Below are positions 1-46,859 of a stretch of 46,859 nucleotides of DNA, piece after piece. Numbering within the stretch: position 1 is the first letter of the stretch; each line of letters begins with the position of its first letter. Position numbers and translations under genes: made by a program. The notes beneath the pieces were generated by a model. It ran no database searches. It was not told where the DNA came from and was given only the letters and a program-made list of their open reading frames with translations. The stretch comes from Candidatus Gastranaerophilales bacterium (GTDB lineage: Bacteria; Cyanobacteriota; Vampirovibrionia; Gastranaerophilales; Gastranaerophilaceae), in NCBI GenBank assembly GCA_944323335.1, contig CALUSB010000016.1, positions 1 to 46,859 on the forward strand, read 5' to 3'.

Positions 1-329
1 TTTGCTTTTGTAGCATCTGTAAAGAAACCTGTTGATTCAACAACAACTTCTACTCCAAGTTCTTTCCAAGGAAGTTGTGCAGGGTCTTTTTCAGCATAAA
101 ATTTAATTTTTTTACCGTTGATTACAAGACCGTCTTCAACTACTTCTACAGTACCGTCAAATCTGCCCATAACTGAGTCATATTTGAATACGTGTGCTGC
201 GTTTGCAGGTGTTAAACCGGGGTCGTTGATTGCAACGTAGTTAATTTTGTCAAAAATACCTTCTCTGATAGCAGCTCTTAAAGTGTTACGGCCAATTCTG
301 CCAAAGCCGTTAATTGCTACATTTACCAT
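1..329 (-). CDS. gapA: Glyceraldehyde-3-phosphate dehydrogenase, type I (N-terminal part, cut by window edge)
   Basis: The reverse strand from the ATG at 329 reads MVNVAINGFGRIGRNTLRAA, the classic NAD-binding start of phosphorylating GAPDH with its GxGxxG-type dinucleotide loop. It continues through the INDPG and HVFKYDSVMGRFDG stretches typical of the family to VVVESTGFFTDATKA, where the window ends. About 109 of some 335 residues are present, so the catalytic cysteine lies outside. The enzyme interconverts glyceraldehyde-3-phosphate and 1,3-bisphosphoglycerate in glycolysis or gluconeogenesis. A strong Shine-Dalgarno (AGAAGGAGAG) precedes the ATG. Codon choice is cleaner than in neighbouring genes, as in enolase, EF-G and the flagellins here, which suggests high expression. 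It is divergent from the O-acetylation genes. Confidence 0.96.
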   Translation of the reverse strand, partial: MVNVAINGFGRIGRNTLRAAIREGIFDKINYVAINDPGLTPANAAHVFKYDSVMGRFDGTVEVVEDGLVINGKKIKFYAEKDPAQLPWKELGVEVVVESTGFFTDATKA

Positions 330-410
330 ATTTGGCTCTCCTTCTAAAATGTATAAGTAAATACTACGATTAAATTATGTAACAAACATAAAACAAGCGC
401 AACAAGTTTG

Positions 411-419
411 TGTTAAAAT
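411..419 (+). promoter_or_regulatory. Extended -10 promoter for the O-acetylation pair
   Basis: TGT-TAAAAT at 411-419 fits an extended -10 element, although no good -35 is visible. The predicted transcription start is near 426. This falls inside the longest reading of the downstream ORF, which begins with TTG at 425, and so favours the ATG at 449, preceded by GGAAAG at 433-438, as the true start. Confidence 0.4.
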
Positions 420-448
420 AAGATTTGAACTTGGAAAGATTAAGAAAA

Positions 449-1561
449 ATGAAAAATAAATTTTTGAAACTTTGGGAGTTTATAAAAAAAATCAGTATCC
501 CTGATATTGTTTTTGTTATCACAATTTTAGTTTTAATGATTATTCCAAATACAAAGTTCGATAAAGCGGATTACGATTTTATAGAAAAAAGACCGCTTGC
601 AGCGTTTCCCAAGCTAATAAAAAATGGTGGAATCAACAAGGAGTTTGGTAAGCTGTTTGAGAATTTTTATAATGACAGATTTAGAAAAAGAGAGATTTGC
701 ATCAATAAAAATATACTTATAAAAAGCTTTATAAATCAAAGAATGGAAAATGATATTGCCATGACCGGTAAGCATGGGTGGGTATTTTATAAGGGTGACA
801 ATTCCATTGCCAATTATCAAAACAAAGTCTTATTTTCTGATTTTGAGTTATTAAAGATAAAACATAATCTTGAGGTTTTAAACAGATGGTGCAATAAAAA
901 TGGAATAAAATTAATAGTCATTATTCCTCCTGATAAAAATAGAATTTATGGTGAGTATTATCCAAAAAATATTAGAAAAGTTAACCCGAAAAGCAGGGTT
1001 GAACTTTTAAGAGAATTTTTGGATGAAAATTCAAATATCAAGATTATTTACCCTATTGAGCAAATGTATGAACGGAAAAAAATGGACGAGGAACCGTTAT
1101 ATTATCACACTGATACTCACTGGACTCAAACAGGGTCTTACATTGCGTATAATGAAATTTTTAAGCAAATCGCACGCGAACATCCATATTTACAAAATGT
1201 AGATTGTAACAAATTGCGCACAGAAAGAAAGAATTATTCCGGCGATTGTACTATTAATCCAAAAAAGAAAAAATCCGATTTCACATATTTATTTTACGAT
1301 GAACCTGTTTTGAAATACACTATTAAAAAATATGACCTTAAAATTGCCATAATTGGAGATTCTTTTTCGGGGGAACTTTCGCGCTGGTTAAGCAAAAGTT
1401 TTGATGTTCAATATAATCAATACAATAAAACAGTTGAACAGTTTAATGCTTTTTCAATAAAAAATTGGGAAGATAGGATTTTAAGTTATAATCCTGATGT
1501 TTTGGTTGTTGAAATAGTAGAGAGATATGCAGACAAATTATTGGATTTATATAAGGAATAA
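449..1561 (+). CDS. AlgX/AlgJ-like SGNH-fold O-acetyltransferase accessory protein
   Basis: I choose ATG 449 (370 aa) over TTG 425 because a GGAAAG Shine-Dalgarno sits 10 nt upstream of it and the likely transcription start is near 426. One membrane anchor lies near the N terminus (the IPDIVFVITILVLMIIP stretch), followed by an extracytoplasmic domain. Landmarks of the AlgX/AlgJ family are GKHGWVFY, IPPDKNRIYG, the catalytic DTHW motif (YYHTDTHWTQTG) and the nucleophile-bearing IGDSFSGEL. In known systems such proteins transfer acetyl groups, delivered across the membrane by an MBOAT partner, onto an exported polysaccharide. The MBOAT gene follows after 2 nt, so the two almost certainly work together. 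The polymer substrate cannot be read from the sequence: no polysaccharide synthase is adjacent. Confidence 0.85.
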   Translation: MKNKFLKLWEFIKKISIPDIVFVITILVLMIIPNTKFDKADYDFIEKRPLAAFPKLIKNGGINKEFGKLFENFYNDRFRKREICINKNILIKSFINQRMENDIAMTGKHGWVFYKGDNSIANYQNKVLFSDFELLKIKHNLEVLNRWCNKNGIKLIVIIPPDKNRIYGEYYPKNIRKVNPKSRVELLREFLDENSNIKIIYPIEQMYERKKMDEEPLYYHTDTHWTQTGSYIAYNEIFKQIAREHPYLQNVDCNKLRTERKNYSGDCTINPKKKKSDFTYLFYDEPVLKYTIKKYDLKIAIIGDSFSGELSRWLSKSFDVQYNQYNKTVEQFNAFSIKNWEDRILSYNPDVLVVEIVERYADKLLDLYKE

Positions 1562-1563
1562 AT

Positions 1564-2970
1564 ATGCTTTTTAGTTCAATGGTATTTATATTTTTGTTTT
1601 TGCCGATTGTAGTGGCACTGTATTACATATCGCCGCGCAGGTTTAAAAATTTAATTTTACTTATTTCAAGTATAATTTTCTATGCTTGGGGTGAGCCTGT
1701 TTATGTATTTATCATGCTGGGCACAATTTTATTAAACTACGCAGGCGCAATTATTGTAGATAAAATAAAGGTAATGCCCTACAAAAGGCTTGCTCTGGCG
1801 CTTACTATTTTAGCTGATTTATCAATACTTTTTTATTTTAAATATTTCAACTTCTTTGCGGAAAATATAAATAAATACTTGCATGGAAATATTGATTTTA
1901 TATATGTAATTATGCCAATCGGTATTTCTTTTTACACTTTTCAGACTATATCTTACGTAATAGACGTTTTCAGAGGTGAAGTCAGGGCGCAGAGGAATAT
2001 AGAGAAACTTGCTCTTTTTATAACATTTTTCCCTCAATTAATCGCGGGTCCTATTGTAAAATATCATGATATATGCGCTCAAATAGAAAATAGGCAAGAA
2101 ACAATTAAAGATTTTATATTGGGTCTAAAACGATTTATAATTGGGCTTGCAAAGAAAATAATTATTGCAAATACAGTGGCAGAGGTTGCAGATTCAATAT
2201 TTTTAACAGGAATAAGCGAACATGGCATGCTTGTTGCATGGCTTGGAATTATCGCCTACACTCTGCAAATTTATTTTGATTTTTCAGGCTATTCTGATAT
2301 GGCAATAGGTCTTGGTAGGATGTTCGGTTTTAAAATACTTGAAAACTTTAATTTTCCATATGTTTCAAAGACGATTACCGAGTTTTGGAGGAGATGGCAT
2401 ATTTCTCTTTCTACTTGGTTTAAACTATATTTATACATCCCGCTGGGCGGCAACAGATGTTCTCTTAAAAGAAATTGTTTTAATATTTTAGTTGTATTTT
2501 TTGCAACGGGTTTCTGGCATGGTGCTGCGTGGGTATTTATTTTATGGGGTATGTGGTATGGAGTGTTTTTAGTTATTGAAAAAATCACTGGTCTTGCAAA
2601 AAAAGAGTTAACACGCACTCAATCAGTAATGGCGCATATTTACACTTTGTTTGTTGTGATTATCGGCTGGGTATTTTTCCGCTCAGAATCACTGAGCTAT
2701 GCCATTGGTTATATAACTTCCATGTTTGATTTTTCAACTCTTGCGTCATCTTTTGTTGAGCTGGAAGAATATCTTGATAACTATAAAATACTTATGATTG
2801 TTTCAGGTGTTATAGGTTCAACCGGTGTTATGAAAGATGTAATAGAGTATGGAGAAGTTAGCAGTATAAGAAAAACTTTTGTTAATATTTACCTTGTGGC
2901 TCTATTTTTGTGGTGTTGGTCTTGCCTTGCAGCATCAACTTATAATCCTTTTATATATTTTAGATTTTAA
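1564..2970 (+). CDS. MBOAT family membrane O-acyltransferase (AlgI/DltB-like)
   Basis: A 468-aa polytopic membrane protein carrying the MBOAT signatures. These are FWRRWHISLSTWF, the YIPLGGNR loop and GFWHGAAW, whose histidine is the conserved catalytic residue. YAWGEP near the N terminus and the PQLIAGPIVKY segment are typical of AlgI-type members. The protein is expected to move acetyl groups from a cytoplasmic donor across the membrane to the partner encoded 2 nt upstream, which would complete acetylation of a cell-surface polymer. Length matches AlgI-type proteins. The gene is followed at once by a strong bidirectional terminator, so the pair forms a two-gene operon. The name algI is not assigned because alginate is unlikely as substrate and cannot be inferred. 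Confidence 0.92.
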   Translation: MLFSSMVFIFLFLPIVVALYYISPRRFKNLILLISSIIFYAWGEPVYVFIMLGTILLNYAGAIIVDKIKVMPYKRLALALTILADLSILFYFKYFNFFAENINKYLHGNIDFIYVIMPIGISFYTFQTISYVIDVFRGEVRAQRNIEKLALFITFFPQLIAGPIVKYHDICAQIENRQETIKDFILGLKRFIIGLAKKIIIANTVAEVADSIFLTGISEHGMLVAWLGIIAYTLQIYFDFSGYSDMAIGLGRMFGFKILENFNFPYVSKTITEFWRRWHISLSTWFKLYLYIPLGGNRCSLKRNCFNILVVFFATGFWHGAAWVFILWGMWYGVFLVIEKITGLAKKELTRTQSVMAHIYTLFVVIIGWVFFRSESLSYAIGYITSMFDFSTLASSFVELEEYLDNYKILMIVSGVIGSTGVMKDVIEYGEVSSIRKTFVNIYLVALFLWCWSCLAASTYNPFIYFRF

Positions 2971-2973
2971 TAA

Positions 2974-3003
2974 AAAACGCCTCTCGGTTTAAGGAGGCGT
3001 TTT
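2974..3003. terminator. Bidirectional rho-independent terminator
   Basis: A perfect 10-bp stem (AAAACGCCTC at 2974-2983, GAGGCGTTTT at 2994-3003) encloses a 10-nt loop and is followed by a T run. It lies between the convergent MBOAT and MFS genes, with A/T runs on both sides, so it can serve both strands. Confidence 0.9.
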
Positions 3004-3012
3004 GTTTTTTTA

Positions 3013-4383
3013 TTAGTCTTCTTTTATTGTAAGTGTGGTTGCTGCCGCAAAAATCAACATAAGAGCGCCCACAAGAAAGGCATATTCGTAGTGATTGTTG
3101 GGCATATTGTTTATAGTTGTTGTTGATATGTTTATAAACCACGCAAGTACTGTACAAACAAGTATTTGCGGTGCTGCGATGAATATATTAAATATACCCA
3201 TAACAGAACCTTCAGTACCTTCTTTAATGTATTTTGAAAGCATTGCAAAAGGCAGTGCCAAGATACTTGCCCAACCGATGCCGGCTAGAGAAATAGCTGC
3301 AACCGTTGAAGTCGGATTTGGCAGGAACGAAAGAAGTATATAGGCAAGCGCCATAAGCAAAAGTGCTACGAAGTGAACTTTTTTGTTGCCGTATTTTTCT
3401 GCAAATTTACCTATAGGTATTGCAATTACAAAACAGATTAAGTTATAAGCGGCAAGACAAATTGAAGCAAAGTTTTGACCGCTCATAACGCTTTGATTGT
3501 ATACATCTTGAAATTCTTGAGGAATGGTCGTTAAATCGGGCACTTGATAGATAACATGCACTACATATTGAGTGAAAAATATCATAAGGCTCATAACGCC
3601 AATCCATGAGAAAAACTGAATTGTGCAGATTTTGCCGACTTCAGGCGATAATTTAAAAAAGTCTTTTACATTTTCAAGAAATGACTTTCTTATCTCTTCT
3701 CTTGCGTTTTCTTCTTCAACTTTAAGCTCTGCTTTTGAGAGTTTTCTTTCTTTTATTGTAAGGCAGGTCCAGCTCATACCAAGTAAAAACGCTATTGCTG
3801 CCATATAAAACTGCGCTGCGGTTGACATTTGAAAATTAAATACATATTTTAAAACAGGTGCTGTTGCAGCTGCAATAACCGAACCTAGGCCTATTGCAAA
3901 GCTTAAATAAGAATTTGCAAGCGAGTGCTGCTCGCGAGGCATATTGTCGGGAATTAAAGCCCTGTATGGCCCTTGTGCTGCGTTAACACAGGCATCTATT
4001 ATCCATATCATAACGGCTGCTATTAAAAGAGCGCTCCATTTTGGCGCATTTGCACCGAAAAATGACGCTAAAACTTCAGAATTGGGAAGTAAAAACAGGC
4101 CTATCGCACCTAAAATTGCTCCGCCCATAAGGTAAGGTATTCTTCTGCCAAAAGGAGTTTCAGTGTTATCGCTTAGTGCTCCTATGATTGGTTGAACAAC
4201 AATACCCGTAAAAGGCCCTGCAAGCCATATAAGACCAAACAAAAGGACATCTGCACCAAATGACTCCGTTAGCGGCCCCGATAAAATTATCCTCATTTGC
4301 CAAGCAAACTGTAAGCCGAAAAATCCCAGACAAAAATTCAACAGTTGAGAGGTGCTGAATTTTTTTAAATCATCGGATGCCAT
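3013..4383 (-). CDS. MFS transporter, SLC45/GPH-like sugar permease
   Basis: A 456-aa protein with about 12 predicted membrane segments. The N-terminal half has the motif order LLNFCLGFFGLQFAWQMR, then IWLAGPFTGIVVQPIIGALSD, then PFGRRIPYL. That order, with the conserved GxxSD and GRRxP loop after helix 2-3, is characteristic of the SLC45-like sugar:cation symporters of the major facilitator superfamily. A long charged cytoplasmic loop (KERKLSKAELKVEEENAREE) joins the two six-helix halves. The likely role is uptake of a disaccharide or glucoside, but the substrate cannot be told. The ATG at 4383 has a good Shine-Dalgarno (AAGGAG). The gene stands alone, convergent with the acetylation pair and divergent from the SpoIID-like gene. 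Confidence 0.85.
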   Translation of the reverse strand: MASDDLKKFSTSQLLNFCLGFFGLQFAWQMRIILSGPLTESFGADVLLFGLIWLAGPFTGIVVQPIIGALSDNTETPFGRRIPYLMGGAILGAIGLFLLPNSEVLASFFGANAPKWSALLIAAVMIWIIDACVNAAQGPYRALIPDNMPREQHSLANSYLSFAIGLGSVIAAATAPVLKYVFNFQMSTAAQFYMAAIAFLLGMSWTCLTIKERKLSKAELKVEEENAREEIRKSFLENVKDFFKLSPEVGKICTIQFFSWIGVMSLMIFFTQYVVHVIYQVPDLTTIPQEFQDVYNQSVMSGQNFASICLAAYNLICFVIAIPIGKFAEKYGNKKVHFVALLLMALAYILLSFLPNPTSTVAAISLAGIGWASILALPFAMLSKYIKEGTEGSVMGIFNIFIAAPQILVCTVLAWFINISTTTINNMPNNHYEYAFLVGALMLIFAAATTLTIKED

Positions 4384-4422
4384 CTGATATAAATCTCCTT
4401 AATACGTAATTAGCATATTTAT

Positions 4423-4451
4423 TTTACATTAGAATATGTTAATTGTAAAAT
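4423..4451 (+). promoter_or_regulatory. Sigma70-type promoter giving a leaderless start for the SpoIID-like gene
   Basis: TTTACA (4423-4428), a 17-bp spacer, then TAAAAT (4446-4451). Each hexamer matches the consensus at 5 of 6 positions. The predicted transcription start is 4458, one base before the ATG at 4459. No Shine-Dalgarno is present. Confidence 0.6.
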
Positions 4452-4458
4452 TCAAAAT

Positions 4459-6195
4459 ATGAAATTTACAGGTAGAGGAATTTTAAAATTTTTATTTTGT
4501 CTGCTCTTTTTTGCAGTAGCGCAGGGGGGCGTTTTTTCTCAGGAAGAAAAAACAACAATCCGTGTGGGGCTTTCAAATCAGGGCTTTTCGACATTTGAGC
4601 ACAAGAGTGCTTCTTTTGTATCACCCGATGTTGCCTCATTATCTGACTTAGCGTCAAATACGCAACTTGAAATTGCTCCCGATGAAGTAATCGATGTAAA
4701 AATAGAGAAAGGGCTTTTTAGCGTATCATCGGGCGATAAAAAAATTCTTGAAGAGGCAAAAGGGCCGCTTGTTATTACCCCTAAAGAAAAAACCGGTATA
4801 GTTAATTTAAACAGAAAGGGCACTCCTGCTTATTATTCGGGGCTTATTGAACTAAAGAGCGTAAAAGAAAATACTTTTAATATAATAAATGTCCTTGATA
4901 TGCAGACTTACCTAAAGGGTGTTGTACCTAATGAAATGCCCGTGTCATTCGGGCTTGAGGCGCTTAAGGCTCAGGCAGTTGCTGCCAGAAACTATGCTAA
5001 CCGTCCGCAAAATGTTTATAAAAATTATGATATTTGCGACTCTACCGCATGTCAGGTGTACTACGGTATAAATTCTCAAAAAGAAATCTCAGACAGGGCA
5101 GTTGATGAGACAAAAGGTATTTTTGCCCTGTATGAAAATGAACCGATTTTAGCGCTTTATTCTTCTACTGCAGGCGGTATCACGGAAGATTGGAAAAATG
5201 TCTACGGCTACAACAATCCCTCAATTCAGCCAAAGCCTTATTTGGTTTCTGTTTGCGACGATAAAAATCAAAAGTTTTTAAAAACGGAAGATGAAGTTAG
5301 GGAATTTTATTCAAATAAAACTTTATCTTACGATGTAAAATCCCCCCGCTACAGATGGCAGGTGGAGTGGGAAACATTAGAGCTTGAAAAAGTCTTGAAT
5401 AAAACACTTCTTGAGCAGTCAAAAGCCGGACTTGTAGAGCCTAAGTTTGACGGGTCTTTTGTGCTTGAGGGTTTAGAAGACATAAAAGTGCTTAAAAGAG
5501 GCAACTCGGGTAAAGCCCTTGAGATAGAAATAGTCTTTAAAAACGGTACATATAAAGTAAAACGCGAGCTTGGCATAAGAAGAGTTTTAAAGAAAAATAA
5601 CGCCATGCTTGCAAGTGCTAATTTCTTTGTGGATAAAGAGTTAAAACCAGCTAAGAAAGACAATCTTGAAATTCCCGATGACTCTAAGTCGGAGGCGGTT
5701 TTTTCTTTTGAAAAATTAATAAGCCCTATGGTTAAACACTCTAAATCTCCTCAAAAGTTTATAATAACAGGCGGAGGTTTTGGCCATGGAGTGGGTATGA
5801 GCCAGTACGGGGCAGGGTATATGGCATCTTTAGGCAAAAAGTATGATGAGATTTTAAAACACTATTACTCTTCAATCACCCTTGGTACAATGCACAAAGA
5901 AGTTGCGTATAATCCCTATCAAATCCTATACAAGAGTGAATTTTACCGTCCTAAAAATTCAAAACAAAGATATATTCTAAAGGTTAGCAATCCAAAGAGA
6001 GTTTCAACCATTAAATTTTCCATAAATTCTCACAACTTTAACCCAGATATGACAGGCTATAGCGCAAAAGTGCTGGGTATGGACATTACAAAGTATTTAA
6101 AAGACGGGGTTAATACGGTGATATTTGAGCCTTTGGATGCTAAAGACAAATCAAAGACACTAACTTATCAAATTGAGGTTATAAATCGTGAGTGA
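4459..6195 (+). CDS. SpoIID/LytB domain protein, secreted cell-wall enzyme
   Basis: A 578-aa protein with a signal peptide (GRGILKFLFCLLFFAVAQGG, cleavage after about residue 27). The SpoIID/LytB domain is unmistakable. It starts at MQTYLKGVVPNEMPVSFGLE, continues with LKAQAVAARNYA, and ends with GGGFGHGVGMSQYGAGYMA and a KHYYSS segment. SpoIID in sporulating firmicutes is a lytic transglycosylase acting on denuded glycan strands. Relatives such as LytB occur in cyanobacteria and other non-sporulating bacteria and act on peptidoglycan. The domain is split by an insert of about 180 residues, as in longer cyanobacterial-type members. The next gene, murJ, overlaps by 8 nt, so both belong to envelope building. 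There is no Shine-Dalgarno (see the promoter entry). Confidence 0.9.
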   Translation: MKFTGRGILKFLFCLLFFAVAQGGVFSQEEKTTIRVGLSNQGFSTFEHKSASFVSPDVASLSDLASNTQLEIAPDEVIDVKIEKGLFSVSSGDKKILEEAKGPLVITPKEKTGIVNLNRKGTPAYYSGLIELKSVKENTFNIINVLDMQTYLKGVVPNEMPVSFGLEALKAQAVAARNYANRPQNVYKNYDICDSTACQVYYGINSQKEISDRAVDETKGIFALYENEPILALYSSTAGGITEDWKNVYGYNNPSIQPKPYLVSVCDDKNQKFLKTEDEVREFYSNKTLSYDVKSPRYRWQVEWETLELEKVLNKTLLEQSKAGLVEPKFDGSFVLEGLEDIKVLKRGNSGKALEIEIVFKNGTYKVKRELGIRRVLKKNNAMLASANFFVDKELKPAKKDNLEIPDDSKSEAVFSFEKLISPMVKHSKSPQKFIITGGGFGHGVGMSQYGAGYMASLGKKYDEILKHYYSSITLGTMHKEVAYNPYQILYKSEFYRPKNSKQRYILKVSNPKRVSTIKFSINSHNFNPDMTGYSAKVLGMDITKYLKDGVNTVIFEPLDAKDKSKTLTYQIEVINRE

Positions 6196-7768
6196 AACTA
6201 AGAGCGGGCAGAGCCTCCTAAGGGCTGCCTGGTGGATAGCTGTTATTATATTTTTATCAAAAGTAGCGGGATTTTTAAGGGATATTGTAGTTGCAAATTA
6301 CTACGGAGCAGGCATGGTATCTGATGCTTACTTTTTTGCTTATCAAATCCCTGCCCTTGTAATAGTTATTTTAGGCGGCGTGGGCGGGCCTTTTCACTCT
6401 GCAACGGTTGCTGTTTTTTCAAAAATTGTAAAAGATTTCTCAAAAAAGCCCGAACCTGAGGTAAAAAAACTTTTTAACACATTTGAGACTTTTTCAATTT
6501 TGATATTTTTGATTTTATCACTTTTGTGTTTCTTTTTTCCAAAGCAGATAATGAGTATTATAATTAACGCTGATGCTCCTGAGCTTTTAAACCTTTCGGC
6601 GTATCATTTAAAAATCATGTCGCCAATGCTTGTAATGGGTTCTGTGTTGGGGCTTTATTACGGTATTTTGGTAACTTATAAAAGGTTTTTGCTCCCGAAT
6701 ATTTCTCCCTCTATGGTTTCATTTGGGATAATTGCCGCTCTTCTTATTACAAAAGGTGATTCAAGCGGTTTTTATCTTGCGGCAGGTACAACTTTCGGGT
6801 GTTTTTTGCAGTTAATACTGCAATCTCCGGCGGTGCGCTCAATAGGTTACGGTTTTAGACCTTCGTTTGATTTTTTGCATAATAAAAACTTTAACGAATT
6901 ACTTGAGCTTTTATTCCCTGCTTTTTTAAGTTCTACTATAGGACAGCTTGGTGTGTATGTGGATATGTTCTTTTCATCGGGCTTAAAAGAGGGCGCTTGG
7001 ACGGCTTTTGGTTTTGCAAACAGGATTTTTCAGTTTCCTGTAGGGCTTTTGTTGAGTGCTATTTTAGTGCCTCTTTTTCCTCTGTTTTCAAGACTTGTTG
7101 CTCAAAAAGACGAGGACGGCGTAAGACATTACTTTACAAAGGGTGTAGGGTCTTTAATTTTTGCGGGCAGCTACCTTATGATATTGATATTTATTGTAAG
7201 AACGGACGCTATTCGCCTTGCGCTTGAGCGTGGTGCTTTTAGTTCCGAAGCTACTCTTATGGTGTCTGAGATTTTGTTTTTCATAACATTGTCAATAATT
7301 CCCTATGTCTTTCGTGACAGTGCTACAAGGCTTTTTTACTCCTTTAATGATTCAAAGACCCCGTTTTATATAGCTATAGCCTGTATCGGTCTTAAAGTTA
7401 TTTTAAATTCTATTTTGGTTAAACCCTTTGGAATTAACGGTATTGCGGTTTCCACTACGTTAATTACCGCGTTTAACGCTATATCTCTGGGGCTTTTATT
7501 AAGGAAAAAAATCTCAATAGGCTACAGGAAACTTACTTATAATGTCTTTAAAATCTTAATAGCAGCGCTGATTGCCTTTTTAGCGGGTGATGCGCTAAGT
7601 GTTCTGTGGGATAAGTTTGTATCTTGGAATTTAATCCATGGGGTTATAAAGCTCACCGTTATTATGGTTTCTACCCTTGTTGTTTATCTGGCAGCGTCTT
7701 TGATATTAAGAATCGAATACTTGAAAGACCTGAAAGACAGAATTGAGGCAAAATGGAAGAAGGCATAA
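6188..7768 (+). CDS. murJ: Lipid II flippase MurJ (MviN)
   Basis: A 526-aa protein with about 14 hydrophobic segments, matching the MurJ/MviN length. The N-terminal block contains SKVAGFLRDIVVANYYGAG, the family hallmark with the essential arginine of the R-D-x-x-x-A-x-x-x-G pattern. Later blocks (FPVGLLLSAILVPLFPLFSR, RDSATRLFYSFNDSKTPFYI) also fit. It flips lipid-linked peptidoglycan precursor to the outer leaflet of the inner membrane. Translation starts at a GTG that overlaps the end of the SpoIID-like gene by 8 nt, which suggests translational coupling. The gene itself overlaps tsaC by 16 nt at its 3' end. Confidence 0.95.
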   Translation: MSETKSGQSLLRAAWWIAVIIFLSKVAGFLRDIVVANYYGAGMVSDAYFFAYQIPALVIVILGGVGGPFHSATVAVFSKIVKDFSKKPEPEVKKLFNTFETFSILIFLILSLLCFFFPKQIMSIIINADAPELLNLSAYHLKIMSPMLVMGSVLGLYYGILVTYKRFLLPNISPSMVSFGIIAALLITKGDSSGFYLAAGTTFGCFLQLILQSPAVRSIGYGFRPSFDFLHNKNFNELLELLFPAFLSSTIGQLGVYVDMFFSSGLKEGAWTAFGFANRIFQFPVGLLLSAILVPLFPLFSRLVAQKDEDGVRHYFTKGVGSLIFAGSYLMILIFIVRTDAIRLALERGAFSSEATLMVSEILFFITLSIIPYVFRDSATRLFYSFNDSKTPFYIAIACIGLKVILNSILVKPFGINGIAVSTTLITAFNAISLGLLLRKKISIGYRKLTYNVFKILIAALIAFLAGDALSVLWDKFVSWNLIHGVIKLTVIMVSTLVVYLAASLILRIEYLKDLKDRIEAKWKKA

Positions 7769-8316
7769 TAAAAAAAGGTGAAGTAATAGGCTTTGAAACA
7801 GACACTGTCTGGGGTTTGGGGTGTTTGCCCGATGATAATGAGGCAGTTGAGAAGATTTATGAAATAAAAAATCGTGACCGCTCAAAACCGCTTATACTGA
7901 TGAGTCATGACAAAAATTGTTTAAAAAAATACGTTGTGGGTATTTCTGATTACGCCGAATTACTCATGGATAAATTTTTCCCGGGGGCGCTTACTTTAAT
8001 TTTTAAACGCTCAAATCTCTGCCCGCCCTCTATTTGCGCGGGTTTTGATACTGTCGGGATAAGAGTTCCAAACAATGAAAATTTCTACTCTATAACAAAA
8101 AATATCAAAGGCGGAGTTTTGGCGACAACTTCTCTTAATATTTCAAATGAGCCTCCCTGCAAGGATTATGACGAGGCGGTAGAAAAATTTGGCGATAAGA
8201 TAAAAATTATTAAGCCTAAGTTTCCCTCAAAAATCCAAAATCTCGCATCAACTGTAGTTTTATGTTCTGAGGACGAGATTAAGGTTTTAAGACAGGGCAG
8301 TGTAAAAATAGAGTAA
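7753..8316 (+). CDS. tsaC: L-threonylcarbamoyladenylate synthase, TsaC/Sua5 (YrdC domain)
   Basis: A 187-aa single YrdC domain. Family marks are PTDTVWGL-like FETDTVWGLGCLP, the basic KNRDRSKPLILM substrate loop, FPGALTLIF, VGIRVPN and the ATTSLNISNEPP segment. The enzyme makes threonylcarbamoyl-AMP from threonine, bicarbonate and ATP for t6A37 modification of ANN-decoding tRNAs. The length fits the short bacterial TsaC type without the C-terminal Sua5 domain. Its start lies inside murJ with a 16-nt overlap, so it depends on the upstream transcript. The link to envelope genes looks like convenience of the operon rather than pathway. Confidence 0.92.
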   Translation: MEEGIIKKGEVIGFETDTVWGLGCLPDDNEAVEKIYEIKNRDRSKPLILMSHDKNCLKKYVVGISDYAELLMDKFFPGALTLIFKRSNLCPPSICAGFDTVGIRVPNNENFYSITKNIKGGVLATTSLNISNEPPCKDYDEAVEKFGDKIKIIKPKFPSKIQNLASTVVLCSEDEIKVLRQGSVKIE

Positions 8317-8348
8317 TTCAGGTAAGTGCACTGCAAAAGATATTAGGG

Positions 8349-8354
8349 TAAAAT
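8349..8354 (+). promoter_or_regulatory. -10 element giving a leaderless start for the 362-aa orphan gene
   Basis: TAAAAT at 8349-8354 predicts a transcription start at 8361, exactly the A of the ATG. No convincing -35 is seen at the expected position, where the sequence is GTGCAC. No Shine-Dalgarno lies upstream. Confidence 0.4.
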
Positions 8355-8360
8355 GCCCAT

Positions 8361-9449
8361 ATGAAGAGGATTTCCCCACCGCAAGAGTTTTACGGCGCGA
8401 TTTTGCACGCTTATTTTGATTTTTTAAATCTGGCATTAACGGCACTAAAAAGCGAAAAAAAGACGGTTTTTTGCTATAAAGACAAAATAAAGGGGGTGGG
8501 GCAATGGCTTTTTAGGGGGCAGATTGTCTGTAATTTTGATTTGTCGGACAAAAAAATAAGCGAGAAGATATTAGTTAGTGTTAAGTATGATGAAAGGTCA
8601 AAAAAACTACTTGTTTCATTCAAAGCAAAAGACAAAGACAGTTTTATTTTAGCTCTAAATGCCGTAAAAAAGACCTCCGTCCTCCTTGCAAGCTTTTTAG
8701 ATGAGCTTGTATGGGGGCTTGCGGAGGTGTTTTTAAAAGCGGAAAAGCCCGTGTTTAGAAATTTTGACTACTATATCTGTCCTTATGTTGAAGGTAGATT
8801 TTATCCGCTAAATCCCTATTATATCTTAAAAAATCGCTTTAATACGGGTTATTTTGCAGACGATGTTTTATGTATTTTATACAACGTGTACGTTCAGAGG
8901 CAAAACAGATTTTGCCTTGTTGAAATGAGTGCGGATGATATTATTTTTTTAAGGGGTCATAAAACATACAGAAATTCTGACAGGAAGAGGATAAAAGAGG
9001 CTATTAATACACTTTGTGCGCTTAATTTGATAAGAGTAAAAAAAGTAAAAAAATATGTTTGGCAATTTTATGTATTGCAAAACCGCCTGAGGGACGGTTT
9101 TTTAGTACCAAAGGAAGTTTTTGGTATAAACCCTGCGGCTAAGTATTTTGAAAAGTGCCTTGCTTTTTATATTTTCTACCTTGCAAGCGTTTCCTGTTTT
9201 GAATTTAAAGTGGCATATGCGCTTAATTACCTTAAAAAAAAGACAAAAGGCAAAAGACCGTCAAGAATAAGAGAAAAAATAGAGTCTGCTTTTGATTATC
9301 TTGTAAAAATCGGTGTAATCGAGGGTTGGGAGTACAAAAAAATAGATGAAAATAAGCTCTATGGCGAAAACTGGCTTTTGGCCTATGCAAAATTAAAGAT
9401 AGTTTTTTTCGTTAAAAAACGGGACAAGTTTGTATCTTGTCCCGTGTAA
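8361..9449 (+). CDS. Uncharacterised 362-aa basic protein, possible winged-helix DNA-binding
   Basis: I do not recognise the family. The protein is lysine- and arginine-rich, has no signal peptide or membrane segment, and divides into two parts. Residues 1-140 look like mixed alpha/beta. The remainder holds two helix-rich blocks around YNVYVQRQNRFCLVEMSADD and KTKGKRPSRIREKIESAFDY. In both blocks a helical segment is followed by a phrase such as LCALNLIRVKKVKKYVWQFY or LVKIGVIEGWEYKK. This 'helix, LxxLGLI, basic beta-hairpin' arrangement is what paired winged-helix domains of replication initiator-like proteins look like, but this is inference. The gene stands alone between tsaC and a terminator. 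The stop codon lies just downstream of the terminator stem, and the last residues (KRDKFVSCPV) are encoded by it. Confidence 0.75.
   Translation: MKRISPPQEFYGAILHAYFDFLNLALTALKSEKKTVFCYKDKIKGVGQWLFRGQIVCNFDLSDKKISEKILVSVKYDERSKKLLVSFKAKDKDSFILALNAVKKTSVLLASFLDELVWGLAEVFLKAEKPVFRNFDYYICPYVEGRFYPLNPYYILKNRFNTGYFADDVLCILYNVYVQRQNRFCLVEMSADDIIFLRGHKTYRNSDRKRIKEAINTLCALNLIRVKKVKKYVWQFYVLQNRLRDGFLVPKEVFGINPAAKYFEKCLAFYIFYLASVSCFEFKVAYALNYLKKKTKGKRPSRIREKIESAFDYLVKIGVIEGWEYKKIDENKLYGENWLLAYAKLKIVFFVKKRDKFVSCPV
9419..9445. terminator. Bidirectional terminator overlapping a 3' coding end
   Basis: A perfect 10-bp stem (ACGGGACAAG at 9419-9428, CTTGTCCCGT at 9436-9445) with a 7-nt loop. On the minus strand it is followed directly by TTTTTT, ending the glutamate synthase transcript. 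On the plus strand GTAA intervenes before a T run. The stem codes for the last residues of the upstream 362-aa protein. Confidence 0.9.
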
Positions 9450-9464
9450 TTTTTTTGTGCTTAT

Positions 9465-10847
9465 TTACGCTTTAACAGTACAAAGAGCTTCTATTATTGC
9501 TTTTGCAGCAACTTTTCCTGCTCCCATCGCATTAATTGCGGTTGATTCACCTCTTGGAGCAACGTCACCGCCGGCGTATATATCTTTTACGGATGTTTCG
9601 CCGTTTTCGTTGATTATAATGTAGCCTTTTTTATCTGTTTCAATGTCAAGATTTTCTTTTATTGCAGATTGTTGAATGATGGGGTTAGGGCCTGTACCCA
9701 GTGATACGATAACTGCATCAACATCCATTGTATCAAATTTGCCTGTAGGTACGGGGCGTCTTCTGCCTGATTCGTCAGGCTCGCCAAGTTCCATAACTTC
9801 AAGTTTAATACCATTTACAAAGCCGTCTTTTCCAAGTATTTCAACAGGTGAGTGAAGAAGTTTAAAGATTATGCCTTCTTCTTTAGCGTGACGGATTTCT
9901 TCTTTTCTTGCAGGAAGTTCTTCTTCTGTTCTTCTGTAAACAATGTATACTTCCTTGTATCCTACACGCACCGCAGTTCTTGCAGCGTCCATTGCTACGT
10001 TTCCGCCGCCAATGATTGCAGCTTTGTTGCCGACTTTAAGAGGTGTAGGTGTATCAGGTTCATTAGCGTGCATTAGGTTTACACGTGTTAAAAATTCATT
10101 TGCACTGTACACGCCGTTTAGGTTTTCACCCGGGACACCGAGCATTTTTGGAAGTCCTGCGCCCGAGCAGATGAATATAGCGTCATAGCCTTCTTCTTTT
10201 AATTGGTTAAGAGTGATTGATTTACCTACGATTACGTTTTTGTAGAACTTAACGCCGATTTCTTTTAGGGTTTCAATTTCTCTGTCTAATACCGTTCTTG
10301 GAAGTCTAAAGGGCGGTATGCCGTATCTTAAAACTCCGCCAAGTTCATGGAGTGCTTCAAATACGCTTACTTCAAAGCCTGCGTTTCTAAGGTCTGCTGC
10401 AGCTGACATACCTGCGCAGCCTGAGCCTACTATAGCAACTTTTTTGCCGTTTTCTTTTATTTGAGTTTTAACAGGTGCGCTGTTGTCGCCAACATATCTT
10501 TCAAGTGCACCGATTGCAACAGAGTCACCTTTAATGCCTAAAATACATTTGCTTTCGCATTGTCTTTCCTGCGGGCAAACTCTTCCACATACAGACGGTA
10601 ACATGTTTGAATTTCTTATAATTTCACCTGCAGCTTGGATATCTCCCTCTTTAACTTTTGCGATGAACCCCGGAATATCAACGCTTACGGGGCAGCCTTT
10701 TCTGCAAAGGGGATTTTTACAGTTTAAGCATCTTGAAGCTTCAAGAGCAGCCTGCTCAGGTGTAAAATTTTCTTCAACGGGATTAAAATTTGACCTTCTT
10801 TGAACTTCATCCTGTTCAAATGGTCTTTGACGTTCTACTTTGCTCAT
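9465..10847 (-). CDS. gltA: NADPH-dependent glutamate synthase small-subunit-type flavoprotein (GltA/GltD family)
   Basis: A 460-aa protein in the order typical of GltD and the standalone clostridial/thermotogal GltA. The N-terminal [4Fe-4S] domain has two cysteine clusters (CLNCKNPLCRKGCP and CGRVCPQERQCESKC). An FAD-binding Rossmann domain follows (AIVGSGCAGMSAAADL), then an NADPH-binding Rossmann domain (AIIGGGNVAMDAARTAVRVG) and a C-terminal FAD contact (DIYAGGDVAPRGESTAINAMGAG). It could be the electron-input subunit of glutamate synthase, a standalone enzyme, or the NfnB subunit of the ferredoxin:NADP bifurcating enzyme. No NfnA-like or large GltB gene adjoins it, so the role cannot be fixed here. 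The ATG has a GGAGAG Shine-Dalgarno. It is monocistronic, with a strong terminator. Confidence 0.88.
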   Translation of the reverse strand: MSKVERQRPFEQDEVQRRSNFNPVEENFTPEQAALEASRCLNCKNPLCRKGCPVSVDIPGFIAKVKEGDIQAAGEIIRNSNMLPSVCGRVCPQERQCESKCILGIKGDSVAIGALERYVGDNSAPVKTQIKENGKKVAIVGSGCAGMSAAADLRNAGFEVSVFEALHELGGVLRYGIPPFRLPRTVLDREIETLKEIGVKFYKNVIVGKSITLNQLKEEGYDAIFICSGAGLPKMLGVPGENLNGVYSANEFLTRVNLMHANEPDTPTPLKVGNKAAIIGGGNVAMDAARTAVRVGYKEVYIVYRRTEEELPARKEEIRHAKEEGIIFKLLHSPVEILGKDGFVNGIKLEVMELGEPDESGRRRPVPTGKFDTMDVDAVIVSLGTGPNPIIQQSAIKENLDIETDKKGYIIINENGETSVKDIYAGGDVAPRGESTAINAMGAGKVAAKAIIEALCTVKA

Positions 10848-10888
10848 ATTGGTAAAATCTCTCCATACTTAACATTATGATTTTATTG

Positions 10889-10894
10889 TATAAT
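10889..10894 (+). promoter_or_regulatory. -10 element upstream of the HAD hydrolase gene
   Basis: A perfect TATAAT at 10889-10894 lies 31 nt upstream of the TTG start, with no clear -35. The predicted start near 10901 leaves a 24-nt leader containing GAGG (10916-10919). Confidence 0.5.
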
Positions 10895-10924
10895 AAAAAA
10901 AACAAAATGTGAAATGAGGTTTTT

Positions 10925-11728
10925 TTGAGCAAGGTTAAACTCTGGATAACAGACATCGACGGCACTATTGTTGATGAGACAAACATTTTCTCAAAAAAAA
11001 TGCTTGAAACAATAGAAAAAGTCAAAAACTCCGACACCAAAATGGTTATTGCAACAGGCAGAATGTTTGACGGAGCAAAGGGAGTGTCTGATTTTTTGGG
11101 ATTAAAGACTCCTGTTGTATGTTATCAGGGTGCTGTTGTGAGACTGGGAGATGATATTTTGCACAAAGCGCCCGTTAAACCTGAACTTGCAAGGGATGTA
11201 ATAAAAACCTTGAGAGAAAAAAACATACACACTAATCTTTACAATGACGATGAGCTTATTGTTGAAGATGATAACAAAGAAATAATGCGAGATTACTGCC
11301 AGGGAAGATATGTGACTTACCGCGCGGTTGAGAGTTTTGATGATGTAGAGTTGAAAAATGTCTATAAGCTTTTGGCTATTGTGTATGATGAGCAAAAGAT
11401 GCTTGAGCTTATTGATTTTATGACAAAAAAATACTTAGGCAGGCTTACAATTGTGCGCTCGCACAAAAATTATATGGAAATTACCGACCCTAACGCCACA
11501 AAGGGCGCTGCGCTTAATTTTTTGAAAGATTATTGGGGTATAAAAAAAGATGAAGTTTTAGCCTCGGGCGATCAGGATAATGACTGTGAAATGCTAAAAA
11601 ATGCGGGTATTAAAATCGCTATGGGCAACGCTTCGGAAAAATTAAAACAAATCGCCGACTATATCTGTCCTACGGTCAAACAGGACGGTATATGCGAAGT
11701 TATAGAAAGGTATGTTTTATGCGAATAG
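10925..11728 (+). CDS. Cof-type HAD-IIB family sugar-phosphate phosphatase
   Basis: A 267-aa haloacid dehalogenase superfamily protein. Motif I is ITDIDGTIVDE, with the nucleophile Asp10 and the acid Asp12. Motif II is VIATGRM, and motifs III/IV lie in KGAALNFL and LASGDQDNDCEML. The C2 cap between motifs II and III places it in the Cof/IIB group. These enzymes dephosphorylate sugar phosphates or nucleotides, usually with broad specificity. The start is a TTG supported by GAGG five nucleotides upstream, and no better ATG exists before motif I. The final codons overlap the ATG of ispF by 10 nt. Confidence 0.88.
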   Translation: MSKVKLWITDIDGTIVDETNIFSKKMLETIEKVKNSDTKMVIATGRMFDGAKGVSDFLGLKTPVVCYQGAVVRLGDDILHKAPVKPELARDVIKTLREKNIHTNLYNDDELIVEDDNKEIMRDYCQGRYVTYRAVESFDDVELKNVYKLLAIVYDEQKMLELIDFMTKKYLGRLTIVRSHKNYMEITDPNATKGAALNFLKDYWGIKKDEVLASGDQDNDCEMLKNAGIKIAMGNASEKLKQIADYICPTVKQDGICEVIERYVLCE

Positions 11729-12192
11729 GTATAGGCTACGACCTGCATAGGCTTGTTGAGGGCAGGGCGCTTATTTTGGGAGGGGTAAAAATCCCTTATG
11801 AGAAAGGTCTTATGGGCCACTCTGACGCTGATGTTTTAGTCCATGCCATAATTGATGCGCTACTGGGCGCTATGGGAGAAAAAGACATAGGAACGCATTT
11901 TCCCGACAGTGACATGAGTTTTAAAGACATAAGCAGTATGGTGCTTTTGCAAAAGACTATGCAGATTATGGAAAATAACGGGTATAAAATCGTAAACATA
12001 GATTCAAATATTATCTGTCAAAAGCCAAAGCTTATGCCTTATATAGATAAAATGAAAGAAAAACTCGCGCCTCTTTTAAATCTTGACATTATGTCTTTGT
12101 CTATAAAGGCAAAAACTAACGAGGGGCAAGATTCAGTCGGCGAGGGCAACTCTATTGCCTCACAGTGTGTATGTTTGATTGAGAAAGTATAA
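11719..12192 (+). CDS. ispF: 2-C-methyl-D-erythritol 2,4-cyclodiphosphate synthase
   Basis: A 157-aa protein starting MRIGIGYDLHRLVEG, where Asp8 and His10 are the conserved metal ligands of IspF. HSDADVLVHAIIDALLGA, HFPDSDMSFKDISS and KAKTNEGQDSVGEG are the other diagnostic blocks. The enzyme makes the cyclic diphosphate intermediate of the MEP isoprenoid pathway. The longer in-frame reading from 11692 adds nine residues not found in the family. The ATG at 11719 has an AGAAAGG Shine-Dalgarno and overlaps the HAD gene by 10 nt. The prenyl synthase gene at 25019 uses products of the same pathway. Confidence 0.97.
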   Translation: MRIGIGYDLHRLVEGRALILGGVKIPYEKGLMGHSDADVLVHAIIDALLGAMGEKDIGTHFPDSDMSFKDISSMVLLQKTMQIMENNGYKIVNIDSNIICQKPKLMPYIDKMKEKLAPLLNLDIMSLSIKAKTNEGQDSVGEGNSIASQCVCLIEKV

Positions 12193-12611
12193 TGAAGATA
12201 AAGAAAAAAGCTATACAACTTATAATTGTCGCTATTGTCGCCTTTTGCGGTTATTTTTTTGTAAATGAGGATGATTTTGCTTCAGGCATTGTACCCGTTA
12301 ATAATGTCCAAAAAACCAACCTAAAAGAAAAAGTCTATGTAAATATGCACTGTAAGGGCACAATAGAATATGTTTTACCTGATAAGACCCGCATTGACTG
12401 TTTAACCGATGAGTATGCAATAGAGTATGACTGGGCGTCAAAATGGGCAGAAAGTATCGGGCAATCTCTTTATTATGCCAAAATGACAGGACATAAGCCC
12501 GCTGTTGCCATAATTATGAAAACTCCGCAGGATGAAAAGTACATAAAGCGCATACAGACGGCTGATGAGAGAATAACCGTGTTTAAAATTAAGGCTTATG
12601 AACTACCATAG
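12192..12611 (+). CDS. Membrane-anchored protein with PD-(D/E)XK-like conserved domain
   Basis: A 139-aa protein whose start overlaps the ispF stop in TAATG. An N-terminal hydrophobic helix (IQLIIVAIVAFCGYFF) anchors it or serves as signal peptide. The body contains KTRIDCLTDEYAIEYDWASK followed by WAESIGQSLYYAKMTGHKPA. I recognise this block from uncharacterised proteins in many bacteria, and its shape (E/D, then a D-x-E or E-x-D strand, then a Q-rich helix) resembles the PD-(D/E)XK nuclease fold. Exported forms with a signal sequence are common. The function is unknown. Its last 9 nt overlap the 3' end of the convergent P-loop gene, with no terminator between them. Confidence 0.72.
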   Translation: MKIKKKAIQLIIVAIVAFCGYFFVNEDDFASGIVPVNNVQKTNLKEKVYVNMHCKGTIEYVLPDKTRIDCLTDEYAIEYDWASKWAESIGQSLYYAKMTGHKPAVAIIMKTPQDEKYIKRIQTADERITVFKIKAYELP

Positions 12612-13283
12612 GGCTTTTGGCATTAGTCTTTCATAAAACCATATTTCAATACCGTCATAGCTGCCTTGCGTAAATTCGGTTTTAAATTTTTCCTGTGCAC
12701 CAATTGCAACGATAGGTATATTTGTTTCTTTGGAAACTTCTTTTAAAATCTCATAGCCTCTTATGATATCTTCTTTTGTAGTTTCATCAGATAAGTGAGT
12801 GTTGGATATAAGACCCGAGAACTTTTTCCAAGGGGTTTTGTTTAACCCTGATGAAAACTCAATGTATTCAAGTATACTTTCCTTATCTCGTGTTTCAAAC
12901 TTTGAAGTATTTACGACAAGATAAATTTTAAGATTTTGCTCGTTTTCTATGCCGTTTAAAATATCAAGAGTATCAAGCCCGGTTGCACCGTAGCCTACAT
13001 CTATAATGATATCCCCTTGATTGTTTAGGCAGTTAATCTGCTCGCCTGTGACATAGCTTCCCGCTTCACCAAGTCCAAAATAGTCGCTTTGCGCTATAAC
13101 GTCAATGCCTCTTTCTTTTAATTCTCCTAAAATCGGGCGCATGCAATAAGCGGGCTCAACCGTATCAAGGTCTACAAGGGTAATTTTTTTGCCTTTTTTT
13201 ATATACTGTAGAGCCCTGTTTATGGATGTTTCACTTTTGCCTGAGGCGTATGCGCCTGTGTATACTTCTGTTGTTCTTGTCAA
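12603..13283 (-). CDS. P-loop NTPase of the ParA/MinD-like (CobQ/CobB) class
   Basis: A 226-aa protein with a Walker A loop GAYASGKSE (Lys16), a first strand TTEVYTGAY, and a Walker B-like DIIIDVGYGATGLDTLD. VDLDTVEPAYCMRPIL resembles the switch region after helix 1 in SIMIBI-class ATPases. The deviant KGG Walker A of MinD/FlhG is absent, so this is not a standard FlhG. The start is a TTG (13281-13283) that overlaps the TGA of the HD-GYP gene and has GAGGAG just upstream, which argues for coupled translation. It is the last gene of the flagellar/signalling operon. Its role may be placement or assembly of a membrane machine, but this is a guess from position only. Confidence 0.75.
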   Translation of the reverse strand: MTRTTEVYTGAYASGKSETSINRALQYIKKGKKITLVDLDTVEPAYCMRPILGELKERGIDVIAQSDYFGLGEAGSYVTGEQINCLNNQGDIIIDVGYGATGLDTLDILNGIENEQNLKIYLVVNTSKFETRDKESILEYIEFSSGLNKTPWKKFSGLISNTHLSDETTKEDIIRGYEILKEVSKETNIPIVAIGAQEKFKTEFTQGSYDGIEIWFYERLMPKALW

Positions 13284-14338
13284 TTTTGCTCCTCAATGCT
13301 AATTGCCTCATTTGTGGGCAGATTTTCTTTTATTTTCATTTTTTCTTCGTACTCTTGGACTTCTTTTAGCGCATCTGGCAGAATTTCTTTAAAGAGTTTT
13401 ACAAGTGCCGGGTCAAATTGCGTTCCTGCGCGCTCTTCAATGTTTCTTAGAGCCTCATCCGAACTTAGCCCTTGTCTGTATGCACGGTTAGATACCATGG
13501 AGTCATAAGCGTCAGCTACGGCTATTACTCTTGAGCCAAGCGGGATTTCATCCCCTTTAAGTCCGTAGGGATAGCCGTTGCCGTCATAGTGTTCATGGTG
13601 GTATTTAATAATTTCAATTACTTCGTATAACTGTTTAATATCCTCTAAGATTTTAACAGAGTGATGAACGTGTTTTTTAATTTCTTCATATTCTTCCTGA
13701 GTGAGTTTTTGGCTTTTGTTCAGGATATCTTCAGCAACGCCTATCATACCAATGTCATGTAAAAGTCCCGCCAGCTCTATTCTGCCTTTTTCCGAGTTAT
13801 TTATATGCAGTCTTTCAACCATTTTAAGCGAATAGAAAGTTACCCTTCTGCTTCTGCCTAAAGTAAAAGAGTCTTTGGCATCAAGAGCCTCAATAATTGC
13901 TTTAATTGTGCCCGAGAAGAGTTCTTTTAAGTCTTTGATGAGATTTTCGTTATCCACTTTAAGCTGGTGGTATTCAAGGCTTGCTTCAACCACATGGAGC
14001 AATTCGTCCGGATTAAAGGGTTTTTTAATATAGCGGTATATTTTTGCGTAGTTAATGGCGTCAATCAGGATTTTAACGTCAGAATACGCGGTAACAAGAA
14101 GCCTTGTGGTGTTGGGGCAGACTTCATAAGTGCGTCTTAAAAATTCAACCCCGTCCATCTGAGGCATTTTGTGGTCGGATAAGATACAGTTAAAACTTTG
14201 ATTTTTTAATATTTCAAGAGCTTCAACGGCGCTTGTCGCTTTTGTTATGTCATACTTGCCTCTGAGGGTTCTGTATAAAAGCGCAAGGTTGTCCGGCTCG
14301 TCGTCTACTATTAAAATTTTGTATTTTTTTTCTTCCAT
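13280..14338 (-). CDS. Response regulator with HD-GYP domain (RpfG-like, cyclic-di-GMP phosphodiesterase family)
   Basis: A 352-aa protein. Residues 5-120 form a CheY-like receiver (ILIVDDEPDNLALL, phosphoacceptor Asp55 in ILSDHKMPQMDG, and KKPF with the conserved Lys). Residues 145-335 form an HD-GYP domain with LLHDIGMIG (His194-Asp195), HHEHYDGNGYP (247-257) and VADAYDSM. Active members hydrolyse cyclic-di-GMP. An oddity is the usual G-H-S-x-x-V motif at the start of the domain, which reads GRSRRV here, so one metal-ligand histidine is replaced by Arg162. Activity is therefore uncertain. The gene lies 3 nt after the histidine kinase gene, its likely phosphodonor, and the operon also holds a PilZ protein and flhA/flhB. 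Confidence 0.93.
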   Translation of the reverse strand: MEEKKYKILIVDDEPDNLALLYRTLRGKYDITKATSAVEALEILKNQSFNCILSDHKMPQMDGVEFLRRTYEVCPNTTRLLVTAYSDVKILIDAINYAKIYRYIKKPFNPDELLHVVEASLEYHQLKVDNENLIKDLKELFSGTIKAIIEALDAKDSFTLGRSRRVTFYSLKMVERLHINNSEKGRIELAGLLHDIGMIGVAEDILNKSQKLTQEEYEEIKKHVHHSVKILEDIKQLYEVIEIIKYHHEHYDGNGYPYGLKGDEIPLGSRVIAVADAYDSMVSNRAYRQGLSSDEALRNIEERAGTQFDPALVKLFKEILPDALKEVQEYEEKMKIKENLPTNEAISIEEQN

Positions 14339-14341
14339 TTA

Positions 14342-15985
14342 TCAACACTCCTGAATATCTTCACCGTCTTGAGGGGCTTGATTTTTGTGGTTTATGGGTA
14401 ATGTTATTGTAAAAGTTGTACCCTTACCAACTTCTGAGTCAACAGAAATCTCGCCGTTGTGGTTTTTTATAACTCTATATGTAATTGACATACCAAGACC
14501 CGTACCTTGACCCACGGGTTTTGTTGTATAAAAAGGTTCAAAGACTTTTTTTAAGTCTTCTTTTTTAATACCTTCGCCGGTGTCGGAGAATTGTATCTTA
14601 ACATTTTCTCCTTGTTGTTTGACGCTTATTGTGACCGTGCCTTCGCCTTTAATAGCGTATTGAGCGTTATCAAGAATATTCATAAATACTTGATTCAACT
14701 GTCCGCCGTAAGCTTCTATTTTTGGCACATTTTGTTCGTAGTCTTTTACAACGGTTATTCTGTTTTTGTATTTGTTGTTTAAAATATTAAGCGTTGTATC
14801 TATTTCTTTTGGTATGTTAAATTGAGTTAAGACCATCTCTTCCATTCTTGAGAAGTTTTTAAGGTCAAGAACAATATTTTTCGTTCTCTCTGTTCCCTCA
14901 AAACAGCTTTTTATAAGGTCTTTAACATCATCTCTTATAAAATCTATGTCTATATCCGCTTTTGTTTTGCTTATTTTTTTCATTTCCTCTTCAGGAATTG
15001 AAGCTTCATTTGCAATATAGAGGTCAATTAAGCTAAACATGTCTTTTACGTATTTATCAAGTATTACAATGTTGCCGTGAATAAAGTTTACGGGGTTATT
15101 TATTTCATGTGCTATGCCTGCTACAAGTTCGCCTAAAGAGCGCATTTTTTCAGAGTGAACCATCATAGCTTGAGCTTCTTTTAATTCTTCATTAGCACGC
15201 TTGAGGGCAAGAGTTCTCTCTTGAACTTTAAGTTCCAGAGAATCGTATAAATCGTGTAATTGAAAGGCCATATAGTTATACGCATCAACAAGTTCGTTTA
15301 TTTCGTCAAATTTTGAGGGTTTTAGTCTAAAATCAAAATTTCCCTCACCAAACTCTTTAACACCTCTTGTGAGCTCATCAATGGGATTTAGCACTATTCT
15401 TGACATAATAGCACTTGCCATAACACCCACAAAAAGAAACAGTGCTATAAATATTTTTACGCTTTCTAAAAGCTTATTCAGATGGTCTATGGTTATTTTT
15501 TCTGCCGGCACACCTATGTATAAAACATATTTTTCGGTATCATTTGGCAGCTCCATTATATCTTTGTTACCAAATTTAATGAAGATATCGCCTTTTGCAA
15601 TCGCTGCATCTTCTTGATTTAGAGTATCAATTGTAGAGAAAAATACGGTATCTGTTTTTTTGTCAACCGCATAAACATACTCTATCATCCCTTTGTTTTG
15701 CAGGTTTTTGAGAAAATTAAGAGTTTTTTGTTCGGCATTATTCTTATATGCTTGAGAAAATATTTCATTTACTACGGAAGAGAGTGAATAACTGTATGTT
15801 TTTATGCTTTTATTGTATTCAAGGGCAAGATTTTGCACATGGTTAAAAACATAACCCATGGTTACAACAATAATAATGGCAATAAGAAAGCTTGTCATAT
15901 ATGCAAAATATGAGCTTAATTTACGCTTTTTTGGCTTATGTTTTTTATTTTTTGTATTGGATAAAATCTTATTCATCTTGCTCAT
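14342..15985 (-). CDS. Membrane sensor histidine kinase (HAMP, HisKA-like, HATPase)
   Basis: A 547-aa protein. A basic N terminus is followed by a first membrane helix (about 29-46) and an extracytoplasmic sensor region (47-172). A second helix (about 174-195), a HAMP domain (196-250) and a coiled coil (250-280) come next. The H-box GELVAGIAHEINNPVNF carries the phosphorylated His293. The ATPase lobe has NILDNAQYAI (N box), DTGEGI (G1) and GQGTGLGMSI (G2). The H-box sequence is of the type common in PAS/GAF-linked kinases. The partner regulator is encoded 3 nt downstream. The start overlaps the upstream small membrane protein by 17 nt, with no strong Shine-Dalgarno at either candidate ATG (15985 or 15976). 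Confidence 0.93.
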   Translation of the reverse strand: MSKMNKILSNTKNKKHKPKKRKLSSYFAYMTSFLIAIIIVVTMGYVFNHVQNLALEYNKSIKTYSYSLSSVVNEIFSQAYKNNAEQKTLNFLKNLQNKGMIEYVYAVDKKTDTVFFSTIDTLNQEDAAIAKGDIFIKFGNKDIMELPNDTEKYVLYIGVPAEKITIDHLNKLLESVKIFIALFLFVGVMASAIMSRIVLNPIDELTRGVKEFGEGNFDFRLKPSKFDEINELVDAYNYMAFQLHDLYDSLELKVQERTLALKRANEELKEAQAMMVHSEKMRSLGELVAGIAHEINNPVNFIHGNIVILDKYVKDMFSLIDLYIANEASIPEEEMKKISKTKADIDIDFIRDDVKDLIKSCFEGTERTKNIVLDLKNFSRMEEMVLTQFNIPKEIDTTLNILNNKYKNRITVVKDYEQNVPKIEAYGGQLNQVFMNILDNAQYAIKGEGTVTISVKQQGENVKIQFSDTGEGIKKEDLKKVFEPFYTTKPVGQGTGLGMSITYRVIKNHNGEISVDSEVGKGTTFTITLPINHKNQAPQDGEDIQEC

Positions 15986-16349
15986 CTTCTCTTATTTCCG
16001 TATTTGTATCAAACATACTTCCCATATTTTCCGATTCATCGGGATTTGTGGCAAACATACTTTGAATTTTATATGCGTTGTCTACTGTTTGGGCTTTAGG
16101 TTTATCTTTTTTAAACGGATTTGGGTTGAAATTTTCTCCGTCGTCAAACATTTTGCCTATGACAAAACCTATAAAACCCATTGAAAGAGAGGCGGGGATT
16201 ACAATTGATAGCATAAAAAGTATGCTGTAATAATCCATTGAAAAATTATTTAAAAGACTTAATGCTCCAAAAGCAAGCATGGAAAACGACGCAAATAATG
16301 CGCTTAGGGTCTTTTGATAAGATACTTTTTCTTCCGTACTATCGCTCAT
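15969..16349 (-). CDS. Small two-helix membrane protein of unknown function
   Basis: A 126-aa protein that I do not recognise. Two hydrophobic stretches (ALFASFSMLAFGALSLL and LFMLSIVIPASLSMGFIGFV) predict two membrane helices with both ends cytoplasmic. The second half is polar and acidic, with two similar short motifs (IQSMFATNPDESEN and MGSMFDTNTE) that may be a peptide repeat. It overlaps the PilZ gene by 11 nt upstream and the kinase gene by 17 nt downstream, so it is tightly coupled to both. Position suggests an accessory of the kinase or of flagellar control, but nothing in the sequence proves this. An AAGGAAA Shine-Dalgarno supports the ATG at 16349. Confidence 0.75.
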   Translation of the reverse strand: MSDSTEEKVSYQKTLSALFASFSMLAFGALSLLNNFSMDYYSILFMLSIVIPASLSMGFIGFVIGKMFDDGENFNPNPFKKDKPKAQTVDNAYKIQSMFATNPDESENMGSMFDTNTEIREDEQDE

Positions 16350-16959
16350 TTTCCTTATTTTCTGTTTCCATTAATACTTTAAATGAGTATTGAACAAGAG
16401 CAATTCTATCTATACTTGCCATATCTTTGTAGCAGCCTGAAATGGCGTAAGTTGTACCGTTTACGCTTTGCTGCTCTTCAATTCTAATGGGGTGCAGCAG
16501 GCACTCAATTGTCATATTATTAATCAGCTTGATTTTAATTTTATAATTTTTTGCAACTTCAAGCGGTTCTTTTGTAATGAGTTTCATGCCGCCTGCTGAA
16601 ATATCTTCAATTGAGATTATATTGTCATTTTGACCTTCAATATCAAGCTCGCCCATAAATTTAACACGTGAGTATTCACGTCTTTGAATGTTTTTATAGT
16701 GTTTTGGTACAGCAACTTTAAGTGTTGAACCGCTACATTCTTTTACTTTTGATTCAAAGAAAATGAGCCCCTCAACTCCGGAGCCGAAGATTTCGACATT
16801 TGTGTCTTTTTTATAATCTTCAAGTTCTTCTTTTGTAGCCTTGCTTAAAATTATTTCGATATCATCGCCTTCAATGTTTTTGACTTCAAATATTGTGGCG
16901 CTTTCAAAGTTCTCGGGAATAATTCTAAAGTCATGACCTTTCTTGATTATTTCGTGCAT
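16339..16959 (-). CDS. PilZ domain protein, YcgR-like cyclic-di-GMP receptor
   Basis: A 206-aa protein with the two-domain layout of flagellar brake proteins. Residues 1-90 form a YcgR-N-like beta domain, and residues 92-200 a PilZ domain. The cyclic-di-GMP-binding signatures are intact: RREYSR (RxxxR, Arg94 and Arg98) and EDISAGGMKL (D/NxSxxG with Asp119, Ser121 and Gly124). In enterics and bacilli such proteins slow the flagellar motor when cyclic-di-GMP rises. The gene follows flhA by 19 nt and precedes the genes for a histidine kinase and an HD-GYP regulator, so sensor, signal turnover and effector sit in one transcript. Binding is expected from the motifs, while the target on the motor is inferred. 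Confidence 0.92.
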   Translation of the reverse strand: MHEIIKKGHDFRIIPENFESATIFEVKNIEGDDIEIILSKATKEELEDYKKDTNVEIFGSGVEGLIFFESKVKECSGSTLKVAVPKHYKNIQRREYSRVKFMGELDIEGQNDNIISIEDISAGGMKLITKEPLEVAKNYKIKIKLINNMTIECLLHPIRIEEQQSVNGTTYAISGCYKDMASIDRIALVQYSFKVLMETENKENER

Positions 16960-16978
16960 ATTATCTTTCCTTTATGTT

Positions 16979-19081
16979 TTATACAGCTGCTGTTCTCATA
17001 TCCACTCTTATAGTGCCTATGGATTTTGCTTTTGTATTATTTGTTACTTCATTATATGACATTATAACAATTTGTGGGTATGTTCGCTCAATTAATCGCC
17101 TAAAAATCAACCTTATGGGCGATGAGCATAAAATAACGGGACGGTTGCCTGTCTGCTGAACCGCTTTTGCAAATTCATAGTTAAGGCTGTCCATAAGTTT
17201 TTTAACAAAATCAGGATTAAGTGTAAGGCTTTCTCCATCAGGATTAACACCTTGTGCTATTTGCTGCTCAACATCCTGAGATAGGGTAATAGCCAGAAGT
17301 TCGCCCGTGTCTGCAAGGTTTTGTTTGCAGATGTTTCTTGCAAGAGCTTGTCTGCAAAACTCGGTCAGCGCATTGTGGTTTTTGTTTGTTCTTGCTTGCA
17401 GGCTCATTGTTTCAAGGATTGTTTTTAAATCCCTTATTGATACACATTCCTTAAGCAGATTTTGAATAATTTGCTGAACATCTGCGGTTGTAATTTCTTT
17501 CATTAAGTCGTTGACATACTCATCGGATACTTCTTTTTTAAGGTTATCAATAAGTTGCTGAACATCCGCGCGGGTTATAATCTCGCTTGCGTTTTTCTTA
17601 ATTATTTCGGTTAAGTGTGTTGATATAACGGCAGAGGGACTAACAACTGTGTAGCCTACGGTTTCTGCGTATTCTTTGTCTTTTTCTTCTATCCATATTG
17701 CAGGAAGTTTAAAGGCGGGCTCTATTGTGTTTATACCTTTAACATTAGGGTCTTCCGCTCCGCCCATAGAGTTCATGGCAAGCGAGCGGTCAGGATAAAC
17801 TTCGCCTGTTTCAATGGATACACCTTTTAGCTTTACCTGATAAGTATTTGGAGGTAGCTGAAGATTATCTCTTACACGAATTGAAGGCAGTACAATACCT
17901 AGGTCAAGTGCGCTTTGACGCCTTATTTGTGCTATTCTGTCGAGCAAATCTCCGCCTTTTTCGGCATCAAGCAGGCTAACAAGCCTGTAGCCTATTTCAA
18001 TTTCAAGCGTTTCGACATTTAAAAGCTCAAGCACACTTTCTCTTGTGGCTTTTTTTCTTTTTTTGCCAAGTTTCTGAGCTTTTTTGGCCTCTTCTTGCTC
18101 TTTAAGTTCTTGGGCTTCTTTCTTTTGCAGGTCTTTGTGTTTATTCCAGCCGTACCAGCCTGCTCCGACAGATACTGCCAAAAACGGAATGGTAGGCATA
18201 CCGGGGACTATACCCATAAAGAATAAAAGACCTGAAACTATAAAGAGAACTTTAGGGTTAGAGAACATTTCAAGCCCTATATCTTCGCTCAATGAGCGGT
18301 CAGAGCCTGATGCACGGCTTATTATAAGACCTGTAGCGGTAGATATTATAAGGGCGGGAATTTGAGATACAAGACCGTCACCAACCGTTAGTATCGTATA
18401 AGTTGAAAGCGCAGTTGCTGGTGCCATTTTAAGCTGCAAAACACCTATAATCAAGCCGCCAACGATATTTATAACGGTAATTATAATCCCTGCCGTGGCA
18501 TCTCCTTTGACAAATTTTGAAGCACCGTCCATAGTACCGTAGAAATCAGCTTCTCTTTCAAGTTTTTTACGTCTTAATTTTGCCTCTTTTTCATCAATTA
18601 AGCCTGAATTTAAGTCGGCGTCAATTGAGAGCTGTTTACCAGGCATTGAATCCAATGTGAATCTTGCCGATACTTCAGCAACTCTTCCTGCACCGCCTGT
18701 AATTACCATAAAGTTAATAATTACAAGTATTACAAATATTACAAAACCGACTACATAGTTTCCGCCGATTACAAATTGACCGAAAGACTCAATAACGCTG
18801 CCTGCGTTTGCTTCAAGTAAAATAAGCCTTGTGGATGTGACGTTTAGACCCAGCCTAAAAAGTGTCGCTACAAGAAGAATTGTAGGGAAAGATGAGTAAT
18901 CAAGCGGCTCTTTGGTGTATAAGCACACAAGAAGTATTAAAACCGAAAGAGAGATATTTATTGTAAGTAAAAGGTCAAGAAGCTGCGGCGGAATAGGTAT
19001 GACCATCATAAGTACGATGACAACCAGACCGATTGCAAGAACTATATCATTATTTTTTAATAACAGAGCTAACTTGCCCAA
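16979..19081 (-). CDS. flhA: Flagellar export gate protein FlhA
   Basis: A 700-aa protein with about eight membrane helices in the first 310 residues and a large cytoplasmic domain after a charged linker (HKDLQKKEAQELKEQEEAKK). The FHIPEP family signature region is clear (GGAGRVAEVSARFTLDSMPG, then KQLSIDADLNSGLIDEKEA). FlhA forms the nonameric ring of the flagellar type III export gate and docks chaperone-substrate complexes. The start is a TTG at 19081 (GKLALLLKNND) with GGGGAAG upstream. The next methionines already lie in helix 1 (LMMVIPIP), so a later start would delete conserved sequence. It lies 19 nt after flhB and 19 nt before the PilZ gene. Confidence 0.97.
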   Translation of the reverse strand: MGKLALLLKNNDIVLAIGLVVIVLMMVIPIPPQLLDLLLTINISLSVLILLVCLYTKEPLDYSSFPTILLVATLFRLGLNVTSTRLILLEANAGSVIESFGQFVIGGNYVVGFVIFVILVIINFMVITGGAGRVAEVSARFTLDSMPGKQLSIDADLNSGLIDEKEAKLRRKKLEREADFYGTMDGASKFVKGDATAGIIITVINIVGGLIIGVLQLKMAPATALSTYTILTVGDGLVSQIPALIISTATGLIISRASGSDRSLSEDIGLEMFSNPKVLFIVSGLLFFMGIVPGMPTIPFLAVSVGAGWYGWNKHKDLQKKEAQELKEQEEAKKAQKLGKKRKKATRESVLELLNVETLEIEIGYRLVSLLDAEKGGDLLDRIAQIRRQSALDLGIVLPSIRVRDNLQLPPNTYQVKLKGVSIETGEVYPDRSLAMNSMGGAEDPNVKGINTIEPAFKLPAIWIEEKDKEYAETVGYTVVSPSAVISTHLTEIIKKNASEIITRADVQQLIDNLKKEVSDEYVNDLMKEITTADVQQIIQNLLKECVSIRDLKTILETMSLQARTNKNHNALTEFCRQALARNICKQNLADTGELLAITLSQDVEQQIAQGVNPDGESLTLNPDFVKKLMDSLNYEFAKAVQQTGNRPVILCSSPIRLIFRRLIERTYPQIVIMSYNEVTNNTKAKSIGTIRVDMRTAAV

Positions 19082-19100
19082 CTGCTATACTCTTCCCCTT

Positions 19101-20171
19101 TTACTTCCCTTTTGCCGAGTAGACAAATCTCAGAACCTCAGCGACCGCTACGTAGAGTTCTTGTGGTATTATACCACCAATCGGTACTAATTTGTACAAA
19201 CTTTGTGCAAGCGGTTTGTTTTCTACAATAGGTATATTATTGTTTTTTGCAATTTCTCTTATTTTAAATGCTATAAAATCGACACCTTTTGCTAAAACCT
19301 GCGGAACAGGAGTGTTCTCAGGGTCGTATTTAATTGCAACCGCATAGTGAGTAGGGTTTACAACAACGACATCCGACTCTTTTACGCTTGACATCATCTT
19401 CTGCTGCATAATCTGCATTTGAAAAGCTCTTACTTTGCTTTTTATTTTTGGGTCTCCTTCGAGGTTTTTCCACTCGTCTTTGACCTCTTGTTTTGTCATT
19501 TTTATGGATTTTTCGTACTGATAATCCTGAAATTTTTTATCTATTATGCCAATGATAAGCAAAATTACACAAATATTGACAATTAACTCTAAAATTACCG
19601 AGCCTACTACCGCAAAACTTGTACTTACATCCATACCTATTGTTGCAAATAAGTCGCCTTTTCTTTTGTTAATTACGTTAAATCCGACAAGCCCCACAAC
19701 GGCAAGTTTTGCAAGAGATTTAACAAGCTCCATCATAGTCTTTGGCTCAAAAAAGTTAAACTTTTTAAGGAGCATTTTTATCATATTTCCGGGGGATAAC
19801 CTCTCAAGGTTAGGCTTTAGCGCCTCTTTTGCAAAAAGAGCGCCTGTTTGCAGTCTTAAAATCAGCACCGCTCCTACACATAACAAAAACAAAAACGGCA
19901 AAAGGATTTTGGCAGTAATTTGAGCATAGGGTATAAAAATCCCCATGGGGTTGTTTTCATTAATATCATTAGGGTTCAGGTGAGTAAATGTTTGATATAA
20001 AATAGTCTGAATATTCTCTAAAATTGAAGAAGAGAGCATGTATAAAAGCCCTACACCTAAGGTAAGCATAAGCGAGGATGTGAAATCCTGACTTTTTGCA
20101 ATATTTCCCTTGTCTCTTTCTTTCTCGCGCCTTTTGGGAGTCGCGCTCTCTGTTCTCTCTTCGTTTGCCAT
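19101..20171 (-). CDS. flhB: Flagellar export specificity switch protein FlhB
   Basis: A 356-aa protein, the usual length. The N terminus EERTESATPKRREKERDKGN is the family hallmark, and four membrane helices follow. The self-cleavage site NPTH (Asn272-His275) lies in VVVNPTHYAVAIKYD. Cleavage between Asn and Pro lets the export gate switch from rod/hook to filament substrates. The C-terminal FlhB-CC domain is complete (VENKPLAQSLYKL, then IPQELYVAVAEVLRFVY). It starts 22 nt after fliR with only a weak ribosome site, so it is probably translated by coupling within the operon. Confidence 0.97.
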   Translation of the reverse strand: MANEERTESATPKRREKERDKGNIAKSQDFTSSLMLTLGVGLLYMLSSSILENIQTILYQTFTHLNPNDINENNPMGIFIPYAQITAKILLPFLFLLCVGAVLILRLQTGALFAKEALKPNLERLSPGNMIKMLLKKFNFFEPKTMMELVKSLAKLAVVGLVGFNVINKRKGDLFATIGMDVSTSFAVVGSVILELIVNICVILLIIGIIDKKFQDYQYEKSIKMTKQEVKDEWKNLEGDPKIKSKVRAFQMQIMQQKMMSSVKESDVVVVNPTHYAVAIKYDPENTPVPQVLAKGVDFIAFKIREIAKNNNIPIVENKPLAQSLYKLVPIGGIIPQELYVAVAEVLRFVYSAKGK

Positions 20172-20193
20172 AATTTAATTATAAACTTTTTTC

Positions 20194-20985
20194 TTATGTA
20201 AATAAACTCATAATCGCTTGCATATAATCCGCTATAACATCGCTTAAATATGCAACCGAACCCTTTAGGAATAAAAGTATAAGCACAAGCCCTAAAAATA
20301 CTTTAAAGGGTAGTGATACCATAAATATATTCATCTGCGGCATAACTTTACTCATCATGCCAAGCAAAATATCACATACCAGAAGCACTGAAAAAATAGG
20401 CATCGCAAGCCCGAATGCTATCTGAAACATCTGTCCCGAGAGCAAAAGCGCTCCCTCAAAAATGCCTGCGTTAAATACCCCCTCTAAGCCTACAGGCATG
20501 GCAAAAAAGCTCTTGTAAATTGCGGCAAAGAGATATTCATATGCTCCAAGCCCCAGAAATACAAGGGTTACAAGGTAAGTATAGAGGCTTGACATAATTG
20601 TCGAACTCTCGCCTGATACAGGGTCGAGCACATTTGCCATAGAAAGACCCATTTGTATGCTGATTAGCTCGCCTACCATGGAAACTCCTACAAACAGCAG
20701 GTTTGCAATAAAGCCTATAGCAAAGCCTATGGCAAATTCTATCGCTATAAGTATTGCAAATTCAGGCATGGAATGAGGCATGATAAAATGAGCTTTTGCG
20801 CTTAATATCGGGTATAAAATAAAGGAAATAAGCGCACAGAACCAGATTTTAACCTGTTCGGGCATTGTAAAGGTAGAAAAAAACGGCGCGGTTGCAAAAA
20901 GCCCTGACATTCTTGTAAAAATAAGCATAAATACAACAATGTTTTTTGGAGAAAAAAGACTCAGCAGGCTTGGTGCATCGGGCAT
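20194..20985 (-). CDS. fliR: Flagellar biosynthesis protein FliR
   Basis: A 263-aa membrane protein with about six hydrophobic segments. FliR features include FTRMSGLFATAPFFS near the N terminus, then EFAIGFAIGFIANLLFVGVSM. VGELISIQMGLSMANVLDPVSGE and MPQMNIFMVSLPFKVFLGL follow. FliR packs with five FliP and four FliQ subunits to form the helical core of the export gate. The ATG at 20985 has a good GAGGTGA ribosome site. It follows fliQ by 8 nt, the canonical order fliP-fliQ-fliR-flhB-flhA. Confidence 0.95.
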   Translation of the reverse strand: MPDAPSLLSLFSPKNIVVFMLIFTRMSGLFATAPFFSTFTMPEQVKIWFCALISFILYPILSAKAHFIMPHSMPEFAILIAIEFAIGFAIGFIANLLFVGVSMVGELISIQMGLSMANVLDPVSGESSTIMSSLYTYLVTLVFLGLGAYEYLFAAIYKSFFAMPVGLEGVFNAGIFEGALLLSGQMFQIAFGLAMPIFSVLLVCDILLGMMSKVMPQMNIFMVSLPFKVFLGLVLILLFLKGSVAYLSDVIADYMQAIMSLFT

Positions 20986-20993
20986 TTTTCACC

Positions 20994-21263
20994 TCAACCT
21001 ATGAATGTTCTCATATAATCAAAAAGTTCGTTTGTCCTTGAAATAAATACATTTAGCATCCAAGGCATGCATATAATGAGTGCTAAAATGCAGGCAAAGA
21101 TTTTAGGTACAAAAGTAAGAGTTGACTCTTGAATTTGTGTTACCGACTGGACAATGCTTATCAAAAGACCGACTACAATTGATGTAATCAAAACAGGCGC
21201 ACACATTTCCATGGTGAGCACAAGAACTTTTTGAAAAATTGTTAAAAATACCTCTTCTTCCAT
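20994..21263 (-). CDS. fliQ: Flagellar biosynthesis protein FliQ
   Basis: An 89-aa protein with two membrane helices, the standard FliQ size. The pattern is VLTMEMCAPVLITSIVVGLLISIVQSVTQIQESTLTFVPKI (quoted here as consecutive recognisable blocks APVLITSIVVGLLIS, QSVTQIQESTL and TFVPKI). The central Q-x-x-T-Q-I-x-E-x-T-L-x-F-x-P-K motif is diagnostic. Four copies line the outer side of the FliP-FliR export core. It follows fliP by 10 nt. Confidence 0.95.
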   Translation of the reverse strand: MEEEVFLTIFQKVLVLTMEMCAPVLITSIVVGLLISIVQSVTQIQESTLTFVPKIFACILALIICMPWMLNVFISRTNELFDYMRTFIG

Positions 21264-21273
21264 TTTGCCCCCG

Positions 21274-22041
21274 TTAAGTTACAAAGCCTTCAATAAGCGA
21301 TTTTGTTATCAGATACCACCCGTCCACCATTACAAACATTATAAGTTTAAATGGCATAGCAATCGTTGTGGGCGGCAAAAAAAGCATACCCATTGAAACA
21401 AGGATACTTGCAACAACAATGTCTATGACAAGGAACGGTAAAAATATTATAAAACCTATTTTAAAAGCCGTTTTTAATTCTGAAAGTACAAACGCCGGAA
21501 TAAGCACGTAAGTCGGCACATCGTCAGGGTTTTTAAACCTCGGGAGCTTTGCTAAATGCTGAAAAAGAGCTATTTCTTTTTCATGTGTTTGTTTGAACAT
21601 AAAAGTCCTCAGAGGTTTTATGGCGTTATCCAGTGCTGCCTGCTGGGTTATTTGGTTTTTAATATAGGGTTGATACGCAGTTTCGTTGATTTTTGACAAT
21701 GTTGGCGACATTACAAAAAATGTAAGAATGAGCGCAAGCCCTACAATAACTTGCGAGGGAGGAAGCGTTGAGGTTCCTATTGCTTGGCGCGTAAGGGTCA
21801 GAACAATAACTATACGCACAAATGCCGTTGTCATAATTATTATGCTCGGGGCAAGGGTCAAAATGGTTAACAGTATTAAAACCTGAACACCTTGAGTAAA
21901 TTCCTGAGGAGTATTAGCTCCCTGCATGCCGACATTTATTGTAGGAAATGACAATGCCGCGTAAGAGTGGGCATTGGTCAGTAAATAAAGACAAAATGCC
22001 CCTAAAAGTTTTATATATTTTTTAAAATTTCCGCTCCCCAT
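21274..22041 (-). CDS. fliP: Flagellar biosynthesis protein FliP
   Basis: A 255-aa protein from the ATG at 22041, which is preceded by AGGAAG at a good distance. An in-frame TTG at 22068 would add nine residues and overlap accA, and seems less likely. A signal peptide (LLGAFCLYLLTNAHSYAALS) fits the cleaved FliP leader. Family blocks are LLTILTLAPSIIIMTTAFVR, IVIVLTLTRQAIGTSTLPPS, QVIVGLALILTFFVMSP and FLVIDIVVASILVSMGMLFL. Five FliP subunits form the core of the export gate. The gene lies 16 nt behind accA, so flagellar and fatty-acid genes share a transcript. Confidence 0.95.
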   Translation of the reverse strand: MGSGNFKKYIKLLGAFCLYLLTNAHSYAALSFPTINVGMQGANTPQEFTQGVQVLILLTILTLAPSIIIMTTAFVRIVIVLTLTRQAIGTSTLPPSQVIVGLALILTFFVMSPTLSKINETAYQPYIKNQITQQAALDNAIKPLRTFMFKQTHEKEIALFQHLAKLPRFKNPDDVPTYVLIPAFVLSELKTAFKIGFIIFLPFLVIDIVVASILVSMGMLFLPPTTIAMPFKLIMFVMVDGWYLITKSLIEGFVT

Positions 22042-22057
22042 AAACTCTTCCTGTTTT

Positions 22058-23008
22058 TTATTGTGCAAATACTCCCATGCGTCTGAATTTGTCGTATCTG
22101 TCTTTCTTTAGTTCCTCTGGTGTCATATTTTTATACTCATCAAGCGCATTTAACAGTGATTTTTTAAGTTCTTTTGCCATTGCTTCAGGGTCATAATGCG
22201 CACCGCCTACGGGTTCTTTAATTACTTCATCAACAATGCCGTATTGAAGCAGGTCATTACCTGTGATTTTAAGTGCGTTAGCAGCTTCACGAGCCATATT
22301 GGCGTCACGCCAAAGAATTGAAGCACAACCCTCGGGTGAAATTACCGTGTAGTAAGCATGCTCAAGTATCATTACTTTATTTGCAACCGCTAAACCTAAA
22401 GCTCCGCCCGAGCAGCCCTCGCCTGTGATTACCGCTATAACGGGCACTTCAAGTTTTGCCATTTCTTTTAAGTTTACGGCAATTGCTATACCCTGACCTG
22501 TTTGCTCTGCCTGCATACCTGGATACGCGCCCATAGTGTCTACAAGAGTTATAATGGGCAGATTGAATTTTGAAGCATGTTCAAACAATTTTAGAGCTTT
22601 TCTGTAGCCTTGAGGCTGAGGCATGCCAAAGTTGTATTCAAGGTTTTCTTTTGTTGTTTTACCTTTTTGAGTGCCTACAATCATAACGGGTTTTCCGTCG
22701 ATTTTTGCAACCCCGCCGATAATTGCTCTGTCGTCACAACCTGCTCTGTCGCCGTGAAGTTCGATAAAATCTTCTGTCATGTAGTGAATGTAGTCAAGAA
22801 AATTCGGCCTTTGAGGGTGGCGTGCGATTTGCAGTTTTTGATAAGGCTGCAAGCTTTCGTAAAGCTCCTTTTTGTATTCTTGAGTCTGATTTTCGAGTTT
22901 TTTGATTTCTTCGTTATAATCCATATTTGTATCCGCACTCAACTTTTTTAATTCTTCTATTTTTTCCTGCATTTTATAAATAGGTTTTTCAAATTCCAGT
23001 ATTTGCAT
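22058..23008 (-). CDS. accA: Acetyl-CoA carboxylase carboxyltransferase subunit alpha
   Basis: A 316-aa protein of normal length. Characteristic blocks are ARHPQRPNFLDYIHYMTEDF, IELHGDRAGCDDRAIIGGVA, KGKTTKENLEYNFGMPQPQGYRKAL, DTMGAYPGMQAEQTGQG and ITGEGCSGGALGLAVANKVM. With AccD it transfers carboxyl from biotin to acetyl-CoA, the second half-reaction of malonyl-CoA synthesis. The ATG has an AAGGA site and follows accD by 18 nt. The biotin carrier and carboxylase subunits are encoded at 28030-29936, outside this operon. Confidence 0.97.
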   Translation of the reverse strand: MQILEFEKPIYKMQEKIEELKKLSADTNMDYNEEIKKLENQTQEYKKELYESLQPYQKLQIARHPQRPNFLDYIHYMTEDFIELHGDRAGCDDRAIIGGVAKIDGKPVMIVGTQKGKTTKENLEYNFGMPQPQGYRKALKLFEHASKFNLPIITLVDTMGAYPGMQAEQTGQGIAIAVNLKEMAKLEVPVIAVITGEGCSGGALGLAVANKVMILEHAYYTVISPEGCASILWRDANMAREAANALKITGNDLLQYGIVDEVIKEPVGGAHYDPEAMAKELKKSLLNALDEYKNMTPEELKKDRYDKFRRMGVFAQ

Positions 23009-23026
23009 AATTTTGTCCTTTTGCCG

Positions 23027-23893
23027 TTATTTTTTTGTATGCATTTCAATTAGTTTTGATAATTTTTCCTTCATCTCTTTTCTTGTAACAATAAGGTCGA
23101 TTTGACCGTATTTCAAGAGATATTCAGCCGTTTGGAAATCAGCGGGGAGTTTTTGTTTAATTGTTTGTTCGATAACTCTTCTTCCTGCAAAGCCAATTCT
23201 TGCACCTTTTTCGGCGATTATAATGTCGCCAATTGTACCAAAGCTTGCCGTAACACCGCCAAATGTAGGTTCTGTTAAAACTGTTATATAAAGAAGTTTT
23301 GCTTCGTTAAGTTTGGCAACCGCACAGCTTGTTTTTGCCATTTGCATAAGGCTTAGAGCACTCTCTTGCATTCTTGCGCCGCCTGATGAGGTGAACACTA
23401 TAACCGGCAGTTTTTCTTTCAGGGCATGCTCCATAATAAGAGTAACTTTTTCGCCCACTACAGAGCCCATTGAACCGCCCATATAATCAAAGTCCATAAC
23501 CGCGATGGCTGCTTTTTGTCCGTTTATTTCACCAACACCGCAAATAACTGCTTCATCAAGTCCGGATTTTTCTTTTGCGGATTTTTGTCTTTCACTGTAG
23601 GGCTGGGTATCAACAAATTTTAGAGGGTCTTTACCTTGGATGTTTTGAAACATTTCAACAAATGTGCCCTCATCAACAATGAGTTTAATTCTGTCTCTTG
23701 CGCCTATTCTGAAGTGATAGTCGCAGTTAGGGCATACCATATCATTATGCTCCAAGTCTTTTTTAGGCAGCTGCGAGTTGCAGTTGTAGCAGAGCATCCA
23801 AAGTTTTGATATGGAATCGTCAATCTTTACGTCGTTATCTCGGGCAGCTATTTGCTGCATTTTTCTCTTGTTAAACCAATCGGTCAGTGTCAT
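23027..23893 (-). CDS. accD: Acetyl-CoA carboxylase carboxyltransferase subunit beta
   Basis: I choose ATG 23893 (288 aa, starting MTLTDWFNKRKMQQI) because the family starts this way. A TTG at 23908 would add five residues. The four-cysteine zinc finger is present (CYNCNSQLPKKDLEHNDMVC as the outer span, then PNC), followed by the crotonase-fold core with GGSMGSVVGEKV, FTSSGGARMQESALSLMQMA and FGTIGDIIIAEKGARIGFAG. AccD pairs with AccA to form the carboxyltransferase. It heads the long minus-strand operon that runs into the flagellar export genes, and its promoter is back to back with that of rsgA. Confidence 0.96.
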   Translation of the reverse strand: MTLTDWFNKRKMQQIAARDNDVKIDDSISKLWMLCYNCNSQLPKKDLEHNDMVCPNCDYHFRIGARDRIKLIVDEGTFVEMFQNIQGKDPLKFVDTQPYSERQKSAKEKSGLDEAVICGVGEINGQKAAIAVMDFDYMGGSMGSVVGEKVTLIMEHALKEKLPVIVFTSSGGARMQESALSLMQMAKTSCAVAKLNEAKLLYITVLTEPTFGGVTASFGTIGDIIIAEKGARIGFAGRRVIEQTIKQKLPADFQTAEYLLKYGQIDLIVTRKEMKEKLSKLIEMHTKK

Positions 23894-23928
23894 CCTTAAA
23901 ATCCTCAACCAAAATCTTCTTTAAATAC

Positions 23929-23957
23929 ATTATAATATAAATACTCTAATGTGTACA
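23929..23957 (-). promoter_or_regulatory. Promoter of the accD-flagellar operon
   Basis: On the minus strand TGTACA (23957-23952), a 17-bp spacer and a perfect TATAAT (23934-23929). The predicted start near 23922 leaves a leader of about 28 nt before accD. The -35 ends only 8 bp from the -35 of the divergent rsgA promoter. Confidence 0.6.
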
Positions 23958-23965
23958 AAAATCAA

Positions 23966-23994
23966 TTGAATGTGTAGGATTTTTTAACTATTAT
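23966..23994 (+). promoter_or_regulatory. Sigma70-type promoter giving a leaderless rsgA mRNA
   Basis: TTGAAT (23966-23971), exactly 17 bp, then TATTAT (23989-23994). Counting the last -10 base as -7 puts +1 at 24001, the A of the rsgA ATG. No Shine-Dalgarno exists upstream at a useful distance. Confidence 0.65.
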
Positions 23995-24000
23995 TAATAT

Positions 24001-25029
24001 ATGCAAGGGCAGGTTTTTAAAATACATTCCGATTTTTACTATATAAAATCCCAAGAGGGGAATGTTTTTGAATGTAAACTTCGTGAAGTTTTAAAAAAAC
24101 AAAACCAAAAAGTCTTAACGGGTGATTTTGTAGAATTTGACGAGTCGGGTGCGATTTTTAACATACTAGAGAGGAAAAATTTTATCCTAAGACCTTCTGT
24201 TGCAAACATTGACCTTGCAGTTGTCGTGTCTTCTTTACTTGAGCCAAAGCTTGATTTTGTGCAGCTAAACAGGTATTTAACTTTTCTAAAGTATCATAAT
24301 ATTAATACTCTTTTATGTTTTAACAAAGAAGATTTACTTAAGAGCCCCGATTTTAGCGTTATGGCGGATAAAATCTTATCAATATATTCACCCTTAGGCT
24401 ATAAGATTTTATTTACTTCAGCTAAAGAAAATCAAGGCTTTTTGGATTTTAAAAAAGAAATAAAAGGTAAAACTATTGTCCTGTGCGGTTTGTCAGGTGT
24501 CGGCAAAAGTTCTGTAATAAACGCACTAAACCCTGATTTAAACCTTAAAACTTCAAAAGTAAGTGCTTATACCCAAAGAGGCAGACACACTACAAGACAC
24601 TGTGAGATACTTGATTTTAAAGACTTTAGAATAATCGATACCCCGGGCTTTTCTAACCTTAGGTTTGATTTTATCCTGCCAAAGGATTTAGACAGTCTTT
24701 TTGATGACATAAGTTTTTATGCAAAAAACTGCAGATACTCTGACTGCCTGCATATTGAGGGAGATGAGCACTCTTTAGGCTGCAGCGTTTTAAGTAATTT
24801 AGATAAAATTGAACCTACAAGATATGAAAGCTATCTTGAATTTTTGGAAGAATCAAGAGAATATAAACAAAAAGTCACATATAGCGGTACAAAAGAAGAA
24901 GAAACAAAAAAACATACCCATGGTAAACAAAAGGCAAAAATCAGTCGGGTAAAAAGAGAAAGCTCAAGAAATACCGCAAGGCAGAAGATTAAATTTTATC
25001 AAATGGAAGAGGATAGAGATGAATATTAG
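24001..25029 (+). CDS. rsgA: Ribosome small subunit-dependent GTPase A
   Basis: A 342-aa protein with an N-terminal OB fold, then the circularly permuted GTPase order of RsgA/YjeQ. FNKEDLL (G4) comes first, then CGLSGVGKSSVINALNPD (G1) and DTPGFSNLRF (G3). A C-terminal zinc site has CRYSDC, His and a later Cys in HSLGC. It checks maturation of the 30S subunit decoding centre. The C-terminal tail after residue 285 is long, basic and lysine-rich (HTHGKQKAKISRVKRESSRN), probably binding rRNA. It is first in an operon with ispA (11-nt overlap) and a PAP2-family gene. It lacks a Shine-Dalgarno; see the promoter entry. Confidence 0.95.
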   Translation: MQGQVFKIHSDFYYIKSQEGNVFECKLREVLKKQNQKVLTGDFVEFDESGAIFNILERKNFILRPSVANIDLAVVVSSLLEPKLDFVQLNRYLTFLKYHNINTLLCFNKEDLLKSPDFSVMADKILSIYSPLGYKILFTSAKENQGFLDFKKEIKGKTIVLCGLSGVGKSSVINALNPDLNLKTSKVSAYTQRGRHTTRHCEILDFKDFRIIDTPGFSNLRFDFILPKDLDSLFDDISFYAKNCRYSDCLHIEGDEHSLGCSVLSNLDKIEPTRYESYLEFLEESREYKQKVTYSGTKEEETKKHTHGKQKAKISRVKRESSRNTARQKIKFYQMEEDRDEY

Positions 25030-25912
25030 TGAATATAGAGATTTGGTGCAAAAAACCCTTGAAGAATATTTTGAGGATTATAAGAAAACTGCGCTTTACG
25101 ATAAAACTATTTGGGATGCCATGAGCTATACTTGCCTTTTGGCGGGTAAAAAGTTAAGAGCGGTTTTTTGTCTTGAAACTTGCAGAATGTTTTCAGGTTC
25201 ATTTAATGAGGCTTTAGCTACTGCCTGCGCTATTGAAATGCTTCATGCCCAAAGTTTAATCCATGACGACTTGCCTTGTATGGATAATGATGATTTAAGG
25301 CGCGGAAAACCCTCTAACCACAAGGTTTTTGGCGAAGCCATGGCTGTTCTTGCGGGAGATGCGCTAATAAGCCTCGGTGCTCAAATAATAATTGATAAAA
25401 CTCCAAAAACCCTTAATAGCACCGCACTAATGGAGGTTTTAAGATTGTATTTAAAATCCGCAGGTGCTTTTGGTATTGTAGCGGGGCAATGTGCCGATAT
25501 GGAGGCAGAAAAAAAGCTTGGCAAGATTAATGAAGAACACTTAAAATATATTCACACATATAAAACCGCAGCGCTTTTTGAATGTTCAATAGTTTCAGGT
25601 GCGCTTTTAGCGGGTGTGTCTTGCGATAAGGTTGAACTTATGAGGGATTTTGCGCTTAACTTCGGACTTGCTTTTCAGGCGTATGATGATATTTTAGATG
25701 TTATTTCAACAACTGACGAACTTGGTAAAACCGCAGGCAAGGACGAGAAATCTCAAAAGGCAACCTATGTAAGTCTTTTTGGACTTGAAATCGCAAAAGA
25801 AAAATTTAATGAATTAATTTTAAATTGTCATGATATACTTAAAAAAGCAGGAATTGAATCGGAAGTATTTAAAGGCATTTTGGATAAAATGCACGAAAGG
25901 GTAAACAGATAG
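25019..25912 (+). CDS. ispA: Polyprenyl (farnesyl/geranylgeranyl) diphosphate synthase
   Basis: A 297-aa trans-isoprenyl diphosphate synthase of the short-chain type. The first aspartate-rich motif is DDLPCMDNDD (Asp83-Asp84 to Asp89, the DDxxxxD form of bacterial FPP/GGPP synthases) and the second is AYDDILD. LLAGKKLRAVF supplies the pyrophosphate-binding Lys/Arg. It condenses IPP with allylic diphosphates, feeding carrier lipids, quinones or carotenoid-type products. The exact chain length cannot be read with certainty. Translation starts inside the end of rsgA, with AGAGGATAGAG as ribosome site. It ties to ispF at 11719 in the same pathway. Confidence 0.93.
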   Translation: MNISEYRDLVQKTLEEYFEDYKKTALYDKTIWDAMSYTCLLAGKKLRAVFCLETCRMFSGSFNEALATACAIEMLHAQSLIHDDLPCMDNDDLRRGKPSNHKVFGEAMAVLAGDALISLGAQIIIDKTPKTLNSTALMEVLRLYLKSAGAFGIVAGQCADMEAEKKLGKINEEHLKYIHTYKTAALFECSIVSGALLAGVSCDKVELMRDFALNFGLAFQAYDDILDVISTTDELGKTAGKDEKSQKATYVSLFGLEIAKEKFNELILNCHDILKKAGIESEVFKGILDKMHERVNR

Positions 25913-26418
25913 TGAACAGCGGAGCCGGTTTTTTTAATACGGGATTGGAAGTACTTGCTGCGGGTTTATTAGCAGCCGGGATAGCACAGACTTTAAAAGT
26001 TATTTTTCACTTTATTAAAAACAAAAAAATAAATTTTAAAATATTCACTACAACAGGGGGCATGCCTTCTTCTCACAGTGCCGGAGTCATTGCTCTGGCA
26101 ACAAGTGTGGGTATAATTCAGGGAATTACATCAATTGAATTTGCAATGTCTTTAGGTTTTTCTCTTATCATTATGCAGGATGCTGCCGGTCTAAGACGTG
26201 CTGCAGGTAAAACCGCAGCTACGCTTAATAGGGTTGTAAGGGAATTTGTAGAACACCATGAAGCAAAACCTTACGAGGTTTTAAAAGAACTTTTAGGGCA
26301 TACGCCTTTTGAAGTTTTTTGCGGTGCGGCATTAGGTGTAGTTGTTGCTTTTGCGGTACATGCGCTAAATAATATTGAACCTGTGAGAGATTTTCTTAAT
26401 TTAGTTTGCTCGTTTTAA
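25912..26418 (+). CDS. Divergent PAP2 (DUF212/YuiD) family membrane protein
   Basis: A 168-aa protein with three or four hydrophobic segments. The family signatures are TTGGMPSSHSAGVIALATSVG near residue 45 (shown as GGMPSSHSAGVIALA) and QDAAGLRRAAGKTAATLNR. LKELLGHTPFEVFCGAALG follows. PAP2-type members handle lipid or polyprenyl phosphates. For the divergent group, common in cyanobacteria and plants, the substrate is not established. Adjacency to a polyprenyl diphosphate synthase fits a polyprenyl-phosphate substrate, but that is inference. The start is a GTG one base inside the ispA stop. The last 18 nt overlap a small convergent ORF. Confidence 0.88.
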   Translation: MNSGAGFFNTGLEVLAAGLLAAGIAQTLKVIFHFIKNKKINFKIFTTTGGMPSSHSAGVIALATSVGIIQGITSIEFAMSLGFSLIIMQDAAGLRRAAGKTAATLNRVVREFVEHHEAKPYEVLKELLGHTPFEVFCGAALGVVVAFAVHALNNIEPVRDFLNLVCSF

Positions 26419-26568
26419 AAGCTCTGTTAGGGTAGGTTCTTTTTTAGCGTGCTTTTTAGGCTCTTCTCTTTTGTCCTCTAAACAGTGAGAGTTGTTAGTA
26501 AAGCTTGAAAGCCCGATGTAGCCTTCATCTGATGATTCTATGGCAAATAGTTTCTTTAAAAAATTCAT
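26401..26568 (-). CDS. Small 55-aa protein of unknown function
   Basis: From the ATG at 26568, which has AGGTGA five nucleotides upstream, a 55-residue protein starts MNFLKKLFAIESSDEGYIGL and ends in a lysine/glutamate-rich tail (KKHAKKEPTLTELLKRAN). It has no membrane helix. The short amphipathic N terminus followed by an acidic stretch is reminiscent of small membrane-associated adaptor proteins, but I recognise no family. A longer in-frame reading to 26607 lacks a ribosome site. Its 3' end overlaps the PAP2-family gene by 18 nt. The good ribosome site and protein-like composition argue that it is real. Confidence 0.5.
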   Translation of the reverse strand: MNFLKKLFAIESSDEGYIGLSSFTNNSHCLEDKREEPKKHAKKEPTLTELLKRAN

Positions 26569-26702
26569 AATTTCACCTGTTACTGTTTTGTTATTCAAAT
26601 TATACACTCAAATTTAAAAAAATGCTCGTTGTTTTGCCCGATATTTATCGTTCAATTTATAAATATATTAATTTAAAGAACTCTGCTTTAAATTGCCGCT
26701 TA

Positions 26703-26711
26703 TGTTATATT
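26703..26711 (+). promoter_or_regulatory. Extended -10 element giving a leaderless start
   Basis: TGT-TATATT at 26703-26711 is an extended -10. The predicted +1 is 26718, one base before the ATG of the 248-aa gene. No Shine-Dalgarno is present. Confidence 0.5.
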
Positions 26712-26718
26712 TTATCTT

Positions 26719-27465
26719 ATGAATAAGTCTAATGAAAATTTTTTAATAGTCCAAAATGCTATTGATATGTCGCGCAATGACGCTTTTAGCGTGCTTGAGG
26801 GTGAAGATGAAACACTAAAGCCTCTTGCTTTTATTAATATTGATGAAATAAAAAATGATGCTGAGGCGGATTTAATAATGTTTCATCTTACAAACCATCA
26901 AAGCCCCACAAGAGAGGCTTGCGCGCACTGCATTTTAAACGCCGAGGGTATTGATTTTATAAAATCGCAAAGCCATATTGAAACGCTTGAGGATGCAATT
27001 TGCGATATTAATCCCAATGTTTGTCGGGCAATAATTTCTCTTATCGGCTCAAATGAACGCTTAGCGGAGCTTATTATGCCGGTTAATATTAAAAGAATTA
27101 AAAAACTGCTTGATGATTTTAAAATATATGAAAAAGAGTTTGGCGCTTGTATTTCAAATAAAATGCGAAACAGAAAAAACCACGCTAAAAATAAAAAACT
27201 CTTTAACCTTTACTGGTGTCTTGAGGCGCTTGGTGAAACAGTAAATGATAATTGCCCCTACATTGATGAAATTTTTGAAATATGTAGTGTTACAACTTAT
27301 TTTCTTGATTATACAATAAGGGAGAAAACGGCAAAAATTCTTGTTAAAATTCCTAATGCTCCAAAAGAATTGTTACAGAAATTGAAAAATGATGAAAATT
27401 TTTATGTAAAAAATCAGGTTTATGATAAAATTTGTAAAGATAGTAGTTATAGGGATACTTTATGA
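26719..27465 (+). CDS. Alpha-helical HEAT-like protein of unknown function
   Basis: A 248-aa soluble protein that I cannot name. It is almost wholly helical, and stretches such as [39 protein letters not shown] and [20 protein letters not shown] look like HEAT or armadillo repeats, with the usual proline/asparagine at helix starts. Such solenoids usually bind protein partners. The gene overlaps efp by 4 nt (ATGA), so it is the first gene of the efp-accB-accC-cca cluster. Its own translation has no Shine-Dalgarno and probably starts on a leaderless message. Confidence 0.7.
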
Positions 27466-28019
27466 TTTCAGTAAACGATTTAAAAACAGGTTTAACACTG
27501 CAGCTTGATAACGGTTTGTGGTCGGTTGTAGAGTTCTTGCACGTAAAACCGGGCAAAGGCGCTGCTTTTGTAAGGTCAAAATTGAAAAACGTAGAAACAG
27601 GTCAAGTTGTAGAAAGAACTTTCCGCGCAGGTGAAAAAGTTGCAAAGGCCATGCTTGACAGACGTGAGATGCAATACCTTTACAAAGAAGGTTCTGATTT
27701 TGTTATGATGGACTTAGAAACATATGAACAGCTGCCTGTTCCCGAAACTGCAATCGGTGATGGCATCAAATATTTAAAAGAAAATATGAATGTTCAGATT
27801 TTAATGCATGACGGAAGAATAATTGGTGTTGACCTTCCTAACTTTGTTGAGTTAGAGGTTGTTGATACTCCTCCGTCAGAAAAAGGAAATACCGCACAAG
27901 GCGGTACAAAACCCGCTACACTTGAAGGCGGTGCTGTTGTGAACGTACCTTTCTTTATTAACGTAGGTGATAAGTTAAGGATTGACACAAGGACTAATGA
28001 ATATTTAGACAGGGTATAG
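27462..28019 (+). CDS. efp: Translation elongation factor P
   Basis: A 185-aa EF-P with three beta-barrel domains. Domain I carries [17 protein letters not shown], where Lys32 in the PGKGA loop is the residue modified in many species. Domains II and III contain [20 protein letters not shown] and [17 protein letters not shown], the typical end. EF-P rescues ribosomes stalled on proline runs. This is relevant locally because the small secreted protein at 40629 has six consecutive prolines. Which Lys32 modification system is used cannot be seen: no epmA or epmB gene is in the window. The start overlaps the HEAT-like gene stop (ATGA). Confidence 0.97.
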
Positions 28020-28029
28020 GAATTGAATT

Positions 28030-28491
28030 ATGAATTTTGAAGTGGAATACATTGAAAAACTTGCAAAGTTAATAGATGAAAAATCTCTGAGTGAGATTGT
28101 TCTTGAAGACGGCGAACAAGCAATTACAATTAAAAGAGAAATAAACCAAACGGTTGTACAAGCGCAAGCTCCAATAGTTGCTGCGCCTGCTCCTCAAGTT
28201 GCACCTCAGACAGCAGCCAAAGAAGCTCCTCAGGAAACAACATCGAACGCTCCCAAGGGTACACCTGTTACTTCTCCTATGGTTGGCGCGTTCTACGCTG
28301 CACCATCACCCGGTGCAAAACCTTTTGTTAAGGTTGGTGATACGGTAAGCGCCGGTCAGGTTGTTTGTATCGTTGAAGCTATGAAACTTATGAATGAAAT
28401 TGAGACTGAGGTATCAGGCAAAGTTACTCAAATTTGCGTTGAAGACGGTCAAAGCGTTGAATACGGACAAGTTTTAATGTATATAGAATAG
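28030..28491 (+). CDS. accB: Acetyl-CoA carboxylase biotin carboxyl carrier protein
   Basis: A 153-aa BCCP. Residues 1-40 resemble the usual N-terminal helix and strand. Residues 41-78 are an alanine/proline/glutamine-rich linker, and residues 79-153 the biotinyl domain with [20 protein letters not shown] and [12 protein letters not shown], in which Lys119 is biotinylated. It carries carboxybiotin between AccC and the AccA/AccD transferase. It follows efp by 10 nt, the same efp-accB-accC order as in cyanobacteria-like and many other genomes. A strong hairpin separates it from accC. Confidence 0.97.
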
Positions 28492-28492
28492 T

Positions 28493-28528
28493 ATTTTAAA
28501 AGTGCCTTTTTTGAGGCACTTTTAAAAT
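28493..28528 (+). terminator. Perfect 14-bp hairpin between accB and accC
   Basis: ATTTTAAAAGTGCC (28493-28506) pairs with GGCACTTTTAAAAT (28515-28528) around an 8-nt loop, starting two bases after the accB stop. It has the size of a terminator, but the T run is inside the stem and is followed by TGTTATC. It may terminate partially and lower accC relative to accB. Confidence 0.65.
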
Positions 28529-28559
28529 TGTTATCACCTGTGATTAAGGTTAAGAAGTT

Positions 28560-29936
28560 ATGTTTAAGAAAGTATTAATAGCAAACAGGGGGGAAATTGC
28601 CCTCAGAATTATAAGAGCGTGTAAAGAGCTTGGCATTGCAACGGTTGCGATATATTCTCAAGCTGACGCTCAGAGTTTACATGTATCTCTTGCAGACGAA
28701 GCATACTGTATTGGGCCTGCTCAGAGCGCAAAAAGTTATCTGCACATACCTGCAATAATATCGGTAGCACTGACTTCAGGCGCGGACGCCATTCACCCGG
28801 GATATGGTTTTATGGCTGAAAGGGCCGATTTTGTTGATATTTGTACCGAACACCATATAAAATTTATCGGCCCGAGCTCCCAAGCCATGCGTGCTATGGG
28901 CGATAAAGCTTCAGCCAGAGCAACAATGATAGCATCAGGTGTTCCTGTTACCCCCGGTACAGGTCTTGTTGAGACGGTGGAAGAAGTTCGCGACTTTGCT
29001 CATAAAGTAGGTTTCCCTGTCATTATTAAAGCAACCGCAGGCGGCGGCGGTAAGGGTATGAGAATAGTTCGTGAAGATTCAGAGCTTGAAGATGCGTTTA
29101 ACTTGTGCAGAAACGAAGCTAAAAACGCTTTTGGCAACCCTGAAGTTTATGTTGAAAAATATCTTGAAAATCCTCGCCACATTGAGGTTCAAATATTGGC
29201 TGATTCATTCGGTAATGTAGTGCACTTGGGTGAGCGCGATTGTTCAATTCAAAGACGTCATCAAAAACTTCTTGAAGAAGCTCCATCGCCTGCTATAAGT
29301 GAAGATATAAGAAAAGCAATGGGACAAGCTGCGGTCAATGCTGCAAAAGCTATAAATTACGAGGGTGCGGGCACAATTGAGTTTCTTTTGGATGAGTCTA
29401 ATCCTAAAGACAAAAAATGGTACTTTATGGAAATGAACACTCGTGTTCAGGTTGAACACTGTGTATCCGAGATGATTTCAGGTGTAGACATTGTAAAAGA
29501 GCAAGTTAGAGTTGCAGCAGGTCAAAGATTGAGCGTCAGCCAAGATGATATTTGCTTAAGAGGCCATGCTATTGAATGTCGTATTAATGCAGAAGACCCT
29601 GACCGTGACTTTATGCCTTTTGCAGGCAAAATCGAAGGCTATATTGCCCCCGGCGGTTTTGGTGTAAGGGTGGATTCGCACGTATACACAGGTTACAGTA
29701 TTCCTCCGTATTATGACTCTATGGTAGGAAAACTAATCTGCTGGGGTAAAGACCGTGAAGATGCCCGTCTTAGAATGTTAAGAGCATTAAATGAGTATGT
29801 TATAACAGGAATAAAGACAACTATTCCTTTTCATCGTGAAATTTTAAACAATGATATATTTATAAGCGGTAAATTCAATACAAGTTTTCTTGAAAAGAGC
29901 TTCGTAAGAGAAAAAGACCTTGAAAATAAAGTTTAG
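28560..29936 (+). CDS. accC: Acetyl-CoA carboxylase biotin carboxylase subunit
   Basis: A 458-aa biotin carboxylase. The N-terminal domain starts FKKVLIANRGEIALRIIRAC. The ATP-grasp domain has KATAGGGGKGMRIVRE, the EKYLENPRHIEVQ strand and FMEMNTRVQVEHCVSEMISG. The C-terminal domain has GHAIECRINAEDPDRDFMPF and YYDSMVGKLICWG. It carboxylates the biotin of AccB using ATP and bicarbonate. The start is ATG 28560 with AAGAAG upstream. Its 3' end overlaps the cca gene by 17 nt. Confidence 0.97.
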   Translation: MFKKVLIANRGEIALRIIRACKELGIATVAIYSQADAQSLHVSLADEAYCIGPAQSAKSYLHIPAIISVALTSGADAIHPGYGFMAERADFVDICTEHHIKFIGPSSQAMRAMGDKASARATMIASGVPVTPGTGLVETVEEVRDFAHKVGFPVIIKATAGGGGKGMRIVREDSELEDAFNLCRNEAKNAFGNPEVYVEKYLENPRHIEVQILADSFGNVVHLGERDCSIQRRHQKLLEEAPSPAISEDIRKAMGQAAVNAAKAINYEGAGTIEFLLDESNPKDKKWYFMEMNTRVQVEHCVSEMISGVDIVKEQVRVAAGQRLSVSQDDICLRGHAIECRINAEDPDRDFMPFAGKIEGYIAPGGFGVRVDSHVYTGYSIPPYYDSMVGKLICWGKDREDARLRMLRALNEYVITGIKTTIPFHREILNNDIFISGKFNTSFLEKSFVREKDLENKV

Positions 29937-31035
29937 TGAAAAAACTGACAAAATAATAAAAAATTTAGCCCTTGAAGCAAAAAACTTCGGGGTTAAAATT
30001 TATTTTGTCGGGGGTCTTGTGCGCGATATCATTATGGGTATTGAGCCCTTAGATGTTGATATTTTGGTTGAGGGTAATGCAATTGATTTTATCTCATCGC
30101 TTGATTTTGTTGATATTAAATCCGTTCACAAAGACTTTGGTACCATAAAAACTCAAATCGAGGGCATTGAGATTGATTTTGCCTCAACAAGAAAAGAATT
30201 TTATCCTCTATCGGGTTGTTTGCCCGAGGTAGTTGAGCTTGGCTGCTCTATTGAAGATGACCTTATAAGGCGCGATTTTACAATAAATGCTATAGCGCTT
30301 GAGATTTTAGCAGATGGCAATTATAGACTTATAGATAAATTTAGCGGTTGTCATGATATTAAAAATAAAACTCTTAAAGTGTTGCATAAAAATAGCTATA
30401 TTGATGACCCCACAAGAATTTTGAGGGGTTTAGATTTTAAATTAAGGTTTAATTTTGACTTTAGTGAAAACGATAAAGAGTTGATTAATGAATACCTAAA
30501 AAGCCCGTCTCGCGAGGGGTTGAGTGTTGATAGGGTTATTTTAACGCTAAATAAACTATTTTCTTCAAACTTAAGAGCTAAAGAGGCTTTTAGGGAATTT
30601 GTCGATAAAAAATATTATAGAATTTTATTTGATAATAAAGATTTATCTTGCAAGAAGATTTTTGATGCAATTGAGAAATTTAAAATAGAAGACTATTCAA
30701 AAGTCATTATAAAATATATATTAGACGAGCCTTTTGATGTGCCTGAACTAAAAACACGATTTGAGATTTATAAATATTTTAAACAATTCGACGCTGATGA
30801 AATTTGCGTATATTACACAAATACCAAGGATGAACGGGCGCTTTTGTATTTTAGTAAATTAAAAGATATTAAATTAAACATAAAAGGTTCTGATTTATTA
30901 AACCTTGGGTATAAGGAAGGTAAGCTAATAGGTTTTATGCTTGATAAGGTTCTGGAGGCTAAACTTGAGGAAAATTCAAGTGTTTTAAACTTTAATGATG
31001 AAATTGAATTTGTTAAGAAAAATACCATACTTTAG
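29920..31035 (+). CDS. cca: CCA tRNA nucleotidyltransferase / poly(A) polymerase family protein
   Basis: A 371-aa class II tRNA nucleotidyltransferase. The catalytic head has YFVGGLVRDIIMG and PLDVDILVEGNA, with the two metal-binding aspartates of the DVD motif. DFASTRKEFY and EDDLIRRDFTINAIALEI follow, and then the neck element DDPTRILRGLDFKLRF. It adds or repairs the 3' CCA end of tRNAs. It might be a CC- or A-adding specialist, as occur in some cyanobacteria-like and deep-branching lineages, and sequence alone does not settle this. The C-terminal half is divergent and lacks an HD domain. The start is a TTG at 29920 overlapping accC by 17 nt, with no in-frame ATG before the conserved head. 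Confidence 0.88.
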   Translation: MKIKFSEKTDKIIKNLALEAKNFGVKIYFVGGLVRDIIMGIEPLDVDILVEGNAIDFISSLDFVDIKSVHKDFGTIKTQIEGIEIDFASTRKEFYPLSGCLPEVVELGCSIEDDLIRRDFTINAIALEILADGNYRLIDKFSGCHDIKNKTLKVLHKNSYIDDPTRILRGLDFKLRFNFDFSENDKELINEYLKSPSREGLSVDRVILTLNKLFSSNLRAKEAFREFVDKKYYRILFDNKDLSCKKIFDAIEKFKIEDYSKVIIKYILDEPFDVPELKTRFEIYKYFKQFDADEICVYYTNTKDERALLYFSKLKDIKLNIKGSDLLNLGYKEGKLIGFMLDKVLEAKLEENSSVLNFNDEIEFVKKNTIL

Positions 31036-31057
31036 TATAAGAAATATCAAACACTGC

Positions 31058-31063
31058 TATAAT
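31058..31063 (+). promoter_or_regulatory. Candidate housekeeping -10 upstream of flagellin 1
   Basis: A perfect TATAAT at 31058-31063, without a strong -35. A transcript from here would have a leader of about 250 nt, including the shared flagellin promoter motif and all the hairpins listed below. Confidence 0.35.
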
Positions 31064-31160
31064 GTATTTCCCTTTTAAAAAACATTAATATGGTAATGTC
31101 AAAGACAAGGAAGACAATTTCAAATTTTTGACAAGATGACAGTAAATATTTCCCCGCTTA

Positions 31161-31186
31161 TTACTTTTTAGGTTTTAAGTGAATTA
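31161..31186 (+). promoter_or_regulatory. Conserved flagellin upstream motif, copy 1
   Basis: The 26-bp stretch runs TTACTTTTTAGG, then TTTTAAGTGAATTA. Apart from a one-base indel and a few substitutions it matches 32306-32332, upstream of the second flagellin gene, while the surrounding intergenic sequence differs. It is probably the core of the flagellin promoter. It does not resemble the enteric sigma28 or sigma54 consensus. Confidence 0.55.
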
Positions 31187-31193
31187 TGACCTG

Positions 31194-31214
31194 TCAAAGG
31201 TAGTAAACCTTTGA
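31194..31214 (+). promoter_or_regulatory. Inverted repeat at the 5' end of the flagellin 1 leader (hairpin A)
   Basis: TCAAAGGT (31194-31201) and ACCTTTGA (31207-31214) form a perfect 8-bp stem with a 5-nt loop. It lies just downstream of the conserved promoter motif, so it is either an operator or the first RNA hairpin of the leader. Confidence 0.6.
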
Positions 31215-31271
31215 ATATGAATAGTTATCAGTTTTGTTAAAACTTCTTTAAGGTGGTTCTGACAAAGGTTT
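31205..31271 (+). promoter_or_regulatory. Alternative long-range pairing in the flagellin 1 leader (hairpin B)
   Basis: AAACCTTTG (31205-31213) can pair with CAAAGGTTT (31263-31271), 9 bp. It uses the same segment as the right arm of hairpin A, so the two structures exclude each other. A smaller hairpin, AGTTTT-GTT-AAAACT (31230-31244), lies in the loop of B. Confidence 0.45.
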
Positions 31272-31286
31272 TTATGCCAAGAAATA

Positions 31287-31313
31287 ACAAGGAAGTAAAG
31301 TTAAAAGAAGGAG
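31287..31313 (+). promoter_or_regulatory. Candidate CsrA-binding sites in the flagellin 1 leader
   Basis: ACAAGGAAGT (31287-31296) differs from the CsrA core ACARGGAUGU at one position. The second GGA is in the Shine-Dalgarno AAGGAG (31308-31313), 19 nt downstream. This spacing suits bridging by one CsrA dimer. A related ACAAGGAAGA occurs at 31105-31114. Confidence 0.6.
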
Positions 31314-31322
31314 ATTTACACT

Positions 31323-32195
31323 ATGGCAATCGTAGTAAACACAAACATTCAATCAATTAAGGTTCAAAACAACCTAAACGGCGTTACAGACGCTATGAAC
31401 ACTGCAATGGAGAGAATGACTACCGGTTTGAAAATTAACTCTGCCGCAGATGACGCTGCAGGATTAGTAATTTCAAAAGGTATTGAAGTTCAAACTCGCG
31501 GCTCACAAGTTGCAAAAAGCAATGCTCAATCAGGTATTAACTTATTGCAAACTGCTGAAGGCAACCTTGCTGTTATGCAAGACAACTTTATGAGAATTCG
31601 TGACTTGACTCTTCAAGCTATGAACGGCGGTCAAACACAAGAACAACTTGAAGCTATGCAAGAAGAAGCTACAGCGCGCTTAGCTGAAATTGACAGAATC
31701 GCAACAGGTGCAAAATTTAATTCTTTTGACTTGTTTGGCGGTGCTACTCATGACAGTGACGCTGAAGAAGTAACTCTTCAAATCGGTACCGGTTCTGAAA
31801 CTTCAACAAATACTATCACAATTTCAAATGTATTTAATGACGCTCATGTTTCAACTCTAACAGGCCAGGCCGCATTTACATCAAAATTTGTTGATGGTAC
31901 AGACCCTGCTCAGTTAACTGAAATGCAAGCTCAACTTGACCAACTTGATGTTGCAATTACTGAAATTTCATCAAGAAGAGGTACAATTGGTGCAGTATCT
32001 AACAGATTAAGTTCTGCAATGGAACAATTAGATACTCAATATGAAAACCTCTCAGCTGCAAATTCACGTATTAAAGATGCTGACATCGCTACAGAATCAT
32101 CTAACTACACTCAAAACTCAATTCTGCAACAAGCATCTGCAGCTCTATTGGTTCAAGCAAACCAACAACCAAACATTGCATTGTCTCTCATATAA
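31323..32195 (+). CDS. Flagellin (copy 1)
   Basis: A 290-aa flagellin containing mainly the D0/D1 domains. The N-terminal block is MAIVVNTNIQSIKVQNNLNG, then MERMTTGLKINSAADDAAGL, and the C-terminal block SSRRGTIGAVSNRLSSAMEQL, then NYTQNSILQQASAALLVQAN. The central region is short (about 55 residues), so the filament surface is minimal. It is exported through the gate encoded at 16979-22041. The Shine-Dalgarno AAGGAG is 9 nt from the ATG. Codon use is biased toward that of enolase and EF-G, fitting very high expression. The stop codon is embedded in a perfect 11-bp hairpin. It is very similar to copy 2, including a 254-nt identical 3' segment. Confidence 0.97.
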   Translation: MAIVVNTNIQSIKVQNNLNGVTDAMNTAMERMTTGLKINSAADDAAGLVISKGIEVQTRGSQVAKSNAQSGINLLQTAEGNLAVMQDNFMRIRDLTLQAMNGGQTQEQLEAMQEEATARLAEIDRIATGAKFNSFDLFGGATHDSDAEEVTLQIGTGSETSTNTITISNVFNDAHVSTLTGQAAFTSKFVDGTDPAQLTEMQAQLDQLDVAITEISSRRGTIGAVSNRLSSAMEQLDTQYENLSAANSRIKDADIATESSNYTQNSILQQASAALLVQANQQPNIALSLI

Positions 32196-32218
32196 TTAAC
32201 AAAAAAGGTTAATTATAT
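32190..32218 (+). promoter_or_regulatory. Perfect hairpin covering the stop codon of flagellin 1
   Basis: ATATAATTAAC (32190-32200) and GTTAATTATAT (32208-32218) form an 11-bp stem with an AAAAAAG loop. The TAA stop (32193-32195) is in the left arm. It is AT-rich, separate from the terminator that follows, and absent from flagellin 2. Confidence 0.6.
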
Positions 32219-32223
32219 AAAGT

Positions 32224-32259
32224 AAAAAGCCCTTGACCACACCGGTTTGAGGGCTTTTT
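32224..32259 (+). terminator. Rho-independent terminator after flagellin 1
   Basis: AAAAAGCCCT (32224-32233) pairs with AGGGCTTTTT (32250-32259). Inner ACC/GGT pairing tightens the loop. It separates the two flagellin genes into individual transcripts. Confidence 0.85.
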
Positions 32260-32305
32260 GTATCAAAAAAAATCTTAAGTTTTGTAAAAAAATAAACAAA
32301 TTTCG

Positions 32306-32332
32306 TTAGTTTTTTAGGTCTTGTGTGAATTA
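32306..32332 (+). promoter_or_regulatory. Conserved flagellin upstream motif, copy 2
   Basis: A 27-bp stretch, TTAGTTTTTTAGG then TCTTGTGTGAATTA, matching the motif at 31161-31186. Here it lies 50 bp from the ATG, against about 136 bp for flagellin 1, so this leader lacks hairpins A and B. Confidence 0.55.
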
Positions 32333-32343
32333 CTAAAGTATAC

Positions 32344-32373
32344 ACAAGGAAGTATTTAGTCAATCGAAAGGAG
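32344..32373 (+). promoter_or_regulatory. Candidate CsrA-binding sites in the flagellin 2 leader
   Basis: ACAAGGAAGT (32344-32353) is identical to the site in flagellin 1. The second GGA is in the Shine-Dalgarno AAAGGAG (32367-32373), 22 nt downstream. The surrounding leader sequence differs, so the element itself appears conserved. Confidence 0.6.
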
Positions 32374-32382
32374 ATTCAGATT

Positions 32383-33243
32383 ATGGCTATTGTGGTTAAC
32401 ACAAACATTCAATCAATTAAGGTTCAAAACAACTTAAACAGCGTTACAGACGCTATGAACCAAGCAATGGAGAGAATGACTACCGGTTTGAAAATTAACT
32501 CTGCTGCAGATGACGCTGCAGGATTAGTAATTTCAAAAGGTATTGAAGTTCAAACTCGCGGTACTCAAGTTGCAAAAAGCAATGCTCAATCAGGTATTAA
32601 CTTATTGCAAACTGCTGAAGGCAACCTTGCTGTTATGCAAGACAACTTTATGAGAATTCGTGACTTGACTCTTCAAGCTATGAACGGCGGTCAAACTGAG
32701 GAGCAGTTGGCTGCTATGCAAGAAGAAGCTACAGCGCGCTTAGCTGAAATTGACAGAATCGCAACAGGTGCTAAGTTTAACACATTTGACCTGTTTGGCG
32801 GTGCTACTCATGATGGCGCAGACGAAAAAGTAACTCTTCAAATTGGCACAGGTTCAGATAGCGCTACAAACACTCTTGAAATTTCAGATGTGTTTAATGA
32901 CGCTCATGTTTCAACTTTAACAGGTCAGGCTGCATTTACTTCAAGTTTTGTAGGTACTGATTTGGCTGCTATGCAAGACCAACTTGACCAACTTGATGTT
33001 GCAATTACTGAAATTTCATCAAGAAGAGGTACAATTGGTGCAGTATCTAACAGATTAAGTTCTGCAATGGAACAATTAGATACTCAATATGAAAACCTCT
33101 CAGCTGCAAATTCACGTATTAAAGATGCTGACATCGCTACAGAATCATCTAACTACACTCAAAACTCAATTCTGCAACAAGCATCTGCAGCTCTATTGGT
33201 TCAAGCAAACCAACAACCAAACATTGCATTGTCATTAATATAA
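32383..33243 (+). CDS. Flagellin (copy 2)
   Basis: A 286-aa paralogue of copy 1, shorter by four residues in the variable centre. The N-terminal 130 residues are nearly identical. The last part (32980-33233) is identical in DNA over 254 nt to 31932-32185, including third codon positions. The centre (THDGADEKVTLQIGTGSDSA and the FTSSFVGTDLAAMQ segment) differs. This pattern points to tandem duplication with later gene conversion of the ends. It has its own promoter motif, CsrA-type site and Shine-Dalgarno, so the two flagellins can be set separately. Confidence 0.97.
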   Translation: MAIVVNTNIQSIKVQNNLNSVTDAMNQAMERMTTGLKINSAADDAAGLVISKGIEVQTRGTQVAKSNAQSGINLLQTAEGNLAVMQDNFMRIRDLTLQAMNGGQTEEQLAAMQEEATARLAEIDRIATGAKFNTFDLFGGATHDGADEKVTLQIGTGSDSATNTLEISDVFNDAHVSTLTGQAAFTSSFVGTDLAAMQDQLDQLDVAITEISSRRGTIGAVSNRLSSAMEQLDTQYENLSAANSRIKDADIATESSNYTQNSILQQASAALLVQANQQPNIALSLI

Positions 33244-33268
33244 TTTTGACAGATGTATTTAGATTTTT

Positions 33269-33296
33269 ACCCCCTTGCTTTATATGGCTTGGGGGT
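33269..33296. terminator. Terminator between flagellin 2 and the convergent TPR gene
   Basis: ACCCCC (33269-33274) and GGGGGT (33291-33296) form the base of the stem, with partial inner pairing. A T-rich stretch follows on the plus strand. It overlaps the 3' end of the minus-strand TPR gene (stop at 33280). Confidence 0.7.
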
Positions 33297-33888
33297 TTAT
33301 TTTTTGCTCTATTATTTTTCTAAATTGAATGGCAGGATAGTAATCTTGTACTGATTTTAGTGTTTCATTTATGCTTTTTAGTGCACTTTTATAATCTTGT
33401 TCAAGATAGTAGGACTGTGCTTCTATAAAATGCGCCTCGGGGTCTCCGTAAAAAAGTTTTTTTGATTCTGATAAAAATTTGTGTACAAGATTTAAATATC
33501 CGTTAGCAAATAATGCGCGAGCTATGAATTTATATGTTTCAGGATTTGACCTTACTAAAATATCGCAAGCGCTTATGAGGTTTTCTGCCCAATCAAGATG
33601 TCTGCTTTGTATGAAAAGATTGATATATACTTCTAAAAATGCTCTTACCTGAAAAAATGTCGGGCGCTCTTTAATTTTTAAATCGATAATATTTAATACT
33701 ATAAGCCCCCATTTTGTTGCGATATCAGGGTCTTTTTCTTTTGTCCAGAAGTTTTTAGCCAGTTCCTTATCTCCGCATAAAAGCGCGCATAAACCGCACT
33801 GATAGTTAAGGTTTAGCTCCTTGAACAATTTAAGTGCCTGTTTATAATCCCCTTTGTAGAAAAAATCTTTTGCAAGTTCTTCTGACAT
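33280..33888 (-). CDS. TPR-type helical repeat protein downstream of csrA
   Basis: A 202-aa soluble protein with TPR-like helix pairs. The clearest are near the N terminus (AKDFFYKGDYKQALKLFKEL) and the C terminus (AHFIEAQSYYLEQDYKSALK). Alternating aromatic and alanine residues continue in the middle (RHLDWAENLISACDILVRSN). No signal peptide or membrane helix. It starts 1 nt after the csrA stop (TAA-T-ATG), so it is coupled to csrA-fliW. A role as chaperone or adaptor in flagellin or filament assembly is suggested by position only. Confidence 0.75.
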   Translation of the reverse strand: MSEELAKDFFYKGDYKQALKLFKELNLNYQCGLCALLCGDKELAKNFWTKEKDPDIATKWGLIVLNIIDLKIKERPTFFQVRAFLEVYINLFIQSRHLDWAENLISACDILVRSNPETYKFIARALFANGYLNLVHKFLSESKKLFYGDPEAHFIEAQSYYLEQDYKSALKSINETLKSVQDYYPAIQFRKIIEQKINPQAI

Positions 33889-33889
33889 A

Positions 33890-34153
33890 TTACTGCTTAT
33901 GTTTAAATTTATCTGCTATATTAAAGCTTTTTGCACTTGGTGTATTTATGTTATCAAGTACTTTAACATCAGATATTTTGGACTGCTCGTTTGCTTTTTT
34001 AATTTCTCTGTATATCTCTTCTCTGAATACCTGAACATGGTTTGGCGCTTTTATGCCTATTTTAACCGCATTTTTATATGTTTCAAGTATAACCACTTCA
34101 ATATCATCGTTTATGATAAGTTTTTGGTTTAATTTTCTTGTTAAAATAAGCAT
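33890..34153 (-). CDS. csrA: Carbon storage regulator CsrA
   Basis: An 87-aa protein whose first 60 residues are standard CsrA (MLILTRKLNQKLIINDDIEV, IGIKAPNHVQVFREEIYREI). The RNA-contacting arginine in TRK and the VFREE arginine are present. The C-terminal 25 residues form a polar tail longer than in E. coli CsrA (61 aa). It binds GGA motifs in mRNA leaders to block translation. Its ATG overlaps the fliW stop, and candidate target sites are in both flagellin leaders just upstream of this cluster. Confidence 0.96.
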   Translation of the reverse strand: MLILTRKLNQKLIINDDIEVVILETYKNAVKIGIKAPNHVQVFREEIYREIKKANEQSKISDVKVLDNINTPSAKSFNIADKFKHKQ

Positions 34154-34626
34154 TATTTTGCACCCTCATCAGACTTTTTTTCTTGTTTTTCAAAAAGAGG
34201 ATGCCTTACAGGGAGTTTCGAGTCTTTTAGTATTACCTGCATTGCATTATTGTTTGTAGTGTTAATTACAATGGGCGCTAAAAGGTTTATTGTAGCTGCT
34301 TGAGGGTTAATTTGAGGTATTGTTACTATATTTATTGCAAGGATTTCATCAGCACTCTTGACACCTAGAGTTTGTGCGTCCTCATCACTTAATTCAAATT
34401 GATAATCAATATTAAAATAACTGCAAAGAGTTACAGGAAAAGCTAAATCCATATCTTCCATTGACTGAAGCCATTTAAAAGGCGAATCGGGTCTGTAGTC
34501 AATAAGTGTAAAGCGTTTATGTTCACTGTAGCCGATAATCGGTGAAACAAAGTTAAACAAAAGATTATTGTCTACCTCTACCTCTCCAAAGCGGCTTGTT
34601 TTGATTTTCTCTAAGTTTTTTTCCAT
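34153..34626 (-). CDS. fliW: Flagellar assembly factor FliW
   Basis: A 157-aa FliW. The recognisable stretches are TSRFGEVEVDNNLLFNFVSP, IIGYSEHKRFTLID and PFKWLQSMEDMDLAFPV. NLLAPIVINTTNNNAMQVIL follows near the end. In Bacillus and Campylobacter FliW binds either flagellin or CsrA. Excess flagellin frees CsrA, which then represses flagellin translation. The gene overlaps csrA (ATGA-type) and lies about 1 kb from the flagellin genes, exactly the expected partners. It is 18 nt downstream of the secreted TPR gene. Confidence 0.95.
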   Translation of the reverse strand: MEKNLEKIKTSRFGEVEVDNNLLFNFVSPIIGYSEHKRFTLIDYRPDSPFKWLQSMEDMDLAFPVTLCSYFNIDYQFELSDEDAQTLGVKSADEILAINIVTIPQINPQAATINLLAPIVINTTNNNAMQVILKDSKLPVRHPLFEKQEKKSDEGAK

Positions 34627-34644
34627 AATTTTCTCTGTTTTAAA

Positions 34645-35442
34645 TTAAAACCCCGGCATAGCCTGATTCATAAGCATTGTTTGAATTATCTCAGGGCTTA
34701 TATTTGAGTTTGATGTACCGTTTTTTTGTGCCATAAGATATGGCAGCATATTTAAAAAGTTGTTGTTATTTGTGTTTTGATTTATGCCCATCATGCTCAT
34801 TTGAGCTGCTTGCGGGCTGATAAATGAGTTATTGTAAACTTGTGCTGCAGGATTGTAGCCTACTTTTGCAAGAATTTTAACAGCGGCTGCAATTTGAGCA
34901 TCCGTTGGTTCTAATTCGTCTTTAGCGTCATTTATAAATCTGTAGTCTTCCATGTTAGGGAATTTATCCGCATTAAATGTGTCTTTTATGTCTTTAAGCT
35001 CTCTTTTTTCGAGATTTTTCTTTAAATCGGGGTGCAAAAATTCTCCTGATTTAATAAATTCATCCATTTCTTTGTCTTCATCGCTCAATTTTGCGCCGCA
35101 GATTTTATCATCGGGCATTTCAAGGCAAACAAGAGCTTTTTGCGAATATTTTGTAAGGACTTTTTCGCTGTTTTGGTCAACTACTTGTTGATAGTATTTT
35201 TTTGCTTCTTCTTTAAGACCTATTTTTGTGTAAACAAGAGCAAGATAGTATTTTGCAAGTATATCATTTGGATTTTTCTTTAGCGCTGCTTCCATATCTT
35301 GAATACAGCCTGTGTAGTTTGCTTTTTTGTAGTTAGAAATTCCTGAGTAAACCTGAGCGCTTACTGACTTGGTTGCTGCGCAACTTGCTGCATAGCCCCC
35401 GATTATTAAAAAGCATAATATTGAACATGCGATTTTTTTCAT
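34645..35442 (-). CDS. Secreted TPR protein upstream of fliW
   Basis: A 265-aa protein with a signal peptide (KKIACSILCFLIIGGYAASC). A cysteine sits near the cleavage point, but the residues before it (YAAS) are a poor lipobox, so a lipoprotein is possible and not shown. Residues 30-115 carry about two TPR units (GISNYKKANYTGCIQDMEAA, NDILAKYYLALVYTKIGLKE). The rest is polar and asparagine/glutamine-rich (SMMGINQNTNNNNFLNMLPY) with a disordered look. It is the first gene of the operon with fliW, csrA and a second TPR gene. It may help envelope-spanning flagellar parts, but no homolog is recognised. Confidence 0.75.
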   Translation of the reverse strand: MKKIACSILCFLIIGGYAASCAATKSVSAQVYSGISNYKKANYTGCIQDMEAALKKNPNDILAKYYLALVYTKIGLKEEAKKYYQQVVDQNSEKVLTKYSQKALVCLEMPDDKICGAKLSDEDKEMDEFIKSGEFLHPDLKKNLEKRELKDIKDTFNADKFPNMEDYRFINDAKDELEPTDAQIAAAVKILAKVGYNPAAQVYNNSFISPQAAQMSMMGINQNTNNNNFLNMLPYLMAQKNGTSNSNISPEIIQTMLMNQAMPGF

Positions 35443-35656
35443 AAAGTAAACAAACCTCTTTTTCTATATTTTATAATGTTTTCTTGTTAAAAGACAAGTG
35501 TTTTATATATTTTTACGTTATTTTTTTTACGTTTTTAAACGGATTTTACTAATTTTCATACAAAAAGAGTAAAAAACTCAAAATCACTGTATTAAATTTA
35601 TCCTCAACGATATAATATAACATGTTTTTGTATAGTAATATCTTCGGGACACTAAA

Positions 35657-35887
35657 ATGAAAATTAAAATCAGAGAAACGGCAAAAGAAAAAAAAGGCTA
35701 CAGTTTGTATAAACTTGCTAAAGAACTTAATCTTCCGCAGCAGACGGTTTACTCTTGGGCAAACGGCAGAACACAGCCTTCTTATGAGAATATGGACAGA
35801 CTATGTGAGGCTCTTGAGTGCACCATTGCAGACTTGCTTGAGTGTGAGCCGATTCAGCATAAATTAAACTTAAGAAGCATAGGTTAG
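35657..35887 (+). CDS. XRE-family helix-turn-helix regulator (Cro/CI type)
   Basis: A 76-aa single-domain DNA-binding protein. GYSLYKLAKELNLPQQTVYS is the helix-turn-helix, followed by WANGRTQPSYENMDRLCEAL and the ECTIADLLE ending of the HTH_3 domain. Small regulators of this kind act as dimers on nearby operators. Its own upstream region contains CGTTT-TT-AAACG (35530-35541) and a repeated TTTTTACGTT, which could be operators. The stop codon overlaps that of the convergent C_GCAxxG_C_C gene by 4 nt. Confidence 0.88.
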   Translation: MKIKIRETAKEKKGYSLYKLAKELNLPQQTVYSWANGRTQPSYENMDRLCEALECTIADLLECEPIQHKLNLRSIG

Positions 35888-36297
35888 ACTTTAGATTTTT
35901 CGCGCTCTAAGATGTTATTTAGAATTGTAGCGCAACTTTGAACCATATTTGAGCAGTGCGACTTTCTTTCTTTTGAATGAAAGTCAAATCCTGCTGATAG
36001 TACTCTGCAACAAGTCGCTTTGTGTGATTTTTTAAATTCTTCTATAAATTCTTTTGCTATAGTGCGGGCAGTGTTTGTTTTTTCTTTACCAAAAAGGTAG
36101 CCTATAACTATTTGTGAGCCTGCAATAGCCCCGCACAGACATCCTGAGCCCATGCCGCCCGAGAATGATGTTGCAACACTTAGGAGTTCTCTTGGAACTA
36201 TGTTTAATTCAATTGCTGCCATAACAACGCTTTCTGAGCATGAGTATCCTTTATTTAAAAAATTATCTACAGCGATTTGAGCCAGTTTGTTATCCAT
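35884..36297 (-). CDS. C_GCAxxG_C_C family redox-type protein
   Basis: A 137-aa protein of the family named after its spaced cysteines. GYSCSESVV, GSGCLCGAIAGSQIVIG, ATCCRVL, SHCSNMVQSCATIL make up the pattern (Cys, then GCxxGAxxG, then Cys-Cys, then two late Cys). Members are common in strict anaerobes and often neighbour redox regulators. Function is not established, but metal binding or electron transfer is suspected. The ATG at 36297 has a GGAGAG site. It is convergent with the XRE gene, with stop codons overlapping by 4 nt. Confidence 0.88.
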   Translation of the reverse strand: MDNKLAQIAVDNFLNKGYSCSESVVMAAIELNIVPRELLSVATSFSGGMGSGCLCGAIAGSQIVIGYLFGKEKTNTARTIAKEFIEEFKKSHKATCCRVLSAGFDFHSKERKSHCSNMVQSCATILNNILEREKSKV

Positions 36298-36339
36298 TTT
36301 TTACTCTCCAAATAATTACTTTAATAATATAGCATAAAA

Positions 36340-36368
36340 AAGGGGGACACCTGATTTGGTTCCCCCTT
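36340..36368 (-). terminator. Terminator at the end of the SLH-gene 3' region
   Basis: On the minus strand AAGGGGGA (36368-36361) pairs with TCCCCCTT (36347-36340), with inner ACC/GGT pairs and a TTTTTT tail. It lies about 300 nt after the SLH gene stop. Two further small hairpins (36369-36383, ACCTC/GAGGT; 36391-36404, GCGCT/AGCGC) precede it in transcription. Confidence 0.85.
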
Positions 36369-36414
36369 ACCTCAATGCGAGGTTTTAGCAGCGCTAAGAA
36401 GCGCAATTTTTATT

Positions 36415-36667
36415 AAAAGCTCAAGATTTCACCCTGTTTTTGTTTGGCTCCTGTGGGTATCTCGCGCCGTTGCGCTCGATTATCCTACGTCGCCTGTCAA
36501 CGGTTTCATCTTTCGCTTTTTCAACAAAAGCTCAAGATTTCACCCTGTTATTGTTTGGCTCCTGTGGGTATCTCGCGCCGTTGCGCTCGATTATCCTACG
36601 TCGCCTGTCAACGGTTTCATCTTTCGCTTTTTCAACAAAAGCTCAAGATTTCACCCTGTTTTTGTTT
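36415..36667. repeat. 111-bp tandem repeat, 2.3 copies
   Basis: Units at 36415-36525 and 36526-36636 differ at one position that I can see (GTTTTTG against GTTATTG). A partial third unit covers 36637-36667. It fills the gap between the C_GCAxxG_C_C gene and the SLH gene. The unit is much richer in GC than the surrounding intergenic DNA and contains CTCGCGCCGTTGCGCTC. A stretch of the unit (TCGCCTGTCAACGGTT) recurs with two changes at 46830-46845, so it belongs to a dispersed family. Confidence 0.9.
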
Positions 36668-38564
36668 ATTCTCCAAAGGCGATGGTAACTTTTTCTTTAG
36701 GGTTAACTTTAGAAATTGCCATACCGTTTGGGTCTACAAGGTATGTGAGTTCATCAGCCGAAGTTTGAAGAGTACCAAGGGTGCCTGAAAGGGCTGTTCT
36801 TGTCAGGTCAACAGGAGCTTTGAAAGCAGTTTTTAAGCCGTCTTGGTAGCTTCTGCCTGCTGCTCTGAATTTACCTGATAACAATTCGCCCGTACCTGTG
36901 CCTGCTTGGTCAAACAGAGCTTCAGTTGCGTTAGCAAGACCGATAGCCGCACCGCCCACTGTTCTTCCTGCTGTACCTATAACTGAACCTACCCAAGTGA
37001 ATGGGAATTCAATAGCGCGTACAAGGAAGTTAACATCTTTTTGTTTTTGTACCATAGCGGTGTGAACCTGTCTTGGCAGCATTTCTTTGCATTTTCCGTA
37101 AGAAATTTCATTAAATGAAAGTTTAAGTGCGCCGGAGTTGCATTTTGAAGGACGTACAACTTCGGTTACTTTACCTCTTACAGTTGAACCGCAAGGGAAT
37201 GTAGTACCGTTAATTGTAATTTCATTTAATGTTTTTGCAGCAAATTGTTCGCCTACGTTTGCGTTTTTAGCGTTGATAATATCGTTCATTGAAAGCTCAA
37301 GAGTAGGGATTTTTACGCATTGTTCTTTTTCAACGAACATTTTTTCTGTTTTTTCGCAAGGTGCACAAGCTGATTTAACTTCATTGTCATATCCGCCTGC
37401 TACACGTACGCCTTGAAGCATTGAGCTGATTTCAGCTCTTGTTGCTTTTTGGTTAGGACGAATCTTTGAGCTTGCTTCGTCTTTAAGTGCGCCGTTGTCA
37501 ATTGCTTTTGCTACACATTCTCTTGCCCAAGTGGGAACTTGATTTCCGTCTGTGTATTTTGACAATATTTCATCGGCTTTGCATTGGTCCATAGGGCAGT
37601 TAATGCCTTTTGAAAGTATTGCAAGAGCTTCTGTTCTTGTGATGTTGCCGTTAGGTTTAAATAAGCCGTTAGTATAACCTTCTATCATATCAGCGCCAAC
37701 ACCTTTGTTGATGGCTTCGTAAGCCCAGTGAGACTTAGGTACGTCAGGGAAGTTGCCTGCTTCTGTTAAGCATTGGTCTTCAAGATTGTAGCCTTTTACA
37801 ACCATTGTAGCCATCTCGGCTCTTGATACGTTTTTGTTAGGTTTAAAGAATTTATCGGGATAACCTACAACTATACACTGTTCGGTCAAGCGGTTAATAT
37901 CAGCGCTTGCCCAGTAGTTATCGGGAACATCGGGATACATTTGTTCGCCAATGTCGGCTGCCATACCTGTAATATTAGGTATTTCTTCTTTAATTACCTT
38001 TTTTGCATCCATACTTGTCGGTGAAGACACGTTTGGAGCAGGATTGCAGTCTGTTTTTGGCAAATCTTGAATAATGGGTGCCGCAGCGCCTGTAGTGCAT
38101 GAATCATCAACCATTACGCCGTTGTATGCTTCAAGCATGTTGTCGTTAATAATTGCAGTATTTGCATTTTCTCCGACAATTGCTTCATTGGCGTTAGAAT
38201 AGATTGAGTTAGGATAAGCGTATGTTTGGGCTTTAGATAGCGGTGCTTGTTCATACGCGGGAGCTGCTGCTCCTGTGTCGCATCCGCAGTCATTTTTTGG
38301 CATATCGCATCCGCAATCCGGTGCCGGTGCTGCTGCGCCTGTTTCACAAGGGTCGCATTTGTGCTTTTTCTTCTTTTCTTTTTTGCATTTGCAAGGTGTT
38401 TGATTACATTTTTTGCAAACAGCAGTTTCAGGGGTTACTTTTTGAACCGTAGAGTCGGGGCAGCCGCAGTCGTTATTAAGAGGGCATGCGGCAAAGCTTA
38501 CCGGTACGGTAAGAGCAAACACAGAGGCAGCTGTTGCGCAAAGTACGAATTTTTTAATAGTCAT
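36666..38564 (-). CDS. SLH-domain envelope protein with cysteine-rich N-terminal region
   Basis: A 632-aa exported protein from the ATG at 38564, which follows a strong AGGAGG. A longer reading from 38639 is in frame but would start inside a hairpin. Signal peptide 1-25 (KKFVLCATAASVFALTVPVS). Residues 26-100 are cysteine-rich (NNDCGCPDS, CKKCNQTPCKCKKEKKKKHK). TGAAAP occurs three times after Cys-x-containing turns. Three SLH domains follow at about 210-258 (YPDVPDNYWASADINRL), 272-320 (FPDVPKSHWAYEAINKG) and 336-385. SLH domains bind cell-wall polymers, in cyanobacteria-like diderms linking outer membrane to peptidoglycan. The C-terminal 200 residues have a beta-like part and glycine/alanine-rich helices (VIGTAGRTVGGAAIGLANAT). 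It has no OprB-type porin barrel. Confidence 0.88.
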   Translation of the reverse strand: MTIKKFVLCATAASVFALTVPVSFAACPLNNDCGCPDSTVQKVTPETAVCKKCNQTPCKCKKEKKKKHKCDPCETGAAAPAPDCGCDMPKNDCGCDTGAAAPAYEQAPLSKAQTYAYPNSIYSNANEAIVGENANTAIINDNMLEAYNGVMVDDSCTTGAAAPIIQDLPKTDCNPAPNVSSPTSMDAKKVIKEEIPNITGMAADIGEQMYPDVPDNYWASADINRLTEQCIVVGYPDKFFKPNKNVSRAEMATMVVKGYNLEDQCLTEAGNFPDVPKSHWAYEAINKGVGADMIEGYTNGLFKPNGNITRTEALAILSKGINCPMDQCKADEILSKYTDGNQVPTWARECVAKAIDNGALKDEASSKIRPNQKATRAEISSMLQGVRVAGGYDNEVKSACAPCEKTEKMFVEKEQCVKIPTLELSMNDIINAKNANVGEQFAAKTLNEITINGTTFPCGSTVRGKVTEVVRPSKCNSGALKLSFNEISYGKCKEMLPRQVHTAMVQKQKDVNFLVRAIEFPFTWVGSVIGTAGRTVGGAAIGLANATEALFDQAGTGTGELLSGKFRAAGRSYQDGLKTAFKAPVDLTRTALSGTLGTLQTSADELTYLVDPNGMAISKVNPKEKVTIAFGE

Positions 38565-38602
38565 TTCTCCTCCTTTATTGAAAGACATGTTTATTTTGAA
38601 CA

Positions 38603-38639
38603 TAAAAAATGCATAACTCATTTTTCTTGAATTATGCAT
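38603..38639 (-). terminator. Terminator-like hairpin in the SLH gene leader
   Basis: ATGCATAACTCA (38609-38620) and TGAATTATGCAT (38628-38639) pair over 12 bp with one mismatch, around a 7-nt loop. On the minus strand the stem runs into TTTTTT (38608-38603). It lies 39 nt upstream of the SLH ATG, so it ends the upstream transcript or acts as an attenuator. Confidence 0.6.
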
Positions 38640-38718
38640 TTTCTAAACTATATCTTCATTACCATAAAAGGTTATCTGAAAGGACTATTTAAATTACCTT
38701 ATCTAGGCTAAAGACTAT

Positions 38719-39030
38719 CTAAATTTCAGAGATTAAGTAATTTGCAATCCATTGAAATTCGCGAGATTCCATAGCAAGTTTTCTCAAGGGGGCAATTGAG
38801 CATTCGCCAAGTCTTATAAGGCTCATTGCAATAACGCCTCTTTGAGTGCCTTTTGCATTTTGAAGTCTGTCTACAAGAAGATTTGCAATGCTGTCACCCA
38901 TACCAACTATACGATTTTCAACATCACTTTTTGTTTTTTGGTCTGCGTCAATAAGCATTTTAAGTAATGTATCCAATTTTGTTTCTTTATCTTCAACAAT
39001 AGTTCTTGTAGGGTTTAAAACTGCTTGCAT
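38719..39030 (-). CDS. Small HEAT-like helical protein
   Basis: A 103-aa soluble protein without signal or membrane helix. Helices separated by short turns (LDTLLKMLIDADQKTKSDVE, IANLLVDRLQNAKGTQRGVI, SLIRLGECSIAPLRKLAMES) resemble two or three HEAT/armadillo repeats, most like PBS-lyase or HEAT_2 units. The function is unknown. The ATG has an AGGAGA site. It lies upstream of the SLH gene on the same strand, separated by a terminator-like hairpin, and is divergent from enolase. Confidence 0.72.
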   Translation of the reverse strand: MQAVLNPTRTIVEDKETKLDTLLKMLIDADQKTKSDVENRIVGMGDSIANLLVDRLQNAKGTQRGVIAMSLIRLGECSIAPLRKLAMESREFQWIANYLISEI

Positions 39031-39135
39031 TTCATTTCTCCTGATTAACTTCTTTTAAAGTATAATCCAAAAAAATATAAAACCCTGTTTTGTTTATACA
39101 ATCTTTATATCTGCATAAAGATAATTTAAAAAGTG

Positions 39136-40519
<1,384 letters not shown>

Positions 40520-40540
40520 TCCATAGATAATAAAGCTTAT

Positions 40541-40570
40541 AAGGTGCACTTTTAAAAAAAGGTGCACCTT
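40541..40570 (+). terminator. Terminator after eno
   Basis: AAGGTGCAC (40541-40549) pairs with GTGCACCTT (40562-40570) and is followed by TTTT. Inner TTT/AAA pairs lengthen the stem. Confidence 0.9.
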
Positions 40571-40628
40571 TTTTGAACATTTTTTATTCCATGCTCGTTA
40601 TATATTTGTAGGAGTAAGGGATTTAAAT

Positions 40629-40925
40629 ATGAAAAAAATAGCTGCGATATTTATCATTTTCGGTTTTCTTTTTGTAACTTCATCTCCCTCATTTGCAAAA
40701 TGTTCTAATGTAGGCTCTGTTGTAGGAGGAGTTGTAGCAGGTGTTGCAATTGGTGCTATTGCAACAGGAGCGCTCTCAAGACCTTGCAATCATCCTGCGC
40801 CGCCACCGCCACCGCACAGAGGCCCTCATAAAAAGGGACATTGGCATAAAGGTTATTATTATAGACCATGTTGTGCAAGTTATGCTTATCCCGCCTATAT
40901 TAATTACAGTTGGAGAATAAGATAA
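40629..40925 (+). CDS. Small secreted protein with glycine zipper and His/Pro-rich tail
   Basis: A 98-aa protein with a signal peptide (KKIAAIFIIFGFLFVTSSPS, cleavage after SFA). A glycine-zipper segment (VGSVVGGVVAGVAIGAIATG) follows and may insert in or lie on a membrane. The tail is PAPPPPPHRGPHKKGHWHKG and then tyrosine- and cysteine-rich. The histidines and cysteines suggest metal binding. Six prolines in a row would call for EF-P, which is encoded at 27462. The ATG has AGGAGTAAGG upstream. No specific family is recognised. It stands alone between eno and hydG. Confidence 0.75.
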   Translation: MKKIAAIFIIFGFLFVTSSPSFAKCSNVGSVVGGVVAGVAIGAIATGALSRPCNHPAPPPPPHRGPHKKGHWHKGYYYRPCCASYAYPAYINYSWRIR

Positions 40926-40949
40926 AATTTTATTGCCTTTTTTATTAAG

Positions 40950-40958
40950 TGATATAAT
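40950..40958 (+). promoter_or_regulatory. Extended -10 promoter of hydG
   Basis: TGA-TATAAT at 40950-40958, a perfect extended -10. The predicted start near 40965 gives an 18-nt leader with GAGAGG as ribosome site before the ATG at 40983. Confidence 0.6.
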
Positions 40959-40982
40959 GTTGCTTGTAAGAGAGGTAGTAAT

Positions 40983-42401
40983 ATGTATAATCCAAAATCA
41001 CACAAGGCTGAAGAATTTATTTGCCATCAGGAGGTGTTAGATACTCTTGAATATGCCAAAAATAACAAAGACAATCTTGAAGTAGTTAACAAAATACTTG
41101 AAAAAGCTCGTCTTAAAAAGGGTTTAACTCACAGAGAAGCTGCGGTTTTGCTTGACTGTGACATACCTGAGAAAGTGGAGGAAATTTATGCTCTTGCTCG
41201 TGAAATTAAACAGGATTATTATGGCAACAGAATTGTACTTTTTGCGCCCCTGTACTTGTCCAATTACTGTGTAAACGGTTGTGTTTATTGCCCGTATCAC
41301 CTGAAAAATAAACACATACCAAGAAAAAAACTTACTCAAGAAGAAATAAGACAAGAAGTCACCGCCCTTCAGGATATGGGACATAAGCGTCTTGCCATTG
41401 AATCTGGCGAAGACCCTGTTAACAATCCTATTGAGTATATTTTAGATTCTATTAAAACAATTTATGACGTTAAGCACAAAAACGGTTCAATTCGTCGTGT
41501 GAATGTAAATATAGCGGCAACAACCGTTGAAAACTATAAAAAGCTCCACGACGCAGGCATCGGTACATATATTTTATTCCAAGAAACATACAATAAAGAA
41601 TCTTATGAAAAACTGCACCCGACAGGGCCAAAGCACAATTATGCATATCATACCGAGGCTATGGACAGAGCCATGGAAGCAGGAATTGACGATGTCAGTC
41701 TTGGGGTTTTATTTGGTCTTGAGCTTTATCGCTATGAGTTTGCAGCGCTTTTAATGCATGCTGAGCACTTAGAAGCCGCTTTTGGCGTTGGGCCTCATGC
41801 TATAAGTGTTCCAAGGATAAAACACGCTGATGATATTGACCCTGATGCTTTTGATAACGGTATAGATGATGATACTTTTGCAAAAATTGTTGCATGTATT
41901 AGAATAGCTACACCATATGTCGGCATGATTATATCAACAAGAGAATCCAAAGAGTGCAGAGAAAGACTCTTAAGTCTTGGTGTTTCTCAAATTTCAGGCG
42001 GTTCAAAAACAAGCGTCGGAGGCTATTTTAAGCCGATGCCTGATAGTGAAGATTCTGCTCAGTTTGATGTTTCAGACAGGCGTCCTTTGGATGAAGTTAT
42101 AAAATGGCTGATGGAATTAGGCTATCTGCCAAGTTTTTGCACTTCTTGCTATAGGCAAGGAAGAACGGGCGATAGGTTTATGGAGATTTGCAAAAGTCAG
42201 CAAATACATAACTTCTGCGAACCAAATGCCATTATGACACTAAAAGAATATCTTGAAGACTATGCTTCAGATGAAACAAAAGCAGTTGGCGAGAAGATTA
42301 TTCAAAAAGAACTGCAGACAATAAAAGATGAGAAAATAAAAAATATAGTAATTGAAAATCTCAAAAAAATCGAGCAAGGCGGCAGAGATTTTAAGTTTTA
42401 A
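40983..42401 (+). CDS. hydG: [FeFe] hydrogenase maturase HydG (radical SAM tyrosine lyase)
   Basis: A 472-aa HydG. The radical SAM cluster motif CVNGCVYC (Cys96, Cys100, Cys103) follows YLSNY. The TIM barrel carries LAIESGEDPVNNPIEYIL, then FQETYNKESYEKLHPTGPKH. GPHAISVPRIKHADD comes next. The C-terminal auxiliary cluster ligands are CTSC, then a late Cys in QQIHNFC, the CX2CX22C spacing. HydG splits tyrosine into the CO and cyanide ligands of the H-cluster. It resembles the related ThiH, but the C-terminal cysteines identify HydG. It implies an [FeFe] hydrogenase, although hydE, hydF and the hydrogenase genes are not in this window. Confidence 0.95.
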   Translation: MYNPKSHKAEEFICHQEVLDTLEYAKNNKDNLEVVNKILEKARLKKGLTHREAAVLLDCDIPEKVEEIYALAREIKQDYYGNRIVLFAPLYLSNYCVNGCVYCPYHLKNKHIPRKKLTQEEIRQEVTALQDMGHKRLAIESGEDPVNNPIEYILDSIKTIYDVKHKNGSIRRVNVNIAATTVENYKKLHDAGIGTYILFQETYNKESYEKLHPTGPKHNYAYHTEAMDRAMEAGIDDVSLGVLFGLELYRYEFAALLMHAEHLEAAFGVGPHAISVPRIKHADDIDPDAFDNGIDDDTFAKIVACIRIATPYVGMIISTRESKECRERLLSLGVSQISGGSKTSVGGYFKPMPDSEDSAQFDVSDRRPLDEVIKWLMELGYLPSFCTSCYRQGRTGDRFMEICKSQQIHNFCEPNAIMTLKEYLEDYASDETKAVGEKIIQKELQTIKDEKIKNIVIENLKKIEQGGRDFKF

Positions 42402-42419
42402 TTTTATTTTTTAATATTA

Positions 42420-42445
42420 AAAAGCGAGGCATTTGCCTCGCTTTT
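42420..42445. terminator. Bidirectional terminator between hydG and fusA
   Basis: AAAAGCGAGGC (42420-42430) and GCCTCGCTTTT (42435-42445) form a perfect 11-bp stem with an ATTT loop, flanked by A/T runs. It serves the convergent hydG and fusA genes. Confidence 0.92.
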
Positions 42446-42469
42446 ATTTTTGTTTTACCAAGTTTCAGC

Positions 42470-44557
42470 TTATGAGTTAGAAACACCTGATTTAGAGATG
42501 ATTTCAGCTTCTACGTTAGCAGGAACTTGTTCGTATTTGCAGAATTCCATTGAGAAAGTACCGCGGCCTTGAGTTTTTGAACGGATGTCTGTAGCATATC
42601 CGAACATTTCAGCCAGAGGAACGATTGCACGAACTTTTTGAATACCTGTTCCTTCAATCATTTCCATACCTTCTACACGGCCTCTGCGAGAAGAAATATC
42701 ACCGATGATATCACCCGTATTTTCTTCAGGAACTTCGATTTCAACTTTCATCATAGGCTCAAGGATGCAAGGACGAGCTTTTTTGATACCGTCTTTCATA
42801 GCCATAGAACCTGCGATTTTGAACGCCATTTCCGAAGAGTCGACATCGTGGTATGTACCGTCGTACAGAGTAACTTTAACGTCAATTACAGGGAAACCTG
42901 CTATGATACCGCCTTCAAGAGCTTCTTCCATACCTTTTCTGGCCGGTTCGATGTATTCTTTAGGAATAGCACCACCGACGATTTTGTTTTCAAATACAAA
43001 TCCGGCATTTTCTTCAGCGGGTTCAATTTTAACTTTAACGTGACCGTATTGACCGCGACCGCCTGATTGACGGATGAATTTAGAGTCTTGGTCAGCTGTT
43101 CCTCTAATTGTTTCACGGTATGCAACCTGAGGTTTACCGACATTAGCGTCAACTTTGAATTCTCTCATCAAACGGTCAACAATGATGTCAAGGTGAAGTT
43201 CGCCCATACCTGAGATGATTGTTTGTCCTGTTTCATTATCTGTTTTAACTTGGAAAGACGGGTCTTCTTCAGCAAGTTTTTGTAATGCAATACCCATTTT
43301 ATCCTGGTCAGCTTTTGTTTTAGGTTCGATAGCAACCGAGATAACAGGTGTCGGGAATGACATTCTTTCTAAGATGATAGGAGCTTTTTCATCGCAAAGT
43401 GTATCACCTGTTGTTGTATCTTTAAGACCAACTGCAGCGCAGATATCGCCTGCGTAAACTTCTGTGATTTCGTTTCTTTGGTCAGCTTGCATTTGTACAA
43501 GTCTTGAGATACGTTCTTTTTTGCCGTTTGTAGCGTTAAGAACATATGAACCCGATGTTAATTTACCTGAGTAAACTCTCATAAATGTTAAACGACCAAC
43601 GTATGGGTCTGTCATAACTTTGAAAGCAAGAGCCGAGAAAGGTTCGTCATCTGAAGAGTGACGTTCAACTTTTGTACCGTCTTCAAGTTCACCCTCGATA
43701 GCTTTAACATCTACAGGAGAAGGCATTAGCTCAACAACCGAGTCAAGTAAAAGCTGTACACCTTTGTTTTTAAATGCTGTACCGCAAGTAACCGGAACGA
43801 TTTTGTTTTCGCAAACACCTTTTCTTAAGCCTTTTTTCAATTCTTCAATTGAAAGTTCCTGACCTTCAAGGTATTTTTCCATTAAATCGTCATCAACTTC
43901 AGCGATTGCTTCAACAAGAGCTTCTCTGTATTTTTTAGCATCTTCTACCATATCAGCCGGTACGTCTTCTTCTTTAATATCTGTACCTAAGTCGTTTGTG
44001 TAGATGTATGCTTTCATTTCAAGCAGGTCAACAAGACCTTTAAACTGGTCTTCTGCACCAATAGGAAGTCTTATCGGGTGAGCGTTTCCGCCAAGTCTGT
44101 TTTTGATTTGGTCAACTACACGGTAGAAGTTAGCACCTGTTCTGTCCATTTTGTTAACAAAAACCATACGGGGAACTTCGTAACGGTTAGCTTGACGCCA
44201 AACTGTTTCAGATTGAGATTGAACACCGCCTACTGCGCAAAATACTGCAACAACGCCGTCTAATACACGAAGTGAGCGTTCAACTTCGATTGTAAAGTCA
44301 ACGTGTCCGGGGGTGTCTATAATGTTTACTTGGTGACCTTTCCAGTATGAAGTAACCGCAGCAGATTGAATTGTGATACCGCGTTCTCTTTCTTGTTCCA
44401 TAAAGTCAGTAACTGCAGCACCATCGTGAACTTCACCGATTTTGTGAGTTTTACCCGTATAGAACAGGATACGTTCGGTAGTAGTTGTTTTACCTGCGTC
44501 AATGTGCGCTGCGATACCAATGTTTCTGATTTTATCCAAAGGTGTCTTTCTAGGCAT
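42470..44557 (-). CDS. fusA: Translation elongation factor G
   Basis: A 695-aa EF-G of full length. GTPase motifs are [19 protein letters not shown] (G1), [10 protein letters not shown] (G2), [20 protein letters not shown] (G3) and [12 protein letters not shown] (G4). Domain IV has [16 protein letters not shown] and the end is [20 protein letters not shown]. It drives tRNA-mRNA translocation on the ribosome. The ATG has an AAAAGGAAAA site. It follows trmD by 75 nt on the same strand with a hairpin between. The usual str-operon neighbours (rpsL, rpsG, tuf) are missing, so this is an isolated copy. Codon use is strongly biased, as in eno and the flagellins. Confidence 0.97.
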
Positions 44558-44593
44558 ACTTTTTTCCTTTTCTAAATTAAATTACTACTATAA

Positions 44594-44617
44594 GGTTATT
44601 TTCGCATAAAAATAACC
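44594..44617 (-). terminator. Hairpin between trmD and fusA
   Basis: GGTTATTTT (44594-44602) and AAAATAACC (44609-44617) form a perfect 9-bp stem with a 6-nt loop. It lies 16 nt after the trmD stop and before the fusA ribosome site. The T run is within the stem, so it may be a weak terminator or an element of the fusA leader. Confidence 0.5.
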
Positions 44618-44632
44618 ATTGGCAAGGAAAAA

Positions 44633-45346
44633 TTATGTTTCTTTAAGATTATCCTTAACCTTTTCCCACAAATCGGCTCGGCGCTCTTTTGTTCGCTTTA
44701 TGCGCTCGTTTAGGCGATATTTTTCAATTTCCTGATGATTACCGTTCAGAAGTACATCAGGTACCCTCATCCCCCTGTATTCGCGAGGTTTAGTGTACTG
44801 AGGGTGCTCTAAAAGCCCTTTTAATCCTTCTGAAAAACTATCGTCGACAGCGGATTCGTCTTTGCCCAAAAATCCGTGCAAATGTCTTGAAACACTATCT
44901 ATAATGCACAGTGCGCCTAATTCTCCGCCCGTTAGAACATAATCGCCCAGAGATATCTCTCTTGGTTTTAAACCTGTGCGTATTCTCTCGTCAAAACCCT
45001 CGTATCTTCCGCACAAAAGTATAATTTGATTTTTTTGAGCGAGCTCTTTGCTTATTTTTTGATTATAAGGCTCGCCCTGCGGAGTGAGCATAATAAACTC
45101 ACTATCAGGGAGTTTTTCTATACTTTCATAAGCTTCAAAAACAGGCGGCGCCATCATTACCATACCTGCGGAGCCTCCGTATGGTGTGTCGTCCACTCTT
45201 CTGTGTTTATCATGGGTAAAATCGCGCGGGTTTGTTGTTTTTAGCTCTATTATGTTGTTTTTTATGCCTCTGCCTAAAAGAGCACAAGAACAGTAGCCCT
45301 CAATTATTTCAGGAAAAAGAGTAATGACATCAAACCTTAATCCCAC
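44633..45346 (-). CDS. trmD: tRNA (guanine-N1-)-methyltransferase TrmD
   Basis: A 237-aa TrmD of the SPOUT class. Blocks are FDVITLFPEIIEGYCSCALL, TTNPRDFTHDKHRRVDDTPY, GGSAGMVMMAPP, LCGRYEGFDERI (knot), GDYVLTGGELGALCIIDSVS and VLLNGNHQEIEKYRLNE. It methylates G37 of tRNAs to keep the reading frame. It overlaps rimM by 10 nt, the usual rimM-trmD pairing, although rpsP and rplS are not adjacent. Confidence 0.97.
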   Translation of the reverse strand: MGLRFDVITLFPEIIEGYCSCALLGRGIKNNIIELKTTNPRDFTHDKHRRVDDTPYGGSAGMVMMAPPVFEAYESIEKLPDSEFIMLTPQGEPYNQKISKELAQKNQIILLCGRYEGFDERIRTGLKPREISLGDYVLTGGELGALCIIDSVSRHLHGFLGKDESAVDDSFSEGLKGLLEHPQYTKPREYRGMRVPDVLLNGNHQEIEKYRLNERIKRTKERRADLWEKVKDNLKET

Positions 45347-45843
45347 GGCAGCAGCCCCTCTATGGGTTTTATAATGATTTTTTTGCCTTTTATATCCACA
45401 ATCGGGACAAGTTCTTTTACAAAAGGAATTAAGATATTTCCGTATTTTTCATCTTGCGGTTTGATTGATAAAATATCGTTACCTGTGCTTTTTGCAATAG
45501 AGTCAACCGTTCCTATTAAATCGTCCTTATCATCAAAGACATTTAGCCCGACTAAGTCACCTATCAGGTATTCTTCCTCTTCAAGCGTATTTTGAACTTC
45601 TTTTTTCTCAAGGTAGATATTTTCTCCTTTGAAGTTTAAAAGCTCATTTATATCTGAAATTTCCCTGAATTTTATTATGGCAAAGTTTTTGTGAAATCTA
45701 AGTTTTTCAACCGTAAGTTCAATATTTTTAACCATTACTTTTTTTAGATTTTTAAGTCTTTGGGCGTCGCTAAAGCCCACTTTGGCTTCGCCCATAATGC
45801 CGTGGAAATTAAGTATTTTACCTATTGAGATTAAGTCTTTCAT
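45337..45843 (-). CDS. rimM: 16S rRNA processing protein RimM
   Basis: A 168-aa RimM. The N-terminal barrel contains IGKILNFHGIMGEAKVGFSD, with the family's G-x-H-G pattern as FHG. The linker and PRC barrel contain YLIGDLVGLNVFDDKDDLIG and ILIPFVKELVPIVDIKGKKI, ending LLPWD. It helps mature the 30S head and binds ribosomal protein S19. The gene starts the rimM-trmD pair. There is no Shine-Dalgarno. A perfect extended -10 places the start of transcription one base before the ATG (see the promoter entry). Confidence 0.95.
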   Translation of the reverse strand: MKDLISIGKILNFHGIMGEAKVGFSDAQRLKNLKKVMVKNIELTVEKLRFHKNFAIIKFREISDINELLNFKGENIYLEKKEVQNTLEEEEYLIGDLVGLNVFDDKDDLIGTVDSIAKSTGNDILSIKPQDEKYGNILIPFVKELVPIVDIKGKKIIIKPIEGLLPWD

Positions 45844-45850
45844 AGAAAAA

Positions 45851-45859
45851 ATTATAACA
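45851..45859 (-). promoter_or_regulatory. Extended -10 giving a leaderless rimM mRNA
   Basis: On the minus strand TGT-TATAAT (45859-45851), a perfect extended -10. The predicted +1 is 45844, one base before the rimM ATG (45843). The -35 region is poor. Confidence 0.55.
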
Positions 45860-45884
45860 CAAATAAAAACCCTGCTAGTAACAT

Positions 45885-45932
45885 CGGGTAATGCGTTGAT
45901 ATCAAATCTACCCTTTCGGGTAATGCCCGAAA
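45885..45932. repeat. Direct and inverted repeats in the rimM / response regulator intergenic region
   Basis: CGGGTAATGC occurs at 45885-45894 and again at 45917-45926, 32 bp apart (about three helical turns). The second copy is inside an inverted repeat, TTTCGGG (45914-45920) and CCCGAAA (45926-45932), with a 5-nt centre. This looks like operator DNA for a dimeric regulator, possibly the adjacent one. Confidence 0.5.
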
Positions 45933-45998
45933 ATAAAATATTGTTTTAGTATTTTTTCATCGGAATGGAAATATTTTTATAAGGAAAGGTTAGGGACT

Positions 45999-46697
45999 AT
46001 GTCAGCACAGGCTAATTCGTATTTTGCGACAGATGAGGTAAAGGTAGTTATAGTTGAAGATTACAAACTTACCCGTGTAGGGCTAAGATATGCGCTTAAT
46101 CAAATTGAAAACATTAATGTAGTAGCTGAGGCAGAAAGCGCAGAGGAGGGTATAGAAATTATTAAAAAAGAAAATCCCGACGTTGTGCTTATGGATTTAG
46201 GTTTGCCTAATATGAACGGACTTGAGGCAACAATAAAAATCAAAGAAATTTCTCCCGATACTCAGGTGGTTATTTTAACTTCTCATGACAGAGAAGAAGA
46301 AGTTTTGGCATCCTTAGGCTCGGGCGCTACGGCATATTGTTTAAAAGATATTGACCCAAAGGCATTGTCTGATGTTATTAAGTGCGCTGCAAAAGGGGCT
46401 TGCTGGATTGACCCCACGGTAGCAAAGCTTGCGCTGAAGCTTTTTCCAAAACCTGAGAATGCCGAGTTTTTATCAAAAGGTGCAAACCCTGACCCTAAGG
46501 GACATTTAACAGAAAGAGAACAAGAGGTTTTAAGACTGCTTGTTCAAGGCAGGTCAAATACGGAGATAGCAAAGGAGCTTATAGTAAGTGTTCATACTGC
46601 AAAAGCGCATGTGTGTTCGATTTTACAGAAGTTGTGCGTGGATGATAGAGTTCAAGCGGCAGTAAAAGCCATAAAAGAGGGGCTTGTAAAAGCTTAG
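45999..46697 (+). CDS. NarL/FixJ-family response regulator (LuxR-type HTH)
   Basis: A 232-aa response regulator. The receiver (residues 12-130) has VVIVEDYKLTRVGLRYAL, the phosphoacceptor Asp in DVVLMDLGLPNMNGLEA, and the later VVILTSHDRE and AYCLKDIDP with the conserved Thr and Lys positions. The C-terminal LuxR/GerE helix-turn-helix is LTEREQEVLRLLVQGRSNTE, then IAKELIVSVHTAKAHVCSIL. It binds DNA as a dimer after phosphorylation. No kinase gene is adjacent. A GGAAAGG-type ribosome site precedes the ATG. The intergenic repeats just upstream could be its autoregulatory sites. Sequence style is common in cyanobacteria-related genomes. Confidence 0.93.
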   Translation: MSAQANSYFATDEVKVVIVEDYKLTRVGLRYALNQIENINVVAEAESAEEGIEIIKKENPDVVLMDLGLPNMNGLEATIKIKEISPDTQVVILTSHDREEEVLASLGSGATAYCLKDIDPKALSDVIKCAAKGACWIDPTVAKLALKLFPKPENAEFLSKGANPDPKGHLTEREQEVLRLLVQGRSNTEIAKELIVSVHTAKAHVCSILQKLCVDDRVQAAVKAIKEGLVKA

Positions 46698-46724
46698 TTT
46701 ACAAAATTTCTCATTTCCTCAAAA

Positions 46725-46752
46725 AATAACCCCGCATTTTGGCGGGGTTATT
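46725..46752 (+). terminator. Terminator after the response regulator gene
   Basis: AATAACCCCGC (46725-46735) and GCGGGGTTATT (46742-46752) form a perfect 11-bp stem with a 6-nt loop. It lies 27 nt after the stop. Confidence 0.88.
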
Positions 46753-46787
46753 GATTAAAATCTTTTACGCACCCCAAGGGCGTTTCC

Positions 46788-46859
46788 AAACTCTAAGGCT
46801 CGCTTTAGCTCGCTAAGAGTTTGCGGGCATCGCCTATCAACAGTTGCGCCTGCGGTCTT
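46788..46859. repeat. GC-richer intergenic repeat fragment at the window end
   Basis: After the terminator the DNA holds an imperfect inverted repeat (AAACTCT and AGAGTTT arms) with GCTCGC twice. Then comes TCGCCTATCAACAGTT (46830-46845), which matches the 111-bp tandem repeat unit at 36490-36505 with two changes. No gene is seen. The element continues beyond the window. Confidence 0.5.

Follow-up and report, generated by a model that had tools for sequence, protein, structure and literature searches.

The first of two tandem flagellin genes in a Candidatus Gastranaerophilales genome (G000, 1.67 Mb) is preceded by a structured leader that is real and previously undescribed. The gene lies in the window, by which we mean the whole 46.9-kb stretch of DNA analysed here, one contig of this genome; a TPR gene, csrA and fliW are convergent to both flagellins (Table 1). 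We consider it probable that flagellin 1 is controlled by a genus-specific, structured leader of about 250 nt together with CsrA repression that is relieved by FliW. The leader would be transcribed from a flagellin-type promoter and is predicted to fold into four local hairpins (P0, B, P1 and D), ending just upstream of a CsrA-type site (site II) and the Shine-Dalgarno sequence. One CsrA dimer would bridge these two elements and, most likely, repress flagellin 1 translation there; FliW, bound or released by flagellin, would relieve this repression by analogy with Bacillus. The hairpins may give the leader its shape or guard it and may adjust how accessible the CsrA site is, and P0 may present an additional site that titrates CsrA.

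Table 1. Features of the flagellin locus, with positions in the window
Feature	Positions	Strand	Basis
Flagellin-type promoter (AGTAT...TATAAT)	31034..31063	+	aligned in 12/12 flagellin 1 loci and in paralogous flagellin loci
Hairpin P0 (TGTCAAA/TTTGACA), enclosing ACAAGGAAG at 31105-31113, possible CsrA site I	31097..31133	+	fold z and invariant stem
Hairpin B (TGACAG/CTGTCA; inner TATTT partner and GCTTA/TAAGT)	31137..31196	+	fold z, compensatory changes
Stem P1, TCAAAGGT (31194-31201) with ACCTTTGA (31207-31214)	31194..31214	+	94% of cells paired, 10 genomes
Alternative stem P3, GGTA (GGYA; 31199-31202) with TGCC (31275-31278), nesting outside P2	31199..31278	+	100% of cells paired
Alternative stem P2, AAACCTTTG (31205-31213) with CAAAGGTTT (31263-31271)	31205..31271	+	94% of cells paired
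Short hairpin H (AGTTTT/AAAACT), exclusive with D, fitting inside P3	31230..31244	+	one compensatory change, AU>GC in G003
Hairpin D, TTTTGTTA...TGACAAAG	31232..31267	+	98.5% of cells paired
CsrA-type site II (ACAAGGAAGT)	31287..31296	+	conserved in 12/12 leaders aligned
Shine-Dalgarno AAGGAGAT, putative second GGA for a CsrA dimer	31308..31315	+	invariant in alignment
Flagellin 1	31323..32195	+	Pfam Flagellin_N and Flagellin_C
CsrA-type site before flagellin 2	32344..32353	+	alignment and genome pattern search
Flagellin 2	32383..33243	+	Pfam Flagellin_N and Flagellin_C
csrA	33890..34153	-	Pfam CsrA, 78 bits; matches solved CsrA structures
fliW	34153..34626	-	Pfam FliW, 126 bits; tpr-csrA-fliW order kept in genus loci

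The locus and its CsrA-type sites

Sequence elements of FliW-CsrA-flagellin homeostasis are found together at this locus. Both csrA and fliW are present and linked to flagellin, and wherever a genus locus has enough flanking sequence to check, tpr-csrA-fliW comes after the flagellins. Aligned to solved CsrA chains, the CsrA protein (87 aa) has a conserved R-E-E-I-Y stretch and an extended C-terminus on which FliW could dock; in Bacillus, FliW acts on a C-terminal extension of CsrA (PMC7652899). A GGA lies upstream of the Shine-Dalgarno sequence and another within it, at bridging distance: their spacing is 18-19 nt in all ten genomes measured and 19 nt in the window, and CsrA dimers bridge 10-63 nt with an optimum above 18 (PMC7652899).

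An earlier, sequence-only reading of this DNA had proposed a switchable leader feeding into a CsrA-type site, and the site was borne out: ACAAGGAAG lies at 31287, and AAGGAG (31308) and the ATG (31323) come after it. The pattern ACAAGGAWG has 36 genome-wide matches, whereas its reversed control has 24. Three of the 36, at 31105, 31287 and 32344, belong to the two flagellin leaders. Of the two layers of control that had been envisaged, the CsrA layer is well supported at the level of sequence; the switch layer stands only in part, P1 being mostly kept and its alternative P2 lying near chance with a single compensatory change, as set out below.

A structured leader confined to one genus

A CTTTAGTATRAGAAATATCAAACRCNGCTATAAT-type promoter is kept across the regions upstream of the first flagellin in an alignment of 12 genus members and is common to other flagellin loci; none was found before flagellin 2. 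The pattern AGTATNANNAANNNNNAACNNNNNTATAAT, with one mismatch allowed, occurs in just two places genome-wide, both before flagellins; the second, on C1, precedes another flagellin by 161 nt. Because the promoter motif puts the transcript start near 31070, we infer a leader of about 250 nt. The earlier reading had drawn the leader from 31194 to 31313, which is too narrow, since conservation and structure extend upstream to about 31070.

Three other readings of this region were rejected. A start near 31187, taken from TGAATTAT, is not conserved in relatives, unlike the upstream promoter. A transcription attenuator was dismissed, as the T run after D occurs in the G000 clade only and the leader yielded no terminator. 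A small open reading frame in the conserved P0 element (31096-31131, MSKTRKTISNF) has no Shine-Dalgarno sequence, and its start codon and frame vary; it is therefore probably non-coding, and its conservation was treated as conservation of RNA.

For ten leaders, the consensus fold is far below that of column-shuffled alignments (z about -4.75, reached by 0 of 300). P0 folds with a mean single-sequence z of -2.6, below zero in all 11 genomes, and its stem is invariant; the GGA of the possible site I within it is predicted to be mostly paired. Hairpin B reaches single-sequence z values of -3.0 to -5.1 in 10/10 genomes and has the best covariation among the leader hairpins. Its outer stem is identical in all ten and recognisable even in the diverged leader of G009, its inner stem has changed in a compensatory manner (U-A to A-U at GCTTA/GCATA, for example), and its interior is rebuilt in G003. 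P1 is present in most species. Substitution events were counted on the tree from tpr-csrA-fliW, with expectations drawn from the background spectrum; under this one simple null model, which gives figures without p-values on a thin base of 10-11 related sequences from a single genus, pairing was kept in four of eight events in P1 (1.9 expected) and in eight of ten in D (3.7 expected).

The leader is restricted in its distribution. A 107-nt element comprising P1 and D, sought with a covariance model, is present as one copy each in 10 of the 15 genus genomes, always before flagellin 1, and has no convincing match elsewhere in 288 family genomes. A covariance model of the P0/B half has one match per genome in 11 genus members and no convincing match elsewhere in 288 family or 286 order genomes. 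A model (R2) found the G003 leader at an E value of 2e-12, G003 being absent from its training set. Within 30900-33300 no Rfam model scored close to its gathering threshold, and a lax threshold returned chance-level matches only. In G009, sister to the window's clade, the P1/D half is lost or replaced. G009 and G010 both retain their flagellins and CsrA site without this element, and the P1/D part is therefore dispensable. A 7-bp hairpin, with an alternative partner of 5 nt, is possible in the diverged G009 leader, yet 10% of shuffles allow as much, and this candidate was set aside.

What the hairpins do is a separate matter. Their main role may be to keep an abundant mRNA stable or to shield its 5′ end, with CsrA acting only through site II and the Shine-Dalgarno sequence, as it would before flagellin 2. 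We regard this as possible, if rather unlikely. The hairpins are conserved while their predicted effect on the Shine-Dalgarno sequence is inconsistent, as such a role would allow, and flagellin 2 has the same CsrA-type site at similar spacing; the long invariant stretches outside the stems, GACAAGGAAGACAATTT and TATTTCCCC, nonetheless exceed the needs of a bare stabiliser. Flagellin 2 had been said to lack the control of flagellin 1, and it does lack P0, B and P1/P2, but it has a CsrA-type site of its own and, in relatives, hairpins before it.

Mutually exclusive pairings next to site II

The proposed switch rested on three copies of one 7-mer in alternating sense, CAAAGGT at 31195 and 31263 and ACCTTTG at 31207, and on an 8-bp and a 9-bp pairing (P1 and P2) that both use the middle arm; all of these are present as described. 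The first 7-mer overlaps the base (3′ arm) of hairpin B and the third is the 3′ arm of the separate hairpin D, and P2, joining the middle to the third, is exclusive with both P1 and D. Two further pairings, P3 and H, are compatible with P2. Pairing was kept in 7 of 14 substitution events in P2 (4.7 expected) and in 2/2 in each of P3 and H, the changes in P3 being U-G to C-G, twice on the tree. The earlier reading had named compensatory changes in both stems as a check; P2 has one (CG>UA in G004) and P1 none. The three 7-mers, which its scheme would tie together, vary partly independently (G004, G006 and G014). Both exclusive sets of helices are 97% paired, with two double changes in P2/H/P3 and none in P1/D; the number in the alternative pairings was reached in 32 of 500 control shuffles.

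An RNA switch in the leader is plausible. In its explicit form, state 1 would consist of P1 and D, with TATTTCC at 31147-31153 masking site II at 31291-31297, and state 2 of B, P3, P2 and H with site II exposed, so that the fold would decide the access of CsrA. A two-state leader of this kind, peculiar to the genus and gating the CsrA site of flagellin 1, would amount to a fold checkpoint atop FliW-CsrA partner switching, and we judge both the mechanism and this wider role unlikely. The helices do split into two mutually exclusive sets, with one compensatory change each in P2 and H and P3 paired in all genomes, and G014, where P1 is destroyed, keeps P3 and a 7-bp P2 in shifted register. When P2 is imposed, the GGA of site II becomes more open in 10/10 predictions (openness 0.56-0.98, against 0.03-0.62 with P1 and D), and imposing P1 and D is predicted to close site II in part, in some genomes through pairing with 31147-31153.

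Against such a switch, the event statistics of P2 are near chance, the P1/D element is absent from G009 and G010, and the favoured state differs between species: in whole-leader folding of ten genomes, P2 is favoured in G003, G006 and G014 and comparable in G004, whereas the remaining six, the genome of the window among them, disfavour it by 1.8-3.6 kcal/mol. The predicted exposure of the Shine-Dalgarno sequence is independent of the fold state. The masking helix (31147-31153 with 31291-31297) appears in the consensus fold but was rejected: it shows almost no variation and no covariation, it is likely (0.6-0.9) in two genomes only and costs up to 6 kcal/mol elsewhere, being disfavoured in most species, and it is incompatible with the well-supported hairpin B. 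The coupling of fold to CsrA site is therefore a prediction rather than a result.

We also think it quite improbable that the 7-mer pattern arose by chance, as a by-product of A+T richness in the leader. The triple is by itself only mildly unusual: when the 120-nt stretch is shuffled by dinucleotides, 1.3% of the products contain some sense-antisense-sense 7-mer triple, and such triples occur at several other spots in the window. It is raised above chance because the 107-nt element is conserved across 10 genus genomes, with P1 and D kept in most of ten and folding far below that of shuffled alignments; chance might still account for P2 alone. Equally improbable, in our estimate, is that the flagellin 1 mRNA serves as a CsrA sponge through an extra GGA site in P0, since, despite a second ACAAGGAAG at 31105 inside the most conserved block and a precedent in the Campylobacter flaA mRNA leader (PMC4894983), the site I GGA is predicted to lie paired in an inner stem, unlike classical loop sites.

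Known systems and other flagellin leaders

The closest known systems are the Bacillus hag leader and the Campylobacter flaA leader, from which the present one differs by being long, genus-specific and multi-hairpin. As in Bacillus subtilis hag (PMC7652899, PMC6529632), a flagellin mRNA has two GGA sites, one of them on the Shine-Dalgarno sequence, in company with CsrA and its antagonist FliW. In contrast to hag, the leader described here is about 250 nt long, has four further conserved hairpins and another ACAAGGAAG, is known from sequence alone, and precedes two tandem flagellins in a non-photosynthetic relative of Cyanobacteria. The Campylobacter jejuni flaA leader (SL1, SL2; PMC4894983) likewise holds CsrA sites in a structured flagellin leader, with FliW as antagonist and covariation among relatives; it differs in that the leader probed covered -45 to +99 and its GGA lies in stem-loops, and the text consulted reports no alternative pairing. 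The leaders of E. coli ymdA, moaA and pgaA, which are remodelled by CsrA (PMC7652899), resemble it in coupling mRNA fold to CsrA binding, although no sequence relation is shown and the coupling is only predicted here.

If the favoured explanation of CsrA repression relieved by FliW is true, FliW-CsrA control of flagellin reaches gut non-photosynthetic relatives of Cyanobacteria, and a long structured leader has been added to this control point. No paper in the collection searched names both Melainabacteria and CsrA. Since the alternative pairings share bases beside the CsrA site, the leader is a case in which the joint action of RNA folding and protein partner switching on one mRNA can be put to the test.

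Several minor features were seen around the flagellin genes. A terminator-like stem lies between flagellin 1 and flagellin 2 (about 32222-32262). The flagellin 2 leader (32276-32336) has hairpins in relatives (AAGTTTTGT/ACAAAACTT and TTAGTAATT..CGC/GCG..AATTACTAA) that are degenerate in the window's own copy, and a hairpin related to H is visible upstream of this gene. The palindrome AGTTTTGT was rejected as a regulon operator, with one exact genome match, before flagellin 2; the pattern is too strict for the flagellin 1 copy. At the same locus, G009 has three tandem flagellins and G010 a single one (L039 and L033, respectively), the latter with a hybrid leader in which the promoter region of flagellin 1 seems joined to the CsrA site of flagellin 2. 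Copy number and hybrid leader look like the outcome of recombination between tandem copies.

In a third flagellin type (L012, L013, L014 and L015), ACGGC..AAAAGGA..GCCGT lies about 40 nt before the flagellin start, upstream of the Shine-Dalgarno sequence; it resembles a classical CsrA loop site, and its stem letters vary. Another flagellin, of C1 type, likewise shows a GGA flanked by complementary arms ahead of its Shine-Dalgarno sequence. Finally, open reading frame translations revealed a stretch present twice in tandem at 36440-36690 of the window, which recurs about 200 nt upstream of the flagellin start in L026, where it reads CTCCTGTGGGTATCTCGCGCCGTTGCGCTCGATTATCCTACGTCGCC; it resembles an intergenic repeat dispersed in the genus.
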